This document shows positions 1 to 64,000 of a stretch of 64,000 nucleotides of DNA, one piece after another. The number at the start of each line of letters is the position of its first letter. Within the stretch, counting starts at the first letter, position 1. Source of the DNA: Knoellia sp. Soil729 (GTDB lineage: Bacteria > Actinomycetota > Actinomycetes > Actinomycetales > Dermatophilaceae); assembly GCF_001427985.1 (NCBI RefSeq), contig NZ_LMSA01000001.1, positions 821,164 through 885,163 on the forward strand, in the 5' to 3' direction. The notes below the pieces were generated by a model. It ran no database searches. It had not been told where the DNA came from and worked only from the letters and a program-made list of their open reading frames with translations. A program made the translations under genes and the position numbers.

Positions 1-3000
1 ACCCGGAGCAGTGTCACCGGTCGGTGTCACCGACCCCGACGGCGCCGAGGCCGGGCTCGATCCGACGGCGTTGGCGGCACTGACCCTGAACGTGTAGGCC
101 GTCCCAGTGGTCAGCCCGGTGACCGTCGTCGACGTCCCCGGCGGGGAGCCGGCGACCGTCTTGGGCGTCTGGGCGGTCGTGCCGATGTAGGGCGTGACGG
201 TGTAGCCCGTGAGCGGGCTGCCGCCGTCCGACGGGGCGGTCCACGAGACTGTGGCCGAACCCGCGCCCGCCGTCGCCGAGACGTTGGTCGGTGCGTCCGG
301 CGCCGTGGCCGCGGTCGTCGAGTACACGACGTCGACCCAGTAGTTCTCGGAGTCGTAGGTGCTGGTGGGGAACGCGCTGGTGGCGCTGATCGCGAAGATC
401 CCCTGGCCGCCACTCTCGCCGTCTGCCGGTGCGTGGAGCGGGCCGGAGTCCACCCCGTTGCCCGCGAAGTAGGAGCTGTCGGCGGCGTAGTGCCCTCGGG
501 GCGCGAAGTAGGAGGCGACGTAGAGGGTCCCGGCCGTGATGTTGACCGGCGTCGAGAACAGCGCCTCCTGCCAGCCGGTGGCGCTCTCGTTGGTGAACGT
601 CACCGACGCCAGCTTGGTCCCGGTCGAGGTCCACAGGTTCCCCACGTGGGTGCCGGTGTTGGACACCGCCTTGTAGAACCGGATCCCCTTGATCTGCCCG
701 TTGAGGTCAGCCCGGAACTTCACCCCCAGCTCGAGTGCTCGCGTGTCGAGCTGGTCCGGGGTCGCCGGGACCGTGGAGGGCGGCCACAGCGTGCACGCCG
801 AGCAGCTCACGAGCGTCGGGACGACGGCGTTGGACGCCGCCGAGTCCGAGCCCGAGCCGACAGCGTTCGTGGCCGCCACCCGGAAGGTGTACGACGTGCC
901 GTTGGTCAGCCCGGTGACAAGGGTGGTGTTGTCGGGCGGGTTGCCCGAGACGGTCCTCGAGGTCTGCGCGGCCGACCCGACATAGGGCGTGACGGTGTAG
1001 GAGGTGATCGCACTGCCGCCGTCGGGCGGCGCCGACCACGACACCGCGGCCGACGCATTGCCGGGCGTGGCCTGGACCCCCGAGGGAGCCCCCGGCACGG
1101 TCGCCGGACCCGAGTTCACGTCGAACATCACGTCGACCCAGTAGTTCGCTGCGCTCGGGCTCCCCGTCGGGAAGGCGCTCGTCGTGCCTGTTCTCGCCAG
1201 CCCGTTCACCGTTCCGTTGCTGTTCCGGAGGGCGTGCAGGGGCCGGCTGTCGACGCTGCTGTAGAGGTCCGGCCGTGGGGAGGGGTTGGGGTAGAAGTAC
1301 GAGTCGTCCTTGGCGGTGTGCCCGTTCGGGGCGAAGTACGACACGACGTAGGTCGTGTTGGCATTGATGGACACCGGGCTGGAGAAGAGTGCCTGCTGCC
1401 ATCCGGAGGCCGTCTCGTTGGAGAAGGTGACCGATGCCAGCCGGGTGCCGGACGCCGTCCACAGGTTGCCGATGTGTGAACCGGTGTTGCCCGAGGACTT
1501 GTAGAACCGGACGCCAGTGACCTTGCCCGACACCTCCGAGCGGAACTTCATGCCGACCTCGGTGCCGGTGGCGCTCCCCGAGTCGTTGGCCATCGGCGTG
1601 GAACCCATCCCCCAGACCGAGCAGGTGCAGCCGACGTCGAGGGAGCGACCGGCCGAGGGGGCCTCGACGTTCCCGCTGTCGTCGACGGCCCGGGTCCGGA
1701 TCATGCTGGTCGGGCTGCCGTGGGCCACCCACGCGTAGGTCCAGCTCGTCGTCCCGGTCGCCGGGTGCCACGTCGTCCCGCCGTCCGTGGACACCTCGAC
1801 GCCTGCCACGACTCCCCCACCGGTGTCCGCCGCAGTACCGCTCAGAGTCATGGAGGTGCCGTCACCGACAGCCGTACCGGCCGCCGGGGACGTGATGCTC
1901 GACGTGGGTGCGGTGGTGTCGGTGGAGGCCGTGGCCGGCGACACGCCGGTGTACGGCACGGCATACGGCTGTGCTCCCATGTCCGCGAGGAGGTTGACGG
2001 TCGCCTGGCGCATGTTCTTGTCGGGCGTGGACGTCGGGTCATCGAGACCGAACGACCACTGCACCGTGCCGGCGCCGAAGACGCGCGCCCCGCTCGGCGC
2101 CCGGTACAGCGACATCCGGTGGGTCGCAGTGCTGCCCGTCTGGACGGTGGAGCCGTAGTCGGTGAAGGCCTCGGCCGTGGTGCTCGTCGTCGAGGAGAGG
2201 TCGAACAGGCCGGCCGGACGGAAGCCGTTGTCCGGCTCCACGTCCCACTCGTAGCCCAGCGTCTCCTGGCCCGGCGCGAGCGTCAGCGCCTGCGTCCCGG
2301 TGAGGGTGGCTGCCGCCGTGTTGCGCCAGAAGCGGAGCTTGCCGTACCGGGCGGGAACCTTGATGTCGGTGCTTCCCGCGTTGACCACGAACAGCTGCCC
2401 GGTCAGCGCGTTCTGCGGACGGCCACCGTCGCCCGGGGGGCTGAACCGAGGATCCTCCCAGGTGCCGGTCCAGGTCGAGGGGCCCTGGGGGTCGACCGAG
2501 CCGTCGTAGTGGGTCTCCTTGTAGGACACCAGCGTCCGGTCCGGGGTGGCGGTGCTGTCGATGCTGCGCTCGAACCTCGTCTTCCAGAACACCTCGTTCC
2601 CGCTGAAGAAGGCGAGGTTGACGCCGGCGTCACGCGCGGCCTCGACATTGGCGCGCTGGGTCCCCGACCAGTACTCGTCGTGCCCGACCGACATGAACGT
2701 CTTGTGGTTGGTCAGCAGGGCACCCCCGGCTGCGCTGCTCACGTCGGTGCCGCTGGTGTAGGCGACGTCGTACCCGTTGGCCTCGAGGAAGCGGATCATC
2801 GGGTACTCCGCGTACATGAGCCAGCTGCGCCCCAGGTCGTCCTCCGCCGAGTGGAAGGGACGGTTGTAGGACACCTTCGCGGCACCCTTGTAGGCGGTGG
2901 GGTTGCCCGGGGGACAGTTGGACGTGCAGGTGTAGAGACTGTTGCCGCCGTAGGTGTTGTAGGCCTGCCACGTCTCGTCGGAGGTCTGGAACAGCATGTC

Positions 3001-3579
3001 GGAGTGTCCGGCGTCGTTCCTGACGACGAAGGGGATCTGGCTGACGCCTGTGGTGTCATCGCGCACGAGGTTCGCGAGGTAGACCCCGGAGACCGCCGTC
3101 GTCGGCACGGCCCAGGACGCCGAGACGCCCCAGTTGCCGCAGTCGATCAGCCCGGTCGGCGCGGTGTCGTTGAGACAGGTCGGCTGCGTCTGTGGGAGCG
3201 GGGCCGTCGGCAGGAGCCCGGAGACCACCCGGCGAGCGCCGTTGCCCTGGTAGTAGCCCATCCTCAGGATGTCGACGTGGTACTTCGTGCTGGGGGTCTT
3301 GATCTTGAACTGCACCGTGTCACCCGGGTTGACGCTCATGCTGGTCGCGAAACCCTGGATCGTGGTGGACCCGGCACCGGTGACCTGCCAGGTGCTCGGG
3401 GCCGCTCCCGGCTTGGTGTTCTCGCACGCGATGACGCTGGCCACCGGTGCCGCACAGGGATCGGCCGCGCGGGCGGTCGGCACACCCACCGCGAGGGCGA
3501 GGACGACGGCCAGGACCCCGACCAGCGCCGTGAGCGAGGACCCGGACCAGAACCTCGTGTGTGTGCCGGATGGCGTCAT
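1..3579 (-). CDS. Secreted multidomain protein: DMFase-like domain, Ig-like, DUF4082 and fibronectin III modules (3' end beyond window)
   Basis: At least 1193 residues; the frame is open to the left edge, so the C-terminus is missing. The ATG at 3579 follows an AGGAA ribosome site. Residues 1 to about 44 are a signal peptide (basic start, long Leu/Val/Ala core, ending near ARAAD). Residues about 60-540 resemble the C-terminal domain of the N,N-dimethylformamidase large subunit, a fold often found in secreted actinobacterial proteins; the conserved stretch SVGHDEYWS is visible. An Ig-like module lies at about 555-643, DUF4082 modules at about 646-820 and 923-1090 (each with an IRFYK or VRFYK motif and NYWVDV), and fibronectin III modules at about 823-915 and 1088-1180. 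DUF4082 and FN3 are usually binding or spacer modules, so an extracellular or wall-associated role is likely. No substrate can be named. It lies beside the polysaccharide locus, which may be its target. Confidence 0.88.
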   Translation of the reverse strand, partial: MTPSGTHTRFWSGSSLTALVGVLAVVLALAVGVPTARAADPCAAPVASVIACENTKPGAAPSTWQVTGAGSTTIQGFATSMSVNPGDTVQFKIKTPSTKYHVDILRMGYYQGNGARRVVSGLLPTAPLPQTQPTCLNDTAPTGLIDCGNWGVSASWAVPTTAVSGVYLANLVRDDTTGVSQIPFVVRNDAGHSDMLFQTSDETWQAYNTYGGNSLYTCTSNCPPGNPTAYKGAAKVSYNRPFHSAEDDLGRSWLMYAEYPMIRFLEANGYDVAYTSGTDVSSAAGGALLTNHKTFMSVGHDEYWSGTQRANVEAARDAGVNLAFFSGNEVFWKTRFERSIDSTATPDRTLVSYKETHYDGSVDPQGPSTWTGTWEDPRFSPPGDGGRPQNALTGQLFVVNAGSTDIKVPARYGKLRFWRNTAAATLTGTQALTLAPGQETLGYEWDVEPDNGFRPAGLFDLSSTTSTTAEAFTDYGSTVQTGSTATHRMSLYRAPSGARVFGAGTVQWSFGLDDPTSTPDKNMRQATVNLLADMGAQPYAVPYTGVSPATASTDTTAPTSSITSPAAGTAVGDGTSMTLSGTAADTGGGVVAGVEVSTDGGTTWHPATGTTSWTYAWVAHGSPTSMIRTRAVDDSGNVEAPSAGRSLDVGCTCSVWGMGSTPMANDSGSATGTEVGMKFRSEVSGKVTGVRFYKSSGNTGSHIGNLWTASGTRLASVTFSNETASGWQQALFSSPVSINANTTYVVSYFAPNGHTAKDDSYFYPNPSPRPDLYSSVDSRPLHALRNSNGTVNGLARTGTTSAFPTGSPSAANYWVDVMFDVNSGPATVPGAPSGVQATPGNASAAVSWSAPPDGGSAITSYTVTPYVGSAAQTSRTVSGNPPDNTTLVTGLTNGTSYTFRVAATNAVGSGSDSAASNAVVPTLVSCSACTLWPPSTVPATPDQLDTRALELGVKFRADLNGQIKGIRFYKAVSNTGTHVGNLWTSTGTKLASVTFTNESATGWQEALFSTPVNITAGTLYVASYFAPRGHYAADSSYFAGNGVDSGPLHAPADGESGGQGIFAISATSAFPTSTYDSENYWVDVVYSTTAATAPDAPTNVSATAGAGSATVSWTAPSDGGSPLTGYTVTPYIGTTAQTPKTVAGSPPGTSTTVTGLTTGTAYTFRVSAANAVGSSPASAPSGSVTPTGDTAPG

Positions 3580-3725
3580 GGCGTGTTCCTCTCGGTGAGG
3601 TCCGACTGTCGATGGCTGGGCACCAACGCGGGCATGGTGGGCTTCGTGCGGCGGCAGGGGCGGCACAGTGGAACGCGGTGCCCGGATCGCCGACCCTCGA
3701 GGCGGCGGTGGAGGACCATGGGGCC

Positions 3726-4418
3726 ATGCGGCAACGGAAGGGCCACGAGACGGCCAACGGCCTGACCTGGGCCGTGCTGACCGGGGTGCTCCTCGTGCTG
3801 TTCATCGCGCTCACGGCTGTCGTCCTCAGCGGAGCTGCAGACTCCCTCGACGTCCCGGTGGCGCACTTCTTCCGCCCGGACGAGGCGTGGGGTGCACCCC
3901 AGGACCGCGTGGCCCCGTGGCTGACCCGCCTGGGGCCCGTGCCGATGTTCGCGCTCCTGGCGGTCACGTGCCTCGCGGTGGCAGCGTGGCGACGGTCCTG
4001 GGACAGCGTGGCCTTCGGCGCCGTGACCGCACTGTCCAGCGTCGTGGCAACCCTGCTCGTCAAGGCTGCCGTCGCCCGGACGGACCCGCTCGGGGGCATC
4101 TCGCCCGATGGTGGGAGCTACCCCTCCGGCCACATGGTGGCCATCGTCGTCTCCTTGGCCACCTGCCAGCTGGTGCTTCTCCCACGCGTGCGCTGGTGGT
4201 GCTGGCTGCTGCTCGCCGTGCCCTCGGGTCTGCTCGCGGTCTCCTTGGTCGTGACGACCAGCCACTGGGTCACCGACGTCGTCGGCGGTGTCCTGCTCTC
4301 CGGTGCCCTCGTCGCAGCGACGACCTGGCTGTGCCGCGGATACCGTCCGCGCGCCCGGCGCCCCATGCCAGAGTGGGAGCCAGGACAACAACAGTCCCGG
4401 GAGACGTCGTCCGGGTGA
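3726..4418 (+). CDS. PAP2-family membrane phosphatase
   Basis: A 230-residue integral membrane protein with about five hydrophobic segments. The PAP2 signature is present: the K-x6-R type motif (KAAVARTDP), PSGH (in YPSGHM), and a third motif in which SHWVTD supplies the histidine and aspartate. The ATG at 3726 sits 12 bases after GGAGG; an upstream in-frame extension lacks hydrophobic character and looks untranslated. PAP2 enzymes remove phosphate from lipid (pyro)phosphates. Next to a polysaccharide locus, recycling of undecaprenyl pyrophosphate is plausible, but this is inference from context. It is followed after 18 bases by a glycosyltransferase on the same strand, probably as an operon. 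Confidence 0.85.
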   Translation: MRQRKGHETANGLTWAVLTGVLLVLFIALTAVVLSGAADSLDVPVAHFFRPDEAWGAPQDRVAPWLTRLGPVPMFALLAVTCLAVAAWRRSWDSVAFGAVTALSSVVATLLVKAAVARTDPLGGISPDGGSYPSGHMVAIVVSLATCQLVLLPRVRWWCWLLLAVPSGLLAVSLVVTTSHWVTDVVGGVLLSGALVAATTWLCRGYRPRARRPMPEWEPGQQQSRETSSG

Positions 4419-4436
4419 CGTCAGGAGGTCGGTGCC

Positions 4437-5609
4437 GTGCCCTGCACACCCCCCGGTGCGAATGAGATCGTCGTCGCCACGCTGTTGCGACCAGAGGGCG
4501 CCACTGGTGTCCAGAGCCACGTCCGCGACATCCTCGAGAGCGGCCGCCGCCTGGGCCGACAGGTCGAGCTCGTCACGCCCTTCGACGCCCGGTCGCCGCT
4601 CCTGGCACCGGTGTTCGGGATGCGTCAGCTCCTGCGGCCCCTCAGCCGCCCCACTGCGGTGTGGTGGTACCGGCGATGGCACGCCCACTACCTCGAGGCC
4701 GCGCTGCGGAAGCACCTTCGACAGGGCGGAGGCCGGCGCACCATCTATGCCCAGTGTCCGGTGTCCGCGGAGGTTGCGCTGCGAGCCAGGACCACCGAGC
4801 GCGTGGCCCTCGTCGTGCACTTCAACGTCTCGCAGGCCGACGAGTGGGCTGACAAGGGCGAGATCCGGGCCGGCGGCCGGCTCCATGCGGCCATCCACCG
4901 TCAGGAGGAGCGCGTGATCCCGGCCGTCGACGGCCTCGTCTTCGTCTCGGCCTTCATGCGTGACGCGGTCCGGTCCCGCCTCCCCCAGCTGACCTCGGTC
5001 CCCACGGTCGTCGCGCCCAACTTCGTGCGTGCGGCCGCACCGCGCGGCGCGGTCCCCGAGCGCGACATCGTCACCCTCGGCTCGCTGGAGCCGCGCAAGA
5101 ACCACGGCTATCTCCTCGAGGTCCTCGCTGCCGCGGCGCGCCGAGGACACCGCTTCACGCTCACCGTGGTGGGTGACGGCCCGGACCGTGCGGCTCTCCA
5201 ACGGCGGGCGGGCTCCCTGGGCATCGGCGACCTGGTCGACTTCGCCGGCTTCAGCGATGATCCTCGCGTCCAGCTGCGCCGCCACCGGGTGTACTGCCAC
5301 ACCGCGCGGATGGAGAGCTTCGGGATAGCCCTCATCGAGGCCATGGCGGAGGGCCTTCCGGTGGTCGCTGCTGCTGTCGGCGGCATTCCCGAGATCGTGC
5401 GGCCAGGGGTGAACGGTGAGGTGTGGCCCCTCGACGACGCCGAGGCCGCGGCGGAGGTGCTGGTGCGCCTGCTGCGCGACCCCGCGCGGATCGCGGCTCT
5501 GGGGCAGGCGGCCCGTGAGGACGTGCAGAGCCGGTTCTCCGACGCGGAGGTCGCCCCCCGGCTGCTCACCTTCCTCGACTCGCTCGACCAAGAGGGGACC
5601 CGAGCCTGA
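4437..5609 (+). CDS. Glycosyltransferase family 4 (GT-B fold)
   Basis: 390 residues; GTG start at 4437 with AGGAGG at 4423-4428. The N-terminal half carries an acceptor-side Rossmann fold. The C-terminal half shows the GT4 nucleotide-sugar site: LGSLEPRKNHGYLL, then HTARMESFGIALIEAMAEG, whose two glutamates form the E-x7-E motif, followed by LPVVAAAVGGIPEIV. It probably adds a hexose to a lipid-linked repeat unit on the cytoplasmic face. It lies directly after the PAP2 gene and converges with the minus-strand polysaccharide operon, ending 5 bases short of it. Donor and acceptor cannot be told from sequence. Confidence 0.9.
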   Translation: MPCTPPGANEIVVATLLRPEGATGVQSHVRDILESGRRLGRQVELVTPFDARSPLLAPVFGMRQLLRPLSRPTAVWWYRRWHAHYLEAALRKHLRQGGGRRTIYAQCPVSAEVALRARTTERVALVVHFNVSQADEWADKGEIRAGGRLHAAIHRQEERVIPAVDGLVFVSAFMRDAVRSRLPQLTSVPTVVAPNFVRAAAPRGAVPERDIVTLGSLEPRKNHGYLLEVLAAAARRGHRFTLTVVGDGPDRAALQRRAGSLGIGDLVDFAGFSDDPRVQLRRHRVYCHTARMESFGIALIEAMAEGLPVVAAAVGGIPEIVRPGVNGEVWPLDDAEAAAEVLVRLLRDPARIAALGQAAREDVQSRFSDAEVAPRLLTFLDSLDQEGTRA

Positions 5610-5614
5610 CCTGG

Positions 5615-6817
5615 TCATCGCGCCACCGCCACGGCGTTCCCCACGGCGAACGCATAGATGTCGAGCAGGCGGTCCACACTGTCGGACGCCTCGAAGCGCT
5701 CGGCGAAGGACTCCCGAGCCGCCCGGCCCATGCGGCCCCACCGGTCAGGGTCCACGTCCACGTCGTGCAGGGCCCCGGCGAGGGCGGACAGGTCGGCGGG
5801 GGCGACGAGCACGCCGTCGACACCGTCGCTGACCACCTCGGGGAAGGACCCGCGCCGGGTGGCTACCGCCGGGACGCCCGCCGCCATGGCCTCGACCGCG
5901 ACCAGTCCAAAGGTCTCCTCGCACACGGACGGCAGGAGCACGGCCCGGGACCGGGCGATGAGATCCGCCGCCGCCTCCCTGCTCAGGTGACCGTGGACGG
6001 TCACGTCGTCGCGCTCGTGAGCCCAGTCCCGCAGCATCCCGTCGAGCGGTCCCCCACCGGCGATGTCGAGTCGCAGGGCCGAGTCGGGCCAGCGCTCCCG
6101 GAAGGCACTCCACCCCGCGAGGAGGGTGGGGATGCCCTTGGGCTCGTCCAGGCGGCCGACGTAGGCGACGGCGTGCTCCTTCCGGACCGCCCGCTGCGGC
6201 GGAGTCGGGACGAAGTGGTGACGCACGAAGAGCCGCTCCGGCGGCAGGCCCAGGCCGGCCATGAGGTCACGCTCGGACGCCGAGACGAAGATGAAGGCGG
6301 ACACGAGCTCGCGCCACCTCCAACGGTTCACCCGTAGCCCCATGACCACGGGCACCGTGGCTACGCTGGAGCCCTTGTAGCAGCCGTGACGCACCCCCGG
6401 TGAGAGGCGGCCGTCGGCGCACTCGTGGCACGGCTGCCCCTCCCGGAAGAAGCCACCGCCCGCGCAGAGCAGTGTGTAGTTGTGCACGCTCGCCACGACC
6501 GGCACGCCCGCCCGGGCACAGGCGTCGAGCACCGACGGGGTCAGCAGCGGGAAGGTGTTGTGGACGTGCACCACGTCCGGGCGGTCGTTCTCCAGTCGTG
6601 CGGCGAGGGACCGGCGGGCGCCGACGTCGTGGACGCTCCGGAAGGCGAGCCCGGCCTTGCGCGCGAGGGACCACTCGGCGATGTCGTCGCTGTGCCGCTC
6701 GAACTGCGCGACCTCGACGCCGCGCTGCCGCAGGGCTGCCACCTCTTGGTCGACCACCGAGTTCTCACCACTGGGGGCAGCCGAGCGGTAGCGGTTGTGC
6801 ACCACGAGGACCTTCAT
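5615..6817 (-). CDS. Glycosyltransferase family 4
   Basis: 400 residues, the last gene of the ten-gene minus-strand polysaccharide operon. The N-terminus (KVLVVHNRYRSAAPSGEN) is typical of GT4 enzymes with a GxGG-like acceptor loop. VGRLDEPKGIPTLL and SVCEETFGLVAVEAMAAG mark the donor domain and the E-x7-E pair. A cysteine-bearing insertion near residues 119-133 (CAGGGFFREGQPCHECADG region) is common in a subgroup of these enzymes. The start ATG overlaps the stop of the upstream ligase gene by 4 bases (ATGA at 6814-6817), so translation is probably coupled. Sugar specificity is unknown. Confidence 0.92.
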   Translation of the reverse strand: MKVLVVHNRYRSAAPSGENSVVDQEVAALRQRGVEVAQFERHSDDIAEWSLARKAGLAFRSVHDVGARRSLAARLENDRPDVVHVHNTFPLLTPSVLDACARAGVPVVASVHNYTLLCAGGGFFREGQPCHECADGRLSPGVRHGCYKGSSVATVPVVMGLRVNRWRWRELVSAFIFVSASERDLMAGLGLPPERLFVRHHFVPTPPQRAVRKEHAVAYVGRLDEPKGIPTLLAGWSAFRERWPDSALRLDIAGGGPLDGMLRDWAHERDDVTVHGHLSREAAADLIARSRAVLLPSVCEETFGLVAVEAMAAGVPAVATRRGSFPEVVSDGVDGVLVAPADLSALAGALHDVDVDPDRWGRMGRAARESFAERFEASDSVDRLLDIYAFAVGNAVAVAR

Positions 6818-8037
6818 CGCCCCACCTCCTCAGCAGGCGCGGCGAGCAACGAAGCGGCCACCGCGAGCTCCAGCAGGTAGGGCGACGCGTCACCCAGGCC
6901 GGTCTCGGTGATCGAGGCGATGATGCAGTAGACGATGAGGAAGAGGGCCAAGGCACGGCGTGGCCCCTGGACGTGGGTGGCCGCGGCCAGCAGGAGCACG
7001 AGCACGAAGCTCATCTCGACCAGCACGCCGAACCAGCCCTGGTCGACATAGCTCGCGAGCCAGTTGCTGTCGACGGCCAACCCGTCGAAGGACTTGTTGG
7101 ACAGTCCGGAGCCGAACATCTGCTCCAACAGTGGTCTCGGGGTGGCCGCAATCGCCGCCCACACGTCGGTGCGGCCGGTCAGCCGGCTCGCCTCGCTCGC
7201 CGACTGGCCCCGCGCCAGCCAGTTGACGACCTGGGGCGCAAAGAGCGTGGCCCCCACGATCAGCCCGATCAGCGTCGAGATCGAGAACCGACGGACCCGT
7301 GCGTGGCCCAGGAACAGGCTGGCCGACGCCACGATGGTCCCGAGGAGAGCACCGAGGAGGGCGGTGCGGGTGTGGGTGCCGATGAGCACCGCGACGGTGA
7401 CCACCACGGCCACGAGGGCGTGCCGACCCGTGACGAGGTGGCACAGCCAGAGGATCAAGGTGGTGCCGAACAGCACGGCCGCGAAGTGGGCCACCTGGGT
7501 CGCTGGTACCGGCCACAGCGCACCGCCAAGCCGGCCCTCGAACGCAAACGCCTTCCCGGGGGCGACGGCCGCTCCGACGATGACGGTGACGAGGACCCCC
7601 CACAGGCAGAGCCTGTGTGCTCGCAGAAGCACGAGGTCACGCCGCCCCCACCATGGGGACAGCAGCCACAGCACCGTGACGAAGAGGACCAGTCGCACCC
7701 CCCGATAGAGGGAGCCGAGGAAGAACTCGCTGCCCAGGCTCACGACGAAGGACGCGAGCGCGAGCACGGTCAGCAGTCCGAGGAACAACGTGGGACGCAC
7801 CAGTAGGCGCCGGTTGGCGAGGAGGGCCAGCGACAGGGCGAGCACGAGCGCGCCCTGGGTCACGAGCTGGAGGAGCCGTGGCGGGATCGGCACGAGGGTC
7901 TCGACGGAGGCCGGCGGCATCACGTTCAGGAAGAGCGCCGCCCACGCCGTCAGCACCACGACCGGCACCCGATGGGGCCTGGCGACGGGTCGACCGCCCG
8001 CCTCGGGCGCCGTGCGCGCCTGGAGGTTCACTGTCAT
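6814..8037 (-). CDS. O-antigen ligase/polymerase-like membrane protein (Wzy/WaaL superfamily)
   Basis: 407 residues, about ten to twelve transmembrane segments, and a larger periplasm-facing loop in the C-terminal half containing SRLTGRTDVWAA and a GSGLSN stretch. This layout and the R-x3-G-R loop are typical of the O-antigen ligase/polymerase superfamily. In a locus with an initiating transferase and Wzz-like proteins it most likely polymerises the repeat unit outside the membrane; transfer to an anchor is the alternative. The start was taken at the ATG at 8037, which overlaps the preceding stop (ATGA); upstream codons are low-complexity Arg/Gly/Pro and belong to the neighbour in another frame. 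No Wzx-type flippase gene is seen in the window, so one must lie elsewhere. Confidence 0.85.
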   Translation of the reverse strand: MTVNLQARTAPEAGGRPVARPHRVPVVVLTAWAALFLNVMPPASVETLVPIPPRLLQLVTQGALVLALSLALLANRRLLVRPTLFLGLLTVLALASFVVSLGSEFFLGSLYRGVRLVLFVTVLWLLSPWWGRRDLVLLRAHRLCLWGVLVTVIVGAAVAPGKAFAFEGRLGGALWPVPATQVAHFAAVLFGTTLILWLCHLVTGRHALVAVVVTVAVLIGTHTRTALLGALLGTIVASASLFLGHARVRRFSISTLIGLIVGATLFAPQVVNWLARGQSASEASRLTGRTDVWAAIAATPRPLLEQMFGSGLSNKSFDGLAVDSNWLASYVDQGWFGVLVEMSFVLVLLLAAATHVQGPRRALALFLIVYCIIASITETGLGDASPYLLELAVAASLLAAPAEEVGR

Positions 8038-9812
8038 CGGGAGCTCGCCACCTTCGCCGGCAGCTGCTCGTCGGCAGCCTCGTCCTGGCGGCCCAACGTG
8101 CGGTCCGTCCGGTCGGCGCCCTCGAGTAGGGCGAACGGGACGAGCACACCGCTTCGCGTGACGAGGGCTGTCACCGTCTCGAGCAGGTCGCGGTTGGCGC
8201 TTCCGGCCGAGACGAGGGGCACGACCTGGGTCACCCACGTGGCCACGATCCCCAGGTCGACGCCCGGGTCCACCTCCAGCAGCACCAGCACGACCTCGGC
8301 CTGCTCCCACAGGTCGTGCAGCCCGTCGACCTCCTGGGCCTCACCACGGGTGGAGCTGCCCCCGCGCTGAGGCCCTTCGATGAGGGCGGGGTTGCCGGCG
8401 GGGCGGTAGAGGCCTGGTGATCCGGGGCCGCCCGTCGAGGTCCCGGCGAGGTTCGTGGGGGCGGGCCCGGTCAGGGCACCGGAGGAGGTGAGGTCCACGA
8501 GGAGCACGGGCACGCCCTCGGTCGCCAGACGGTTGCCGAGAGCTGCCACGAGAGCGGCGGCCGCACGGGGCCGGTCGATCCCGACCACACCGATCGTGCA
8601 GGGACGCGGCGGCCTGCGGCCAGTGGCGCCCTTGGCCCCCGCCGTCAGCCCTCCGGCAGCGGAGCCGGCCCCACGCGGGCGCGTGCCCTGGCCGTGGGCG
8701 GCACCCGGGCTCGGGGAGTCGGCGCGCCGCAGGACGGCGTGGAGCCGCGGGGGCAGCGCATGCCCGAGACCGTGGACCAGCGCCTCGAGACGCCAGGATC
8801 GACCGCCCCTGCCGCGCGTCGGGTGGGCATGCCGGGCGACCGTGCCGGACGTCCCACGTGACCGTGGCGCCAAGGCGCCCGCCGACCGGCGCCGCCACCA
8901 TGCTCCGACCCGTCCGACGCTGACGAGCACCGGCACCCCCAGGGCCGCAGCGATGTCGCGACGCCGACGCAGCCGGTCCGACGTCAGCGTCGTGAAGAGG
9001 ATCGTCCCGATCGCCAGACCCCCTCCGACGATCGCTCCGGCCACCGGGACCACGACGGCCTCGCGCCGCGACGAGGAGGGTTTCGTCCCGGCCTCATCGA
9101 GCACGTGCGTGGCGCTGATGGCCGCGTCAGCCCGCAGGTGTGCGTCCTCGATGGACCTCTGCAGCTCGGTGACCTCCGCCCCCAGGGCGGCGCGCCGGCT
9201 GACGATGTCGCTGACGAGGACCTGGTCGGGGGCCGGCTGGGCAGAGAGTCGTCGGTACTGCCGGGTGAGCTCCGCGATCTCGGACTGCAGTGCAGTCACC
9301 CGCTTCGTGTACCCATCGACCAACCCCCCGGAGATGGACTGAAGCTGCTCGGTGCGGAAGGCCAGGAAGTTGTCGACGAGGGACGTGGTGCGCGAAACCG
9401 CCTCGTCGGAGGTCGCCGCACCGACCTCCACCTTGAGGATCTGGCTGCTCACCGGCGTCGCCGTGACCGACGACAGGAACTGCTCCGGCGACTCGCGCAA
9501 CCCCAGGTCCTCGACGACGCGCGCCCCGACGGCCCGGGTCTGCAGCAGGGTGACGTCGGTGGTCATCGCCGATGAGTCGTCCGGGTTCGGCGACACCATG
9601 AGCAGGGTGGCCGTGGCACTGAACGGTCGGGGCAGGATCCGGAATGCCCCCATCCCGAGGAGCGCACCGATGAGGGCGGCCGCGCACCACAGGGGCCAGG
9701 TGCGCCGCAGGGCGCTGACGAGGGCACGCCCGGTGACGAGCACAGCTCCGGGGCTGGCGTCGAGGTCCAGCGCCGCGTCGTCGTTGTCCGCACGGAACGT
9801 CGGGGCCCTCAT
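8034..9812 (-). CDS. Wzz-like polysaccharide co-polymerase with degenerate C-terminal kinase-like domain
   Basis: 592 residues. Transmembrane segment 1 lies at about 39-58 and segment 2 near 245-268, flanking an extracytoplasmic helical region with coiled-coil character; this is the Wzz/polysaccharide co-polymerase layout. The cytoplasmic tail first has about 130 Arg/Gly/Ser-rich residues that look disordered, then a domain resembling the BY-kinase/ParA fold (VVGIDRPRAAAALVAAL, VLLVDL). The P-loop glycine-lysine-serine is absent, and there is no tyrosine cluster at the C-terminus. ATP hydrolysis is therefore unlikely. It probably sets chain length or organises the export complex together with the next gene. 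The start (ATG 9812) overlaps the upstream stop (ATGA). Confidence 0.83.
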   Translation of the reverse strand: MRAPTFRADNDDAALDLDASPGAVLVTGRALVSALRRTWPLWCAAALIGALLGMGAFRILPRPFSATATLLMVSPNPDDSSAMTTDVTLLQTRAVGARVVEDLGLRESPEQFLSSVTATPVSSQILKVEVGAATSDEAVSRTTSLVDNFLAFRTEQLQSISGGLVDGYTKRVTALQSEIAELTRQYRRLSAQPAPDQVLVSDIVSRRAALGAEVTELQRSIEDAHLRADAAISATHVLDEAGTKPSSSRREAVVVPVAGAIVGGGLAIGTILFTTLTSDRLRRRRDIAAALGVPVLVSVGRVGAWWRRRSAGALAPRSRGTSGTVARHAHPTRGRGGRSWRLEALVHGLGHALPPRLHAVLRRADSPSPGAAHGQGTRPRGAGSAAGGLTAGAKGATGRRPPRPCTIGVVGIDRPRAAAALVAALGNRLATEGVPVLLVDLTSSGALTGPAPTNLAGTSTGGPGSPGLYRPAGNPALIEGPQRGGSSTRGEAQEVDGLHDLWEQAEVVLVLLEVDPGVDLGIVATWVTQVVPLVSAGSANRDLLETVTALVTRSGVLVPFALLEGADRTDRTLGRQDEAADEQLPAKVASSR

Positions 9813-11416
9813 CGCGGGGCCTCGCGGCTCTCCGGCCGGCGCCGTGGGGCGCCAGAGACGACTCCGGGCGCGGACCGGTCGGCGATGTTGCGCGGACGCG
9901 GTTCGCGTCGGGGGCGGCGGCGCTCCACCGGCGCCAGCCGACCGGTGGTGCGGTCGAGCGGGTCCGGGTTGGCGACGACGATGCCCTCGACCGAGAGTCC
10001 CGCCTTGTCCGCTGCCACCACGGCGTCTGCGAGGTTGCGGCGGGTGGCGGTGGCAGAGCTGACGGCCAGGAGGCCGACACCCCCGGTGACGACGGCGGTG
10101 TCGGGCACGGGGTGCGCGCGGTCCAGGACCACCAGGCGCACCGACAGGGTCGCGCCGGCCGAGGGCTCGACTGCTGTGCTCACCGTCAACGCTCCAGCGG
10201 TCTCGTCCTCGGTAGCGATGCCCTGGGAGCACGCTGCCCACAGGGTGGTCGCGGACTCGTGGTGCTGCGCCGCGACGAGCTCGGTCGTGGTCCCCGTCGA
10301 CGCGGCGAAGGCAGCGATCTGGGCAGCGACAGCCAGCGCACCGGCGTCTGCGCTGACGCAGAGCACGACGAGCACGACCGGCTCGCGGGAGGCGCCGTCC
10401 TTCCTCAGGTCGTTCATGAGGTCGTGGAGCAGACGACGCAGGGCCCAGCCGTCGACGCTGTCCGGGGAGTAGGTGCGCAGCAGGTCCGCCCATGCCGCCG
10501 CGGACCGCGGGGGTCGGGCGCGCAGGGAGGCCACGACAGGGATGTCCACGGCATCAGCGATCTCGTCACGCGAGCGCAGCTTGGGGTCACGTTGGTTGGT
10601 GACGACCAGGAGAAAGCAGGTGAGCAGCAGGAGCAGTGCACTGGCCCCAAGGATGCGAACGACCGCGCCTTCGAGGTAGCCGTCCTGCGTTCCGGGAGAG
10701 GCGTGCTGGGCGATGCTCGCACTCGATCCGTCGTCGGCGCCCTGCTTCCCTGCGCCGTCCGCCGCGGAGATCTGCTCCGTGAGCGCGTCGATGTCGAGGA
10801 CGGTCGACGCCCGGACGGCGGTCAGCTCGGACAGCGCCGCGGCATCCGTCGCGCCGGCGGCGCTCGTCCTGCCCTCGGCGGCGATCCGGTCGGTCGCCTT
10901 CCGAATCTCCTCCGTGATCGTGGCCAGGCTCGCCTTGAGCGTGTCGAGCCGCCCCTGCAGCTGCACCCGGCGTGCGGCCCCCATCGACTCCCGGGTGTCC
11001 TCGAGGTAGGCCACGACCGACTGGGCCACCGCGAGTGCCAGCCCTTCGGCCTGGGTGCTCGTGGGGCCGGAGGCGGTGATGCGCAGGTAGGACGGTGAGG
11101 CCGCCTCCACCTTGACCCGCTCTGTCACCTCGGCCTCGGTCAGCCGGGGGCTAACCCGGCTCGCGGCGTCGGTGAGGATCTCCGAGCTGGTGGCGATGAG
11201 GACCTGGGTGTCGCTGTCGTAGCCACCCGTCCGGCCCGATCCCGGTTGCGCGACGGAGGGAAGCAACACCCCGCTGGTGCTCGTGTAGGCCGGCGGCGCG
11301 AGCAGCAGCAGCCCGGCCCCGCCCAGCGCACCGACGATGGCCACCGCAAGGAGCATCCGGCCGCGCCGGCGGACGACGGCCCAGATGGCGCGCAGGTCCA
11401 CGACCTCCTCGTTCAT
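9809..11416 (-). CDS. Wzz-like polysaccharide co-polymerase, second paralogue
   Basis: 535 residues. The first transmembrane segment is at about 21-42 and the second at 251-273; between them is an extracytoplasmic region with heptad-like stretches (about 140-215). After the second segment the chain has the arrangement of a Wzz/BY-kinase fusion, including DIPVVASL, a motif usual just before the kinase domain. The expected P-loop near residues 350-360 reads VLCVSADAGALAVA and lacks the GK(S/T). The tail (about 490-535) is Arg/Pro-rich. Like its neighbour it is probably a structural regulator of chain length without kinase activity. The ATG at 11416 overlaps the heparinase-like gene stop (ATGA). 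Confidence 0.83.
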   Translation of the reverse strand: MNEEVVDLRAIWAVVRRRGRMLLAVAIVGALGGAGLLLLAPPAYTSTSGVLLPSVAQPGSGRTGGYDSDTQVLIATSSEILTDAASRVSPRLTEAEVTERVKVEAASPSYLRITASGPTSTQAEGLALAVAQSVVAYLEDTRESMGAARRVQLQGRLDTLKASLATITEEIRKATDRIAAEGRTSAAGATDAAALSELTAVRASTVLDIDALTEQISAADGAGKQGADDGSSASIAQHASPGTQDGYLEGAVVRILGASALLLLLTCFLLVVTNQRDPKLRSRDEIADAVDIPVVASLRARPPRSAAAWADLLRTYSPDSVDGWALRRLLHDLMNDLRKDGASREPVVLVVLCVSADAGALAVAAQIAAFAASTGTTTELVAAQHHESATTLWAACSQGIATEDETAGALTVSTAVEPSAGATLSVRLVVLDRAHPVPDTAVVTGGVGLLAVSSATATRRNLADAVVAADKAGLSVEGIVVANPDPLDRTTGRLAPVERRRPRREPRPRNIADRSAPGVVSGAPRRRPESREAPR

Positions 11417-13488
11417 ACCCGCTCCCCGACCTGCTGGCGGTGCGCGGGCGACGTGGTGTCGGCGTCGAGCTGCAGGTGGAGGGTGCTGCGCAGCTCGAGC
11501 AGGCCCTGCCACTCCCCCACCCCGACCAGGGTGGTGCTCGGCACCCGCGTCCCGAACCGTGGCGAGTACCACCCGAGTGGCGGGTCGCTCTCGCCACGGT
11601 GGGTCGACCACGTGAGCCCCGATGGGAGCGTGAGGCGCCCTTGGTGCGACTCACCCCCTCGTCCCTCCCAGGACAGGTGCGCCACACCGTCCCCGAGCTC
11701 GGCCGTGACCGCGGGCCCGAGGTGCCAGGAGAGTCTGGCCCGGTGGGTCGTCCCCGACATGAGCGTGTCCCTCACCGACAGTCGCCCGCCGTCTTCGTCG
11801 AGCTCGACCTGCCGGTCGTGACGCAGCTCCGGGTCCAAGCGCGCGTATGCCGTGTGGTGGGCTGACCACGCCTGCGATCCCCCCGCTGTGGTGGTCACGG
11901 TGTCGCCGGCCGCGTCGGCCCGGCCGCTCCAGAGGAACGGCCCGGCGGACATCACCTGGTCGGCACCATCCACCTCGACGGTGTTGTGCGCGCGCGTCGA
12001 CCTGAAGTACGACCGCCACTCCTGTTCACCGTGGTAGCAGTAGGTTCCTGGGTCCACGAGGAGCTCGACCCCGTCGTGGCGCACCTCGATGGAGAGGGCG
12101 TCGGCGTGCGCGTGGGCGGCGATCGACAGGAAGCCGTGGGGGCCACCGTCACAGCGGCACCAGATTTCGGGCTCTCGCCCGGCCGGAGTCCGCAGGACGT
12201 GGAGACCGGCGTCGGCGAAGTCCTGCGGCCGCACCCGGGGACGTGCGCCCATGGCCCGGACGATGTCGTCGGCCGCCTCGGCCTCAGCCGAGGCGTACAG
12301 GGCTGAGAGGAGCGTACTCGTCACACCCGGCCGGGCTTCCGGCCACCAGGAGCAGCGTCCCACCGTCCCCGCTCCGGTGGCGAGGAGCACCTCCCAGGGG
12401 TCCTCGTCCTGGTCGTCGAGCACCAACGCCCTTCCCTCGTCACCGTCGCCCTGACGGGGCGGTCGCCCCGCGACGTCGAGCTGGGCGGCGGCTGCGTCGA
12501 GGGATCGCACAGCCAGGTCGCGCAGGCTCGGCGAGAGGGGGTGGCCGGCCACCCCGGTCTCGACGCCCGCGACGAGGGCGAGCTCGGTGACGAAGCGGTG
12601 GTAGTCGGTCGCGAGCTCCCGGTTCACGCCGCTGGGGAACGTGTTGGCGGTGAGCGCCTGCTCCAGCTGGTCCGCGGCGGCCCGTCGCCAGCCCTCGCTC
12701 TGCGCGAACCAGGGGAACGCACACGCCGCCACCAGTCGTCCGGTCGCTTCCGCGACGAGGTGGTTGTTGGCGGACGACCCACGGCTGGGGAAGGCCGCGA
12801 GGTACTCCTGGTGCCAGCTCAGCTGGGCGAGGGCCACGGGGTTCTCCTCGAACAGGGCAACCACACCCGGCCAGCCGTCGAGCAGGCGACGGGTCCACGC
12901 CCAGCTGATGAGGCGGACTCCGAGCTCGATGCCGCTCGTCCAGTGGATGCCCGAGAGGAAGGGGTTCGCGAGCCACCACGAGCGCAGCTGCGCGGCGGCC
13001 GCCTCGGCGTAGCGAGTGTCTTCGGTGAGCCACCATGCTGCCGCGAGGATGGTGACGTGGTGGTGGCGCGAGACCTCCCACACCGACTTGATGTTGCCGG
13101 TGACGCTCTCGTCGCGATGGTCGATGCGGAACGCCAGGGTGTCCTCCGGGGCGCGCCGTCCCGTGACGGCGTCGAGGAACCAGTCGGGGTCGGCGAGGTC
13201 TGGGCGCGCTGTCCCGAGGACGACACCCTCACCTGCGAGGATCCGGTCCGCGGCAGCCACGAGGCGGCGTGCCGCGTCCTGCGGAAGCTGTTCCCGGGCC
13301 GAAGGAGGAAGCGGGGCAGGCGCTCGGCGCTCCGCTCGGACCCCCGCCGGAGCCTGGACCGGCTCACCGGGACGCACCCGGCGCCGGGACCACCGCGCCT
13401 GTCGGGCGCGGTCACCGAGTCGCCACGTCATCTCGGCCGGTGACATCCGGCGGAGGCGGTGGGCGTACCACACCAACGACCGGCTCAC
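11413..13488 (-). CDS. Heparinase II/III-family (alginate-lyase-like) protein
   Basis: 691 residues. An N-terminal alpha-helical toroid domain (about 100-400; motifs NPFLSGIHWTSGIELGVR and SSANNHLVAEATG) is followed by a beta-sandwich carrying the family hallmark HAHADALSIEV, then DPGTYCYHG and RAHNTVEVDG. The family cleaves or rearranges uronate-containing polysaccharides by beta-elimination. No signal peptide is visible, unlike secreted lyases. Members without one are common in polysaccharide biosynthesis loci, where the exact step is unclear. The start was set at the GTG at 13488, whose GTGA overlaps the stop of the upstream oxidoreductase. Context (GDP-mannose dehydrogenase, amidotransferase) supports a uronate-containing substrate. 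Confidence 0.88.
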   Translation of the reverse strand: MSRSLVWYAHRLRRMSPAEMTWRLGDRARQARWSRRRVRPGEPVQAPAGVRAERRAPAPLPPSAREQLPQDAARRLVAAADRILAGEGVVLGTARPDLADPDWFLDAVTGRRAPEDTLAFRIDHRDESVTGNIKSVWEVSRHHHVTILAAAWWLTEDTRYAEAAAAQLRSWWLANPFLSGIHWTSGIELGVRLISWAWTRRLLDGWPGVVALFEENPVALAQLSWHQEYLAAFPSRGSSANNHLVAEATGRLVAACAFPWFAQSEGWRRAAADQLEQALTANTFPSGVNRELATDYHRFVTELALVAGVETGVAGHPLSPSLRDLAVRSLDAAAAQLDVAGRPPRQGDGDEGRALVLDDQDEDPWEVLLATGAGTVGRCSWWPEARPGVTSTLLSALYASAEAEAADDIVRAMGARPRVRPQDFADAGLHVLRTPAGREPEIWCRCDGGPHGFLSIAAHAHADALSIEVRHDGVELLVDPGTYCYHGEQEWRSYFRSTRAHNTVEVDGADQVMSAGPFLWSGRADAAGDTVTTTAGGSQAWSAHHTAYARLDPELRHDRQVELDEDGGRLSVRDTLMSGTTHRARLSWHLGPAVTAELGDGVAHLSWEGRGGESHQGRLTLPSGLTWSTHRGESDPPLGWYSPRFGTRVPSTTLVGVGEWQGLLELRSTLHLQLDADTTSPAHRQQVGERV

Positions 13489-15665
13489 GGGGTCACCGCC
13501 CTGCCCGACACGATGCTCTCGCCCACCGCGAGCGTCGCCCGCGTCGTCGCCACGAGGGACTCCAGCGAGATCGGCATGGCGGCACCCAGGCGCACTGCTT
13601 CGAGGAAGGCGTCGAGCTCCGCGCGCTGTCCCTTGTCCGGCCCGGTGAGAGCTCGCGCGGTCCGACGTGCTCCGCCGGTCCACACCGTGGCCCGGCTGAA
13701 GTTGTCGAGCCGGGCGTTGCGGCCTCCGCCCGCCACGTCGACGACCTCCTTCGGCACGCGCGGGTCGCCGTTCGTGGAGTAGGTGATCGTCGCGAGCGAA
13801 CCCTCCTCGAAGAGCAGGGTGGCCTGGAGGTTCGCCCCGTCGGACGTCTGGACGGCGCGGACCTCGACCGGGTGGTGGCCGACCCACCAGCTGACCGTGT
13901 CGATGAAGTGACCGCCCTCGCCGAGCCAGCGCGAACCCTCCAGCTGCTCGTCGAGGTACCAGCTGCCCGCAGCCATCCGGCCGGCGTTGACGAGGTAGCG
14001 CAGGCTGACCGGCGCGGAACTGGACCCGAACCGGTGACGCATCCCCACGAGGAGGGGTGCGAAACGACGGTTGAAGCCGACCATGATCCGGTCGTTCCCC
14101 GTGCGCTCGACGACCTCGAGGATGCCGTCCACCTCCGCCCGGGTGAGGGCCAGCGGCTTCTCCACGAAGACGGCTTTGCCGTGCTCGAGCGCCCGGCAGA
14201 CGAAGGCCGCGTGCGAGTGGTGACGCGTGACGACGAAGACGGCGTCGACGTCCGGGTCGGTGAGGACGTCGTCGACGTTCGTCGTGGCCGTCTCGAAGCC
14301 GAACGTCCGCTGCGCGTTGACCGCCGACAACGACCTGGTGGTGGCCGCCACCCGCAGGGTGGCGCCGTCGTGCTTGGCGAGGTGCGGCAACAACATCGAG
14401 GAGGCATAGCTGCCGGCGCCGACGAAGCCGAGCCGGACCGTCGTCCCGGTCGGCCGGCTCGCACGGCGTCCCTCGAGGCGGCCGCTGGTACGGGTGGACG
14501 CGGCCCGCTGCGCTTGCTCGGCCGAGGGATCGGGGCGTGGGTACTCGAGGAGGAACCCCACCCCGCGCAGGGACCCGGTGCGGAGCTGTTCGTAGACGCT
14601 CGTGGCCTCCGCGATCGGCCGCGTGGCGGAGACGAGGGTCGTGACGTCGACGGAGCCGGTTGCCAGCAGGTCCAGGAAGCAGCCGAGGTTGCGCCGCTCG
14701 GTCCAGCGGACGTACCCCGCCGGGTAGTCGACGCCCTCGAGCTCGTAGCGGTCGTCGTAGCGACCCGGTCCGTAGGAGCGCGAGAAGCGGAGGTCGAGCT
14801 CCTTCTCGTAGTAGGCGTTCCACGGCAGGTCCAGGCGCGTCTTGCCGATGTCGACGACCCGGGCCCGGTCGCGGGCGAGGCGGGCGGCGAGCTGCACGGG
14901 GCCGTTGGTGTCCCCACCCGCGGCGAGGAAGACGTGGTCGGCGCCGATGCCGCCGGTCGCCGTGCGGACCACCTGCTCGATGTAGGCCGCGCCCTCGTCG
15001 TCGGGTGAGGCGCAGCTCATGGCCCCCCCGTCCTCGGCCAGGCGGCAGCGCTCCTCCACCGTGTCGATGCCCACGACCCGGACGCCGGCCGCGACGAGGA
15101 GCCGGACAACGAGCTGGCCCACCAGGCCCAGGCCGATGACGCAGGCCATCTCCCCGAGCTGGGGCTCGCCCTGTCGCACCCCCTGCATGGCGATCGCACC
15201 GACGGTGGCGAACGCCGCGTGCTGCGGGTCGGCACCCTCGGGGACCGGGACGCAGAGGTTGACCGGTACCCAGTTGACCTCGGCGTGGAGGGCGAACTCG
15301 TTGCCCGCCGCTGCGACGAGGTCACCGACGGAGAACTCCTCGGCGCCCGCACCGACCTCGATGACGACGCCGCACAGCGAGTAGCCGAGAGGGGTGTAGC
15401 TGTCGAGCTTGGTGATCGCCTTCTTGTAGGTCGCCACCGGCCCCTGCTGGGTCATCGAGTCCAGCACCTTCTTGACCTGGTCGGGCCGGGCGCGAGCCTT
15501 GCCCAGGAGCGACAGGCGGGCCTCGCTGACCTTCATCAGCTCGGTGCCGGTCGAGATGAGCGAGAAGAGCGAGCGCACCAGCACTCCCCCCGGCTTGCAC
15601 GCCGGCTCGGGCACGTCGAGCACGACGAGCTCTCCGGACCGGTAGTTCTGCCCCACCTGCTTCAT
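13485..15665 (-). CDS. Bi-domain oxidoreductase: zinc-type alcohol-dehydrogenase-like domain fused to Gfo/Idh/MocA domain
   Basis: 726 residues. Residues 1 to about 345 are a medium-chain dehydrogenase-like domain (VIGLGLVGQLVVRLLVAAG nucleotide motif; proline-rich GroES-like start). Residues about 385-700 are a Gfo/Idh/MocA oxidoreductase (VRLGFVGAGSYASSMLL Rossmann motif; EKPLAL, the usual EKP motif; GGHFIDTVSWW with the family histidine). This fusion is a recognised architecture in exopolysaccharide and O-antigen loci, often beside heparinase-like genes. It probably modifies the ring of a nucleotide-linked or polymer-linked sugar with NAD(P), but no reaction is established for it to my knowledge. 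ATGA overlap with the asparagine synthase gene upstream. Confidence 0.9.
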   Translation of the reverse strand: MKQVGQNYRSGELVVLDVPEPACKPGGVLVRSLFSLISTGTELMKVSEARLSLLGKARARPDQVKKVLDSMTQQGPVATYKKAITKLDSYTPLGYSLCGVVIEVGAGAEEFSVGDLVAAAGNEFALHAEVNWVPVNLCVPVPEGADPQHAAFATVGAIAMQGVRQGEPQLGEMACVIGLGLVGQLVVRLLVAAGVRVVGIDTVEERCRLAEDGGAMSCASPDDEGAAYIEQVVRTATGGIGADHVFLAAGGDTNGPVQLAARLARDRARVVDIGKTRLDLPWNAYYEKELDLRFSRSYGPGRYDDRYELEGVDYPAGYVRWTERRNLGCFLDLLATGSVDVTTLVSATRPIAEATSVYEQLRTGSLRGVGFLLEYPRPDPSAEQAQRAASTRTSGRLEGRRASRPTGTTVRLGFVGAGSYASSMLLPHLAKHDGATLRVAATTRSLSAVNAQRTFGFETATTNVDDVLTDPDVDAVFVVTRHHSHAAFVCRALEHGKAVFVEKPLALTRAEVDGILEVVERTGNDRIMVGFNRRFAPLLVGMRHRFGSSSAPVSLRYLVNAGRMAAGSWYLDEQLEGSRWLGEGGHFIDTVSWWVGHHPVEVRAVQTSDGANLQATLLFEEGSLATITYSTNGDPRVPKEVVDVAGGGRNARLDNFSRATVWTGGARRTARALTGPDKGQRAELDAFLEAVRLGAAMPISLESLVATTRATLAVGESIVSGRAVTP

Positions 15666-17572
15666 CGGGTCCCCACCCCCGCCTCGCGGGCGTTCCGGTA
15701 CCACAGCTCGAGGCTGAGCAGCTGCCACACCTGCTTGGACTCGTCGCGCCGCCCACTGCGCTGGTCGTCGACGAGCCGCTGCAGGGCGCCCGCACGGAGG
15801 AACCCCGTGCCGACCAGCTCCCCGCCCAGGAGCACATCGTCGACGAGCTCCTTGAGGTCATTGGTGACCCAGGCCCGCAGTGGTGCGCCGAAGCTGGCCT
15901 TCGGTCGGTCGATGATCTCGTCGGGCAGCCACGCGCGGGCGGCGTCCTTGAGGGCCGCCTTCTGCTGCCGTCCGCGGATCTTCTCGTTCCCGGGGAGGGA
16001 GAACGCGGCTGCCATGACGACCGGGTCGACGAAGGGGACGCGCACCTCGGTGGAGGCGGCCATGCTCGCGCGGTCCGTGTAGGTGAGGTTGAGTCCCGGC
16101 ATGAACATGCGGGTGTCGGCCAGGCACATACGGCTGACGACGTCCTCGAGGTCGTTGTCCTCGTAGACCTCACGGTGGCGGTCGAGGACCTCGTCGACGC
16201 ACACCGACAGGGCCGGGTCGAGGAGGTCGACGAGCTCGTCCCGGTCATAGAGGGTGTAGCTGCGGCGGAAGGCCTCCTGCTCCGGGAGCTCGGCGAAGGT
16301 CAGGAACCGCTGGCCCCAGCGCACCGTCCGCAGGCCGCGTCCGCCGACCGCCACGGGCAGGGCACGGGCGGCCGGCCCGATGAGGGAGCGCACTGCTGCC
16401 GGGGTCCGCCGGTAGCGCGCGGCGAGGAGCATCGCCAGGTGCTTGCGGTAGCCGCCGAAGAGCTCGTCGGCCCCCATCCCCGACAGGAGCACCTTGACGC
16501 CCGCCTCACGGGCCGCGTCGCACATGAGGAGCGTGTTGATCGCGGCGGGGTCACCGACCGGCTCGTCGAGGATGTCGACCATGCGCGGGAGCAGGTCGAC
16601 GATGTCGGGTGAGATCTCGATCTCGTGCAGGCGGATGCCGAGGTGGGTCGCCAACCGCCGTGCGTAGCGAGCGTCGTCCGGCATCGACTCCAGGCGCTGG
16701 TCCTCGGGCCGGAAGACGATGGTGTAGGCCTCGATCGACGGGTCGGCCCGGTGGGCGAGGGCGGTGATGATGCTCGAGTCGAGTCCTCCGCTGAGGAAGG
16801 AGGCCACCGGCACGTCGGCGACGAGGTGGTCCAGGACCGAGTCCGCGACGACCTGCCGGATGTCGGCGCGTGGCCCCTGCGCTGCCATCGCCGCCTCTGC
16901 GGCAGCGTCCCAGAAGCAGCCCTGAGTGGCCGAGCCGTCACGGCGGTACTCGGTCCAGGTGCCCGACGGGTGGCGGTGCACGCCCTGGACGGCGTCGAAC
17001 TCCTGAGGCAGCCAGTAGTAGAGCGTGGACGCGACCATCGCGGCGGGGTTGATGCTCAGCTCCGGACCGACCGCGGTGACGATCGCCTTGAGCTCGGAGG
17101 CGAAGAGGATGCCGTTGCCGCGCGGCATGACGTACAGGGGCTTGATGCCCAGCGGGTCGCGCGCGAGGGTGAGGCTTCCCGTGGCGGCATCGTGGATGGC
17201 GAAGGCATACATCCCCCGGAACCGGCGGAGCGCACCAGGGCCCCACGCTCGCCAGGCCTCGAGCACGACCTCGGTGTCGGAGTCCGTGGCGAAGCGCGCA
17301 CCGAGGCCTCGCAGCTCGCGACGCAGCTCACGGAAGTTGTACAGCTCGCCGTTGTAGGTCAGCGTCAGGCCGTCCTTGGTGAACGGCTGGTCCGCAGCGC
17401 TGGACAGGTCGATGATCGACAGCCGCCGGTGCCCCAGGACCACGGCGGTCTCCGGGTCGACGAGCTCCACCACCGCACCGGCATCCGGACCGCGATGGGT
17501 CAGGCGGTCGACCATGACCGAGACGAGCACCTTGCCGTCATGCTGCTGGTACGCCCCGGCGACGCCGCACAT
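15662..17572 (-). CDS. Asparagine synthase-type glutamine amidotransferase (AsnB family)
   Basis: 636 residues. After the initiator Met, Cys2 (MCGVAG) is the glutaminase nucleophile; an N-terminal class II amidotransferase domain (to about 210, with YNGELYN) precedes the ATP-pyrophosphatase domain (SFLSGGLDSS P-loop near 255, LLSGMGADELFGGYRKH). Family enzymes move ammonia from glutamine to a carboxyl group through an acyl-adenylate. Within this locus, and next to a uronate-forming dehydrogenase, amidation of a sugar carboxylate is a reasonable guess (as for WbpS-type proteins); ordinary asparagine synthesis is the alternative. The start ATG at 17572 lies 2 bases after the upstream stop. The downstream gene overlaps by ATGA. 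Confidence 0.92.
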   Translation of the reverse strand: MCGVAGAYQQHDGKVLVSVMVDRLTHRGPDAGAVVELVDPETAVVLGHRRLSIIDLSSAADQPFTKDGLTLTYNGELYNFRELRRELRGLGARFATDSDTEVVLEAWRAWGPGALRRFRGMYAFAIHDAATGSLTLARDPLGIKPLYVMPRGNGILFASELKAIVTAVGPELSINPAAMVASTLYYWLPQEFDAVQGVHRHPSGTWTEYRRDGSATQGCFWDAAAEAAMAAQGPRADIRQVVADSVLDHLVADVPVASFLSGGLDSSIITALAHRADPSIEAYTIVFRPEDQRLESMPDDARYARRLATHLGIRLHEIEISPDIVDLLPRMVDILDEPVGDPAAINTLLMCDAAREAGVKVLLSGMGADELFGGYRKHLAMLLAARYRRTPAAVRSLIGPAARALPVAVGGRGLRTVRWGQRFLTFAELPEQEAFRRSYTLYDRDELVDLLDPALSVCVDEVLDRHREVYEDNDLEDVVSRMCLADTRMFMPGLNLTYTDRASMAASTEVRVPFVDPVVMAAAFSLPGNEKIRGRQQKAALKDAARAWLPDEIIDRPKASFGAPLRAWVTNDLKELVDDVLLGGELVGTGFLRAGALQRLVDDQRSGRRDESKQVWQLLSLELWYRNAREAGVGTR

Positions 17573-17574
17573 GC

Positions 17575-18846
17575 TCAGGCCCCCATGCCCACGAGGGAGC
17601 TGTCGGCAGCGTCGCCGGCGCCACGTGAGCCTCGGCCCACCAGCTCGTCGAACACCCGCAGGTAGCCGCGCTGCTGGTGCTGCCAGGCCAGGTGCTGCTC
17701 GACCCGCTCCCGGCCACGGCGGCCCATCTCTGCGCGGCGGCCCGGGTCGTCGACGAGGTCGACGACGGCGCGGGCGTACTCGACGACGTCGTTGGGTCGC
17801 ACGTAGACAGCGGCGTCGTCAGCGGAGACGCGTGTCTCCCTGAGGTCGAACGCGACCACCGGTAGGCCGAAGGCCATGTACTCCATCGTCTTGTTCATCG
17901 TCGAGACGTCGTTGAGGGGGTTGAGCGGGTCCGGGGACAGTCCGACGTCAGCGGTGGACAGCACCTCGGCCACGAACTCGTCCGGGACGCGACCGGGGAG
18001 CTCGACGGCGTCGGTGAGGCCGAGCTCGTCGCGGCGCCGGACGAGCTCCGCGTGGCTGTCGCCCGAGCCCATGAAGGTGAAGCAGATGTCCTGCCGACCC
18101 ATCTGGTTCACGATGACGTCGGCCGCACCGAGGGCGAGGTCCACCCCGTCCTGCGGCCCCATGACGCCGAGGTAGGCGACCAGGTGCGGGCGACCGCGCC
18201 GCAGCGAGGGGACCGGCTCCCGTCGCCGGAGCACCTCGGGGTCGGGACCGGTGCGCACCACCGTCACCTCGTCGGGGGACTTGCCGCCACGTGAGCCGGC
18301 GATCGCGGCATACGACTCGTTCGTCGAGGTGACCCGGTCCGCGGTCCGGAACGTCTGTCGCTCCAGGAACAGCAGGCCGCGGTACTGGGCTCCTCGCTGA
18401 CCCTCGAAACGCGAGAGGTACAGCTCCGGGCACAGGTCGTGGTGGTCGAAGACGAAGCGGGTGCCGTCACGACCACGGAGCCAGCGGGCGAGCGGCCAGA
18501 AGATGTCGGGTGGGTTGCACGCCTGCATCACGTCGAACGCGCCGTCGCGGCGAGCCCTCAGCACGAGGCCCGCCGTGGCGAGGAAGGACCAGGCGTACTC
18601 GACGACGTAGCTGAGCGCCCGCCCACCGGGGGCGTATGCCGGGTAGGCCAGGATGCGCACCCCGTCCACCACCTGCGTGGACCGGGTGCCTTCGCCCTGC
18701 GGGCAGACGACCGTGACGTCGTAGCCGTGGCCGACGAGCGACTGGCACTCGAGCCACACCCTGCGGTCGAACGGAACCGGCAGGTTCTGCACGATGATGA
18801 CCACCCGGGGACGCTCGCTTCGGGAGGGTCGTGCCTGTCCGCTCAC
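17575..18846 (-). CDS. Glycosyltransferase family 4, WcaI/WbuB-like
   Basis: 423 residues. GTG start at 18846 overlaps the stop of the dehydrogenase gene (GTGA). Early motifs VVIIVQNLPVPFDRRVWLEC and later STMNKTMEYMAFGLPVVAFDL match the GT4 subgroup containing WcaI/WbuB, which often transfer aminosugars such as fucosamine derivatives. In this subgroup the usual E-x7-E reads with Lys-Thr-Met-Glu-Tyr-Met. Cytoplasmic or membrane-peripheral; one of three glycosyltransferases in the locus and probably an early step after the initiating transferase. Confidence 0.9.
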   Translation of the reverse strand: MSGQARPSRSERPRVVIIVQNLPVPFDRRVWLECQSLVGHGYDVTVVCPQGEGTRSTQVVDGVRILAYPAYAPGGRALSYVVEYAWSFLATAGLVLRARRDGAFDVMQACNPPDIFWPLARWLRGRDGTRFVFDHHDLCPELYLSRFEGQRGAQYRGLLFLERQTFRTADRVTSTNESYAAIAGSRGGKSPDEVTVVRTGPDPEVLRRREPVPSLRRGRPHLVAYLGVMGPQDGVDLALGAADVIVNQMGRQDICFTFMGSGDSHAELVRRRDELGLTDAVELPGRVPDEFVAEVLSTADVGLSPDPLNPLNDVSTMNKTMEYMAFGLPVVAFDLRETRVSADDAAVYVRPNDVVEYARAVVDLVDDPGRRAEMGRRGRERVEQHLAWQHQQRGYLRVFDELVGRGSRGAGDAADSSLVGMGA

Positions 18847-20165
18847 CAGCTCACCCCCTGGTAGCCCGCGATGTGCTCGACCTCGTCGCCGAGACGGCCG
18901 TTGATGTCGATGACCAGTGCGGGCCCGGCGCTGTGCAGTGCTTCGAGGCACGCCGGGTCGGACGTGGCGACGATGGCGACCTCTGCGTCCTCGAGGGCGA
19001 GGGCCGGGCTCGCCACGAGGAGGCGGTTGACGTGCGCGAGCTTGCTCTGGAAGTGCCGGAGGTTGGCGCCCACGAGCTTGGCGGGGTTGACGACCGGGTC
19101 GTAGATGCGCACGTCCAGCCCCTTGCCGACGAAGCGCTCCGCGATCTCCAGGTTGGGGCTCTCACGCAGGTCGTCGGTGTTCATCTTGAAGCTCAGCCCG
19201 AGGATCGCGACCCGGCGGTACCCGGTCTCGAGGACGCAGTCGACGAGGGAGCGCACCGTCAGCTCGTTGCTCGTCAGGGTCGAGCTGACGAGTGGCAGGT
19301 CGACCCCGACCGAGCGGGCCATGCTCTGCAGCGCCCGCACGTCCTTGGGCAGGCACGAGCCGCCGAACGCGAACCCGGGGCGCAGGTAGGACGACGAGAT
19401 GTTGAGCTTGTGGTCCTCGCAGAACAGCTGCATGACGGTGCGGGGGTCGACACCGTACTGGGAGAAGATCCGGCCCATCTCGTTCGCGAAGGTCACCTTG
19501 ACGGCGTGGAAGGCGTTGCAGGCGTACTTGAGCGACTCGGCGGTCCCGACGTCGACGTGGTGCAGTTCCAGGTCGAGGAAGCCGAAGAGCTCCTCACAGC
19601 TCTCACGGGTGCGCTCGTCAGCGGTTCCGACGACGACGAAGGGCGGTGCGAAGAAGTCCTCCACCCCGCAGCCCTCGCGCAGGAACTCGGGGCACATAGC
19701 CGTCCCGACCGACCACCCAGCCGGGAGGACGTCCGGCGCGAAGGTGGGCTCGACGACCGAGGCTCCGGTCCCCGGGGGGACCGTGGAGCGGATGACCACG
19801 GAGTGGAAGCCCGACGCCGGCGGCCGCGCCGCTGTCATCGCCTCCCTCAGGTCGGTGAGGGCTCTGACGATGAACGACAGGTCCGTGTCGCCGCGGGGCC
19901 GGGAGGGCGTCCCCACGCACACGAGCGAGAGGTCGGCGTGGTCCATGGCCAGGGCGACGTCGGTCGTGGCGTGCAGCCGTCCCGCCTGCACGGCGTCGAG
20001 GACGAGGCGGTCCACTCCCGGTTCGATGACGGGACTGGTGCCACCGTTGATCGCGGCGACCTTGCCGGCGTCGACGTCGACGCCGACCACGTCGTGGCCC
20101 CGGGACGCCAGTCCCGCAGCCGTGACGGTTCCGACATATCCCAGACCGAAGATGACGACCTTCAT
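18843..20165 (-). CDS. Nucleotide-sugar dehydrogenase, GDP-mannose 6-dehydrogenase (AlgD)-like
   Basis: 440 residues. N-terminal NAD site VVIFGLGYVGTVTAAGLASRGH; catalytic cysteine in FAFGGSCLPKDVRAL; KVTFANEMG, DHKLN and LGLSFKMNTDDLRESP. From memory these blocks follow Pseudomonas AlgD more closely than UDP-glucose dehydrogenases, so oxidation of GDP-mannose to GDP-mannuronate (two NAD+ used) is the favoured reaction. UDP-glucose or UDP-ManNAc oxidation cannot be excluded without a tree. The start is the ATG at 20165 with AGAGGTG a few bases upstream; an upstream in-frame extension is disordered and falls in the leader. First enzyme of precursor supply in the operon. Confidence 0.85.
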   Translation of the reverse strand: MKVVIFGLGYVGTVTAAGLASRGHDVVGVDVDAGKVAAINGGTSPVIEPGVDRLVLDAVQAGRLHATTDVALAMDHADLSLVCVGTPSRPRGDTDLSFIVRALTDLREAMTAARPPASGFHSVVIRSTVPPGTGASVVEPTFAPDVLPAGWSVGTAMCPEFLREGCGVEDFFAPPFVVVGTADERTRESCEELFGFLDLELHHVDVGTAESLKYACNAFHAVKVTFANEMGRIFSQYGVDPRTVMQLFCEDHKLNISSSYLRPGFAFGGSCLPKDVRALQSMARSVGVDLPLVSSTLTSNELTVRSLVDCVLETGYRRVAILGLSFKMNTDDLRESPNLEIAERFVGKGLDVRIYDPVVNPAKLVGANLRHFQSKLAHVNRLLVASPALALEDAEVAIVATSDPACLEALHSAGPALVIDINGRLGDEVEHIAGYQGVSW

Positions 20166-20195
20166 GAGAGCACCTCTCGCTCGACGCCCGGCAGC

Positions 20196-20225
20196 GACCG
20201 TGGCTGTGATGACCGTGGCTGTGAT
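20196..20225. repeat. Tandem duplication of a 15-bp unit
   Basis: GACCGTGGCTGTGAT occurs twice head to tail (20196-20210 and 20211-20225). It lies in the 166-base space between the initiating transferase gene and the dehydrogenase gene, the only sizeable gap in the polysaccharide operon. It is upstream of the dehydrogenase ribosome site. Slippage could change leader length; no regulatory role is shown. Confidence 0.8.
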
Positions 20226-20331
20226 GCCCCAGCGGGGCGGTGTGCGCACCGGCGGCGAGCGCCGCCGACGGGAAGTACTGGGTGGGAGCGCGGGCCAGCC
20301 AGGGGCGCGCGGAACCATGGGGCGGTCGCCA

Positions 20332-21852
20332 TCAGAAGGCTCCCCGCCCGCCGAGCACGGCTCGCACCGTGCGGATGAGGATGAGCAGGTCCAGCGTCGA
20401 GGACCAGTTGTCGACGTACCAGAGGTCGAGGCGCACGGTCTGCTCCCAGTCGAGCGTCGCCCGGCCACTCACCTGCCACAGGCCGGTCATGCCCGGACGG
20501 ACACGCAGGCGCCGCATGGCGTCGGGCTCGTAGTGGTCGACCTCCGAGGCGAGCCCGGGGCGCGGGCCCACCAGCGACATCTCCCCGCGCAGGACGTTGA
20601 GCAGCTGCGGTACCTCGTCGAGCGAGAACCGGCGCAGCCACCGGCCCACGCGGGTGATGCGCGGGTCGTGCTGGCTCTTGAACAGCACCGAGTTGACCTC
20701 GTGGCCAAGGCTCGCGAGGGCACTCAGCCTGGCGTCCGCGTCGACCACCATGGTGCGGAACTTGTAGATGCTGAACTCCTGCCCGCTCTGCCCAATTCGC
20801 TTCTGGTGGAACAGGACCGGCCCCTTGGAGTCCAGCCTGACGGCCAGCGCGACGAGGAGCAGCATGGGCAGCAGGACGAGGCTGAGCATGACGGCGAGAG
20901 CGAGGTCCTGGACCCTCTTGACCATGAGGCGGGACCCGGAGCGGACGGGCCGCTCGAGGTGCAGGAGCGAGACCCCGGCCTCGGCGCGGATCGACAGCCG
21001 GGGACCGGCCACCTCGAAGATCCCGGGGGAGATCACGAGGTCCACGTGCCGCTCCTCCAGGTCCCACGCGAGCTGGCGCAGCTCCTTGCCGGTCAGCCCG
21101 GGGTGACCGCTGATGGCGACGAGCGCCGCATCGCTGAAGTCCACGGCGAGGGTCACGTCGCGCGGCCTGCCGGCCACCGGCACCCCTTCGACGACGGGAA
21201 GGTGCTTGGCGCCGGCGATGCACGCGCCGACGATCTCGAAGGAGTTCGACGGCGACCGCCGCAGCTCACGGATCAGCTCCCCTGCCGACTTCACCGTCCC
21301 CACCACGACGGTCCGCTGCCGGTACCTGCCGTGGGCCCGGGCACTGCTCAGCCACAGGCGCAGGCCCTTGCGGAGCAGGAGGGACAGGACCACGACGCAG
21401 GGGACGACGAGGAAGACGTAGCCGCGGGCCAGCTCGAGGGTGAGCGCGTACGACGTGAAGCCGGCCGCGCCGAGGAGCACCGCACCGGCCCACAGGACCG
21501 ACCGGTACTCCTGGGCGCCCTGGCCCAGGTGGCGTCCCTGGTAGCCCTGCAGCAGGCGCACGGCCATCGTCCACGTCACGGGAGTCATCACGACCACGAC
21601 GGCGAACGCCCTGGGGAGCTCGCCCACCCTCAACATCGAGGCGGCGGCACTGGCCACCAGGGCACAGACCAGGTCGCCGATGACCATCCGCAGGCGATAA
21701 GCCGCCGGCCACTCCAGCGCTGGACGCACGAGCGGCTGGGGGCGCGCAGCGCCTCCCCTCCACGGCCGGAACTGGGGCCTTTCGAGGCGGCGGGAGACTC
21801 TGGGCAGCAGCGTGCCGACCTCGACGTTCCCTGCTTCGCGACGGTCGTCCAT
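20332..21852 (-). CDS. Exopolysaccharide initiating sugar phosphotransferase (polyprenyl glycosylphosphotransferase)
   Basis: 506 residues from the ATG at 21852 (a GTG two codons upstream is possible). Four transmembrane segments (about 55-165), a soluble Rossmann-like CoA-binding-type domain with VVVGTVKSAGELI (about 175-300), a fifth membrane segment, then the catalytic WbaP/WcaJ domain: FHQKRIGQSGQEFSIYKFRTM, VGRWLRRFSLDEVPQLLNVL, GEMSLVGPRPGL and RVRPGMTGLWQVSGR. It transfers a sugar-1-phosphate to undecaprenyl phosphate, the first step of repeat-unit assembly at the membrane. As first gene of the ten-gene operon it fixes the likely promoter upstream. Confidence 0.93.
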   Translation of the reverse strand: MDDRREAGNVEVGTLLPRVSRRLERPQFRPWRGGAARPQPLVRPALEWPAAYRLRMVIGDLVCALVASAAASMLRVGELPRAFAVVVVMTPVTWTMAVRLLQGYQGRHLGQGAQEYRSVLWAGAVLLGAAGFTSYALTLELARGYVFLVVPCVVVLSLLLRKGLRLWLSSARAHGRYRQRTVVVGTVKSAGELIRELRRSPSNSFEIVGACIAGAKHLPVVEGVPVAGRPRDVTLAVDFSDAALVAISGHPGLTGKELRQLAWDLEERHVDLVISPGIFEVAGPRLSIRAEAGVSLLHLERPVRSGSRLMVKRVQDLALAVMLSLVLLPMLLLVALAVRLDSKGPVLFHQKRIGQSGQEFSIYKFRTMVVDADARLSALASLGHEVNSVLFKSQHDPRITRVGRWLRRFSLDEVPQLLNVLRGEMSLVGPRPGLASEVDHYEPDAMRRLRVRPGMTGLWQVSGRATLDWEQTVRLDLWYVDNWSSTLDLLILIRTVRAVLGGRGAF

Positions 21853-22122
21853 CACCACACCCCGTGGCCCTCAGTGGTTCACTTCGCGGGCGAGTGTCCT
21901 TGCCCAAGCACAGACGCTAGGGACGAGGTGGGTCGACGGAGGGGCAACGCCCAAAGATGGACAAGTCGTGCCCCAGCCTGATCAGGAGTGGCCACCCATA
22001 CGCATCAGCCAGTGTCAAGCACATGTGGGTAACGACACACCCCCACTGCGCCTTCCACCCCGGCGTTGCCCAAAAGCCCACGGCCAGTGGGCTGCTCGCT
22101 CATGCGGGGAGACGAGCGGCTG
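21853..22122. promoter_or_regulatory. Intergenic region upstream of the polysaccharide operon
   Basis: 270 bases between the start of the operon and the end of pth; the operon promoter should be here on the minus strand. On that strand a TTGACA hexamer lies near 22014, but I find no well-spaced -10 for it. A perfect 10-bp palindrome CCTGATCAGG and a GGGCAACGCCC dyad near 21942 could be operator or structured-leader elements. No gene is seen. The assignment as regulatory rests on position. Confidence 0.4.
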
Positions 22123-22719
22123 TCACCGGGGCGCGTGCACCTTCTGCTGCGCGTCGAGGAGACCCTGGGTCACGAGCATCTCGACCGCGTCGGCCGCATC
22201 ACCGAGGAGGAACGGCAGCTCCTTGCGCTCGGTCGGCGAGAAGTCCTTGAGCACGAAGTCGGCGGCATCCTGTCGTCCCGGCGGCCGGCCGATGCCCACC
22301 CGCACCCGCAGGTAGTCGCGGGTGCCGATCGACTTCGAGATCGACCTCAGCCCGTTGTGCCCACCCTCGCCACCGCCGAGCTTGAGCCGCACGTCACCGG
22401 CCGGGATGTCGAGCTCGTCGTGGACGACGACGAGCCGGTCGGGCTCGACCGAGAAGAAGCCCATGAGCGCCTTGACCGGCCCGCCCGACTCGTTCATGTA
22501 GCTGTGCGGCACGGCGATCACGGCGGCCGGACCCGGCACTCCCCCGGGGCCGGTGCCGATCCGCACCTGCGCCGCCGATGCCCGCGCCTTGTGCCCGCGC
22601 AGCGGGCTCCTCGTCCGAGACGCCAGCTCGTCGACGACCATGGCTCCCACGTTGTGGCGGTTGCCGGCATACGTCGGTCCGGGGTTGCCCAGTCCGATGA
22701 CCATCCACGTCTCACTCAC
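22123..22719 (-). CDS. pth: Peptidyl-tRNA hydrolase
   Basis: 198 residues. It releases tRNA from peptidyl-tRNA lost by ribosomes. Family residues are visible: the N-terminal [19 protein letters not shown] block with the catalytic His (in RHNVG), [36 protein letters not shown] and [11 protein letters not shown]. The GTG at 22719 gives the usual start (MSETW); an ATG five codons in would cut into the first beta strand. It follows rplY on the same strand, as in other actinobacteria, with a strong hairpin between them. Confidence 0.96.
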
Positions 22720-22786
22720 ACCGCACGAGTATGCCGTCCGCCCTCGGCCCATCCCAACCGCGCCTGTCGCGGTGGCCGGGCACGCA

Positions 22787-22823
22787 GCAGGCCCGGTCCG
22801 TCGTGGTGACGGACCGGGCCTGC
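22787..22823 (-). terminator. Hairpin terminator after rplY
   Basis: A perfect 16-bp stem (GCAGGCCCGGTCCGTC, 22787-22802, pairing with 22808-22823) with a 5-base loop, 24 bases past the rplY stop. No U-tract follows, as is usual for actinobacterial hairpin terminators. Confidence 0.85.
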
Positions 22824-22847
22824 CGGTGTTCGGTGGAGCGTGGGGAC

Positions 22848-23534
22848 TCAGGCGTCCTCGGACGTGGCCTCGTCGCCCTCGGCGGCGGCGCCCTCGGCAG
22901 CCTCGCCCTCGGCGGCCTCCTGGTCGGACTCCTCGTGCTCGATGCCCGCGTCGGCCTCGGCCTCGGCCAGCTCGGCCTCCAGCGCCTCCTCGGAGATCTG
23001 CTGGGTGACGTTGACGACGAGCGCCTCGGGGTCGGTGACCAGCGTCGCGCCCTCGGGCAGCTCGACGGCTCCGGCCAGGATCTGCGTACCGGCCTCGACA
23101 CCCTCGACGGAGACGGTGACCGACTCGGGGATGTTGGTGGCGAGGACCTCGAGCTGCAGGCTGGAGTGGTCCAGGTTGACGATGGTCTCGGGAGCGGCCT
23201 CGCCCTCGACGTGCACGTTGACGTCGACGGTGACCTTCTCGCCCTTGCGGACGATGACGAGGTCGATGTGCTCGATGACCGGCTTGATCGGGTCGCGCTG
23301 GACGTCCTTGGCCAGGGCCAGCTGCTCGTCACCGTCGAGGACGATCGTGAGGAGGGCGTTCGGGTTCTTGAGCGCCATCATGGCGTCGTGGCCCACGAGC
23401 GTGATGTGGATGGGCTCGGCGCCGTGGCCGTACATGACCGCGGGGATCTTGTGGGCGCGGCGGATCTGGCGGGCAGCGCCCTTGCCGAAGGTGGTGCGGG
23501 CCTCGGCCTGCAGCGTGATGGTGTCGTTGGACAC
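22848..23534 (-). CDS. rplY: Ribosomal protein bL25, long (TL5/CTC) form
   Basis: 228 residues. It binds 5S rRNA in the large subunit. An N-terminal L25 domain (about 1-95; [29 protein letters not shown]) is followed by the TL5 beta domain (about 100-185). The tail after 190 is very rich in Glu and Ala, a common feature of actinobacterial L25. The GTG at 23534 follows AGGAG at good spacing. The gene has its own terminator and a long upstream gap, so it is probably transcribed from its own promoter. Confidence 0.96.
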
Positions 23535-23864
23535 GGTGGACTCCTGGTGACTTTGAGGTCTGATCGGTCAGGGACGACGTCGGGGGAAGGTCGACGCCTG
23601 CGGCGGCCTCGACGCGGGACACGGCACGGACAGGCGCGCTGGCCCGCGGATCATCCGGTCACGGGGACCTGAGGATCTGCGGCCACCGCGTCGATCACGG
23701 ACGCTCTGGCCCGAACATCACTGGCCGGTGCAGCGTCCCTCGCCGAGGCAACCCCGAGAGTCTAGGTGACGGGGCGCGGGGCAGGGAAATCGGCCGTATG
23801 CCGCCCGCTCACCTTGGGAGTTCGGCCGACGTCCACCCAGTCTGCTGGCTGGGCGACCGCCCGA
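23535..23864. other. Intergenic region upstream of rplY, no gene seen
   Basis: 330 bases between rplY and the EamA-family gene, both on the minus strand. It must hold the rplY promoter; a TAGACT -10-like hexamer at 23759-23764 (minus) would give a leader of about 218 bases, but no convincing -35 is seen. One copy of the GTATGCCG octamer lies at 23796. No open frame here has a ribosome site or family resemblance. Confidence 0.6.
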
Positions 23865-24887
23865 CTACACGCTGCCGTCGACAACGCCTGCGACGAGCAC
23901 GCTCTCACTGGTCGGCACCGGCGGTGTGTCGTCCTGCGGCACGTCGAGTGCTGCGTCGGACCGCTCCCCCAGCCGGACCGCGACGACCCCGCCGAGGATG
24001 AGCAGCCCACCAGCGAGCTGCATCCAGCCGGGCAGCTCACCGAGCAGGACCCAGGCGAACAGGACGGCGAACAGGACCTCGGAGAGCCCGACGAAGCTGG
24101 CGATGGTGGCGCCGACGATCCGGGTGCCGATGACGCCGGTGGCATAGGCGATCGCCGCGGCCACGACGGCCAGCTCGACGACCGGCACCCACCAGGGCGC
24201 GTCGAGGCCGGCGATGGCGACGTCGAACCGGGCGGTGCCGTAGTCGATGAGCCCGGTGGTGCTCGCCGCGACCAGGGCGACGGCCCCGACGCCGAGTCCG
24301 AAGCCGGCCAGCGCCAGCGGAGGCAGCGACTCGTCGTGGTCGTGGCTGGAGGAGACGTAGAAGGTGGCGAGGCCGACCGCGGCGAGCAGTCCCCAGATGA
24401 CGCCGACCCAGCTGACCTCCACCCCGGACAGCACGTCGAGGACGAGGAGCAGCCCGAGGACCGACAGGACCACCCCGCCGAGGGTGAGGCGTGACGGGCG
24501 GTGTCCGTGCCGGGCCCACATCCACCCAACGACGAGGACGATGCCGAGGTACTCGAGCAGGAGGGCCACGGCCACCGACAGGTGCTCGACGGCGTTGAAG
24601 TAGGCGAACTGGCAGCCCGCGACGGCGACGAGCCCGAAGGCGAGGACCGCTGCGGCGTTGCGGCGCAGGAGGTGCCAACGGCCGCGCATCGACCACGCCG
24701 CCACGGGGACGAGCAGGACGGCCGCGATGCCCACGCGCCAGGTCACGACCCCGGCCGGGGTCCACCCGGCGAGCAGCAGGGACTTCGCGAACGCCCCGGA
24801 GGTGCCGAACGCTGCTGAGGCCAGCACCACGAGCAGGAACCCGAGCAGCAGGGTGCGCGCCGAGTCCTTCTGGTTTCCAGCCTTCAC
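23865..24887 (-). CDS. EamA/DMT-family transporter
   Basis: 340 residues, ten predicted membrane helices in two EamA repeats (about 12-150 and 160-300), the usual drug/metabolite transporter layout. The hydrophilic tail (about 300-340) is acidic. Motifs such as WRVGIAAVLLVP and an EYLGIVLVVGWMW stretch at the end of the first repeat fit the RhaT/EamA family. Such proteins export amino acids or other small metabolites; the substrate is unknown. The GTG at 24887 is divergent from the CGNR regulator at 24955, which may control it. Confidence 0.9.
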   Translation of the reverse strand: MKAGNQKDSARTLLLGFLLVVLASAAFGTSGAFAKSLLLAGWTPAGVVTWRVGIAAVLLVPVAAWSMRGRWHLLRRNAAAVLAFGLVAVAGCQFAYFNAVEHLSVAVALLLEYLGIVLVVGWMWARHGHRPSRLTLGGVVLSVLGLLLVLDVLSGVEVSWVGVIWGLLAAVGLATFYVSSSHDHDESLPPLALAGFGLGVGAVALVAASTTGLIDYGTARFDVAIAGLDAPWWVPVVELAVVAAAIAYATGVIGTRIVGATIASFVGLSEVLFAVLFAWVLLGELPGWMQLAGGLLILGGVVAVRLGERSDAALDVPQDDTPPVPTSESVLVAGVVDGSV

Positions 24888-24954
24888 ACGTCACCATGCT
24901 GTCAGGAGTAAAGTAGGGCATTGCCCCTTACATGGCTTACGGTAGGGGCTCGCG
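24888..24954. promoter_or_regulatory. Divergent promoter region of EamA transporter and CGNR regulator
   Basis: 67 bases with lower GC than the surroundings. It contains GGGCATTGCCC, a small dyad, and two related pieces reading GTAAAGTAGGGC and CTTACGGTAGGGGC. TACGGT at 24938-24943 is a possible -10 for the plus-strand gene, whose ATG would then be within a few bases of the RNA start. The repeats could be an operator for the adjacent regulator; this is inference. Confidence 0.4.
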
Positions 24955-25515
24955 ATGTCAGGAGTCAAGATGCTTTTTGCCCATGACACCGAGCTGGCGC
25001 TGCAGTACGTGGCGTCACTCATCAACACCGCCCCCGGTCACGGCGACTCCATGGCCGAGGACCTCCCGAGCGTGGACTCGCTGGTGGCCCACATGGACGG
25101 GTGGCAGTGGAGCGGTCCCCGCCCCCGCACCCGGGCCGCCCTCGACGAGGTGCACGCTTTGCGGCCGCGACTCCTCGACCTGTGGTCACGCGACGTCGAC
25201 GACCTCGTGTCCGGCGTGAACGAGCTGCTCGCCGAGCACCAGGCCCTGCCCCGCCTCGTCAAGCACGACGACCTCGACTGGCACATCCACGCCACCCGTG
25301 ACGACGAGCCCATCGCCAAGCGCATGGCCGTCGAGGCGGCCATGGCGCTCATCGACCTCATCCGGGCCGGGGAGACCGAGCGCCTGCGCGTGTGCGCGGC
25401 CGACGACTGCGACGACGTCGTCATCGACCTCACCAAGAACCGGAGCCGGCGCTACTGCGACGGGACGTGCGCCAACCGGGCCCACGTCGCGGCATACCGG
25501 GCTCGTCAGCACTAG
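24955..25515 (+). CDS. CGNR zinc-finger / ABATE-domain regulator
   Basis: 186 residues. N-terminal ABATE domain (about 1-130; DTELALQYVASLINT at the start) and a C-terminal zinc finger (about 138-182) with two Cys pairs: CAADDC, then RRYCDGTCANR. The hallmark CGNR reads CANR here. Family members are thought to be ligand-responsive transcription factors. No ribosome site precedes the ATG at 24955, which may be leaderless. It is divergently arranged with the EamA transporter gene, suggesting it regulates that gene. Confidence 0.88.
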   Translation: MSGVKMLFAHDTELALQYVASLINTAPGHGDSMAEDLPSVDSLVAHMDGWQWSGPRPRTRAALDEVHALRPRLLDLWSRDVDDLVSGVNELLAEHQALPRLVKHDDLDWHIHATRDDEPIAKRMAVEAAMALIDLIRAGETERLRVCAADDCDDVVIDLTKNRSRRYCDGTCANRAHVAAYRARQH

Positions 25516-25598
25516 GCACGAGGCACGAGGCCGAGCGCGGTCCGGGAGGGGGGCGGACGGCATACCCGAGAGGTCGACCGGAGGGAAGATCGGGGTGC

Positions 25599-25617
25599 GG
25601 AGGGAAATGAACCCTCC
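25599..25617 (-). terminator. Possible hairpin terminator after prs
   Basis: GGAGGG (25599-25604) and CCCTCC (25612-25617) form a 6-bp stem with a 7-base loop in the convergent gap between the CGNR gene and prs. It is 57 bases past the prs stop. Weak and short; it could serve either strand. Confidence 0.4.
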
Positions 25618-25673
25618 CGACTCCTCACGTTCCCGCACGGGGAGCGAAAGCTGAGGCGCGTGCGCGCGGGTTG

Positions 25674-26678
25674 TCAGGCGCGGCCGCCGAAGAGGCTCGT
25701 GACCGACCCGTCCTCGAAGACCTCCTTGATCGCAGCGCTGATGAGCGGCGCGATCGACAGCACGGTCAGCCCCTCGAACTCGCACTCCGGCGCGATCGGC
25801 AGGGTGTTGGTGACGATGACCTCGCGCGCCGCGCACTCGCGCAGCCGCTCGGTCGCCGGCGCCGAGAGGATTGCGTGCGTGGCGGCGATGATGACGTCCT
25901 TGGCGCCGTCGGCCCTGAGCGCGTCGGCGGCCTTGGCGATCGTGCCGCCTGTGTCGATCATGTCGTCGACGAGCACGCACACCCGGCCGGCGACCTCACC
26001 GACGACGCGGTTGGCCACGGCCTGGTTGGGCTGGTTGATGTCGCGCGTCTTGTGGATGAACGCCAGCGGCGCCCCACCGAGACGCTTGGACCACTGCTCG
26101 GCGACCTTGATCCGGCCGGCGTCGGGCGAGACGACCGCGAGGTCCTCGTGGCCGTACTTCGCCGACACGTAGTCCGACAGCACCGGCTGGGCCATGAGGT
26201 GGTCCACCGGCCCGTCGAAGAAGCCCTGGATCTGGTCCGTGTGCAGGTCGACGGCGATGAGGCGGTCGGCGCCGGCGGTCTTGAACAGGTCGGCGACGAG
26301 GCGGGCCGAGATCGGCTCACGTCCGCGGTGCTTCTTGTCCTGGCGGGCGTAGCCGTAGAAGGGCATGACGACGGTGATCCGCTTCGCGCTGGCCCGCTTG
26401 AGCGCGTCGATCATGATGAGGTGCTCCATGATCGCCTCGTTGAGCGGGGCGGCGTGGCTCTGGATGACGAACGCGTCGGACCCGCGCACGGACTCCTCGT
26501 AGCGGACGTAGATCTCACCGTTGGCGAAGTTGTAGGCGCTCGTCGGGACGAGCTCGGTGCCGATGAGCGCGGCGATCTCCTGCGCCAGCCCGGGGTGCGC
26601 GCGCCCCGAGAAGACCATGAGCTGCTTCTTGGGCTTCTTGCGGATGTTGGCCGACTTCGGGCGGTCTTCCTTGGACAT
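25674..26678 (-). CDS. prs: Ribose-phosphate pyrophosphokinase (PRPP synthetase)
   Basis: 334 residues. It makes PRPP from ribose 5-phosphate and ATP for nucleotide, His and Trp synthesis. Visible signatures: FANGEIYVRYEESVRGSD, PYGYARQDKKHRGREPISA-type ATP loop (YGYARQDKKHRGREPI), DLHTDQIQGFF metal site, VVSPDAGRIKVAEQWSKRL, and the PRPP loop VDDMIDTGGTIAKAADAL. The ATG at 26678 starts 3 bases past the glmU stop codon, so the two are almost certainly co-transcribed; the pair is conserved in actinobacteria. Confidence 0.97.
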   Translation of the reverse strand: MSKEDRPKSANIRKKPKKQLMVFSGRAHPGLAQEIAALIGTELVPTSAYNFANGEIYVRYEESVRGSDAFVIQSHAAPLNEAIMEHLIMIDALKRASAKRITVVMPFYGYARQDKKHRGREPISARLVADLFKTAGADRLIAVDLHTDQIQGFFDGPVDHLMAQPVLSDYVSAKYGHEDLAVVSPDAGRIKVAEQWSKRLGGAPLAFIHKTRDINQPNQAVANRVVGEVAGRVCVLVDDMIDTGGTIAKAADALRADGAKDVIIAATHAILSAPATERLRECAAREVIVTNTLPIAPECEFEGLTVLSIAPLISAAIKEVFEDGSVTSLFGGRA

Positions 26679-26680
26679 GC

Positions 26681-28171
26681 TCAGGCCTCGCCTTCGTCGG
26701 ACCCGGTCGCCGGATCCGCGCTTTTTTCCGTATGCCGGGTGCCCGCCCGGGTGGCCGCCTGGGCTGCCGCGGCCGTCGCCGTTCCGGCGCGGGCCCGGGC
26801 GACCCACCCGTCGACGTTCTTCTGGCGGCCGCGGGCCACCGCGATCTGGCCCGGCTCGACGTCCCCGGTGAGGGCGCTGCCCGCCGCGACATAGGCGCCG
26901 TCCGCGACGTCGACGGGCGCGATGAGCACCGAGTCGGAGCCGACGAACGAGTTCTTGCCGATGGTCGTGTGGTGCTTGGTGACGCCGTCGTAGTTGGCGA
27001 AGATCGTGCCTGCCCCGATGTTGGCGCCGTCGCCGATCGTGGCGTCGCCGGCGTAGGTGAGGTGCGGGACCTTGGCGCCGTCGCCGATCCTGGCGTTCTT
27101 GGTCTCGACGAAGCCGCCGATCTTGCCCTTGGTGCCCAGGATCGTGCCGGGGCGCAGGTAGGAGAACGGGCCGACGGTGGCCTGGGCGCCGATCGTGGCG
27201 AGGTTGGCCTCGGTGCGCTTGACCTCGGCGCCCTCACCCACCTCGGTGTCGGTGAGCGTGGTGTCGGGTCCGATGCGGGCGTCGGCGCCGATCGAGGTCG
27301 CTCCGAGGATCTGCGTGTTCGGCAGGATCGTCGCGTCGCGGCCGATGGTGACGTCGGCGTCGATCCACGTGGTGGCGGGGTCGACGATGGTCACGCCCTC
27401 GCGCATCCACCGCTCGTTGTTGCGCCTGTTGAGCTCGCGGCCCAGCGTCGCGAGCTGGACGCGGTCGTTGACGCCCTCGGTCTGCCACAGGTCGTCGATG
27501 ACGTGGGCGCTCACGCCCTTGCCACCCTCTCGGGCGATGCGGAGCACGTCGGTGAGGTACTTCTCGCCCTGGGCGTTGTCCGTGCCGACCTGGCCGAGGG
27601 CCTCACGCAGCACGGCGACGTCGAAGGCGTAGATGCCCGAGTTGATCTCGGTGATCGCGCGCTGCTCGTCGGTGGCGTCCTTCTGCTCGACGATGCCGGC
27701 GACGCTGCCGTCGGTGTCGCGCACGATGCGGCCGTAGCCCTGCGGGTTGTCCAGATGCGCGGTGATCACGGTGGCGGCGCTGCCCGACTCGTCGTGGCGC
27801 GCGACCAGCTCGACGAGCGTGTCGCCCGTGAGCAGCGGCACGTCGCCGTAGGTCACGAGGACGGTCCCGGTGAGGTCGCGCGGCAGCGCGTCGAGGGCGC
27901 ACTCGGTCGCGCGACCGGTGCCCTTGACCTCGTCCTGGTCGGCGATCGTCGCCGTGGCGTCGACCTGCGCGATGTGCGCGGCGACGAGGTCGCGCTCGTG
28001 GCGCACGACGACCGCGAGGTGCTCGGGGTCCGTGGCGCGGGCCGCGGCCATGGCGTGTCCGACGAGGCTGCGACCCCCGATCCGGTGCAGCACCTTGGGG
28101 GTGGCCGACTTCATCCGGGTTCCCTCACCTGCGGCGAGGATGATGACAGCGGTGGGCCGAGCAGTGGTCAC
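26681..28171 (-). CDS. glmU: Bifunctional GlcNAc-1-phosphate uridyltransferase / glucosamine-1-phosphate acetyltransferase
   Basis: 496 residues. It makes UDP-GlcNAc for cell wall and polysaccharides. The N-terminal pyrophosphorylase domain (about 1-235) has LAAGEGTRMKS; the C-terminal left-handed beta-helix (about 255-455) has repeated hexapeptides (IGADARIGPDT, IGDGANIGAGTIFANYDGVTKHHT). The C-terminal 40 residues are Ala-rich and outside the conserved fold. The GTG at 28171 follows GGGAG. TACAGT at 28210-28215 on the minus strand is a fair -10 giving a leader of about 30 bases. Confidence 0.97.
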   Translation of the reverse strand: MTTARPTAVIILAAGEGTRMKSATPKVLHRIGGRSLVGHAMAAARATDPEHLAVVVRHERDLVAAHIAQVDATATIADQDEVKGTGRATECALDALPRDLTGTVLVTYGDVPLLTGDTLVELVARHDESGSAATVITAHLDNPQGYGRIVRDTDGSVAGIVEQKDATDEQRAITEINSGIYAFDVAVLREALGQVGTDNAQGEKYLTDVLRIAREGGKGVSAHVIDDLWQTEGVNDRVQLATLGRELNRRNNERWMREGVTIVDPATTWIDADVTIGRDATILPNTQILGATSIGADARIGPDTTLTDTEVGEGAEVKRTEANLATIGAQATVGPFSYLRPGTILGTKGKIGGFVETKNARIGDGAKVPHLTYAGDATIGDGANIGAGTIFANYDGVTKHHTTIGKNSFVGSDSVLIAPVDVADGAYVAAGSALTGDVEPGQIAVARGRQKNVDGWVARARAGTATAAAAQAATRAGTRHTEKSADPATGSDEGEA

Positions 28172-28409
28172 GAGTGGGACTCCCGGGGTTCGCGGCGGCG
28201 TACCGCGCCACTGTACCGACGACGAGCCGGTATGCCGTCCTCGCCCGTTGTCGGTGCACGCTGGGAGGCGGCGCGCCCGTCCTGCCGCGCCACGTCGAGC
28301 TGCGACTCGAGGAGGTGGCGAGAAACCGCGAGGTCCTGTGCGGCCGCTACACGGTCGTGCGCTGAACGCGCAGGCGTGGGCCCGGGCCTGACGTCGCCAG
28401 AGCCGCGAG
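28172..28409. other. Intergenic region between glmU and tRNA-Gln, no gene seen
   Basis: 238 bases. It holds the likely glmU promoter on the minus strand and one GTATGCCG octamer (28230). A 63-codon plus-strand frame (28174-28365) has no ribosome site, family resemblance or conserved motif that I recognise and is not annotated. Confidence 0.6.
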
Positions 28410-28488
28410 CTCCCCGGGTAGGAGTCGAACCTACGTCGCTAGTCCTGATTCAAAGTCAGGCGGGCCCTGCCGGCAGACCAACCGGGGA
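28410..28488 (-). tRNA. tRNA-Gln (anticodon TTG)
   Basis: On the minus strand, TCCCCGG (28482-28488) pairs with CCGGGGA (28411-28417). The anticodon arm CCTGA-CTTTGAA-TCAGG gives anticodon TTG. The T arm is GTAGG-TTCGACT-CCTAC. CCA is not encoded. The stretch between the anticodon and T stems is about 9 nt, longer than the usual 4-5. The position beside glmU and a TetR gene matches the Gln tRNA in the same place in mycobacteria. Confidence 0.9.
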
Positions 28489-28591
28489 ACGATGCGCGAG
28501 GCGAGCACGCGGCATACGACGCACAGGGTAGTTGACCCGTGCGCGCCCGCACGCACGGTCCGGTCGGCGACGTCTGCACCCCCAAGGCACA

Positions 28592-29245
28592 ATGGCGCAG
28601 GTGAGTCGAGACGAGGCCGTGACCAAGGCGCGCACTCCGCGGGGGCGGATGACGGGCGCGCAACGGCGCGAGCAGCTCATCGGCATCGGGCGCCAGCAGT
28701 TCGCCAAGCGGGGCTACGAGGCCACGACGGTCGAGGAGATCGCCAGTGCTGCGGCGGTGTCCAAGCCCGTGGTCTACGAGCACTTCGGCGGCAAGGAAGG
28801 CCTGTATGCCGTCGTCGTCGACCGTGAGATCCAGTCTCTGCTCGGGGCGATCGCGGGGGCGCTGAGCTCCGGCGGCGGGTCGAGGGCCCTGCTCGAGCGG
28901 GCCGCAACCGCACTACTGGACTACATCGAGGGGTCGACCGACGGGTTCCGCATCCTCGTGCGCGACTCACCGCCCGGTCAGCAGACCGGCAACTTCGCCT
29001 CGCTCATGTCCGACGTCGCCTCGCAGGTCGAGCACCTGCTCGCGGCGCAGTTCACCTCACGCGAGCTCGACCCGAAGCAGGCGCCGATGTATGCGCAGAT
29101 GCTCGTGGGCATGGTGGCGCTGACCGGCCAGTGGTGGCTCGAGAACCCCAAGGCCAAGAAGCGCGACGTCGCCGCCGCCCTGGTCAACCTGGCGTGGAAC
29201 GGCCTCACCGGCCTCGAGGCCAAGCCGCAGATCACCCACGTCTGA
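28592..29245 (+). CDS. TetR-family transcriptional regulator
   Basis: About 217 residues from the ATG at 28592; a GTG at 28601 is also possible. N-terminal helix-turn-helix: RREQLIGIGRQQFAKRGYEATTVEEIASAAAVSKPVVYEHFGGKEGLY, spread over residues about 24-72. The C-terminal ligand/dimer domain is all-helical and ends with ALVNLAWNGLTGL. The place next to glmU and tRNA-Gln corresponds to the TetR gene Rv1019 of M. tuberculosis. No operator was identified. The ligand is unknown. Confidence 0.9.
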   Translation: MAQVSRDEAVTKARTPRGRMTGAQRREQLIGIGRQQFAKRGYEATTVEEIASAAAVSKPVVYEHFGGKEGLYAVVVDREIQSLLGAIAGALSSGGGSRALLERAATALLDYIEGSTDGFRILVRDSPPGQQTGNFASLMSDVASQVEHLLAAQFTSRELDPKQAPMYAQMLVGMVALTGQWWLENPKAKKRDVAAALVNLAWNGLTGLEAKPQITHV

Positions 29246-29275
29246 CGCGCTGCCAGGGCTGAGGGCCGGCGGGAG

Positions 29276-29662
29276 TCAGACGTAGAAGTCGGCCTTGCGG
29301 CTCGGCACCTGCTGGAACTCGACCCGGTTGCCCACGGGGTCGGTCGTGTGGAAGCGGCGCACGCCGGGGATGGAGTTGTCCCACAGGACCACGGCGCCGA
29401 CGCCCGCGATGGCTGCGGCGAGCCCGTCGACGTTGTCGGTGGCCAGGCACGGGTGCGCCTTGAGGGCGGGCAGGAAGCCCTCCTCGACGCCGCAGTGCAG
29501 CTGCTGGTCACCGGCGGCGAACCACACCCCGCCGCGCGCTGCGAGGACCGGCGGCTTGGGGATCTCGGCCATCCCGCAGACGACTCCGTAGAAGTGGCGG
29601 AGCAGGTCCTCCGAGCCTGCGGGGCAGGCGATCTGCACGTGATGGAGCCCGATGATGGTCAT
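29276..29662 (-). CDS. VOC (glyoxalase/bleomycin-resistance) family protein
   Basis: 128 residues, one VOC module of two beta-alpha-beta-beta-beta repeats. GLHHVQIACP opens the fold with the first metal-type His; HCGVEEG and GNRVEFQQ mark later strands with the typical metal-site Glu. Substrate unknown. The start ATG overlaps the stop of the methyltransferase gene (ATGA at 29659-29662), so the two are translationally coupled and probably controlled by the divergent MarR regulator. Confidence 0.88.
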   Translation of the reverse strand: MTIIGLHHVQIACPAGSEDLLRHFYGVVCGMAEIPKPPVLAARGGVWFAAGDQQLHCGVEEGFLPALKAHPCLATDNVDGLAAAIAGVGAVVLWDNSIPGVRRFHTTDPVGNRVEFQQVPSRKADFYV

Positions 29663-30495
29663 GAGGCATCCTCCTGCGATGACGGGGTCTCGTCCTTGCG
29701 GGCGACCGCGAAGACGCGACGGAACGGGAACAGGACACCGACCTCGCTGCGCGGATAGGCCTCACGCAGCGCTGCGGCATACGGCTCGAGGAACGCCTCG
29801 CGCTCCTCGCCTTCGAGAAGGATGTCGAGGACCGGGCGCAGGCCGGTGGCGCTCACCCAGTCGAGCACGGGGTCCGGCGAGCTGCCCTCGGGGTCGAGCA
29901 CGTGCGCATAGACCGTCTCCCACGCATCCACCGTCGCGCCGAGGCGGCTGAGGAAGGTGAGGTAGGTCTTGGGCTCCCCCACGGCCGGCAGGTCCAGGGC
30001 GGCCAGGAGCTCGTTGGCCCGGGCGTGGCCCGCGGCCGTCTCCCGCATGAGGGCGTGGCTCGGGGCGTCGAAGTTGTTGGGGACCTGCAGGGCGAGCCAC
30101 CCACCGGGCGCCAGTGCCTCGACCCAGACCGGCAGGAGGTCGAGGTGTCCGGGCACCCACTGCAGGGTCGAGTTCGTGATGATGACGTCGGGCGCCTGGC
30201 CCAGGGAGGCGGGGTCCCAGTCCCGGAGGTCCGCCTGGACCCACTCGACCCGGCTCTGCGTGTCCATCGCCCGGGCCGCCTCGAGCATCGACTCGGCGTC
30301 GTCGATGCCGACCACCCGCGCGTCCGGCCAGAGCTGCGCCAGCATGAGGGTCGCCGGTCCGTTGCCGCAGCCGAGGTCGACGACGAGCTCCGGGTCGTCA
30401 CAGCGCACCTGCGCGACGAGGTCGGCGAAGGGCCGGCTGCGCTGCTCGCCGAACCGTGCGTATGCCGTGGGGTCCCAGCTCGGCTGTTCGCGCAT
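29659..30495 (-). CDS. tam: Trans-aconitate 2-methyltransferase-like SAM methyltransferase
   Basis: 278 residues. Class I methyltransferase: SAM motif VVDLGCGNGPATLMLAQ (about 38-54), acidic loop GIDDAESML, and NSTLQWVPGHLDLLP. The combination WDPTAYARFGEQRSRPFADLVAQV at the N-terminus (broken across residues 7-30) is typical of Tam, which methyl-esterifies the spontaneously formed inhibitor trans-aconitate. The ATG at 30495 follows GGAGGAG. First gene of a two-gene operon with the VOC protein, divergent from marR with a palindromic operator between. Confidence 0.88.
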   Translation of the reverse strand: MREQPSWDPTAYARFGEQRSRPFADLVAQVRCDDPELVVDLGCGNGPATLMLAQLWPDARVVGIDDAESMLEAARAMDTQSRVEWVQADLRDWDPASLGQAPDVIITNSTLQWVPGHLDLLPVWVEALAPGGWLALQVPNNFDAPSHALMRETAAGHARANELLAALDLPAVGEPKTYLTFLSRLGATVDAWETVYAHVLDPEGSSPDPVLDWVSATGLRPVLDILLEGEEREAFLEPYAAALREAYPRSEVGVLFPFRRVFAVARKDETPSSQEDAS

Positions 30496-30560
30496 CGTTG
30501 CTCCTCCTGCAGGTCTCCGCTGACCTGGCGGCTGGTTCTCCCGAAGACTTCCCCGCACCT

Positions 30561-30578
30561 TATCTTGATGTCAAGATA
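30561..30578. promoter_or_regulatory. MarR-type operator in the tam-marR divergent region
   Basis: Perfect inverted repeat TATCTTGA-TG-TCAAGATA (30561-30578). This spacing and the ATCTTGA half-site are typical of MarR-family binding sites. On the minus strand TTGACA overlaps its edge as a -35-like hexamer for tam; on the plus strand the site sits just upstream of the marR -10 (TACAGT, 30590-30595). Binding would block both promoters. Confidence 0.8.
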
Positions 30579-30589
30579 CTTGACGCGGG

Positions 30590-30595
30590 TACAGT
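30590..30595 (+). promoter_or_regulatory. -10 element of a leaderless marR transcript
   Basis: TACAGT lies 7 bases before the ATG at 30603, so RNA should begin at or next to the start codon. TTGATG (30565-30570, inside the operator) is a possible -35 with a 19-base spacer. Confidence 0.55.
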
Positions 30596-30602
30596 CGCCC
30601 TC

Positions 30603-31100
30603 ATGCCCGAGGATGACGTCGACCGTATCGTCTCAGCTTGGCGACGCGAACGTCCCGAGCTCGACGTCGCGCCCCTCGAGATCCTCAGCCGCGTCTCCCG
30701 CCTCGCACGCCGCCTCGACCTCGCGCGCGGCAAGGCCTTCGCCGAGCACCGGCTCGACGGCTGGGAGTTCGACGTCCTGTCCGCCCTGCGCCGCGCCGGG
30801 GCTCCCTACGAGCTCTCCCCCGGCCAGCTGGTCACCGAGACCCTCGTGACCAGCGGCACCATGACCAACCGCGTCGACCGGCTCCTGGCGCGTGGCTTCG
30901 TCGAGCGCCATCCGGCACCCCGCGACCGCCGTGGCGTCATCGTGCGGCTCACCCCCGCGGGCATGCGGACGGTCGACGCGGCCCTCGACGACCTCCTCGC
31001 CCACGAGCGCGACCTCCTCGCCGAGCTGCCCCACGGCGAGCGCACCTCCCTCGCGGCACACCTGCGCGTCCTCCTCACCCCCTTCGAGGCCCCCGACTGA
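30603..31100 (+). CDS. MarR-family transcriptional regulator
   Basis: 165 residues. All-helical N-terminus followed by a winged helix: LDGWEFDVLSALRRAG, LSPGQLVTETLVTSGTMTNRVDRL (recognition helix), and the wing with the family DxR motif in APRDRRGVIVRLT. The ATG at 30603 is preceded by a -10 at leaderless spacing, not by a ribosome site. It is divergent from tam-VOC, with a perfect palindrome between, so autoregulation plus control of the methyltransferase operon is likely. The effector is unknown. Confidence 0.93.
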   Translation: MPEDDVDRIVSAWRRERPELDVAPLEILSRVSRLARRLDLARGKAFAEHRLDGWEFDVLSALRRAGAPYELSPGQLVTETLVTSGTMTNRVDRLLARGFVERHPAPRDRRGVIVRLTPAGMRTVDAALDDLLAHERDLLAELPHGERTSLAAHLRVLLTPFEAPD

Positions 31101-31161
31101 TTGCCCGTCTGGCGCCTTCCAGCGAACGTGCGTGTTCCCCGGAACTGGCCAAACGGGCAAT
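31100..31161. terminator. Bidirectional terminator between marR and ABC-F gene
   Basis: ATTGCCCGTcTGGC (31100-31113) pairs with GCCAaACGGGCAAT (31148-31161), one mismatch in 14. The loop of about 34 bases can hold a smaller hairpin. It fills the short gap between two convergent genes. Confidence 0.75.
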
Positions 31162-31179
31162 TCGTCGGGCGAGAACTGG

Positions 31180-33024
31180 TCAGGGCTCAAGGGTGTCTGC
31201 GGCCTCGAGCCACTCGAGCTCGAGGACCTCGCGCTCGTCGACGACCTCGCGCAGCTCCTGGTTGAGCTCGAGCACCTTGGCATGGTCGGCCGCGTGCTCG
31301 GCCATCGCCGCATGGATGCGCTCCTCGCGGGTCGCCAGCTTGGACAGCTGCTTCTCGACGCGGCTCATGACCTTGCGGGCCTCGCGCAGCTCCGCCGGGC
31401 TCGCCGTCGGCCCACCCATAGCCCCTTGCGACTGGGTCGACGGCTGCTCTGGCGACCCTTCGCGCAGACGTTGCGAGGGCGAGGCGGTGACGGTGGGGGT
31501 GACGGTGGCGCGCAACCGCAGGTACTCCTCGACACCGCCGGGCAGCTGGCGCACGTGACCGTCACCGAGCAGGGCGACCTGCTGGTCGGCCACGCGCTCG
31601 AGGAGGTAGCGGTCGTGCGAGACGACCAGCAGCGTGCCGGCCCAGCCGTCGAGGACGTCCTCGAGCGCGGTGAGCGTCTCGATGTCGAGGTCGTTGGTCG
31701 GCTCGTCGAGGAGCAGGACGTTGGGCTCGTCCATGAGGATGCGCAGCACCTGCAGCCGGCGTCGCTCGCCACCGGAGAGGTCCCCCACCCGGGTCTGCTG
31801 CCGCGGCCCGGGGAAGCCCAGACGCTTGGCCAGCGAGGACGCCGTGACCTCCTTGCCGCCGAGCATGGTGACCTTGCGGACCTCCTCCACGGCGTCGATG
31901 ACCCGGCTGCCGCTGAGCCGGTCGAGCTCGCGCACGTCCTGGGTGAGGTGCCCGATGCGGACGGTGAGGCCCTCCTTGCGCTTGCCGGCGGTCAGCGGGA
32001 TCTCGCCGGCCAGGGCCCGCAGCAGCGTCGACTTGCCGGAGCCGTTGACGCCGACGATGCCGATGCGGGCTCCCGGAGCGAGGTGCCACGTGATGCGCTC
32101 GAGCAGGGTGCGGTCGCCGACCGAGACCGAGGCGTCGAGGAGGTCGATGACGTCCTTGCCGAGGCGGCTCGTCGCGAACGCCATGAGCTCGACGTCGTTG
32201 CGCGGCGCCGGCTCGTCCTCGATGAGGGCGTTGGCGGCGTCGATGCGGAACTTGGGCTTGGACGTGCGCGCCGGCGGCCCGCGACGCAGCCACGCGAGCT
32301 CCTTGCGCAGCAGGTTGCTGCGGCGTTCGGCGGTGACCTTGGCCATCCGCTCGCGCTCGGCCTTGGCCAGGACGTAGGCCGCATAGCCGCCATCGAACCC
32401 GTTGACCTGACCGTCGACGACCTCCCACGTGCGGGTGGCGACGGCGTCGAGGAACCAGCGGTCGTGGGTGATCGCGACGAGGGCGTTGTCGGGCCGGGAG
32501 CGGTAGTTGACGAGGTGGTCGGCCAGCCAGGCGACACCCTCGACGTCGAGGTGGTTGGTCGGCTCGTCGAGAAGCAGGATGTCGGGGTTGTCCACAAGGA
32601 GCGAGGCCAGGGCGAGCCGGCGCCGCTCGCCGCCCGACTTGCCCCCCACGGTCGACTCGAGGCCGCCGAGCGCGGGGGCGTCGATCCCGCCGAGCAGGCC
32701 GGTGAGGACGTCGCGGATGCGCGAGTCCCCCGCCCAGACGTACTCCTCGAGGTCGCCCAGCACGACCTCGTGCACGGTTGCCGACGGGTCGAGCGTGTCG
32801 TCCTGCGTCAGGACACCGACCGTGCCGCCGCCGAGACGAGCCACTCGGCCGCTGTCGACCGACCGCTCACCGGCAAGCACCCGAAGCAGGGTCGTCTTGC
32901 CGCCACCGTTGCGTCCGACGATGCCGATGCGGTCGCCGCCGGAGACACCCAGCGAGACGCCGTCGAGCACCTGGGCGGTGCCGAGCGCGAGGGCGGCGCG
33001 CTCGACGGAGATGAGGACGGCCAC
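31180..33024 (-). CDS. ABC-F family ATPase (Uup/EttA type)
   Basis: 614 residues, no membrane segments, two ATP-binding cassettes. Cassette 1 has Walker A GRNGGGKTT (about 38), signature KSGGERRRLAL and Walker B LLLDEPTNHLD. Cassette 2 has GVNGSGKST (about 347), LSGGERRRLQV and LLLDEPTNDLD. A linker with basic residues lies between them and a coiled-coil tail (about 545-605) follows. ABC-F proteins act on the ribosome or, for Uup, in other nucleic-acid processes. The GTG start shares one base with the ispE stop (TAGTG), so it is co-transcribed with ispE, an arrangement common in actinobacteria. Confidence 0.95.
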   Translation of the reverse strand: MAVLISVERAALALGTAQVLDGVSLGVSGGDRIGIVGRNGGGKTTLLRVLAGERSVDSGRVARLGGGTVGVLTQDDTLDPSATVHEVVLGDLEEYVWAGDSRIRDVLTGLLGGIDAPALGGLESTVGGKSGGERRRLALASLLVDNPDILLLDEPTNHLDVEGVAWLADHLVNYRSRPDNALVAITHDRWFLDAVATRTWEVVDGQVNGFDGGYAAYVLAKAERERMAKVTAERRSNLLRKELAWLRRGPPARTSKPKFRIDAANALIEDEPAPRNDVELMAFATSRLGKDVIDLLDASVSVGDRTLLERITWHLAPGARIGIVGVNGSGKSTLLRALAGEIPLTAGKRKEGLTVRIGHLTQDVRELDRLSGSRVIDAVEEVRKVTMLGGKEVTASSLAKRLGFPGPRQQTRVGDLSGGERRRLQVLRILMDEPNVLLLDEPTNDLDIETLTALEDVLDGWAGTLLVVSHDRYLLERVADQQVALLGDGHVRQLPGGVEEYLRLRATVTPTVTASPSQRLREGSPEQPSTQSQGAMGGPTASPAELREARKVMSRVEKQLSKLATREERIHAAMAEHAADHAKVLELNQELREVVDEREVLELEWLEAADTLEP

Positions 33025-33962
33025 TAGTCGACCCGGGCCGGGATGACGTGGGCGCCGTGGACCGGCCCGATGGCCTTGCGCACCTCACGTGCAGCACCGG
33101 TGGCGGTCAGGGCGACGGTGAGGTCGATGGCGGACTCGACGTCCTCGACGAGGAAGGCGACCGTGGGCCCGGACCCGGAGACGACGCCACCCAGGGCACC
33201 GAACTCCATGCCACTGGCGAGGAGCTCGCCGAGCTCGGGACGCAGCGAGATCGCGGCGTCCTGCAGGTCGTTGTTGAGCTGCGGGGCGAGGATGTGCGGG
33301 TCACCGGAGCGCAGGGCGCTCATGAGCTCCGAGTTCGGCTCCGGTTGGACGCCGGCCGATGTCGCGGTGCCGCGCAGCCGGTCGCACTCGGCATAGACCT
33401 CGGGCGTGGACAGTCCGATGTCGCTGATGGCGAACACCCAGTGGTAGCTGCCGCGGGCCAGAACCGGCGCGAGTCGCTCCCCCCGCCCACTGCCCACGGC
33501 AGTGCCACCACGGATGAGGAACGGCACGTCCGAACCGAGCTCCGCGGCATACTCCTCCAGCTCCTCGGTCGACAGACCGAGCGACCAGAGCCGGTCGCAG
33601 GCCACGAGCGCTCCCGCCGCGTCGGCCGACCCGCCCGCCATGCCGCCGGCGACGGGGATCGACTTCGCGACGGAGACGTGCACGGGGGTGTCCACTCCGG
33701 CCTCGGCGGCGAGCAGCCGGGCAGCGCGCAGAGCGAGGTTGCTCGAGTCCATGGGGACGATGTCCGAGTAGGGCCCGGTCACCGAGCAGCTCCAGTCCTC
33801 GTCGAGGGCGACGGTGACGTCGTCGTGGAGGTTCACGGCCTGGTAGACCGTCGAGAGCGAGTGGAAGCCGTCGTCGCGCACGGGTCCGACGAGGAGCTCG
33901 AGGTTGACCTTGGCGGGGACGCGCACCGTGACGGGGGTGGGGTCCGAGTGGGCCGAGGTCAT
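33024..33962 (-). CDS. ispE: 4-diphosphocytidyl-2-C-methyl-D-erythritol kinase
   Basis: 312 residues, GHMP kinase of the MEP isoprenoid pathway (phosphorylates CDP-ME at C2). Substrate motif VRVPAKVNLELLVGP, ATP loop PVAGGMAGGSADAAG (about 100-114), and C-terminal VVSGSGPTVAFLV. The ATG at 33962 is preceded at leaderless spacing by TAGGGT, so ispE probably has its own promoter. The ABC-F gene follows with a one-base overlap. Confidence 0.96.
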   Translation of the reverse strand: MTSAHSDPTPVTVRVPAKVNLELLVGPVRDDGFHSLSTVYQAVNLHDDVTVALDEDWSCSVTGPYSDIVPMDSSNLALRAARLLAAEAGVDTPVHVSVAKSIPVAGGMAGGSADAAGALVACDRLWSLGLSTEELEEYAAELGSDVPFLIRGGTAVGSGRGERLAPVLARGSYHWVFAISDIGLSTPEVYAECDRLRGTATSAGVQPEPNSELMSALRSGDPHILAPQLNNDLQDAAISLRPELGELLASGMEFGALGGVVSGSGPTVAFLVEDVESAIDLTVALTATGAAREVRKAIGPVHGAHVIPARVD

Positions 33963-33968
33963 GTCGCC

Positions 33969-33974
33969 ACCCTA
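33969..33974 (-). promoter_or_regulatory. -10 element of leaderless ispE
   Basis: Minus-strand TAGGGT followed by GGCGAC and then the ATG of ispE, a 6-base gap. No ribosome site is present. The same arrangement is seen before rsmA. Confidence 0.6.
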
Positions 33975-34106
33975 GTCATGGCCGGGTCGCCGACTGACAT
34001 CCGCGCCCTGAGCATCGCCGTCCCACCTTCCCCGCCTGAAGTGGGTTTCTCTCACCTCGCGGCACCGCCGCGATGACGCGAAGTGAGAACTTCCCCGGCG
34101 AAGTGC

Positions 34107-34964
34107 TCAGCCAGCAGCGCGGTGGGCGCTCGCGATCGCGGCGAACTGGGAGACGTCGAGCTGCTCCCCCCGGGTGCGCGGGTCGATCCCGGCGGCGATG
34201 AGCGCCGCCTCGGCCTTCTGCGCGGACCCGGCCCACGACGCCAGCGCGGCGCGAAGAGTCTTGCGGCGCTGCGCGAAGGCAGCATCGATGCACGCGAACA
34301 CCTCGGCGCGGGTCGCGTCCGTCTGCGGCGGCTTCCGGCGGACGAGCTTGACCAGTCCGGAGTCGACGTTGGGCACGGGCCAGAACACCGACCGGCTGAC
34401 GTTGCCGGCGAGGGTGACGTCGGCATACCAGGCCGCCTTGACGCTCGGCACGCCATAGGTCTTCGAGCCCGGCCTGGCGGCGAGCCGCTCGGCGACCTCA
34501 AGCTGCACCATGACGAGGATGCGCTCGATCGTCGGGAAGCGCTCGAGGAAGTTGAGCACGACCGGCACCGAGATGTTGTAGGGCAGGTTGGCGACGAGGG
34601 CGGTGGGTGCGTCACCGGGCAGCTCGTCGATGCGCAGAGCGTCGGCGTGCACCACCGTCAGCCGGTCGGCGAGCTCGGGTGCCACCATCTCGACGGTCCC
34701 CGGCAGCCCGCCCGCCAGGAGCGGGTCGACCTCGACGACGGTGACGTGCTGCGCGACCGGCAGCAGGGCGAGGGTGAGTGAGCCGAGCCCGGGGCCGACC
34801 TCGACGACGACGTCCTCCTCCCCGACACCGGCGACCCGCACGATGCGCTGGACCGTGTTGGCGTCGATGACGAAGTTCTGGCCCCACGTCTTGGTGGGGC
34901 GGATGCCGAAGCGGGCCGCGAGCTCTCGGACCTGCGCGGCCCCGAGCAGCCCTGACGTCGACAT
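34107..34964 (-). CDS. rsmA: 16S rRNA adenine-N6,N6-dimethyltransferase (KsgA)
   Basis: 285 residues. It dimethylates two adenines near the 3' end of 16S rRNA. SAM site [14 protein letters not shown] (about 55-68), catalytic motif [11 protein letters not shown], and PNVDSGLV; the C-terminal helical domain has [13 protein letters not shown]. The ATG at 34964 was chosen over a GTG three codons upstream because TAGGGT stands 7 bases before the ATG, whereas it would run into the GTG. Sits between ispE and rpfB as in mycobacteria. Confidence 0.96.
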
Positions 34965-34971
34965 GGCCGCC

Positions 34972-34977
34972 ACCCTA
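34972..34977 (-). promoter_or_regulatory. -10 element of leaderless rsmA
   Basis: Minus-strand TAGGGT, spacer GGCGGCC, then ATG at 34964. This spacing decides the start codon of rsmA. Confidence 0.6.
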
Positions 34978-35004
34978 TTGCCCCGCTCGAACCGAGCGAT
35001 GCAC

Positions 35005-35044
35005 TGAGGCCGTGCGCCCCACCGAAGTGGGGTGCACGGCCTCA
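35005..35044 (-). terminator. Terminator after rpfB
   Basis: TGAGGCCGTGCGCCCCAC (35005-35022) pairs with 35027-35044; 18 bp with a single G-U pair and a CGAA tetraloop. It begins 16 bases past the rpfB stop and lies before the rsmA promoter. Confidence 0.88.
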
Positions 35045-35060
35045 GAGGTGTCGTGAAGCG

Positions 35061-36541
<1,481 letters not shown>

Positions 36542-37381
36542 TCACCAAGGGCCGTAGATGCGCTCCGAGTTCTCGGACAGGGCCTGGCACAGCGTGGGTA
36601 CCGCGACCCCGAGCGTGGCCGCCATCGCTCGCACGGTCAGCGGCACGAGGTGGGGCGCGTTCACGGCGCCCCGCCACGGGTGCGGCGTGAGGTAGGGAGC
36701 GTCGGTCTCGACGAGCAGCCGGTCCAGCGGAGTGACCGACAGGGCGTCCCTCAGGCCGTGCGCGTTCTTGAAGGTCACCGTGCCGGCGAATGAGAGGTAA
36801 TAACCCCGCTCCACGCACTCCTGCGCCATCGCGAGGTCACCCGAAAAGCAGTGCAGCACAGTCGAACTCGGCGCGCCCTCCTCCTCGAGGATGCGCATCA
36901 CGTCGCCATGGGCGTCCCGGTCGTGGATCTGCAACGCCTTGCCGAGCCGCTTGGCCAGGTCGATGTGCCACCGGAAGCTCTCGCGTTGTACGTCCTGCCC
37001 CTCCGGGCCGGTCCGGTAGTGGTCGAGACCGGTCTCCCCGATGACCCGGACTCGCGGATGTGCCGCGAGACCCTCGATCTCTGCGTATGCCGCGTTGAGA
37101 CTTCCGCTGTCGGCCAACCCCGGCACCTCGTTGGGGTGCAGGGCGACACCTCCGAGCATGGACGGGTGCGCCTCGACCATCTCGATCGTCGCGCGCGCCC
37201 CCGGCAGGTCGCAGCCGATCTGGACGACCCGGTCCACGCCGACCGCGGCGGCCTTCGCCAGCGCCTCCGCGACGTCGACGGGGTGACCGTCACGCTCGAT
37301 GTCGAGGTGCGTGTGGTTGTCGACGACCGCGATCGGCAGAGGGTCGGGCAGGTCCGGGACACCCCGGCTCGACGAGCTCAC
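36542..37381 (-). CDS. tatD: TatD-family metal-dependent hydrolase/DNase
   Basis: 279 residues, TIM-barrel amidohydrolase fold. Metal residues: DNHTHLD (HxH), GETGLDHY (Glu), [11 protein letters not shown] (His), LHCFSGD (His) and [10 protein letters not shown] (Asp). TatD proteins are 3'-5' exonucleases or D-aminoacyl hydrolases. The GTG at 37381 overlaps the metG stop (GTGA), so it is translated with metG, the usual actinobacterial arrangement. Confidence 0.94.
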
Positions 37382-39183
37382 GGCTGCTGGAGCCGCGCGA
37401 GCTCCTCGTCGACGACGGCCTCGTCCAGCTTGACGAAGACCCCTGTCGGCTTGGCGATCGGCGCACCGATGCTGACCGGTCGGGACTCCCAGCGCGGCGT
37501 CGTGGTGTAGTCCCCGGTGATGATCGGGTAGGTGCGGTCCTTGTCGCCCTCGTCCAGGCCCGAGACCTCCTCGACGACCGGCATCGGCATGAACTCGCCC
37601 TCACCACCGAGGAAGGCGTGCACCCGGTTGGCTGCGTGCGGCAGGAACGGCGCCAGCACGGTGTTGAGGTCGCTGACGCACTGGATCAGCGTGTGCAGGA
37701 CGGTGGCCAGGCGCTCCTGCTGGTCCTCACCCTTGAGCTTGAAGGGCTCGGTGTCGCTGACGTACTTGTTGACCTCACCCACGGCACGCATCGCCTCGTT
37801 GACCGCCGACTTGATGCGCTGGTGGGAGAGCAGCTCCCCGACCGTGTCGAAGGCCTTGAGCGTCGCCGCACGCACCGCCTCGTCGACCGGCTCGAGGGGG
37901 CCCGGCTTCGGAATCTCCCCGAAGCTCTTGGCGATCATGGCCCCGGTGCGGTTGACGAGGTTGCCCCAGCCGGCCACGAGCTCGGAGTTGTTGCGCTGCA
38001 CGAACTCGGCCCAGGTGAAGTTGCTGTCCTGGTTCTCAGGGCCGGCCGCGCAGATGAAGTAGCGGATGGGGTCGGGGCCGTAGCGCTCGAGGACCTCGCG
38101 GATGCCGATGACGTGGCCACGGCTCGAGGAGAACTGCTTGCCCTCCATCGTGAGGTACTCGCTGCTGACGACCTCGGTGGGCAGGTTGAGGACCCCGAAC
38201 GAACCGGGCTCGCCCCCGCGACTGCCGCGGCCGGCATACGCAAGGAGCTCTGCGGGCCAGATCTGGGAGTGGAAGGTGATGTTGTCCTTGCCCATGAAGT
38301 AGTAGGACCTGGCGTCCTCGTCGTTCCACCACTCGCGCCAGCGCTCCGGCTCACCGAGGCGTCGCGCCCACTCCACCGACGCGGACAGGTAGCCCACCAC
38401 GGCGTCGAACCAGACGTAGAGACGCTTGGCGTGCTGGTCCTGCCACCCCTCGAGCGGCACGGGGATGCCCCAGTCGATGTCGCGGGTCATGGCACGCGGA
38501 CGGATGTCGTCGAGGATGTTGAGGCTGAACTTGATGACGTTGGGGCGCCATGTCCCGCTCGCCTCGCGGTCGTCGAGCCACTCGCGCAGGGCGTCGGCCA
38601 GGGCCGGCAGGTCGAGGAAGAAGTGCTGCGTCTCGATGAACTCGGGCGTCTCGCCGTTGACCTTGGACCTGGGGTCGATGAGGTCGGTCGGCTCGAGCTG
38701 GTTGCCACAGTTGTCGCACTGGTCACCGCGGGCCTCGGCGTAGCCGCAGATCGGGCAGGTGCCCTCGATGTAGCGGTCGGGCAGGGTGCGGCCGGTGCTG
38801 GGGCTGATCGCGCCCCGGGTCGTCTGCTCGATCATGTAGCCGTTGGCGTGGACCTGCCTGAAGAGCTCCTGCGCCACGGAGTAGTGGTTGGCCGTCGTCG
38901 TGCGCGTGTAGAGGTCGTAGGAGCAGCCGAGGTCGGCCAGCTCACGGGCGATGATCGCGTGGTTCCTGTCGACGAGCTCCTGCGGCGTGACGCCCTGCTG
39001 GTCGGCGAGCACGAGGATCGGGGTGCCATGCTCGTCGGAGCCGCTCACCATGAGCACGTCGTTGCCGGCCATGCGCATGTAGCGGCTGAAGACGTCGGAG
39101 GGCACACCGAACCCGGCCACGTGGCCGAGGTGGCGCGGACCGTTGGCGTACGGCCAGGCGACAGCGCTGAGGATTTTGGTCAC
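37378..39183 (-). CDS. metG: Methionine-tRNA ligase
   Basis: 601 residues. Class I synthetase: HIGH-type motif [11 protein letters not shown], zinc site [18 protein letters not shown] (near 145-162), [11 protein letters not shown], and KFSSS-type KMSKS loop (GKQFSSSRG). The anticodon-binding helices are in the C-terminal third. The C-terminal dimerisation EMAP domain of some homologues is absent, as in mycobacterial enzymes. GTG start with TAGGAT 6 bases upstream, so probably leaderless. Confidence 0.97.
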
Positions 39184-39189
39184 GGGTGA

Positions 39190-39195
39190 ATCCTA
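39190..39195 (-). promoter_or_regulatory. -10 element of leaderless metG
   Basis: Minus-strand TAGGAT, spacer TCACCC, then GTG at 39183. No ribosome site in the interval. Confidence 0.6.
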
Positions 39196-39306
39196 GGCGT
39201 CACCCACAACCGCCTCTGCCTCCGTCCGACGCCGTCCCCAACTCGCCAATTCCCCCGTTCGGAACACGACACGCCGGTATGCCGTCCGCTCAGGTGCGCC
39301 GTCCCC

Positions 39307-40098
39307 TCACGTGGCGCTGTCCGCAGCGGCGAGCTCGGACTTCCAGTCCCGGAAGCCCTCCTCGGTGCGCCCGAGCCGCCAGTAGCCCGAGATGGACACC
39401 TGCTCACGAGCCAGTCCGCGCTCGCGCAGCAGGTACGGCCGGATGCCGTGCATGACGGCACCGCCCTCTCCGTGGACGAAGGCGTGAACGCGGCCCTGCG
39501 GCCAGTCCATCGCACGAACCGCCTCGACGAGGTCTCCCCCGGTCTCGCGGTGCACGAAGGCCAGCTCGGCGCCGGCCGGCCTGGCGAGGTCCAGCTCGTG
39601 CCCGGGTCCGTCGACGAGGAGCACGACGCGAGCAACGGCATCCGGGGTGAGGGCCGCGAGTGCTGCCGTGATCGCCGGGATCGCGGACTCGTCACCGGCG
39701 AGCAGGTGCCAGTCGGCGGTCGGGTCCGGCCGGTACCCGCCACCCGGCCCGTTGGCCAGCAGCGTGTCCCCGGGCCGGGCAGCGGCGGCCCAGGGCCCGG
39801 CCACGCCCTCGTCGCCGTGGACCACGAAGTCGATCGCCACGGTGCCGGCCGCGACATCGGGGAAGAGCGCGGTGTAGGTGCGCACCAGCGGCAGGTCCTC
39901 GGGCGGGATGGTCCCGCGCAGCGCCCGCATGTCGAGCGGCTCCGGGTAGACCACCCCCGGTTTGGGGAAGACGAGCTTGACGTAGCGGTCGGTGGAGTCG
40001 CTGCCCTCGAACGCGGACAGGTCGTCGCTGGAGAACCACACGCGGGTGAGGCGCGGGGTCAGCTGCTCGGTGCTGGTGACGGTGAGAGAGGTCGACAC
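39307..40098 (-). CDS. Siderophore-interacting (SIP) family flavin reductase
   Basis: 263 residues. A FAD-binding beta barrel (RLTRVWFSSDDL; VRTYTALFPDV-type RxYT motif) is followed by the SIP NAD(P)H domain (LLAGDESAIPAI, near 130-142; FVHGEGGAVMHGIRPYL, near 205). Family members release iron from ferric siderophores by reduction in the cytoplasm. GTG at 40098 has AGGAG upstream; the longer in-frame extension is basic and unlike the family. No siderophore genes are nearby. Confidence 0.9.
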   Translation of the reverse strand: MSTSLTVTSTEQLTPRLTRVWFSSDDLSAFEGSDSTDRYVKLVFPKPGVVYPEPLDMRALRGTIPPEDLPLVRTYTALFPDVAAGTVAIDFVVHGDEGVAGPWAAAARPGDTLLANGPGGGYRPDPTADWHLLAGDESAIPAITAALAALTPDAVARVVLLVDGPGHELDLARPAGAELAFVHRETGGDLVEAVRAMDWPQGRVHAFVHGEGGAVMHGIRPYLLRERGLAREQVSISGYWRLGRTEEGFRDWKSELAAADSAT

Positions 40099-40262
40099 GC
40101 GAAGGCTCCTCGGACGGGGCGGTGACACCGTCCACTGTGCTCCACGACCCGGGAGGCCGGCCCAGCGGGTGCGACGCGCAAGCGCGGCTGGGTGGCACCC
40201 GTCGAGTAGACATGTCCTCAGATCGGTGCCGGTGGCGCGCCGACGCACCAGGAGGTTGACAC

Positions 40263-40880
40263 GTGATCGCCGCCCTCACCGGCATGGGGCTGTCCGCCGC
40301 AGCCGGGCTCAACGCCTACATCCCGTTCATGATCGTGGCCCTCCTCGCCCGGTTCACCGACGTGATCACGCTCCCTTCCGGCTTCCAGTGGATCGAGTCG
40401 CCGTGGGCGATCGGCGTCGGAGCCATCCTCCTGCTCACCGAGCTCGTCCTCGACAAGATCCCGGCGATCGACACGGTCAACGACGCGATCCAGACCTTCA
40501 TCCGCCCGAGCATGGGTGGACTGATCTTCGCGGCGACGACGGCGGCCGAGGACCTCGACAGGTCGACCTGGATGGGCGACAACCCCTGGGTCGGGGTCGT
40601 CCTCGGCATCGCCGTCTCGGGGCTCGTGCACTCGGGCAAGATGGCGGCGCGCCCGGCCATCAACGCGGGCAGCCTCGGCCTCGGGGCGCCGGTGGTCTCC
40701 ACCGCCGAGGACGGTGCCTCCATCGGGTTGTCGCTGGTCGCCCTCTTCATCCCGGTGCTGGTGGTCGTCGCGCTTCTCGCGCTGGCCTGGTTCCTCGTGT
40801 GGATGTGGCTCAAGGTCCGCAGCTGGAAGAAGCGGCGACTCGACCGCAATGGCCGCGACACGGCATACCCACGCGCCTGA
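40263..40880 (+). CDS. DUF4126-family membrane protein
   Basis: 205 residues; four or five hydrophobic segments. GLNAYIPFMIVALLARF at the start and the glycine-rich GLVHSGKMAARPAINAGSLG segment match DUF4126, an uncharacterised bacterial membrane family. GTG at 40263 with AGGAGG upstream. Divergent from the SIP gene; the next plus-strand gene has its own -10, so they may be separately transcribed. Function unknown. Confidence 0.85.
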   Translation: MIAALTGMGLSAAAGLNAYIPFMIVALLARFTDVITLPSGFQWIESPWAIGVGAILLLTELVLDKIPAIDTVNDAIQTFIRPSMGGLIFAATTAAEDLDRSTWMGDNPWVGVVLGIAVSGLVHSGKMAARPAINAGSLGLGAPVVSTAEDGASIGLSLVALFIPVLVVVALLALAWFLVWMWLKVRSWKKRRLDRNGRDTAYPRA

Positions 40881-40915
40881 CAGGGGACGTCCAGCGGACG
40901 TCCACCTTGGCTGCC

Positions 40916-40921
40916 TAGGCT
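40916..40921 (+). promoter_or_regulatory. -10 element of leaderless CPBP gene
   Basis: TAGGCT followed by 7 bases (GCCACCC) and the ATG at 40929. No ribosome site. Confidence 0.55.
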
Positions 40922-40928
40922 GCCACCC

Positions 40929-41702
40929 ATGGAGGCACCCGTCGAGCAGCGCGCGTTGACCCGCCGCGGCCTGCTCGTCGAGTCGTGGCTCGTCCTGGGT
41001 GTCTCGCTCGGGGCGTCGGCGATCTGGAGCGTGCTGTCGCTCATCCGCAAGCTCACGGCCGAGGTGTCGCTGAGCAAGCAGACGACGGCGATGAACTCCT
41101 CCGTCACGCCGGACCGGCCCTGGCTCGACCTCGTCTACCAGCTCGTCGGCATCGGCCTGGCCCTCGTGCCGGTCGTGCTGGCGCTGCACCTGCTGTCACG
41201 TGGCGACCGGCGGGCCCGGTTCACGATCGGGGCCGACTGGACGCAGCCGGCCCGAGACCTCGTGCGCGGACTGGGTCTCGCGGCTCTCGTCGGCATCCCG
41301 GGACTCGGCCTGTATGCCGTCGCGCGGGCTCTCGACCTCAACACCACCATCGCTGCGGCGAACCTCACCGACGTGTGGTGGGCGGTCCCGGTGCTCGTGC
41401 TGGCGGCGGCGCAGAACGCCGTCCTCGAGGAGGTCGTGATGATCGGCTACCTCTTCACACGGTGGTCGCAGGCCGGCTGGTCGACGACGAGAGTGATGGT
41501 GTCCTCGGCGCTGATCCGCGGTTCGTACCACCTCTACCAGGGCTTCGGCGGGTTCGTCGGGAACGCCGTCATGGGGCTGATCTTCGGCTACTTCTACACG
41601 AGGACCAAGCGGGTCGGGCCGCTCGTCGTGGCGCACACGGTCCTCGACATCGTCGCCTTCGTCGGCTACGCCCTCCTCAAGAACCACCTCAGCTGGCTCT
41701 GA
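40929..41702 (+). CDS. CPBP-family intramembrane metalloprotease (CAAX protease-like)
   Basis: 257 residues and about seven membrane helices. The family motif EExxxxR appears as VLEEVVMIGYLFTRW (about 174-188), followed by a segment with SYHLYQGFGG carrying the second histidine motif and the late HTVLDIVAF histidine. In bacteria this family includes bacteriocin-immunity and other intramembrane proteases; no target can be named. Followed by a strong hairpin. Confidence 0.9.
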   Translation: MEAPVEQRALTRRGLLVESWLVLGVSLGASAIWSVLSLIRKLTAEVSLSKQTTAMNSSVTPDRPWLDLVYQLVGIGLALVPVVLALHLLSRGDRRARFTIGADWTQPARDLVRGLGLAALVGIPGLGLYAVARALDLNTTIAAANLTDVWWAVPVLVLAAAQNAVLEEVVMIGYLFTRWSQAGWSTTRVMVSSALIRGSYHLYQGFGGFVGNAVMGLIFGYFYTRTKRVGPLVVAHTVLDIVAFVGYALLKNHLSWL

Positions 41703-41741
41703 CCGGGTGGTCGGGAGCCAGCCCGGCGTCGGTCGGGGGCT

Positions 41742-41783
41742 GCGTGACGGGTCGCCCCGCCCGGGCACCCCGACCCGTCACGC
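41742..41783 (+). terminator. Terminator after CPBP gene
   Basis: Perfect 13-bp arms GCGTGACGGGTCG (41742-41754) and CGACCCGTCACGC (41771-41783) around a 16-base loop that itself holds GCCCGGGC. It starts 40 bases past the stop. Confidence 0.8.
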
Positions 41784-41966
41784 GACCCCCGACCGCTCGC
41801 CCCGGCCGTCCCCGTCGAGACAGGTCGACCGTCGCTCCGCCTGATGCCCTGGTCGGCCAGGACCGTGAGCAGCCGCTGCGGCCTGACGAGGTCGGCCCAC
41901 ACCCGACCAGTCGCGACGTCTGGGCATCCCGACCCGTCACACAGGTGCCGACAGGCCAGAACACGA

Positions 41967-42005
41967 GCACGCGGCATACCGAAGAACTCTCGGTATGCCG
42001 CGTGC
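41967..42005 (-). terminator. Terminator after sdhB built from an inverted pair of the GTATGCCG octamer
   Basis: Perfect 15-bp arms GCACGCGGCATACCG (41967-41981) and its complement (41991-42005), 9-base loop. It is 20 bases past the sdhB stop. Each arm contains one copy of the window-wide octamer CGGCATAC/GTATGCCG. Confidence 0.9.
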
Positions 42006-42024
42006 GAGCGTTCGCGGGTCGGGC

Positions 42025-42767
42025 TCAGCGGCCGTGCTTGAGGGCCGTGCGCAGGTCCATGTTGAGCTGGCTGATGACGTCCTGCGGGATGCCCTTGGGG
42101 CAGGCCGACGAGCAGGCACCGATGTTGGTGCATCCACCGAAGCCCTCGTGGTCGTGCTGGTTGACCATCGCCACGACGCGGGCGTCGCGCTCGGGCTGGC
42201 CCTGGGGCAGCTCGCCGAGGTGGGTGATCTTGGCGCCGAGGAACAGCATGCCGCTGGCGTTGGGGCAGGCCGCGACGCAGGCGCCGCAGCCGATGCACTC
42301 GGCGGCCATGAAGGCGCGGTCGGCGTTGGGCTTGGGCACGGGCGTCGCGTGGGCGTCCGGGGCCGCACCGGTGTTGGCCGAGATGAAGCCACCGGCCTGG
42401 ATCATCCGGTCGAGAGCACCACGGTCGACGACGAGGTCACGCACGACCGGGAACGCCTCGGCACGCCACGGCTCGACGGTGATCGTCTCGCCGTCCTTGA
42501 ACGAGCGCATGTGCAGCTGACAGGTCGTCGTGCGCTCCGGACCGTGCGCGTGGCCCGAGATCATGAGGCCGCACATGCCGCAGATGCCCTCGCGACAGTC
42601 GCTGTCGAACGCGATGGGCTCGTCACCCTTGGCGTTGAGCTGCTCGTTGAGGACGTCGAGCATCTCGAGGAAGGACATGTCCGGGCTGATGTCGGACACC
42701 TGGTAGGTGACGAGTCCGCCCTGGTCGTTGGGGCCGGTCTGGCGCCAGATCTTGAGAGTCAGGTCCA

Positions 42768-42768
<1 letters not shown>
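42025..42768 (-). CDS. sdhB: Succinate dehydrogenase/fumarate reductase iron-sulfur subunit
   Basis: 247 residues. N-terminal plant-type ferredoxin domain with the [2Fe-2S] cysteines in [10 protein letters not shown] plus a fourth in TTCQLHM; C-terminal domain with [12 protein letters not shown] and [16 protein letters not shown] for the [4Fe-4S] and [3Fe-4S] clusters. It carries electrons from the flavin of SdhA to quinone at SdhC. The ATG shares one base with the sdhA stop (TAATG). The trio with single five-helix SdhC indicates the menaquinone-type (class B) enzyme. Confidence 0.97.
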
Positions 42769-44810
<2,042 letters not shown>

Positions 44811-44824
44811 GTTCTGCGACACCT

Positions 44825-45532
44825 TCAGTCGATCAGGCCGAATGCGATGGACAGCGGCGGGATGAGGAAGCCGACGACGATGAGCGCGGCGAGGGCGACC
44901 CCGATCGTCATGGCCCGCACGTGCGCCTTGGGCGACGAGGTCCAGCCGAGCGTTTGCTGGGCGCTGTAGACGCCGTGCTTGAGGTGCATGAAGAGGGCGA
45001 TCATCGCGGCCACGTAGATGAGCACCATCCACCACACCTGGAAGCTCGCGACGACGAGCTCGTAGGGGTTGGAGGTGACGTTGGCGCCCTGCTTGTCCGG
45101 GTTGACCGAGATCTTGACGATCGTGAACTGCAGCAGGTGCCACACGAGGAACAGGAGGATGAACACGCCTCCCCATCGCATCCACTTGGCGGTGGCGGCC
45201 GACTTCACGGCGGCGTACTTGGTGCGCCGTGCGCTGTCGGCTCGGCTCCACAGCTTGAAGGAGGCGTACGCGTGACCGATGAGGGACAGGATCAGCACGA
45301 CGCGCACGATCCACAGCAGGCCGCCGTGGGGAAGCATCGGCTCACCGAAGGAGCGCAGGTGCTCCGCGTACTCGTTGAAACCCTCCTCTCCGGTGAGGGC
45401 CTTGAGGTTTCCGTACATGTGCAGGAGCAGATATCCGACGAAGACCAGGCCGGTCACTGCCATGAGCAGCTTGAGCGCGATCGTCGTGCTCCGCGCCGTG
45501 GTCCCGCGCGGGGAGAGCGTCGTCGAGGGCAT
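44825..45532 (-). CDS. sdhC: Succinate dehydrogenase cytochrome b subunit
   Basis: 235 residues, five membrane helices, the single-subunit diheme b558 type found with menaquinone-linked complex II in Gram-positives. Candidate haem-ligand histidines lie in [25 protein letters not shown] and LFMHLKHG. The ATG at 45532 precedes [14 protein letters not shown]; no clear ribosome site is visible. A near-perfect palindrome lies about 47 bases upstream. First gene of sdhCAB. Confidence 0.94.
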
Positions 45533-45578
45533 GACCGAAAGGTACCGCGCGCCGAGGGCCGGCACACGCTGAGGCAGA

Positions 45579-45600
45579 CCTAACTCACGTGTGAGATAGG
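45579..45600. promoter_or_regulatory. Candidate operator upstream of sdhCAB
   Basis: CCTAACTCAC-GT-GTGAGATAGG, a 10-2-10 inverted repeat with one mismatch, centred 57 bases before the sdhC start. It could bind a dimeric regulator of sdh. It is too short of the DtxR/IdeR consensus to name that regulator. Confidence 0.55.
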
Positions 45601-45667
45601 CACGTTACCGATGCGTATGCCGGCCCACGCAGAGCGTGGGACCCGCGCCCGCCTTCCGCTGTCGCGG

Positions 45668-46534
45668 TCAGCCGTCGAGCCGGGCGACCTCGTCGTCGGT
45701 GAGCTCGAGGTCCGCGGCGGCGGCGGAGTCGGTGACCGACTCGGGCCGCTTGGCCCCGGGGATCGGGATGACGACGGGCGACTGGGCGAGCTCCCACGCA
45801 AGGGCGACCTGCTGGGCGCTGACACCGTGCGCCTGCGCCACCTCGGCGAAGACGGGGAACGTCTCGGCGAGGCCCTTGGCCCCGTTGAGCCCGCCCAGCG
45901 GGCTCCACGGCAGGAAGGCGAGGCCGAGCTCGTCGCAGACGTCGATCTCGGGGCGGCTGCTGCGGAACGCAGGGCTGAACTGGTTCTGGACGCTGGCGAG
46001 GGCGTCGCCGAGCACGTCGTGGGCGGCCCGGATCTGGTCGGGGTCGGCGTTGGAGAGGCCGACCCTGGCCACCTTGCCGCTGTCGGCGATCTCCTTGAGG
46101 GTGCCGATGACCTCGTCGTAGGGGACGTCGGGGTCGGGCCGGTGGTGCTGCCACAGGGCGATCTGCTCGACGCCGAGCCGGCCCAGGCTGGCGTCGACCG
46201 CCTCGCGCAGGTGCTCGGGCGAGCTGTCGGTCTCCCACTCCCCGCCGTCGGTGCGGACGTGGCCGCCCTTGGTGGCGAGCAGGACCCGGCCGCGCACCCC
46301 CAGCTCATCGAGGATCGAGGCGATGAGGCGCTCGTTCTCGCCCTGCGCGGCGGCCCCCTTCTCGTCGCCGGGGCCGTACGCGTCCGCAGTGTCGAACAGG
46401 GTGACACCCGCGTCGAGCGCGGCCCGCACGGTGTCGAGCAGCTGCTGCCGGGGCTGGGTCCCGCTCTGGTCAAAGGTCATCAGTCCCAGGCCGATGGAGC
46501 CGACCTGCGTTCCTCCAAGGTTGCGTGTCTTCAT
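45668..46534 (-). CDS. Aldo/keto reductase
   Basis: 288 residues, TIM-barrel NADPH oxidoreductase. Catalytic tetrad positions are recognisable: Asp and Tyr in LFDTADAYG, Lys in LATKGG, His in LWQHHRPD. C-terminal cofactor-binding residues sit in VIPIPGAKRPESV. Resembles the AKR13/IolS-like group; substrate unknown. TAGGTT lies 6 bases before the ATG, so it is probably leaderless and independent of its neighbours. Confidence 0.92.
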   Translation of the reverse strand: MKTRNLGGTQVGSIGLGLMTFDQSGTQPRQQLLDTVRAALDAGVTLFDTADAYGPGDEKGAAAQGENERLIASILDELGVRGRVLLATKGGHVRTDGGEWETDSSPEHLREAVDASLGRLGVEQIALWQHHRPDPDVPYDEVIGTLKEIADSGKVARVGLSNADPDQIRAAHDVLGDALASVQNQFSPAFRSSRPEIDVCDELGLAFLPWSPLGGLNGAKGLAETFPVFAEVAQAHGVSAQQVALAWELAQSPVVIPIPGAKRPESVTDSAAAADLELTDDEVARLDG

Positions 46535-46540
46535 GCCACC

Positions 46541-46546
46541 AACCTA
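46541..46546 (-). promoter_or_regulatory. -10 element of leaderless aldo/keto reductase gene
   Basis: Minus-strand TAGGTT, spacer GGTGGC, then ATG at 46534. Confidence 0.55.
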
Positions 46547-46561
46547 ACGACCAACGCGGTG

Positions 46562-47422
46562 TCAGGACCTCTGGGCCGCGAGGGCTGCGTCGTAGAGCGC
46601 CTTCTTGGACAGGCCCGTCGCGGAGGAGACGTCGGCGCACACGTCCTTGAGGCGCTCCCCCGCCGCGACCCGGTCCAGGACCGAGGTGAGGTTGCTCTCG
46701 ACGTCCCCGGACACAGCCGCCGCTCCGGCGACGACGACGGTGATCTCACCGCGGACCCCGTCGCTGGCCCACGCCACGAGCTCGGTCAGCGAGCCACGCC
46801 GCACCTCCTCATAGGTCTTGGTCAGCTCCCGGCACACCGCAGCCCGGCGCGTCCCGCCGAAGACCTCCTCCATCGCCGCCAGCGACTTGTCGATGCGGTG
46901 CGGCGCCTCGAAGAACACCATCGTCCGCTTCTCGTCGGCCAGCGCACGCAGCGCCCGAGAGCGCTCCCCGCCCTTGCGCGGGAGGAAGCCCTCGAAGCAG
47001 AACCGGTCCACCGGGAGCCCGGACACCGCGAGCGCCATGAGCACCGCGGACGGCCCCGGCACGCAGGTCACGCGCACGTCGATCCCCACCGCGGCGGAGA
47101 CGAGGCGGTACCCCGGGTCCGAGACCGACGGCATACCGGCATCGGTGACGACGAGCACCCGGTCGCCCGCGCGAAGTCTCTCCACGAGGTCGGCGGTCCG
47201 CGACGCCTCGTTGTGCTCGTGGTAGCTGATGACCTGACCGGACGGGTTGACGTCGAGCGCCTGGCAGAGGCGCCGCAGCCGCCGGGTGTCCTCCGCCGCG
47301 ATGACGTCGGCCGTGGCAAGCTCGTCCGCCAGCCGGGGAGCGGCGTCCCGCGGGTCGCCGATGGGGGTGGCAGCGAGCACGAGAACCCCGTCACCCGGCG
47401 TCCGCGAGGACTCAGCAGTCAT
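46562..47422 (-). CDS. rsmI: 16S rRNA (cytidine(1402)-2'-O)-methyltransferase
   Basis: 286 residues, tetrapyrrole-methylase fold. VLVLAATPIGDPRDAAPR, AEDTRRLRRL, SYHEHNEASR, VVTDAGMPSVSDPGYRLV and GPSAVLMALAVSGLP are the family blocks. The ATG at 47422 is divergent from the mannosyltransferase gene, the same pairing as Rv1003/Rv1002c. CAGGAT 6 bases upstream is a weak leaderless-type -10. Confidence 0.95.
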   Translation of the reverse strand: MTAESSRTPGDGVLVLAATPIGDPRDAAPRLADELATADVIAAEDTRRLRRLCQALDVNPSGQVISYHEHNEASRTADLVERLRAGDRVLVVTDAGMPSVSDPGYRLVSAAVGIDVRVTCVPGPSAVLMALAVSGLPVDRFCFEGFLPRKGGERSRALRALADEKRTMVFFEAPHRIDKSLAAMEEVFGGTRRAAVCRELTKTYEEVRRGSLTELVAWASDGVRGEITVVVAGAAAVSGDVESNLTSVLDRVAAGERLKDVCADVSSATGLSKKALYDAALAAQRS

Positions 47423-47473
47423 GGCGCGATCCTGCCACGCCGCGCATGCGGCCCGCCCACAGTGAGGCCTGCC

Positions 47474-47479
47474 TACGAT
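47474..47479 (+). promoter_or_regulatory. -10 element of leaderless pmt gene
   Basis: TACGAT followed by GTGCCG and the GTG at 47486. The whole intergenic space is 63 bases and has no ribosome site. Confidence 0.6.
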
Positions 47480-47485
47480 GTGCCG

Positions 47486-49039
47486 GTGACCCGGACCGAC
47501 GAGCTGCGCGAGCGCCTGCTCGGGACTCCTCCCACCGACCGGATCTGGGGCTGGGTCGGACCGCTGTTCATCGCCGCGGTCGGCGGGTTCCTGCGGTTCT
47601 GGCACCTCGACCGGCCGCACTCGCTGGTCTTCGACGAGACCTACTACGTCAAGCAGGGCTGGTCGCTCATCCAGCACGGCGTCGAGCTGCGCGTCGAGGG
47701 CAAGAACGAGGACGCCGACAAGCTGTGGAACGCCGGCAACGTCAACGTCTTCAGCGACCAGGGCGACATGGTCGTGCACCCGTCCGTCGGCAAGTGGCTC
47801 ATCGGCGCCGGTGAGTGGCTCTTCGGCCCGCAGAGCTCGTTCGGGTGGCGCTTCGCCGTCGCCGTCCTCGGCACGCTCTCGATCCTCATCGTGGGCCGGG
47901 TCGCCCGGCGCCTGTTCGGCTCGACACTCCTGGGGTGCGTCGCCGCGCTGCTCCTCGCCGTCGAGGGCACGCACGTCGCCATGTCACGCACCGGAATCCT
48001 CGACATGGTCGTGTCCTTCTTCGCACTGGCCGGGTTCGCCGCGCTCGTCGTGGACCGCGACCGGGCCCGCGAGCGCCTGGCGACAGTCGTCGGGAGCCAG
48101 CCCCCCGGCATACCCCTGAAGAACGGTCCGTGGCTGGGAGCGCGGCCCTGGCGCTGGCTCGCGGGGCTCTGCCTGGGGTTGTGCGTCTCGACGAAGTGGT
48201 CCGGCATCTTCTTCATCGCGGTCTTCGGGCTGATGACGGTCCTGTGGGACCTCGGCGCCCGGCGCGCGGTCGGGGTGCGGCCGTGGGTGCGCGAGGGCCT
48301 GTTCAAGGACGGACCGTATGCCGCGCTGCAGCTCGTCGTGACCGGTGCGGTCGTCTACGTCCTCTCGTGGAGCGGGTGGTTCCTGTCCTCGAACGGCTAC
48401 CACCGGCAGTGGAACACCTTCCACCCCGGCGAGGGCATCCAGTGGCTGCCCGCGGTGCTGCGCAACTGGGTGAAGTACCACCAGGACATGTGGCACTTCA
48501 ACACCACGCTGACGACGCCGCACTCGTACTCCAGCAACCCGTGGGGCTGGATGGTCCAGGCGCGGCCGACGTCGTTCTTCTACGAGGGGAGCAAGCGGGG
48601 CGAGGGCTCGTGCCACGTCGACTCCTGCTCGCAGGCGGTCCACACGATCGGCACGGTGTCGGTCTGGTGGGTCGGCGTCGTCGCGCTGCTCGTGTGCGCC
48701 TTCTTCTGGGCGGTGCGCCGTGACTGGCGCGCGGGCGCGGCGCTCTCGGGCGTGCTGGCCGGCTATGCGCCGTGGTTCATGTACCAGGAGCGCACGATCT
48801 ACGCCTTCTACTCCGTGGCGTTCGAGCCGTGGGTGGTGCTGTCGCTGACGTTCTGCGCGGGGCTGGTGCTGGGTGGCCGGAGCGCGACGCGGGAGCGGCG
48901 TCGTCGGGGGGCGCTCGTCGTGGGCGGCTACCTGCTCGTGACGATCGCGCTGTTCGCGTGGTTCTACCCGATCTACACCGCGCAGGTCATTCCCTACGAC
49001 CACTGGCTGCGGCTCATGTGGTTCCCGAGCTGGATCTGA
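47486..49039 (+). CDS. pmt: Polyprenol-phosphate-mannose--protein O-mannosyltransferase (PMT)
   Basis: 517 residues, GT39 membrane enzyme with about eleven membrane helices. The acidic catalytic pair is in the first extracellular loop (VFDETYYVKQGW); later VHPSVGKWLIGAG, STKWSG and HSYSSNPWGWMVQARPTSF are family blocks. It transfers mannose from polyprenyl-P-mannose to exported proteins at the outer face of the membrane. Actinobacterial PMT next to rsmI is conserved (Rv1002c). Confidence 0.95.
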   Translation: MTRTDELRERLLGTPPTDRIWGWVGPLFIAAVGGFLRFWHLDRPHSLVFDETYYVKQGWSLIQHGVELRVEGKNEDADKLWNAGNVNVFSDQGDMVVHPSVGKWLIGAGEWLFGPQSSFGWRFAVAVLGTLSILIVGRVARRLFGSTLLGCVAALLLAVEGTHVAMSRTGILDMVVSFFALAGFAALVVDRDRARERLATVVGSQPPGIPLKNGPWLGARPWRWLAGLCLGLCVSTKWSGIFFIAVFGLMTVLWDLGARRAVGVRPWVREGLFKDGPYAALQLVVTGAVVYVLSWSGWFLSSNGYHRQWNTFHPGEGIQWLPAVLRNWVKYHQDMWHFNTTLTTPHSYSSNPWGWMVQARPTSFFYEGSKRGEGSCHVDSCSQAVHTIGTVSVWWVGVVALLVCAFFWAVRRDWRAGAALSGVLAGYAPWFMYQERTIYAFYSVAFEPWVVLSLTFCAGLVLGGRSATRERRRRGALVVGGYLLVTIALFAWFYPIYTAQVIPYDHWLRLMWFPSWI

Positions 49040-49118
49040 CTCCTGCCCTGCGCCCCACGCTCGCCCCTGCCGAGCCCGCCGCCGCACCCCCATCGGCCCC
49101 AACTTTTGCTCCCCATGC

Positions 49119-49179
49119 GGGAACCTTTGCGACCGGAGGCTTCCTTTCCCTCCCACCCCCGAAGGTTCCCTCCGGTCGC
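49119..49179. repeat. Interleaved inverted repeats (A-B-A'-B') before the TM0106 gene
   Basis: GGGAACCTT (49119-49127) complements 49162-49170, and GCGACCGGAGG (49129-49139) complements 49169-49179. The order of arms is A, B, A', B', so both stems cannot nest; they would form alternative hairpins or a pseudoknot-like fold. Located in the 197-base gap after pmt; either hairpin could terminate pmt transcription. Confidence 0.75.
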
Positions 49180-49224
49180 CTCGCGTCGCCGTCGGGTCGC
49201 CGCCGGACTGTCGGTGGCCCGGCA

Positions 49225-49230
49225 TACGGT
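49225..49230 (+). promoter_or_regulatory. -10 element of leaderless TM0106-family gene
   Basis: TACGGT followed by GACGTC and the GTG at 49237. It overlaps a GTATGCCG-type octamer (49220-49227). Confidence 0.55.
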
Positions 49231-49236
49231 GACGTC

Positions 49237-52200
49237 GTGTTCTTCTTCCCGGGCGAGGACCGCCCCGTCATCAGCCCCCACGACCTGCGCACCGCGTCGG
49301 AGTGCGAGTTCGCGCTGATCCGGGACCTCGACGCACGGTTGGGGCGCGTCGAGCGCACCGACGCGGAGCAGAGCTCGCCGATGATGGACCGCATCATCGA
49401 CCTCGGCAACGCCCACGAGAACGCCGAGCGCCTCCGGCTGGGCAAGCTCCACCCCGGCCGAGTGCGTGACCTGGGACGCGGCGAGCACTCTCGCGCGGGT
49501 TACGAGGCCGCGATGCAACAGACCCTCGAGGCGCTCGACTCCGACACCAGGGTGCTGTGCCAGGCGACGTTCTTCGACGGCGATGTCCTCGGCTACGCCG
49601 ACTTCCTCGAGCGCACCGACGAGGGTTGGCTCGTGAGCGACACCAAGCTGGCGCGCTCGGCGAACGTCCCGGCGCTCCTGCAGATCGCTGCGTATGCCGC
49701 CCAGCTCCAGGACCTGGGTGTCTCCACCGCGCCGTGGGCGCGGCTCGTCCTCGGCAACGAGGACCGCCGTGACTACCCGCTGTCCGACATCGTGCCCGTC
49801 TACCGGTCGCGACTGGCTCGGCTCCAGCGGATCATCGCCGATCAGGTGGGGGCCGATGCGCTGGGTCAGTGGGGCGACCCTCGATGGATGGCGTGCGGTC
49901 GCTGCGAGGTGTGTGAGCCCGAGGTGCTCGCCAGCCGCGACCTCCTGCTCGTTGCCGGGGTGCGTCCGAGCACCCGCAAACGTCTGGCCGCGGCGGGGAT
50001 CACGACCATCGACGCGCTGGCCACGACGACGGGCCAGGTCGAAGGTGTCCAGGAGTCGCGGCTGGAGCGACTGCGAGCACAGGCCCGTCTCCAGCTGGTG
50101 CAGATCGACGACGAGCACGCGCCCATGCAGCACGAGGTCTTCGACGAGTCACCCATCCGACGGTTGCCCGTGCCCAGCGACGGCGACCTCTTCTTCGACT
50201 TCGAGGGCGACCCCCTCTGGGCTGAGCGGGGTTCGAAGGACTGGGGCCTCGAGTACCTCTTCGGTGTCGTCGAGGTGGACTCGGGCACCGACGAGTTCCG
50301 CGCGTTCTGGGCGCACGACCGTGCCCAGGAGAAGCAGGCACTCATCGAGTTCGTGCGCTATGTCCAAGAGCGCCGCCGACAGTGGCCCGGACTGCACATC
50401 TACCACTACGCACCCTATGAGACGGCCGCGCTCAAACGTCTCGCCTCGCGGCATGCCGTGTGCGAGGACGACATCGACCAGTTCCTGCGGGACCAGGTCT
50501 TCGTGGACCTCTACGCAACGGTGCGCGGGGCGATCCGGGTCTCCCAGCGTTCCTACTCCATCAAGAAGCTCGAGCCCCTCTACATGCAGGCCCGCACGGC
50601 CGACCTGCAGAAGGGTGACGACTCGATCGTCGAGTACCACCGGTTCATGATGGCCCGCCTCGAAGAGCGCTACGACGCGGCGAAGGACATCCTCGAGGGC
50701 ATCGCCGAGTACAACCGTGACGACTGCATCTCCACCCGTCTCCTGCGCGACTGGTTGGTGAGCCTGGTTCCCGGCGGTGGGTCCGGGGAGGCCTTCGAAC
50801 CCCTCCCGGGCCGGCCGGTGAGCGAGGAGCGCGCCGCTGCCCTCCAACTCGAGGCAGATCTCCGGGCACTGGTCGACAAGGTCGCACTTGAGGAGCGCAC
50901 GCCCCAGGACCACGCCGTGGCGCTCGTCGCCGCCTCGGTGCTCTTCCATGCGCGAGAGGACAAGCCCTTCTGGTGGGATCACTACGAGCGGATCAAGCAC
51001 CCCGTCCAGAACTGGACGGCCTCCTCGGGCGTCGCCATCGTCGAGGGTGATCCGGAGCTCCTCGAGCCCTGGCACAAGCCCACGCCTCGCAGCGGCATGA
51101 AGCGCCTCTACGCAGTGCGCGTCGACCCTGCCGGCGGCACCCTGCTCGATGCCGGTGCCAAGGTGGCCGCGCTCTACCCCGCGCCACCCACCTTCCCGGA
51201 ACCCTCGGACCACTCGCCCGCCAACGCCCACGCCAAGAGTCCGGGCGGCGTCGAGATTCTTGAGGCTGAGGAGGAGATCGCTGACAGCGGACGCACGTTC
51301 CAGCGGCTGACGATCCTCGAGAACGCGCCGGCCAAAACGGAGGTCGACGACTTCCCTGTGGCCTTCGTCCCGGCGAGCACCGTCGGCACCAAGAGCATCG
51401 ACAGCGCCCTGCATGACCTGGCGCGCGAGGTGCTTGAAGCCCACCCGAACCTGCCACAGTGCGCCGGCATGGACGTCCTGCTGCGCAGCGCGCCACGGCT
51501 GCGCTCCGGCGAGGCACTGCCCACCGTCGGTTCGGGCGACGCGCGATTCATCGACGCCATCAGCTCCGCCCTCACCGACATGGACGACTCCTACCTCGCC
51601 GTACAAGGCCCTCCGGGCACGGGCAAGACCTATGTCGGCGCTCGCGTGATCGCCCGACTCGTGGGCATGGGTTGGAAGGTCGGGATCTGCTCGCAGGGTC
51701 ACGCCGCCGTCGAGAACATGCTCGACGCGGTCGTGCGCGCCGGCGTCGACGGCACACGGGTGGCCAAGGCCGCGAAGTACACGGAGTCGCCCCTGTGGAC
51801 CGCCCTGGCCAAGTCCGACGACCTGGGGGCTTTCATCGCCGAGCGCTCAGCTGCGGGCGTCGGCCTGGTCATCGGAGGCACGGCGTGGGACCTGACCAAC
51901 ACCGGCCGCATCGCGCGAGGCTCACTCGACCTCGTCGTGATCGACGAGGCGGGTCAGTTCTCCCTCGGCAAGACGCTTGCGGTCTCGATGGCCGGTCAGC
52001 GACTGCTGTTGCTCGGCGACCCTGCCCAGCTGCCCCAGGTGTCGCAGGGCACCCACGCGGAGCCCATCGACCACTCAGCCCTCGGCTGGCTCGCTGACGA
52101 TGCCGACCTCCTGCCGCCAGAGCTCGGCTACTTCCTCGAGACGACCTGGCGCATGCATCCTCAGCTGACGCAGGCGGTGTCACAGCTGTCGTATGCCGGT

Positions 52201-52785
52201 CGGCTCTCCTCCGAGGAGCACGTCACCGCAGCTCGCACGCTCGACGGGATCGAGCCCGGCGTTCACCAGGTGCTCGTGGACCATCGGGACAACAAGAACT
52301 TCTCCCCTGAGGAGGCCGACGCGGTTGTCGCTCTCGTGACCGACCTCGTGGGCCGCACGTGGACCGCTGGTGCCGAGCCCGGGCCAACCACGGGCCGACC
52401 GCTCACCTCCCAGGACTTCTGCGTCATCACCCCGTACAACAGCCAGGTCGGCACGCTGAAGGTGCGACTGCGCGAGGCCGGGTACGGAGACGTCGCAGTC
52501 GGCACAGTCGACAAGTTCCAGGGTCAGGAGGCGCCCGTCGCCATTCTCTCCATGGCCGCGTCGGCCCATGGCGACGTGTCCCGAGGGATGGGTTTCCTGC
52601 TCAACCGCAACCGGGTCAACGTCGCGATCTCGCGAGCCCAGCACGCGGCATACATCGTCCGGTCGAGCGTTCTCACGGACTTCGCATCCCGCACCCCGGA
52701 CGAGCTCATCGCTCTCGGTGCGTTTCTCGGTCTGTGCGAGCGGGCCGCGAGCACGCAGTTCCACCCCGACCCTGCGCGATCCTGA
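49237..52785 (+). CDS. TM0106-family RecB-like nuclease fused to superfamily 1 helicase
   Basis: 1182 residues. The N-terminal third is a RecB/TM0106-like nuclease: SPHDLRTASECEFALIRDLD, VLGYADFLERTDEG and SDTKLARSA (PD-(D/E)xK-type core), a Cys cluster CGRCEVCEP, and a RNase H-like DFEGDPLW segment. The C-terminal third (about 770-1170) is an SF1 helicase: VQGPPGTGKTYVG (Walker A), VIDEAGQFSL (Walker B), LLGDPAQLPQV, ITPYNSQVGTL, VGTVDKFQGQE and NVAISRAQ. This fusion is known in actinobacteria; a role in DNA repair or processing is likely but not shown. GTG start at leaderless spacing from TACGGT; upstream codons belong to the mannosyltransferase region. Confidence 0.92.
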   Translation: MFFFPGEDRPVISPHDLRTASECEFALIRDLDARLGRVERTDAEQSSPMMDRIIDLGNAHENAERLRLGKLHPGRVRDLGRGEHSRAGYEAAMQQTLEALDSDTRVLCQATFFDGDVLGYADFLERTDEGWLVSDTKLARSANVPALLQIAAYAAQLQDLGVSTAPWARLVLGNEDRRDYPLSDIVPVYRSRLARLQRIIADQVGADALGQWGDPRWMACGRCEVCEPEVLASRDLLLVAGVRPSTRKRLAAAGITTIDALATTTGQVEGVQESRLERLRAQARLQLVQIDDEHAPMQHEVFDESPIRRLPVPSDGDLFFDFEGDPLWAERGSKDWGLEYLFGVVEVDSGTDEFRAFWAHDRAQEKQALIEFVRYVQERRRQWPGLHIYHYAPYETAALKRLASRHAVCEDDIDQFLRDQVFVDLYATVRGAIRVSQRSYSIKKLEPLYMQARTADLQKGDDSIVEYHRFMMARLEERYDAAKDILEGIAEYNRDDCISTRLLRDWLVSLVPGGGSGEAFEPLPGRPVSEERAAALQLEADLRALVDKVALEERTPQDHAVALVAASVLFHAREDKPFWWDHYERIKHPVQNWTASSGVAIVEGDPELLEPWHKPTPRSGMKRLYAVRVDPAGGTLLDAGAKVAALYPAPPTFPEPSDHSPANAHAKSPGGVEILEAEEEIADSGRTFQRLTILENAPAKTEVDDFPVAFVPASTVGTKSIDSALHDLAREVLEAHPNLPQCAGMDVLLRSAPRLRSGEALPTVGSGDARFIDAISSALTDMDDSYLAVQGPPGTGKTYVGARVIARLVGMGWKVGICSQGHAAVENMLDAVVRAGVDGTRVAKAAKYTESPLWTALAKSDDLGAFIAERSAAGVGLVIGGTAWDLTNTGRIARGSLDLVVIDEAGQFSLGKTLAVSMAGQRLLLLGDPAQLPQVSQGTHAEPIDHSALGWLADDADLLPPELGYFLETTWRMHPQLTQAVSQLSYAGRLSSEEHVTAARTLDGIEPGVHQVLVDHRDNKNFSPEEADAVVALVTDLVGRTWTAGAEPGPTTGRPLTSQDFCVITPYNSQVGTLKVRLREAGYGDVAVGTVDKFQGQEAPVAILSMAASAHGDVSRGMGFLLNRNRVNVAISRAQHAAYIVRSSVLTDFASRTPDELIALGAFLGLCERAASTQFHPDPARS

Positions 52786-52804
52786 CGTCACCAAGCCCGC
52801 AGGA

Positions 52805-52819
52805 GCCCGTCGTACGGGC
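52805..52819 (+). terminator. Small hairpin terminator after the helicase gene
   Basis: GCCCGT-CGT-ACGGGC, a 6-bp stem followed by GTTTG, 20 bases past the stop. Confidence 0.6.
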
Positions 52820-52850
52820 GTTTGCGCGCTCTGACGCCTTGAACCCCGAC

Positions 52851-52963
52851 GCATGACGCGGGCCGAACGTGCCTGTGCGAGCTCAACTCCGGTCATGACG
52901 CCTGCCCAAGGCGGCACCCGGACGTCTTTCGCCGTCGGTCCCGCGTCATGCAGCGGCGGGACC
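52851..52963. repeat. Inverted repeats in the gap before the secreted-protein gene
   Basis: GCATGACGCGGG (52851-52862) is repeated inverted at 52940-52951 with 77 bases between; a second dyad CGGTCCCG/CGGGACCG lies at 52936-52943 and 52956-52963. The right arm is shared, so two folds compete. CATGACGC recurs at 52894. The 279-base gap holds no gene; the promoter of the following gene should lie here. Confidence 0.6.
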
Positions 52964-53064
52964 GGAGTCTTCATCGGTGTAGCGAGAAGCAGCGGGACCC
53001 CTCTGCAACCGCCACGACGGAACCAACGCAACGGTGGCCCCTCGGGCCCCACGAAGGAGAAGTC

Positions 53065-53613
53065 ATGATGAAGTCCAAGCTCGCCGGAACCGGAACGGCC
53101 GTCCTGTTGGCGGGTGCCCTGGGATTCCTGCCCGGTGCTGCGGCAGCCAACGCCGCCCCCGCCTCATCACACGCCGTGTCGGCCGCAGCGGCCAAGAAGG
53201 CAGCACCGACAACACTGCCGGTGACCGGCACCCTCGCCGACGGCACCGCCTTCAGTGGGGCCGTGAGCAACCTCACGACCTCCGTGGTCAACGGAGCCCT
53301 CCAGCTGACCGGAACGATTACCGGGACGGGCCTACCGACCGGCGGCAGCACCTTCACGGCTCCGCTCCAAAGCGTCACCACGCCTGACGGGTGCAAGATC
53401 CTCACCCTGGACATTGGTGCGATCCACCTCGACCTGCTGGGTCTTGTCATCGACCTGGCCCCGGTCAACCTGGACGTCACGGCGGTTCCCGGTGCGGGCA
53501 ACCTCCTCGGCAACCTGCTGTGCGCCGTCGCCGGACTCCTCGACAACACGGGCAACCCGCTCGGCGGCATCTCCGCACTGCTCAACCGGCTCCTCACCGG
53601 GCTCGGACTCTGA
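53065..53613 (+). CDS. Small secreted protein with hydrophobic GNLLGNLLC-type repeat domain
   Basis: 182 residues. ATG at 53065 with AAGGAG at good spacing. Signal peptide 1 to about 34 (basic start, Ala/Leu core, ANAAP cleavage region). The mature part has a beta-rich half (LPVTGTLADGTAFSGAVSNL, TSVVNGALQLTGTITGTGLP) and a C-terminal half with ILTLDIGAIHLDLLGLVIDL, VTAVPGAGNLLGNLLCAVAG. I recall the last motif from secreted proteins of haloarchaea and various bacteria with no known function. It may assemble at a surface or membrane. Own terminator follows. The next gene encodes a related cytoplasmic protein. Confidence 0.85.
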   Translation: MMKSKLAGTGTAVLLAGALGFLPGAAAANAAPASSHAVSAAAAKKAAPTTLPVTGTLADGTAFSGAVSNLTTSVVNGALQLTGTITGTGLPTGGSTFTAPLQSVTTPDGCKILTLDIGAIHLDLLGLVIDLAPVNLDVTAVPGAGNLLGNLLCAVAGLLDNTGNPLGGISALLNRLLTGLGL

Positions 53614-53620
53614 CCCGCCC

Positions 53621-53660
53621 GGCACCCATGACGCCCTCCCTCCCGGGTGTCATGGGTGCC
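53621..53660 (+). terminator. Terminator after the secreted-protein gene
   Basis: Perfect 12-bp arms GGCACCCATGAC (53621-53632) and GTCATGGGTGCC (53649-53660), 16-base loop, 7 bases past the stop. Confidence 0.8.
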
Positions 53661-53705
53661 CCGCGGTCAGGCTGGACACCCTCACCACGGCCCAAGGAGG
53701 CACCC

Positions 53706-54140
53706 GTGACGGTCATTGCCTTTCGACCCCGGCCCCGCCCCGAATCGGCCCCAGCGCCCGAGGAGCAGACCGCCATCACTGGCACCTTCCGTTCGCCACG
53801 CGGTTTCGTCGGCACCATGACCGGTCAGCTCCGCTTGCACAAGATGGTCATCGCTCCTCGTGGCGCCTTCGTACGGGGCGTCTTCACGGGAGAGCTGCGC
53901 GAGCCCGATGGGACGCTCGTCGGTGCGGACAGCCGACGCTGCGTCGTCCCGGCTGACCTCACGCGCTGCGACGGTGTCCTGCGCGCGGTGGTCCGCCCGA
54001 TGCAGCTGGACCTGATGGGCATCATGGTCGACGTCGGCGCGTTCATCGTGAGTGCCGACATGGCATTCCCGCCACCGGCACGTCCACGCCGCATTCGGCG
54101 TCAGGCCACAGCCGCGGGCGTCCCCGGGCAGCTTTCGTGA
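53706..54140 (+). CDS. Cytoplasmic relative of the preceding secreted protein, unknown function
   Basis: 144 residues, no signal peptide. GTG at 53706 follows AAGGAGG. The order of features repeats the upstream protein: a beta segment (AITGTFRSPRGFVGTMTGQLRLHKMVI, over about 23-49), GAFVRGVFTGELREPDGT, a Cys, then VVRPMQLDLMGIMVDVGAF, which parallels IGAIHLDLLGLVIDLAPV. The GNLLGNLLC tail is replaced by a short basic segment. I do not know a family name. It overlaps the next small gene by GTGA, so they are coupled. Confidence 0.75.
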   Translation: MTVIAFRPRPRPESAPAPEEQTAITGTFRSPRGFVGTMTGQLRLHKMVIAPRGAFVRGVFTGELREPDGTLVGADSRRCVVPADLTRCDGVLRAVVRPMQLDLMGIMVDVGAFIVSADMAFPPPARPRRIRRQATAAGVPGQLS

Positions 54141-54445
54141 AGGCCACCGCCTTCGCCGCACCGGTGCTGGTCCTGGCCCTGATCCATCTGCTGCACCGGA
54201 TCGAGGTATGGGCCCGGAGCGACACCAGACCTGCTTCGCAGCGCCCGCCCACCCGTCCTCTCCTGAAGGGTCAGCCCATGCCTGTCGCGTCATCGCGCTC
54301 CCCCCAAGCCGAGGCCCTCCCACTGCCGCACGACCCGCCGCCACCCCCCGGTTGGGTCGACCCACTCGCGGGAACCGGCGTAGAGGAAACCGTCACCACC
54401 ACGCCCGCGGACGAGGAGAAAGTCTCAGGCCGGAAGGCCCGGTGA
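54137..54445 (+). CDS. Small protein with one membrane segment and Pro-rich tail, unknown
   Basis: 102 residues. GTG at 54137 overlaps the preceding stop (GTGA). One hydrophobic segment (AFAAPVLVLALIHLL, about 5-19) is followed by HRIEVWARSD and a Pro/Ala/Glu-rich tail. No family recognised. The coupling overlap is the main evidence that it is translated. A stop 30 bases before the sigma-RsbT fusion gene puts it in the same neighbourhood but probably in a different transcript. Confidence 0.55.
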   Translation: MKATAFAAPVLVLALIHLLHRIEVWARSDTRPASQRPPTRPLLKGQPMPVASSRSPQAEALPLPHDPPPPPGWVDPLAGTGVEETVTTTPADEEKVSGRKAR

Positions 54446-54462
54446 GCAGCGGCGGCGCGGCG

Positions 54463-54468
54463 TAGGGT
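54463..54468 (+). promoter_or_regulatory. -10 element of leaderless sigma-RsbT operon
   Basis: TAGGGT followed by 7 bases (CGCCCAC) and the GTG at 54476. No ribosome site is present. It marks the start of the four-gene stressosome-like operon. Confidence 0.6.
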
Positions 54469-54475
54469 CGCCCAC

Positions 54476-55561
54476 GTGACCCCGTCCGCTGCCAGTGACG
54501 AGCCGCAGCTGGAGGCACAAGAGTCGGCAGATATCGCCGGTCTCGTGCCCTTGCTGCAGCGCATCGTGACGGCCCGCGTCGGACAGCACCCCGCGGCGGA
54601 GGACATCATCCAGGAGACTCTGGCCAGGGTTCTCGCCGCCGAGGACCGCATCGAGCCCGGGATGCTCGAGCCCTACGCGATCACCACCGTGCGCAACGTC
54701 ATCGCGTCCATGTGGCGCAAGGACGACGTCGCCGCCCGCAACCAGCACCGCATGCACGACCCCAGCGAGTCCGTCGAGGCCGCCGAGCTGCTCGTCGCCT
54801 CCGAGGAGCAGCTGGCGATGACCGAGGCCCTGGCCCGGCTGACCGACCGCGAGCGCCAGGTCCTCCTCGCCCACGAGGTGTCCGGGCTCGCCACTCAGGT
54901 GTTGGCCGACGAGGTCGGAAGCACGGCGGGCGCCGTGGCCGCCCAGCTCAAGCGAACGCGTGCCCGTCTGCGCGTCGAGTACGTCCTCGCGCTCGAGGGC
55001 ACGGAGCCGCCGACGGACCGGTGTCGAGCCGTGCTGCTTGCGTTGTCCAGTGCCGACCGCCGCCGTCAGCGTGAGCTGGACAGCGCTCGCCACCTCCTCG
55101 AGTGCGACGTCTGCGCCCGGCTGAGCGAACCACTGCTCGATCGTGCACCAGAGCGCCCTGATGAGGTCCGTGTCCCGATCGGGGCGGACCCCGACATCGT
55201 CAGCGCCCGCCAGGCCGCACGCGAGCTCGCCGTGCGGGCCGGCTTCGTGGGTGCCGACCTGACGATGCTCGCCACGGCCGTGTCCGAGGTGGCTCGCAAT
55301 ATCGTTCGGTTTGCCGAGAGCGGCGAGGTCAGCATCGAGCTCCTCGCACGTCCACGGGCCGGCATACGGGTCATCGCCCGCGACACTGGGCCAGGCATCT
55401 CTGACATCGACCGGGCGCTGCAGGACGGCTTCAGCACCTACGACGGCCTCGGTCTGGGGCTCCCCGGGGCCCGACGTCTCATGGACGAGTTCGAGGTCGC
55501 GTCCGCTCCCGGCAAGGGCACCACCGTGAGCATGACCAAATGGTTCGAGAAGAAGGGTTGA
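54476..55561 (+). CDS. Fusion of sigma-70-family (ECF-like) factor, zinc motif and RsbT-type serine/threonine kinase
   Basis: 361 residues, one uninterrupted frame. Residues about 20-92 are sigma region 2 (AAEDIIQETLARVL, VRNVIASMWRKDD); about 108-172 are sigma region 4 (ALARLTDRERQVLLAHEVSGL, then the helix-turn-helix VLADEVGSTAGAVAAQLKRTRARL). HLLECDVC (206-213) is an HxxxCxxC zinc motif like that of zinc-binding anti-sigma factors. Residues about 232-358 are an RsbT-like GHKL ATPase with N-box SEVARN (Asn275), DTGPGI (303-308), GLGLGLPG (324-331) and RLMDEF, very close to Bacillus RsbT. RsbT normally is separate; it phosphorylates RsbR/RsbS and activates RsbU. Fusing it to a sigma factor implies that the stressosome encoded next door captures and frees the sigma factor itself. 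Leaderless GTG. Confidence 0.9.
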   Translation: MTPSAASDEPQLEAQESADIAGLVPLLQRIVTARVGQHPAAEDIIQETLARVLAAEDRIEPGMLEPYAITTVRNVIASMWRKDDVAARNQHRMHDPSESVEAAELLVASEEQLAMTEALARLTDRERQVLLAHEVSGLATQVLADEVGSTAGAVAAQLKRTRARLRVEYVLALEGTEPPTDRCRAVLLALSSADRRRQRELDSARHLLECDVCARLSEPLLDRAPERPDEVRVPIGADPDIVSARQAARELAVRAGFVGADLTMLATAVSEVARNIVRFAESGEVSIELLARPRAGIRVIARDTGPGISDIDRALQDGFSTYDGLGLGLPGARRLMDEFEVASAPGKGTTVSMTKWFEKKG

Positions 55562-55563
55562 CC

Positions 55564-56460
55564 GTGGACACTCATAGCTTTGGCGAGGTTCCTCCCGAGG
55601 ACCAGGAGGCATCCTCTGACGACCAGCTGCTTCCTCAGCTCGTGGCGCACTTGCGCGAGCACCGCGGAACCCTGCGGGACGACTGGGCGTCGAGGATCCA
55701 CGACTCGCACCTGCTCGAGGCCATGACCCCGCAGGAGATGGTGACCGAGACCACGTCGGTCTACGACAACTATGTCGGGGTCCTCGAGACCGGCAGCGTG
55801 GAGGCGCTCCAGCACTATGCGCGCGACCTGTCCGAGCGCATCATCCCGCGCGGGGTGGAGACCCATGAGGTCGTGGGCATCGTGCTGCTGCTGCGCGACG
55901 TGCTCGCCCGGTCGCTCTTCGAGAAGTACCAGAGCGACTTCGGGCTGCTCAACCGCGTGCTCAACGCCTACGAGCCGGCGGCCAACCGCATCGCCAACAC
56001 GGTCGCCGTGAGCTTCGTCGACGAGCGCGAACGCGTCATCCGTCAGCAGCAGGATGCCATCCGGGAGCTGTCGACACCTGTGCTTCCCGTGCGCGAGCGA
56101 CTGCTCATCCTGCCGATCATTGGCGTTCTCGACGGTGAGCGCGCCAAGCAGCTGACCGAGCAGCTCCTGCGAGGCATCAGAACCCACCGGGCCAAGGTCG
56201 TCGTCATCGACATCACCGGTGCGCCCGACGTCGACGAGACGGTGGCCAACCACTTGGTGCAGACCGTCGACGCCTCGCGTCTCATGGGCGCCAGCGTCAT
56301 CATCACCGGCCTCTCGCCCACCATCGCACAGACCCTCGTCACCATCGGCGTCGACCTCAGCAAGATGAACACCATCGGAGACCTCCAAGGTGGCTTGGAG
56401 GAGGCCGAGCGGCTCCTGGGCTACACGGTCACACGCAAGGAGGTGATGGACGGATCGTGA
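55564..56460 (+). CDS. Stressosome co-antagonist RsbR-like (RsbRD N-terminal domain plus STAS)
   Basis: 298 residues; GTG 2 bases after the fusion gene stop. Residues about 21-165 are an all-helical RsbRD-type sensor domain (no PAS, LOV or haem motif seen). Residues about 175-290 are a STAS domain: LPIIGVLDGERAKQL, VVVIDITGAPDVDETVANHLV, IITGLSPTIAQTLV. By comparison with Bacillus RsbRA recalled from memory, Thr257 (in IAQT) matches the second phosphosite, while the first appears to be Glu225 with Thr226 beside it. With RsbS it should form the stressosome shell that binds the RsbT domain. Confidence 0.92.
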   Translation: MDTHSFGEVPPEDQEASSDDQLLPQLVAHLREHRGTLRDDWASRIHDSHLLEAMTPQEMVTETTSVYDNYVGVLETGSVEALQHYARDLSERIIPRGVETHEVVGIVLLLRDVLARSLFEKYQSDFGLLNRVLNAYEPAANRIANTVAVSFVDERERVIRQQQDAIRELSTPVLPVRERLLILPIIGVLDGERAKQLTEQLLRGIRTHRAKVVVIDITGAPDVDETVANHLVQTVDASRLMGASVIITGLSPTIAQTLVTIGVDLSKMNTIGDLQGGLEEAERLLGYTVTRKEVMDGS

Positions 56461-56837
56461 CGTCCGGACCTGCTCTCGTCTCCATCCTGCGACAGGGTGA
56501 CGTCCTTGTCGCGTCGGTCCACACTGCCCTGGACGACTCCCAGATGCTCCGGTTCCAGCACGATCTCGTGCGTCAGATCGGTGAGCACCGGGCCCGTGGC
56601 GTCATCATCGATGTCGCTGCGCTGGACGTCATCGACAGCTTCGCCTCGCGCACCCTCCAGTCGATCGCCGACATCTCCCGGCTCCGCGGAGCCGCGACCG
56701 TGATCGTCGGCATCCAGCCCGACGTGGCCTTCGCCATGGTGCGGCTCGGCATGGGCATCGGAGAGCTGCCCACGGCGCTGGACCTCGAGGAGGGCATGGT
56801 CCATCTCGCTCGGGTCCGCGACCGGGCACGGCGATGA
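56457..56837 (+). CDS. rsbS: RsbS-like STAS antagonist
   Basis: 126 residues, a single STAS domain. GTG overlaps the rsbR stop (GTGA). LDVIDSFASRTL contains Ser61 at the place of the RsbT-phosphorylated serine of Bacillus RsbS; VIVGIQPDVAFAMVRLGM and LPTALDLEEGM complete the fold. RsbS is the core scaffold that holds RsbT in unstressed cells. Downstream overlap ATGA. Confidence 0.93.
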   Translation: MTSGPALVSILRQGDVLVASVHTALDDSQMLRFQHDLVRQIGEHRARGVIIDVAALDVIDSFASRTLQSIADISRLRGAATVIVGIQPDVAFAMVRLGMGIGELPTALDLEEGMVHLARVRDRARR

Positions 56838-57145
56838 CGCTCGACGTCGAGGACCTGACCCGCGACTACCGAGCCGCCTTCCTCGCGTATCTGCCCCAGC
56901 GCAGCGAGTCGGCGCTCACCCTGGGCTACCGGATCGGCCGCCGAGCCGTGGACGAAGGGGTGAGCCTGCTCGACCTGGTCAGCGTCCACCACGTCGTGCT
57001 CGCCGAAGTCCTCGACGACCTGCCGCACGGGACGCCCTCGGCGGTCATCGAGTCCGCGGCTGCCTTCCTGCTGGAAGTGCTGTCCACGTTCGACATGGCC
57101 CACCGAAGCCTCCGCCGCTCCCACGGTGACGGCGACGAGAACTGA
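56834..57145 (+). CDS. Stand-alone RsbU N-terminal (RsbT-binding) domain protein
   Basis: 103 residues. YRAAFLAYLPQRSESALTLGYRIGRRAV, VSLLDLVSVHHVVLAEVL and FLLEVLSTFDMAHRSLR match the four-helix RsbU_N domain that binds RsbT in Bacillus, where it is followed by a PP2C phosphatase. Here the protein ends after the domain and no PP2C gene follows on this strand. ATG overlaps the rsbS stop (ATGA). It may be the partner that receives the freed sigma-RsbT protein, or a dimerising adaptor for a phosphatase encoded elsewhere. Confidence 0.85.
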   Translation: MTLDVEDLTRDYRAAFLAYLPQRSESALTLGYRIGRRAVDEGVSLLDLVSVHHVVLAEVLDDLPHGTPSAVIESAAAFLLEVLSTFDMAHRSLRRSHGDGDEN

Positions 57146-57184
57146 CACGGGCCCACAACGTGTCCGTCCTCAGTGCAAGGCTGG

Positions 57185-58183
57185 TCACCTCGGGAACGTG
57201 TCGCCGCCATCAGGATCTGCGCCAGATCTCTCGAAGGCGACATCAATCTGCTGGTACTGCTTGAACCGCCCGATCCGGGCCTGCTGGGCGTAGGCCTTAC
57301 GGTCGCCGTCGGTGAGCTCCACGTCGTCGGTGAAGGGGGTGAGCAGGGACCGCGGATAGAGCCGGTTCGCCCGCACCACGTCTGCCTCCGCGAAGAACAC
57401 CGTGCCGAACGCGGCAAGGTGGAAGAACGCGAACAGGCCGATGACGATCCCGAAGACACCGTTGGTCGCAGAGGTCGTGTTGACCACGCGCTCGACCAGC
57501 TGCACCCCGAAGTACTGCAGCAGCTGCCAGGTCATCGCGGCGCCGACGGCTCCCACCGCCACCTGCCGAAGCTTGAGGTCGATCGCCACCGCCCGCCGCA
57601 TTCCGAGGGCGAAGACGAGCGCGGTCCCGAGGAAGGTGGCCACGGTGACGGCAACGCGCGTCACCAGCGGGAAGGTGCTGATCGCCCTTGCGCTGACGAT
57701 GGTGACCGTGGTCGTGAGGACGACGAAGAGCAGGATCGTGAGCAGGAGCAGGAGGCTGCGCCCACGTGCACGGAAGGGGTTGGGGCGGGAGTTGCGGGGC
57801 ACACCCCACACCGTGTTCATCGCGTACTGGAAGGCCTGTCCGACGCCCAGTCCGCCATAGAGCGCGACGACGCTGCTCACGACGACTCCGGTGATGCTCC
57901 CGCGCAGGGTCTGGGGGTCGCCGAGCTGCGCGCCGATGACCGGGATCTCCTGCAGCGCCGAGTCGAGCACCCGCTGCTGCAGGTTCGGGTAGTTCGACAG
58001 CACGAGGCTCAGTCCCGTGGAGAAGATGAGGAGCAGCGGGAAGAACGACAGGAACGCGTAGTAGGCGATGAGCCCGACGAGATAACCCGCCTGGTCGTCG
58101 AAGAACTTGTACAGGACGGCAAGCGGGTACCCGAGGACGCGATGCTCGCGCTGGAAGCGGTCCAGCGGGCCGAGTTGTGCCAC
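57185..58183 (-). CDS. YihY/BrkB-family membrane protein
   Basis: 332 residues, six membrane helices. Family blocks: AGYLVGLIAYYAFLSFFPLLL near 32-52, GGLGVGQAFQYAMNTVWGVP, a central multi-helix core, and YFGVQLVERV near 220. Once called RNase BN, the family is now an uncharacterised transporter-like group. The GTG at 58183 has no strong ribosome site. It converges with the stressosome-like operon, ending 39 bases from it, and is divergent from the PucR regulator. Confidence 0.92.
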   Translation of the reverse strand: MAQLGPLDRFQREHRVLGYPLAVLYKFFDDQAGYLVGLIAYYAFLSFFPLLLIFSTGLSLVLSNYPNLQQRVLDSALQEIPVIGAQLGDPQTLRGSITGVVVSSVVALYGGLGVGQAFQYAMNTVWGVPRNSRPNPFRARGRSLLLLLTILLFVVLTTTVTIVSARAISTFPLVTRVAVTVATFLGTALVFALGMRRAVAIDLKLRQVAVGAVGAAMTWQLLQYFGVQLVERVVNTTSATNGVFGIVIGLFAFFHLAAFGTVFFAEADVVRANRLYPRSLLTPFTDDVELTDGDRKAYAQQARIGRFKQYQQIDVAFERSGADPDGGDTFPR

Positions 58184-58246
58184 GCGCGCATCCCATCACA
58201 TGACGCGCCTCGACGCCTGACCCCGCGGTGCCATAGTGAGGAGGTG

Positions 58247-59767
58247 ATGACCACTGCTGCCCTCGCGCAGGCTCTGGGTCCCACGTTCGTGCGCCTCTCG
58301 CAGCCCGGGGAGGACCGGCCGGTGCTGGGCCTGGAGATCGTCGAGGCCAGTGACCCTGCGCGCGCCGAGCGCGGCGATCTCGTGGTGGCCGTCGGAGTGC
58401 GCACCGACGACGAGGCGCTCGCGCTGGTCGAGGCCTCGTCAGAGGCCGCCGGGTTGATCCTGCGCCGCCCGTGGGCGGACGTGGCACGGGTCAGGGAACG
58501 GTGCGCCGACCTGGCACTCCCCCTGCTCGTGTGGTCGGAGGACGCCACATGGACCGCTGCCCTGGCTGCGCTGCGCTCCGCGGTCGAGGTCGTGCCCGGC
58601 ACTCCCGAGCACGGCCGCACAGACCACGTCTTCAGCGACCTCTTCGAGATGGCCGACACCATCAGCGCCATCCTCGATGCCCCCGTGACGATCGAGGACG
58701 CAACCTCGCGAGTCCTGGCCTACTCGCACGGCCAGACCGACGTCGACGCCGCACGCATGTCGACCATCGTGGGTCGACGAGTCCCACGGGAGATGCGCGA
58801 TCACTTCCGCTCGCTCGGGGTGTTCAAGCGCCTGGCGCACTCCGACGAGCCGTTCCTCGTTCCCGCCGGCGCGAACGACGTCCGCGCGCGCTACGTCGTC
58901 CCGGTGCGGGCGGGTGGTGAGTGGCTCGGGTCGATCTGGGCGGTCGTCGACGGACCCGCGACCGAGGACCGGCTCCGTCGCCTGCCTGCGGCCACCGAGC
59001 TCGTGGCCCTCAGCCTGCTGCGGCTTCGCGCGCAGACCGAGCTGCACCACCATGTGCAGCTCGACCAGGTGCGTCGCGTGCTGCGGGGGTCGACCACCGA
59101 CCAGCCCCGCTGGTTGGACGACGGCCCGTGGCATGTCGCAGCCCTGGAGGGACCGGCAGACCTGGGCGCGGACGCGCGACGCGAGCTGTGGCTCTCACTC
59201 TGCCTCCGGCACGGGTGGCGCCAGCCGCTGGTGGCCGACCTCGACAGCGCCGTCTATGCCATCCTTCGCGGCCAACGCGGGGCGGGCAGCCAGCCCTGGC
59301 TGGCGGACCTGGTCCGCGCGAGAGGACAGAAGGGCTCCGGGACACGCATGGTGGTGGGCAGCGAGGCCATCACCGTCGGTCAGGTGGAGCAGTCCCGTAC
59401 CGACGCCGCCGAGCTGCTGGCTCTGCCGGTCGGTGCCACACCCGAACCAGTCATCTGCTTCGACGCCCAGTGGCCCGCCATCGTGCTCAGTCGCGCGGTG
59501 CGTGGGCAGGTCGACCGGCCGCTGGCATCACCTCTGGCCGACCTCCTCAAGACCCCGGGCCATGCGAAGACCGACTGGCCGGCTACCCTGGAGGCCGTCA
59601 TCGACCACTGGGGTGAGCCCCAGAAGGCGGCTCGAGGCCTCGGTGTGCACCCCAACACGATTCGCTACCGCCTCGCGCGGTTGGCCGAGCTGTGCCCGGT
59701 CAACCTCGACGACCCGCGGGAGCGGCTCGCCCTGCGCCTCGAGATCGCCCGGCTCCGCCAGACCTGA
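58247..59767 (+). CDS. PucR-family transcriptional regulator
   Basis: 506 residues from the ATG at 58247; the GTG just before it (58244) would be leaderless with CATAGT at 58232-58237. An N-terminal PucR-type domain, a GAF-like middle (MADTISAILDAPVTIEDATSRVLAY; VVPVRAGGEWLGSIW), and the C-terminal PucR helix-turn-helix: TLEAVIDHWGEPQKAARGLGVHPNTIRYRLARL near 455-487. Such regulators often control nitrogen or amino-acid catabolism genes. The convergent neighbour is a D-amino-acid dehydrogenase-like gene, a plausible target. Confidence 0.92.
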   Translation: MTTAALAQALGPTFVRLSQPGEDRPVLGLEIVEASDPARAERGDLVVAVGVRTDDEALALVEASSEAAGLILRRPWADVARVRERCADLALPLLVWSEDATWTAALAALRSAVEVVPGTPEHGRTDHVFSDLFEMADTISAILDAPVTIEDATSRVLAYSHGQTDVDAARMSTIVGRRVPREMRDHFRSLGVFKRLAHSDEPFLVPAGANDVRARYVVPVRAGGEWLGSIWAVVDGPATEDRLRRLPAATELVALSLLRLRAQTELHHHVQLDQVRRVLRGSTTDQPRWLDDGPWHVAALEGPADLGADARRELWLSLCLRHGWRQPLVADLDSAVYAILRGQRGAGSQPWLADLVRARGQKGSGTRMVVGSEAITVGQVEQSRTDAAELLALPVGATPEPVICFDAQWPAIVLSRAVRGQVDRPLASPLADLLKTPGHAKTDWPATLEAVIDHWGEPQKAARGLGVHPNTIRYRLARLAELCPVNLDDPRERLALRLEIARLRQT

Positions 59768-59789
59768 CGGCAACCGCCACGCAGGACCG

Positions 59790-59809
59790 GGCCGAGGACC
59801 CGCTCGGCC
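59790..59809. terminator. Short hairpin between convergent pucR-like and oxidoreductase genes
   Basis: GGCCGAG (59790-59796) and CTCGGCC (59803-59809), 6-base loop; it touches the oxidoreductase stop codon. Probably serves the plus-strand gene. Confidence 0.5.
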
Positions 59810-61053
59810 TAGCGCAGCGGGTCGACCGCTCGCAGGGCGTCCGGACGACCTCCGGTGGCGATCTGCTCGGCGAGCAGCTTCCCGGTCACGGGCCCCAGGG
59901 TGACGCCCCACATGCCGTGTCCGCCGGCGATGAAGACGCGCGGATCCTTGGACGCACCGATGAGTGGGAGGCCATCGGAGGTGCATGGCCGCGCACCGAC
60001 CCACTCGTCCTCGCGCTGGTCGAGGTGGGCGCCCTTGAGCAGGGTGCGCGCCTCGGTGACCAGGGCGTCGATCCTGCGGGGGTCCATGGGCGCGTCGACG
60101 TCGCGGAACTCCATCATCCCCGCGATGCGCAGACGGTCACCGACCGGAGTGCAGGCGACGCGCTGGGTCGGGAAGTAGACCGGTCCGCGTGGGACGTCGT
60201 CGACCTTCACGGTGAAGGAGTAGCCGCGCCCGGCCTGGACGAGCTTGCGCACGCCGAAGGTGCGTGCGAGGTCGCCGAGCCGGGCACCGGTCGCGATGAC
60301 GACCGAGTCGTAGCGTTCCCCCGCCACCACGACCTCCGACGCCGAGGTGCGCACAGCGTCCACGTCCGTGCCGGTGACGATCCGACCGCCGCGCCCTCGC
60401 ACCGATTCGGCGATGGCGTGCACATACGTCGAGGGGTCGATGAAGCGCTCGTCATGGATCAGGACCGCGGTCTCGATGTCGTCGGCGAGCGCCGGCTCCT
60501 CCAGCCGGGCCCGCGCTCCGTCGACCACGTCGAAGCTCACGCTCTGGCCACTGGCCTCGATGAGCTCGAACTCCTCCAGGAGTGCCCGGCTGTCCGCCAC
60601 GGAGCGGAAGGCCGCCGTGAAGGGTTCCGCCGCCTGCGTCCTGGCAGTGACACCGCCCCGCTCCAGCTCGTCGTAGGCCGCGAGCGCCCACGTGTTGAGG
60701 GGGATGAGCGCCTGCATCGCCTGCTGCCACCGCGCGGGGGTGCAGTTGCGCGCGAACTGCACGAGGAACCTGATCAGCCGGGGGTCGAGCGTCGGTGGCA
60801 CGTAGACCGGGGAGGACGGGCTGAGGACCGCCTGCAGGCCGTACTTGAGCACCGACGGCTCGGGCAGGGGCACGGCGATGCTGGGTGTCAGCCACCCGGC
60901 GTTGCCCCAGCTGGACCCCGAGGCCACGCCGTCGCGGTCGATCACGGTGACGTCGACACCGGCTTCTTGGAGGAACCACGCGGTGGACAGGCCGACCATG
61001 CCGGCACCGAGGACTGCGACCCGTTCTGAGCGCGGGGAATCTGAGATGGCCAT
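59809..61053 (-). CDS. FAD-dependent oxidoreductase, D-amino-acid dehydrogenase (DadA)-like
   Basis: 414 residues, DAO fold. FAD motif VAVLGAGMVGLSTAWFLQEAG (split over about 10-30) and DVTVIDRDG; C-terminal GHGMWGVTLGPVTGKLLAE closes the flavin site. SSWGNAGWLTPS and ARPCTSDGLPLIG are typical of DadA-like enzymes, which oxidise D-amino acids to keto acids and pass electrons to the respiratory chain. The ATG at 61053 was chosen over upstream codons that lack the fold. Convergent with a PucR regulator. Confidence 0.9.
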   Translation of the reverse strand: MAISDSPRSERVAVLGAGMVGLSTAWFLQEAGVDVTVIDRDGVASGSSWGNAGWLTPSIAVPLPEPSVLKYGLQAVLSPSSPVYVPPTLDPRLIRFLVQFARNCTPARWQQAMQALIPLNTWALAAYDELERGGVTARTQAAEPFTAAFRSVADSRALLEEFELIEASGQSVSFDVVDGARARLEEPALADDIETAVLIHDERFIDPSTYVHAIAESVRGRGGRIVTGTDVDAVRTSASEVVVAGERYDSVVIATGARLGDLARTFGVRKLVQAGRGYSFTVKVDDVPRGPVYFPTQRVACTPVGDRLRIAGMMEFRDVDAPMDPRRIDALVTEARTLLKGAHLDQREDEWVGARPCTSDGLPLIGASKDPRVFIAGGHGMWGVTLGPVTGKLLAEQIATGGRPDALRAVDPLR

Positions 61054-61188
61054 GATCCCATCGTGGTCGTGAAGTGAGTCAGAGGTCTCGGCCGCGCAGA
61101 ACAGTTCCACCCAACCGCTTTGTGCTCCCACAACAGGGCTGCCGCCCCCGTTCCCGTGGCCGTGGCGGTGGCCGTGGTGGTGGCGGGA

Positions 61189-61225
61189 TGCGGTCCGGAC
61201 CCACCCATCACGGGCCCGGACCGCA
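61189..61225 (-). terminator. Terminator after the DUF839 pseudogene
   Basis: TGCGGTCCGG (61189-61198) pairs with CCGGACCGCA (61216-61225), 17-base loop, 28 bases past the stop on the minus strand. The stretch just beyond is GTGGCC/GTGGCG-rich low-complexity DNA. Confidence 0.75.
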
Positions 61226-61252
61226 GGACTCACGCAAGTCAGGGCGGAGCGC

Positions 61253-62631
61253 CTACTTCCAGGGGCCGGTGATCGCGAAGGTGTAGCCGTCACCCTGGAT
61301 GGAGGCGAAGAGGACCTTGCCATCGCGCGAGAAGGTGGGTCCGGCGAACTCGTTCCCGCTGACGTCGTTGCGAGCCATCGGGAACGACGTGCCGGCCGTG
61401 GTGACGCCGACGAGGTGCTGTATGCCGTCGCCGTCCTCGGCGAGGATGAGGCCACCGTTGGGGTCGAGACAGATGTTGTCCGGGCCGTCGTAGTCGGTGT
61501 CGGCGTCGGGGTCGGGGTTCACGCCGAAGATGCTCTTGAGCTGCACCGTCTCGCTCTCGGGGTGGTAGAACCAGACCTGCCCATCGTGCTCGTTCCTGCT
61601 GCCGTCGGTGCTGCGCGCGAAGCTGGCCACGAAGTAGGCGCCTCCGTCACCCCAGTAGGCACCTTCGAGCTTGCGGCTACCCGTGACAGCGCCGGTCTCG
61701 AACTGCTTGCGGACCGACGTCTCCGTCGCGAGGGGGTCCGGCACGTCCACCCAGGTCACCTTGTAGGTCGTGCCGACCCGGGTGGCCTCGGACAGGTCGG
61801 CGATCGCCCGGCCGCCCTTGGTGCACAGCATCGCCTGCAGCGTGCCGGCCGTGTCGCCCCCGTGGGACAGGGCCAGCTCGCGCAGCGCACCCTTGCCGGG
61901 GACGAAGCCGACGGGAGGGGTCCACCGGTAGTACAGCCCGTGCGGGCCGTTGGCGTCCTCGGTGAGGTAGATGGTCCCGCTCGGGTCGACGGCCACGGCC
62001 TCGTGGGCATAGCGACCGAGGAACTTCAGGGGCACCGGTCGAGGTTGGCATCGCGGTTGAACGCGTCCACCTCGAACGTCCAGCCGTGGTCCTCCAGGAA
62101 GCGGCCGCCCTTGCGCTGCTCGGTCTCTTCGCAGGTCAGCCAGGTGCCCCACGGCGTCCGGCCTCCGGCGCAGTTGTTGTGGGTGCCGGCGATGCTCACG
62201 TACTCGGACCTGCGGTTGGCATGGGTGTCCATGACGATCGTCGTCGTGCCACCGCGAGCGCCCGGGTCGAAGGTCAGCCCGGGGAGCGCGGGGACGCCGT
62301 AGGTCTCGCTCCCACCGACCTCGTGGTTGGAGACGAGCGCCCAGCTCGACGGTCCCTCGAACACGGCCGCGCCGTCGGGGTCGCTGGGTGAGGGCTCGCC
62401 GGTCTCGAGGACGGTCTCGCCGGCGTGGGCGAGGATCGTGTAGGAGAAGCCGGCTGGCAGGGAGAGGACCCCAGCCGGGTCGGGCACGAGGGGCCCGTAG
62501 CCGTCACGACGGCGCGTCAGGGCCACGGCCTCGGGCGCACCGATGGCGTCGATGCTGCCGGCGACGGCGATGCTGAGACCGCCCAGACCACTGGCGCGCA
62601 GCAGCGAGCGGCGGGAAACTGATGAGTTCAC
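61253..62631 (-). pseudogene. DUF839 / PhoX-like secreted phosphatase, broken by a one-base frameshift
   Basis: The 5' part (62631 to about 62040) encodes a Tat-type signal (SRRSLLRASGLGG) and the N-terminal half (SNHEVGG, WGTWLTCEE, FEVDAFNRDANLDR), then stops at once. The 3' part continues in another frame from PVPLKFLGRYAHEAVAVDP to the end (FVASFARSTDG, GPDNICLDPNGGLILAEDGDG, FAGPTFSRDGKVLF). Restoring one C in the GACCGG run at about 62035-62040 would read ...NLDPVPLK... and rejoin both halves into about 460 residues. PhoX/DUF839 proteins are exported calcium-dependent phosphatases or related beta-propellers. GTG at 62631 has GGAGG upstream. Either a real frameshift mutation or an assembly error. 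Confidence 0.85.
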
Positions 62632-62702
62632 GAGAACCTCCACGATGAGAGTTGTTGAGCCTTCAGTGAACCGACCGCGTCGTTCCCAGGGCTGTCCGTG
62701 AG

Positions 62703-63107
62703 ATGAGCAGGCTGCGAAGAACCGACGACCTGCGGATGAACCGGGGCCGGGATGACACCGGCGGAACCCGCCTGAGGCTCGGCTACATGCGACGCCGTGA
62801 AGCCAGCATCAACGACGTGCCCATCGAGGAGTCGCAGCGGCGGGTCACGCCCGGGAAAGGCGAGCTGCCGCCGATTCAAGCGGCTCTCGCCGCTGGACTG
62901 TCAACCCGAACGGCCGCGCGTCGCGGATGCGATCGACAAGCTGCCCGAGAAGCCGTGGTGAAGTACCCGGGGAGCCGGCTGGCTGCACGACAGGAGCGCG
63001 TTGGAGCCGCACTCAACCGCTTCCGCGCCGGCGAGCTCGACGCCTTCGGGGTCGACGCCTTCGGGGTCGATCGGGTCCCTTTTCACTACTCGCGGGCGGC
63101 GGAGTGA
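62703..63107 (+). pseudogene. Probable remnant of a small actinobacterial protein (RFRAGELDAF family)
   Basis: A 134-codon frame. Only the end looks real: ERVGAALNRFRAGELDAF, then FHYSRAAE and a stop. I recall small actinobacterial proteins with an ...RAGEIDAF...V..(Q/H)YSRAA(K/R)ELWKF tail; here the tail stops right after RAAE and DAFGV is duplicated in frame. The first 80 codons match nothing I know. Reported as a remnant; it could also be a chance frame. Confidence 0.3.
63039..63068. repeat. Tandem 15-bp duplication
   Basis: GACGCCTTCGGGGTC twice in a row (63039-63053, 63054-63068). In the plus-strand remnant it duplicates five residues, DAFGV. Confidence 0.85.
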
Positions 63108-63136
63108 CGCATACTTCTTTCACCCAGCCTCAGCGG

Positions 63137-63856
63137 TTAGCCGCGACCTATCTGGGCTTCGTGGAGGCCGAGGAGTGCTTTCGCCACGACGGCTTGGGAG
63201 GTGCCGGCCCGTGCGGCAGCGTCCTCGAGAATGGCCTGCGCTTCCCTGGTGTCGACTCCTCCTGCGGCCGACAGGTATCCGATGGCTTGGTCGGTGAGCG
63301 CTTGGTCCTGCAGCCGCGTGGGCGCCTGGGCCGCTTCCAAGCGACTCGCGAAGGAAAGGTCCGCATTCAGTACGGCCCCTGGAGCCCAGGCACCCACGAT
63401 CACTGACAAGGCGTCTTGTTGCCCGACGAACGCGTCAGGGGTGGAGGCGTAGAGATTGACGCCGCCGGTGACCCTGCCGGCCGATTCGAGCGGCATCGAC
63501 AACGTGCTCAAGACCCCGGCGGCAGCACCAGCGCGAGCGAAGGCGGCCCATCGATCCTCACTGAACAGCCCATCCTCGCCAGAGGTGTCGACCAGACGGT
63601 CCTCCATCACGGCGTCGACGCAGGGACCACCCACTGCGTACTGCACACCATCCAGGCCGGCGATCTCCTCGTGCGTGGCCACCAGCGTGAACGTGAGCCC
63701 CTCCCGGTACAGGGACACGCTCATCCCCACGCACTGAGGAACCACCCCGGCCACCCGGGCGGCGGTACGCCTCAGGTCAGCGACCAGATCCCAGTCGACA
63801 AACTCGCCGATCGTCTCCAGCGCTTCCGCTGTTTCCCGCAACGGCTCAAGTGGCAT
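63137..63856 (-). CDS. GAF and ANTAR domain RNA-binding regulator
   Basis: 239 residues. GAF-like domain (about 20-165; CVGMSVSLYREGLTFTLV near 42-59, QYAVGGPCVDAV, PLESAGRVTGGVNLYAS) and a C-terminal ANTAR domain (about 180-235; ALTDQAIGYLSAAGGVDTREA, with three helices). ANTAR proteins bind paired hexaloop RNA hairpins and prevent termination; this layout is very common in actinobacteria. ATG at 63856 with a GGGGATGAGG ribosome region. No target RNA is identified. Confidence 0.88.
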   Translation of the reverse strand: MPLEPLRETAEALETIGEFVDWDLVADLRRTAARVAGVVPQCVGMSVSLYREGLTFTLVATHEEIAGLDGVQYAVGGPCVDAVMEDRLVDTSGEDGLFSEDRWAAFARAGAAAGVLSTLSMPLESAGRVTGGVNLYASTPDAFVGQQDALSVIVGAWAPGAVLNADLSFASRLEAAQAPTRLQDQALTDQAIGYLSAAGGVDTREAQAILEDAAARAGTSQAVVAKALLGLHEAQIGRG

Positions 63857-64000
63857 GCCTCATCCCCGTCCTCTCCTCGATAGAGTTCCCCGCATCCGCG
63901 ACACTAAACGGCAGGAATGAACGGGATCGTCATCGGCGTCCTGGCCGCCCCCGGAGCACCCCTGCGGAACTCATCTGGGACGAATGGTCGCCGCAGCCAC
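63857..64000. other. Right-edge interval; possible start of a plus-strand gene
   Basis: 144 bases. An ATG at 63917 follows GGCAGGA and opens a frame (NGIVIGVLAAPGAP) that runs to the window edge, too short to judge. It also holds the promoter of the GAF-ANTAR gene. Confidence 0.3.

Follow-up and report, generated by a model that had tools for sequence, protein, structure and literature searches.

The closest described systems include the stressosome of Bacillus and Listeria with its RsbU-RsbV-RsbW-SigB cascade; in Bacillus, the relay of several proteins linking stressosome to sigma factor makes the stressosome difficult to study through its output. Stressosomes are also coupled to outputs other than SigB: those named for rsbRSTX modules in the relevant part of PMC9237108 comprise PP2C phosphatases, cyclic-di-GMP proteins and phosphorelays, none of which is a sigma factor joined to RsbT. 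In stand-alone actinobacterial rsbRST operons (the mycobacterial system, PMC8115616, and six loci, L119–L124, used here as a comparison set), RsbT is unfused, and RsbX-like proteins and RsbU-type phosphatases are encoded. Sigma factors of the groups ECF48, ECF52 and ECF53, such as SCO4117, are described in the relevant parts of PMC8999054 and PMC5826349 as single chains in which a ZAS-like zinc domain comes after sigma regions 2 and 4; loss of SCO4117 lowers the rdl and chp (surface-protein) transcripts.

The window, a stretch of 64,000 nucleotides from Knoellia sp. Soil729, contains a four-gene operon whose first product is, by its domain matches, an ECF-type sigma factor joined to an RsbT-type kinase (Table 1). 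The first-pass annotation had read this gene as one frame of 361 residues uniting sigma regions 2 and 4 with an RsbT-type kinase, with which the Pfam matches agree, and had reported an HxxxCxxC motif, which is present and whose ligand set is completed by an additional upstream cysteine (C183). The sigma half consists of regions 2 and 4 only, as in an ECF (group 4) sigma factor, scores 63.3 bits against NCBIfam sigma70-ECF (cut-off 42.9) and has invariant columns across 21 aligned fusions. The kinase half has a HATPase fold (Pfam HATPase_c, residues 261–354, E 4e-13), and its RsbT-like N, G1 and G2 boxes, previously described as intact, are invariant in 21 fusions; by sequence alone, its best-matching solved structures are SpoIIAB (anti-sigma F) chains. 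The RsbU-contact arginines, as given in the pertinent part of PMC12143880, are retained in the RsbT domain of 40/40 fusions. An RsbW-type anti-sigma domain in place of RsbT was ruled out by the adjoining RsbR and RsbS genes and by the nearest stand-alone relatives of the RsbT domain, which sit in rsbRST operons.

Table 1. Features of the fusion operon and its upstream region (positions within the window).
Feature	Position	Strand	Remarks
Two-part promoter-like element CGCGTCA-N19-TCTTCA	52942..52973	+	predicted site of the fusion sigma factor
182-aa secreted protein of unknown family	53065..53613	+	predicted target; signal peptide judged from the N-terminus
Companion protein, 144 aa	53706..54140	+	weakly related to the 182-aa secreted protein
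Small protein, 102 aa, hydrophobic N-terminus	54137..54445	+	
Leaderless -10-like element GCGTAGGGTC	54460..54469	+	just 5' of the fusion start
Sigma-ZAS-RsbT fusion	54476..55561	+	GTG start; 361 aa
Sigma region 2	54545..54724	+	residues 24–83; Pfam Sigma70_r2, E 5e-10
Sigma region 4	54815..54970	+	residues 114–165; Pfam Sigma70_r4_2, E 2e-7
ZAS-type zinc ligand stretch C183-x22-H206-x3-C210-x2-C213	55022..55114	+	invariance in relatives; without a Pfam match of its own
RsbT-type ATPase	55199..55540	+	residues 242–355; Pfam HATPase_c and HATPase_c_2
RsbR-like sensor/scaffold	55564..56460	+	GTG start; PDB RsbR match, E 9e-37
RsbS-like scaffold	56457..56837	+	PDB RsbS match, E 2e-24; Ser61 conserved
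RsbU_N-only protein, 103 aa	56834..57145	+	Pfam RsbU_N, E 4e-17; without a phosphatase domain

A frameshift joining two genes, raised earlier as a possible artefact, was ruled out by the alignment of 40 distinct fusion proteins (the window's own included), and the fusion is not an artefact because it recurs in many genomes, two of which (G007 and G392) are single contigs. Its carriers are some soil actinobacteria; no relative was found in the viral contigs searched, and no plasmid record covered 80% of the query. The literature searched contained no description of a sigma factor fused to RsbT. The gap of 2 bases between the fusion and RsbR genes and the 4-base overlaps at the two following junctions, noted in the first-pass annotation, agree with the coordinates. 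When the neighbours of sigma-RsbT proteins were tabulated, as had been proposed, the order fusion-RsbR-RsbS-RsbU_N was found at 39/39 loci long enough to show four genes. RsbR and RsbS homologues are thus encoded with RsbT at every complete locus, and Ser61 of RsbS, aligned to the DSF-motif serine, is kept in 43/43 aligned RsbS rows. The operon shares with Bacillus and Listeria the RsbR, RsbS and RsbT homologues, the phospho-serine of RsbS and the RsbU_N domain, but joins RsbT to an ECF sigma factor, lacks RsbV, RsbW, RsbX and the RsbU phosphatase, and differs at the T205 position of RsbR (E, Q, A, H or V in 37/37 readable rows); the RsbRD_N match of the window's RsbR-like protein is sub-threshold in Pfam.

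An RsbX-like query matched 0/40 fusion loci, some of which have short flanks, and RsbU-type phosphatase matches were missing from the fusion operons, which encode the RsbU_N domain only, whereas RsbX-like and RsbU PP2C queries matched 6/6 stand-alone loci. At four of these (L119, L120, L121 and L123), RsbR is 79–81% and RsbT 52–56% identical to the window's. The operon thus matches neither an rsbRSTX module nor the SigB partner-switching cascade, and the reported absence of RsbV, RsbW and the phosphatase from the window was borne out, as no further STAS, HATPase_c_2 or SpoIIE-phosphatase match was found there at E 1e-3.

The element GCGTCA-N19-TCTTCA occurs near 23/40 fusion operons and 0/15 other loci, with 0–1 matches for 20 alternative spacings, and lies mostly 5' of small secreted-protein genes. 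Among fusion-bearing genomes of the family, it is located ≤3 kb from the operon in 18/26; its exact 13-base form is present at the operon in 10/12 fusion-bearing genomes, with 1 exact match in 8 fusion-lacking genomes. When one mismatch was allowed, matches numbered 75 in the 12 fusion-bearing and 50 in the 8 fusion-lacking genomes, the same number per genome, and 80/186 genomes had a 12-base match of some kind, in many cases a single conserved sequence. The strict element is missing from 17/40 fusion loci, and G392, G193, G817 and G759 yielded no match in a pattern search. In Geodermatophilus, the same element stands 5' of unrelated small secreted proteins; in G934 it precedes a small secreted protein that lies beyond the 15 kb surrounding the fusion, in L023 a frame without a secreted look, and in G044 and G045 a look-alike of the 102-aa protein has its own copy. 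It is unlike the SCO4117 motif, CSGYN-17bp-SRHA, given in the relevant parts of PMC8999054 and PMC5826349. The window's secreted protein is encoded in 23/26 family genomes with the fusion and 4/160 without it, the latter four lacking the element; this co-occurrence partly reflects linkage and kinship. From these patterns we infer that the element is recognised by the fusion sigma factor, and the neighbouring secreted-protein gene behind it is its likely target. Autoregulation of the ECF type was unsupported, the conserved feature upstream of the fusion being a leaderless TANNNT element (≤22 bases from the start in 27/38 fusions; shuffled mean 1.6, maximum 6), and searching the fusion's upstream region for dyads yielded 5/38 at best, no better than shuffles. 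In the window, read-through into the operon from the secreted-protein genes 5' of the fusion is possible.

The genome encodes two small STAS proteins, other HATPase proteins and one SpoIIE phosphatase outside the window, and the sigma half could on that account be a mere partner- or DNA-docking module, with the RsbT half acting on an RsbV/RsbW or phosphatase pathway located elsewhere. Such an arrangement is very improbable, given that regions 2 and 4 score as sigma regions with invariant columns, that the promoter-like element tracks the fusion and that the operon is without an RsbU phosphatase.

The best reading, to which we assign a probability of about 0.58, is that the stressosome serves as the direct anti-sigma factor of an ECF-type sigma factor with a very small regulon. 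The shell itself would store many sigma copies by their RsbT tails and free them in one phosphorylation step onto one to few small secreted-protein genes, the phosphatase-less RsbU_N protein taking the freed tail. Because the sigma factor is joined to the shell-docking part, the shell could retain the switch and let it go without an intermediary, and this is supported by the invariant operon, the lack of RsbX and RsbU phosphatases in it, and the intact RsbT motifs and RsbS serine; the lack of RsbX counts against it, since resetting is then without explanation. In the resting state, the RsbT domain would be docked on the RsbR/RsbS shell, which would hold the linked sigma domains away from RNA polymerase; the intervening ZAS domain would probably assist. 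Once a signal reaches RsbR, the RsbT domain would phosphorylate Ser61 of RsbS and detach, whereupon the RsbU_N-only protein, its probable receiver, would bind it and delay re-docking. The freed sigma factor would drive CGCGTCAT-N18-TCTTCA promoters, chiefly ahead of the neighbouring small secreted-protein gene, and a regulon confined largely to this one gene would be very small.

The invariant RsbU_N gene (39/39 complete operons) also admits an inhibitory role, in which its product captures the released fusion and blocks the sigma factor or acts as a decoy, so that release alone switches nothing on. RsbU_N is indeed the RsbT-binding part of Bacillus RsbU, according to the pertinent part of PMC12143880, but its binding marks the active branch there, and both the shell and the ZAS domain would be superfluous for inhibition; we regard this role as improbable.

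The ZAS signature C-x22-H-x3-C-x2-C, with predicted zinc ligands, lies between sigma factor and RsbT in 40/40 fusions, as in the ECF48/52/53 type, and recurs in 9/9 sister loci that have the same sigma-ZAS half with a hydrophobic tail in place of RsbT and no rsb or stressosome genes beside it in the stretches examined. Where ECF48/52/53 have a membrane-helix tail and proposed proteolysis, in the relevant part of their description, the fusion has an RsbT tail and predicted stressosome control. The top 19-residue hydropathy past CxxC is 0.92–1.60 in the 40 fusions versus 1.68–2.35 in the 9 sisters, and by this measure no transmembrane helix follows the ZAS domain in the fusions. Two changes are required for the fusions in a sigma-ZAS tree that includes a distant outgroup, where a weak branch (84/26) has the sisters as one of its sides; in the RsbT tree, fused and stand-alone forms need two changes each. 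Given the position of the ZAS-type domain, inhibition may take place within the molecule, with docking perhaps only controlling the inhibitor. The ZAS domain would then be the true inhibitor and the RsbT domain a lever that opens or closes the ZAS clamp on binding or leaving the shell or RsbU_N, and the sigma factor might be active even while docked. The invariant ligands in fusions and sisters and the joined domain described for ECF48, 52 and 53 (PMC8999054, in the part concerned) favour this arrangement; against it, the invariance of RsbR and RsbS next to the fusion is less simply accounted for, and the structure model of the fusion (pTM 0.53) leaves the relative placing of its domains unfixed. 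We consider it unlikely, if the most serious alternative to direct control by the shell.

The proposal of the first-pass annotation that a shortened stressosome directly controls a sigma factor thus stands as the best reading, supported by the comparison; activation by release and docking on the shell remain its conjectural parts, and the ZAS domain, the RsbU_N receiver and the likely target gene have to be added to it. New here are the invariant ZAS signature in the fusion, the absence of RsbX and RsbU phosphatases from the fusion operons, and the fusion-linked two-part element. A single step appears to link the sensor shell with the switch kinase and the sigma factor, and the predicted output is one or few genes, so that signal, release and transcription could be followed in a small reconstituted system. 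The output could be read directly at the candidate promoter element, which would also offer a way into the uncharacterised secreted proteins of actinobacteria from soil and desert.

The fusion of an ECF-type sigma factor, a zinc anti-sigma (ZAS)-type stretch and an RsbT-type kinase is real and conserved. Its sigma part exceeded the NCBIfam sigma70-ECF cut-off, and the AlphaFold model (mean pLDDT 83, pTM 0.53) supports its folded domains, not their placement. The 2-base gap and 4-base overlaps reported between the four operon genes in the first-pass annotation were confirmed by the coordinates. Searches of the open PMC literature brought up no sigma-RsbT fusion; the 2021 ECF classification, which is outside that scope, may already hold a group for these proteins.

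Features of the operon and its upstream region in the window
Feature	Position	Strand	Remarks
Secreted protein	53065-53613		182 residues, no known family; upstream of operon
Companion	53706-54140		weakly related to secreted protein; upstream of operon
Small protein	54137-54445		upstream of operon
Fusion	54476-55561	+	361 residues; frame reading, domain matches
Sigma region 2 of fusion	residues 24-83
Sigma region 4 of fusion	residues 114-165
Cys/His stretch of fusion			short; after sigma region 4, before RsbT-like ATPase
RsbT-like ATPase of fusion	residues 242-355
RsbR-like gene	55564-56460		directly after fusion
RsbS-like gene	56457-56837
RsbU_N-only gene	56834-57145

Full-length fusions were detected in 5/9 genomes of the genus, including the host genome (3.6 Mb, 8 contigs), and in 26/186 genomes of the family. 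A 27th family genome (G138) carries only an RsbT piece, a decayed copy (L111, about 7834-8370) without rsbR or rsbS that is directly preceded by a copy of GCGTCA-N19-TCTTCA. Even sampling of the class yielded the fusion in 4/394 genomes, two of which (G193 and G392) belong to other families, and a phylum sample in 4/396, with G817 and G759 being new. Eleven of 18 named-genome loci also contained it (six in Geodermatophilus, two in Blastococcus and one each in Phycicoccus, Modestobacter and Marmoricola); the Phycicoccus locus (L016) duplicates L093 and was not carried into the comparison set. The comparison set comprised 40 different fusion sequences, including that of the window. The order fusion-RsbR-RsbS-RsbU_N was kept in all 39 loci of sufficient length, with identities to the window's proteins of 78-93% for RsbR and 51-79% for the fusion; L112, which stops within rsbR, was left out of both analyses. 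The operon promoter seems to be leaderless and of the housekeeping type, as a TANNNT-type leaderless element precedes 27/38 fusions. A BrkB-family membrane protein (57185-58183, minus strand) is encoded convergently with the operon and is also found near it in L090, L092 and L098.

The signature C-x22-H-x3-C-x2-C between the sigma and RsbT parts was unvarying in 40/40 fusions. Nine sister proteins share the sigma-ZAS half with the same Cys/His spacing and carry, in place of RsbT, a hydrophobic stretch followed by a further domain, a layout described for ECF48, ECF52 and ECF53 (PMC8999054). None of the nine sister loci (7.8-17 kb each) contained RsbR, RsbS or RsbU_N matches, so the stressosome genes accompany the RsbT domain, not the sigma domain. 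The sister family (L114-L116, L141-L146) spans several actinobacterial families, and its conserved C-terminal domain bears an ADEGFWxG motif.

The secreted-protein gene upstream of the operon is the likely target of the sigma factor, judging from sequence comparisons. No Pfam or NCBIfam family was found for the secreted protein and its companion (53065-54140), which show weak profile similarity to each other. At E <1e-3, the secreted-protein profile matched in 26/40 fusion loci, the weakest matches being the companion, and in 0/15 other loci; the gene sits on either side of the operon, depending on the locus. Across the family, the protein was present in 23/26 genomes with and 4/160 without the fusion (Fisher p 3e-22, without a correction for kinship); one of the 23 matches (G144) is distant and partial.

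GCGTCA and TCTT at 19-base spacing were found upstream in 17/24 loci with a strong secreted-protein match (maximum of ten shuffles, 4 loci). Over whole loci, the strict element GCGTCA-N19-TCTTCA occurred in 23/40 fusion loci against 0/15 others, and each of the 20 alternative spacings between 10 and 30 bases gave 0 or 1 locus; near forms were present in L092, L096, L106, L109, L110 and L127. A strict match lay within 3 kb of the operon in 18/26 fusion-bearing family genomes. The pattern is not rare (80/186 family genomes), and the matches often represent one conserved sequence that is also present in fusion-lacking genomes. The exact 13-base form CGCGTCA-N19-TCTTCA was located at the operon in 10/12 fusion-bearing genomes, with further sites elsewhere in G001, G044, G045 and G175 and none in G007 and G144, against a total of one match, overlapped by long open frames (G008), in eight fusion-lacking genomes. 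With one mismatch allowed, the sets did not differ (75 matches in the 12 against 50 in the 8 genomes), so that near-perfect sites alone are informative.

The tie between element and fusion appears not to be mere linkage. Unrelated small secreted proteins lie behind the strict element in Geodermatophilus (L019, L024, L026) and behind a one-base variant in Blastococcus (L022), where the protein has a sub-threshold chaplin match; such proteins in Geodermatophilaceae (these loci and L244) have about 95-150 residues. The strict element was not found in the 15-kb fusion locus of G934 (L021), and elsewhere in that genome CGTCAT-N18-TCTTCA precedes a similar protein. G044 and G045 carry one copy ahead of the companion and a separate one ahead of a small-protein look-alike; these related genomes (L177, L178, L197, L198) have three exact 13-base sites each, located before the companion, before a small membrane-like gene and in a place without explanation. 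Also in favour of this view, the element was absent just upstream of the secreted-protein homologues in four fusion-lacking genomes (0/4). Against it, a search of 13 genomes gave 16 matches (5 at the operon, the G934 site and 10 without evident link) and none in G392, G193, G817 and G759, and the L023 site precedes a frame not secreted in appearance.

The arginines corresponding to R19 and R23, through which Bacillus RsbT contacts RsbU (PMC12143880), are retained in 40/40 fusions, which makes the RsbU_N protein a credible partner of the RsbT domain. RsbU_N proteins comprised 91-133 residues where measured; the 235 residues in L101 reflect a wrong start choice. RsbX-like and RsbU-type PP2C queries both matched in 6/6 stand-alone RsbT loci (L119-L124), with RsbU_N and phosphatase sharing one chain in L119, L120 and L123. 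Among the 40 fusion loci (3.6-19 kb each, some with short flanks), the RsbX-like query gave no match and the PP2C query a single one, at the far end of L101. The host genome's sole SpoIIE-type phosphatase match, outside the window (L034, 1489-2616, minus strand), is a possible resetting enzyme for the RsbX-less operon; by eye, its N-terminus appears membrane-spanning.

The RsbS serine was present in 43/43 aligned rows. Of the RsbR rows, 37 could be read: at the T205 position, 27 have E, 6 have Q, 2 have A, and H and V occur once each, with T or S as the next residue in 27 rows; at the T171 position, 26 have S, 5 have G, 3 have R, 2 have T and 1 has Q. In Listeria, T209E at the place matching T205 is a phosphorylation mimic, and a damped response has been linked to phosphorylation there (PMC12154155, preprint). 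Our guess is that RsbR is locked in one state, RsbS then being the main switch. At rest, the fusion would be docked on the shell with its sigma factor off; upon arrival of a signal at RsbR, RsbS would be phosphorylated at Ser61 and the fusion then released, its freed tail would be captured by RsbU_N, and the sigma factor would transcribe from the two-part element.
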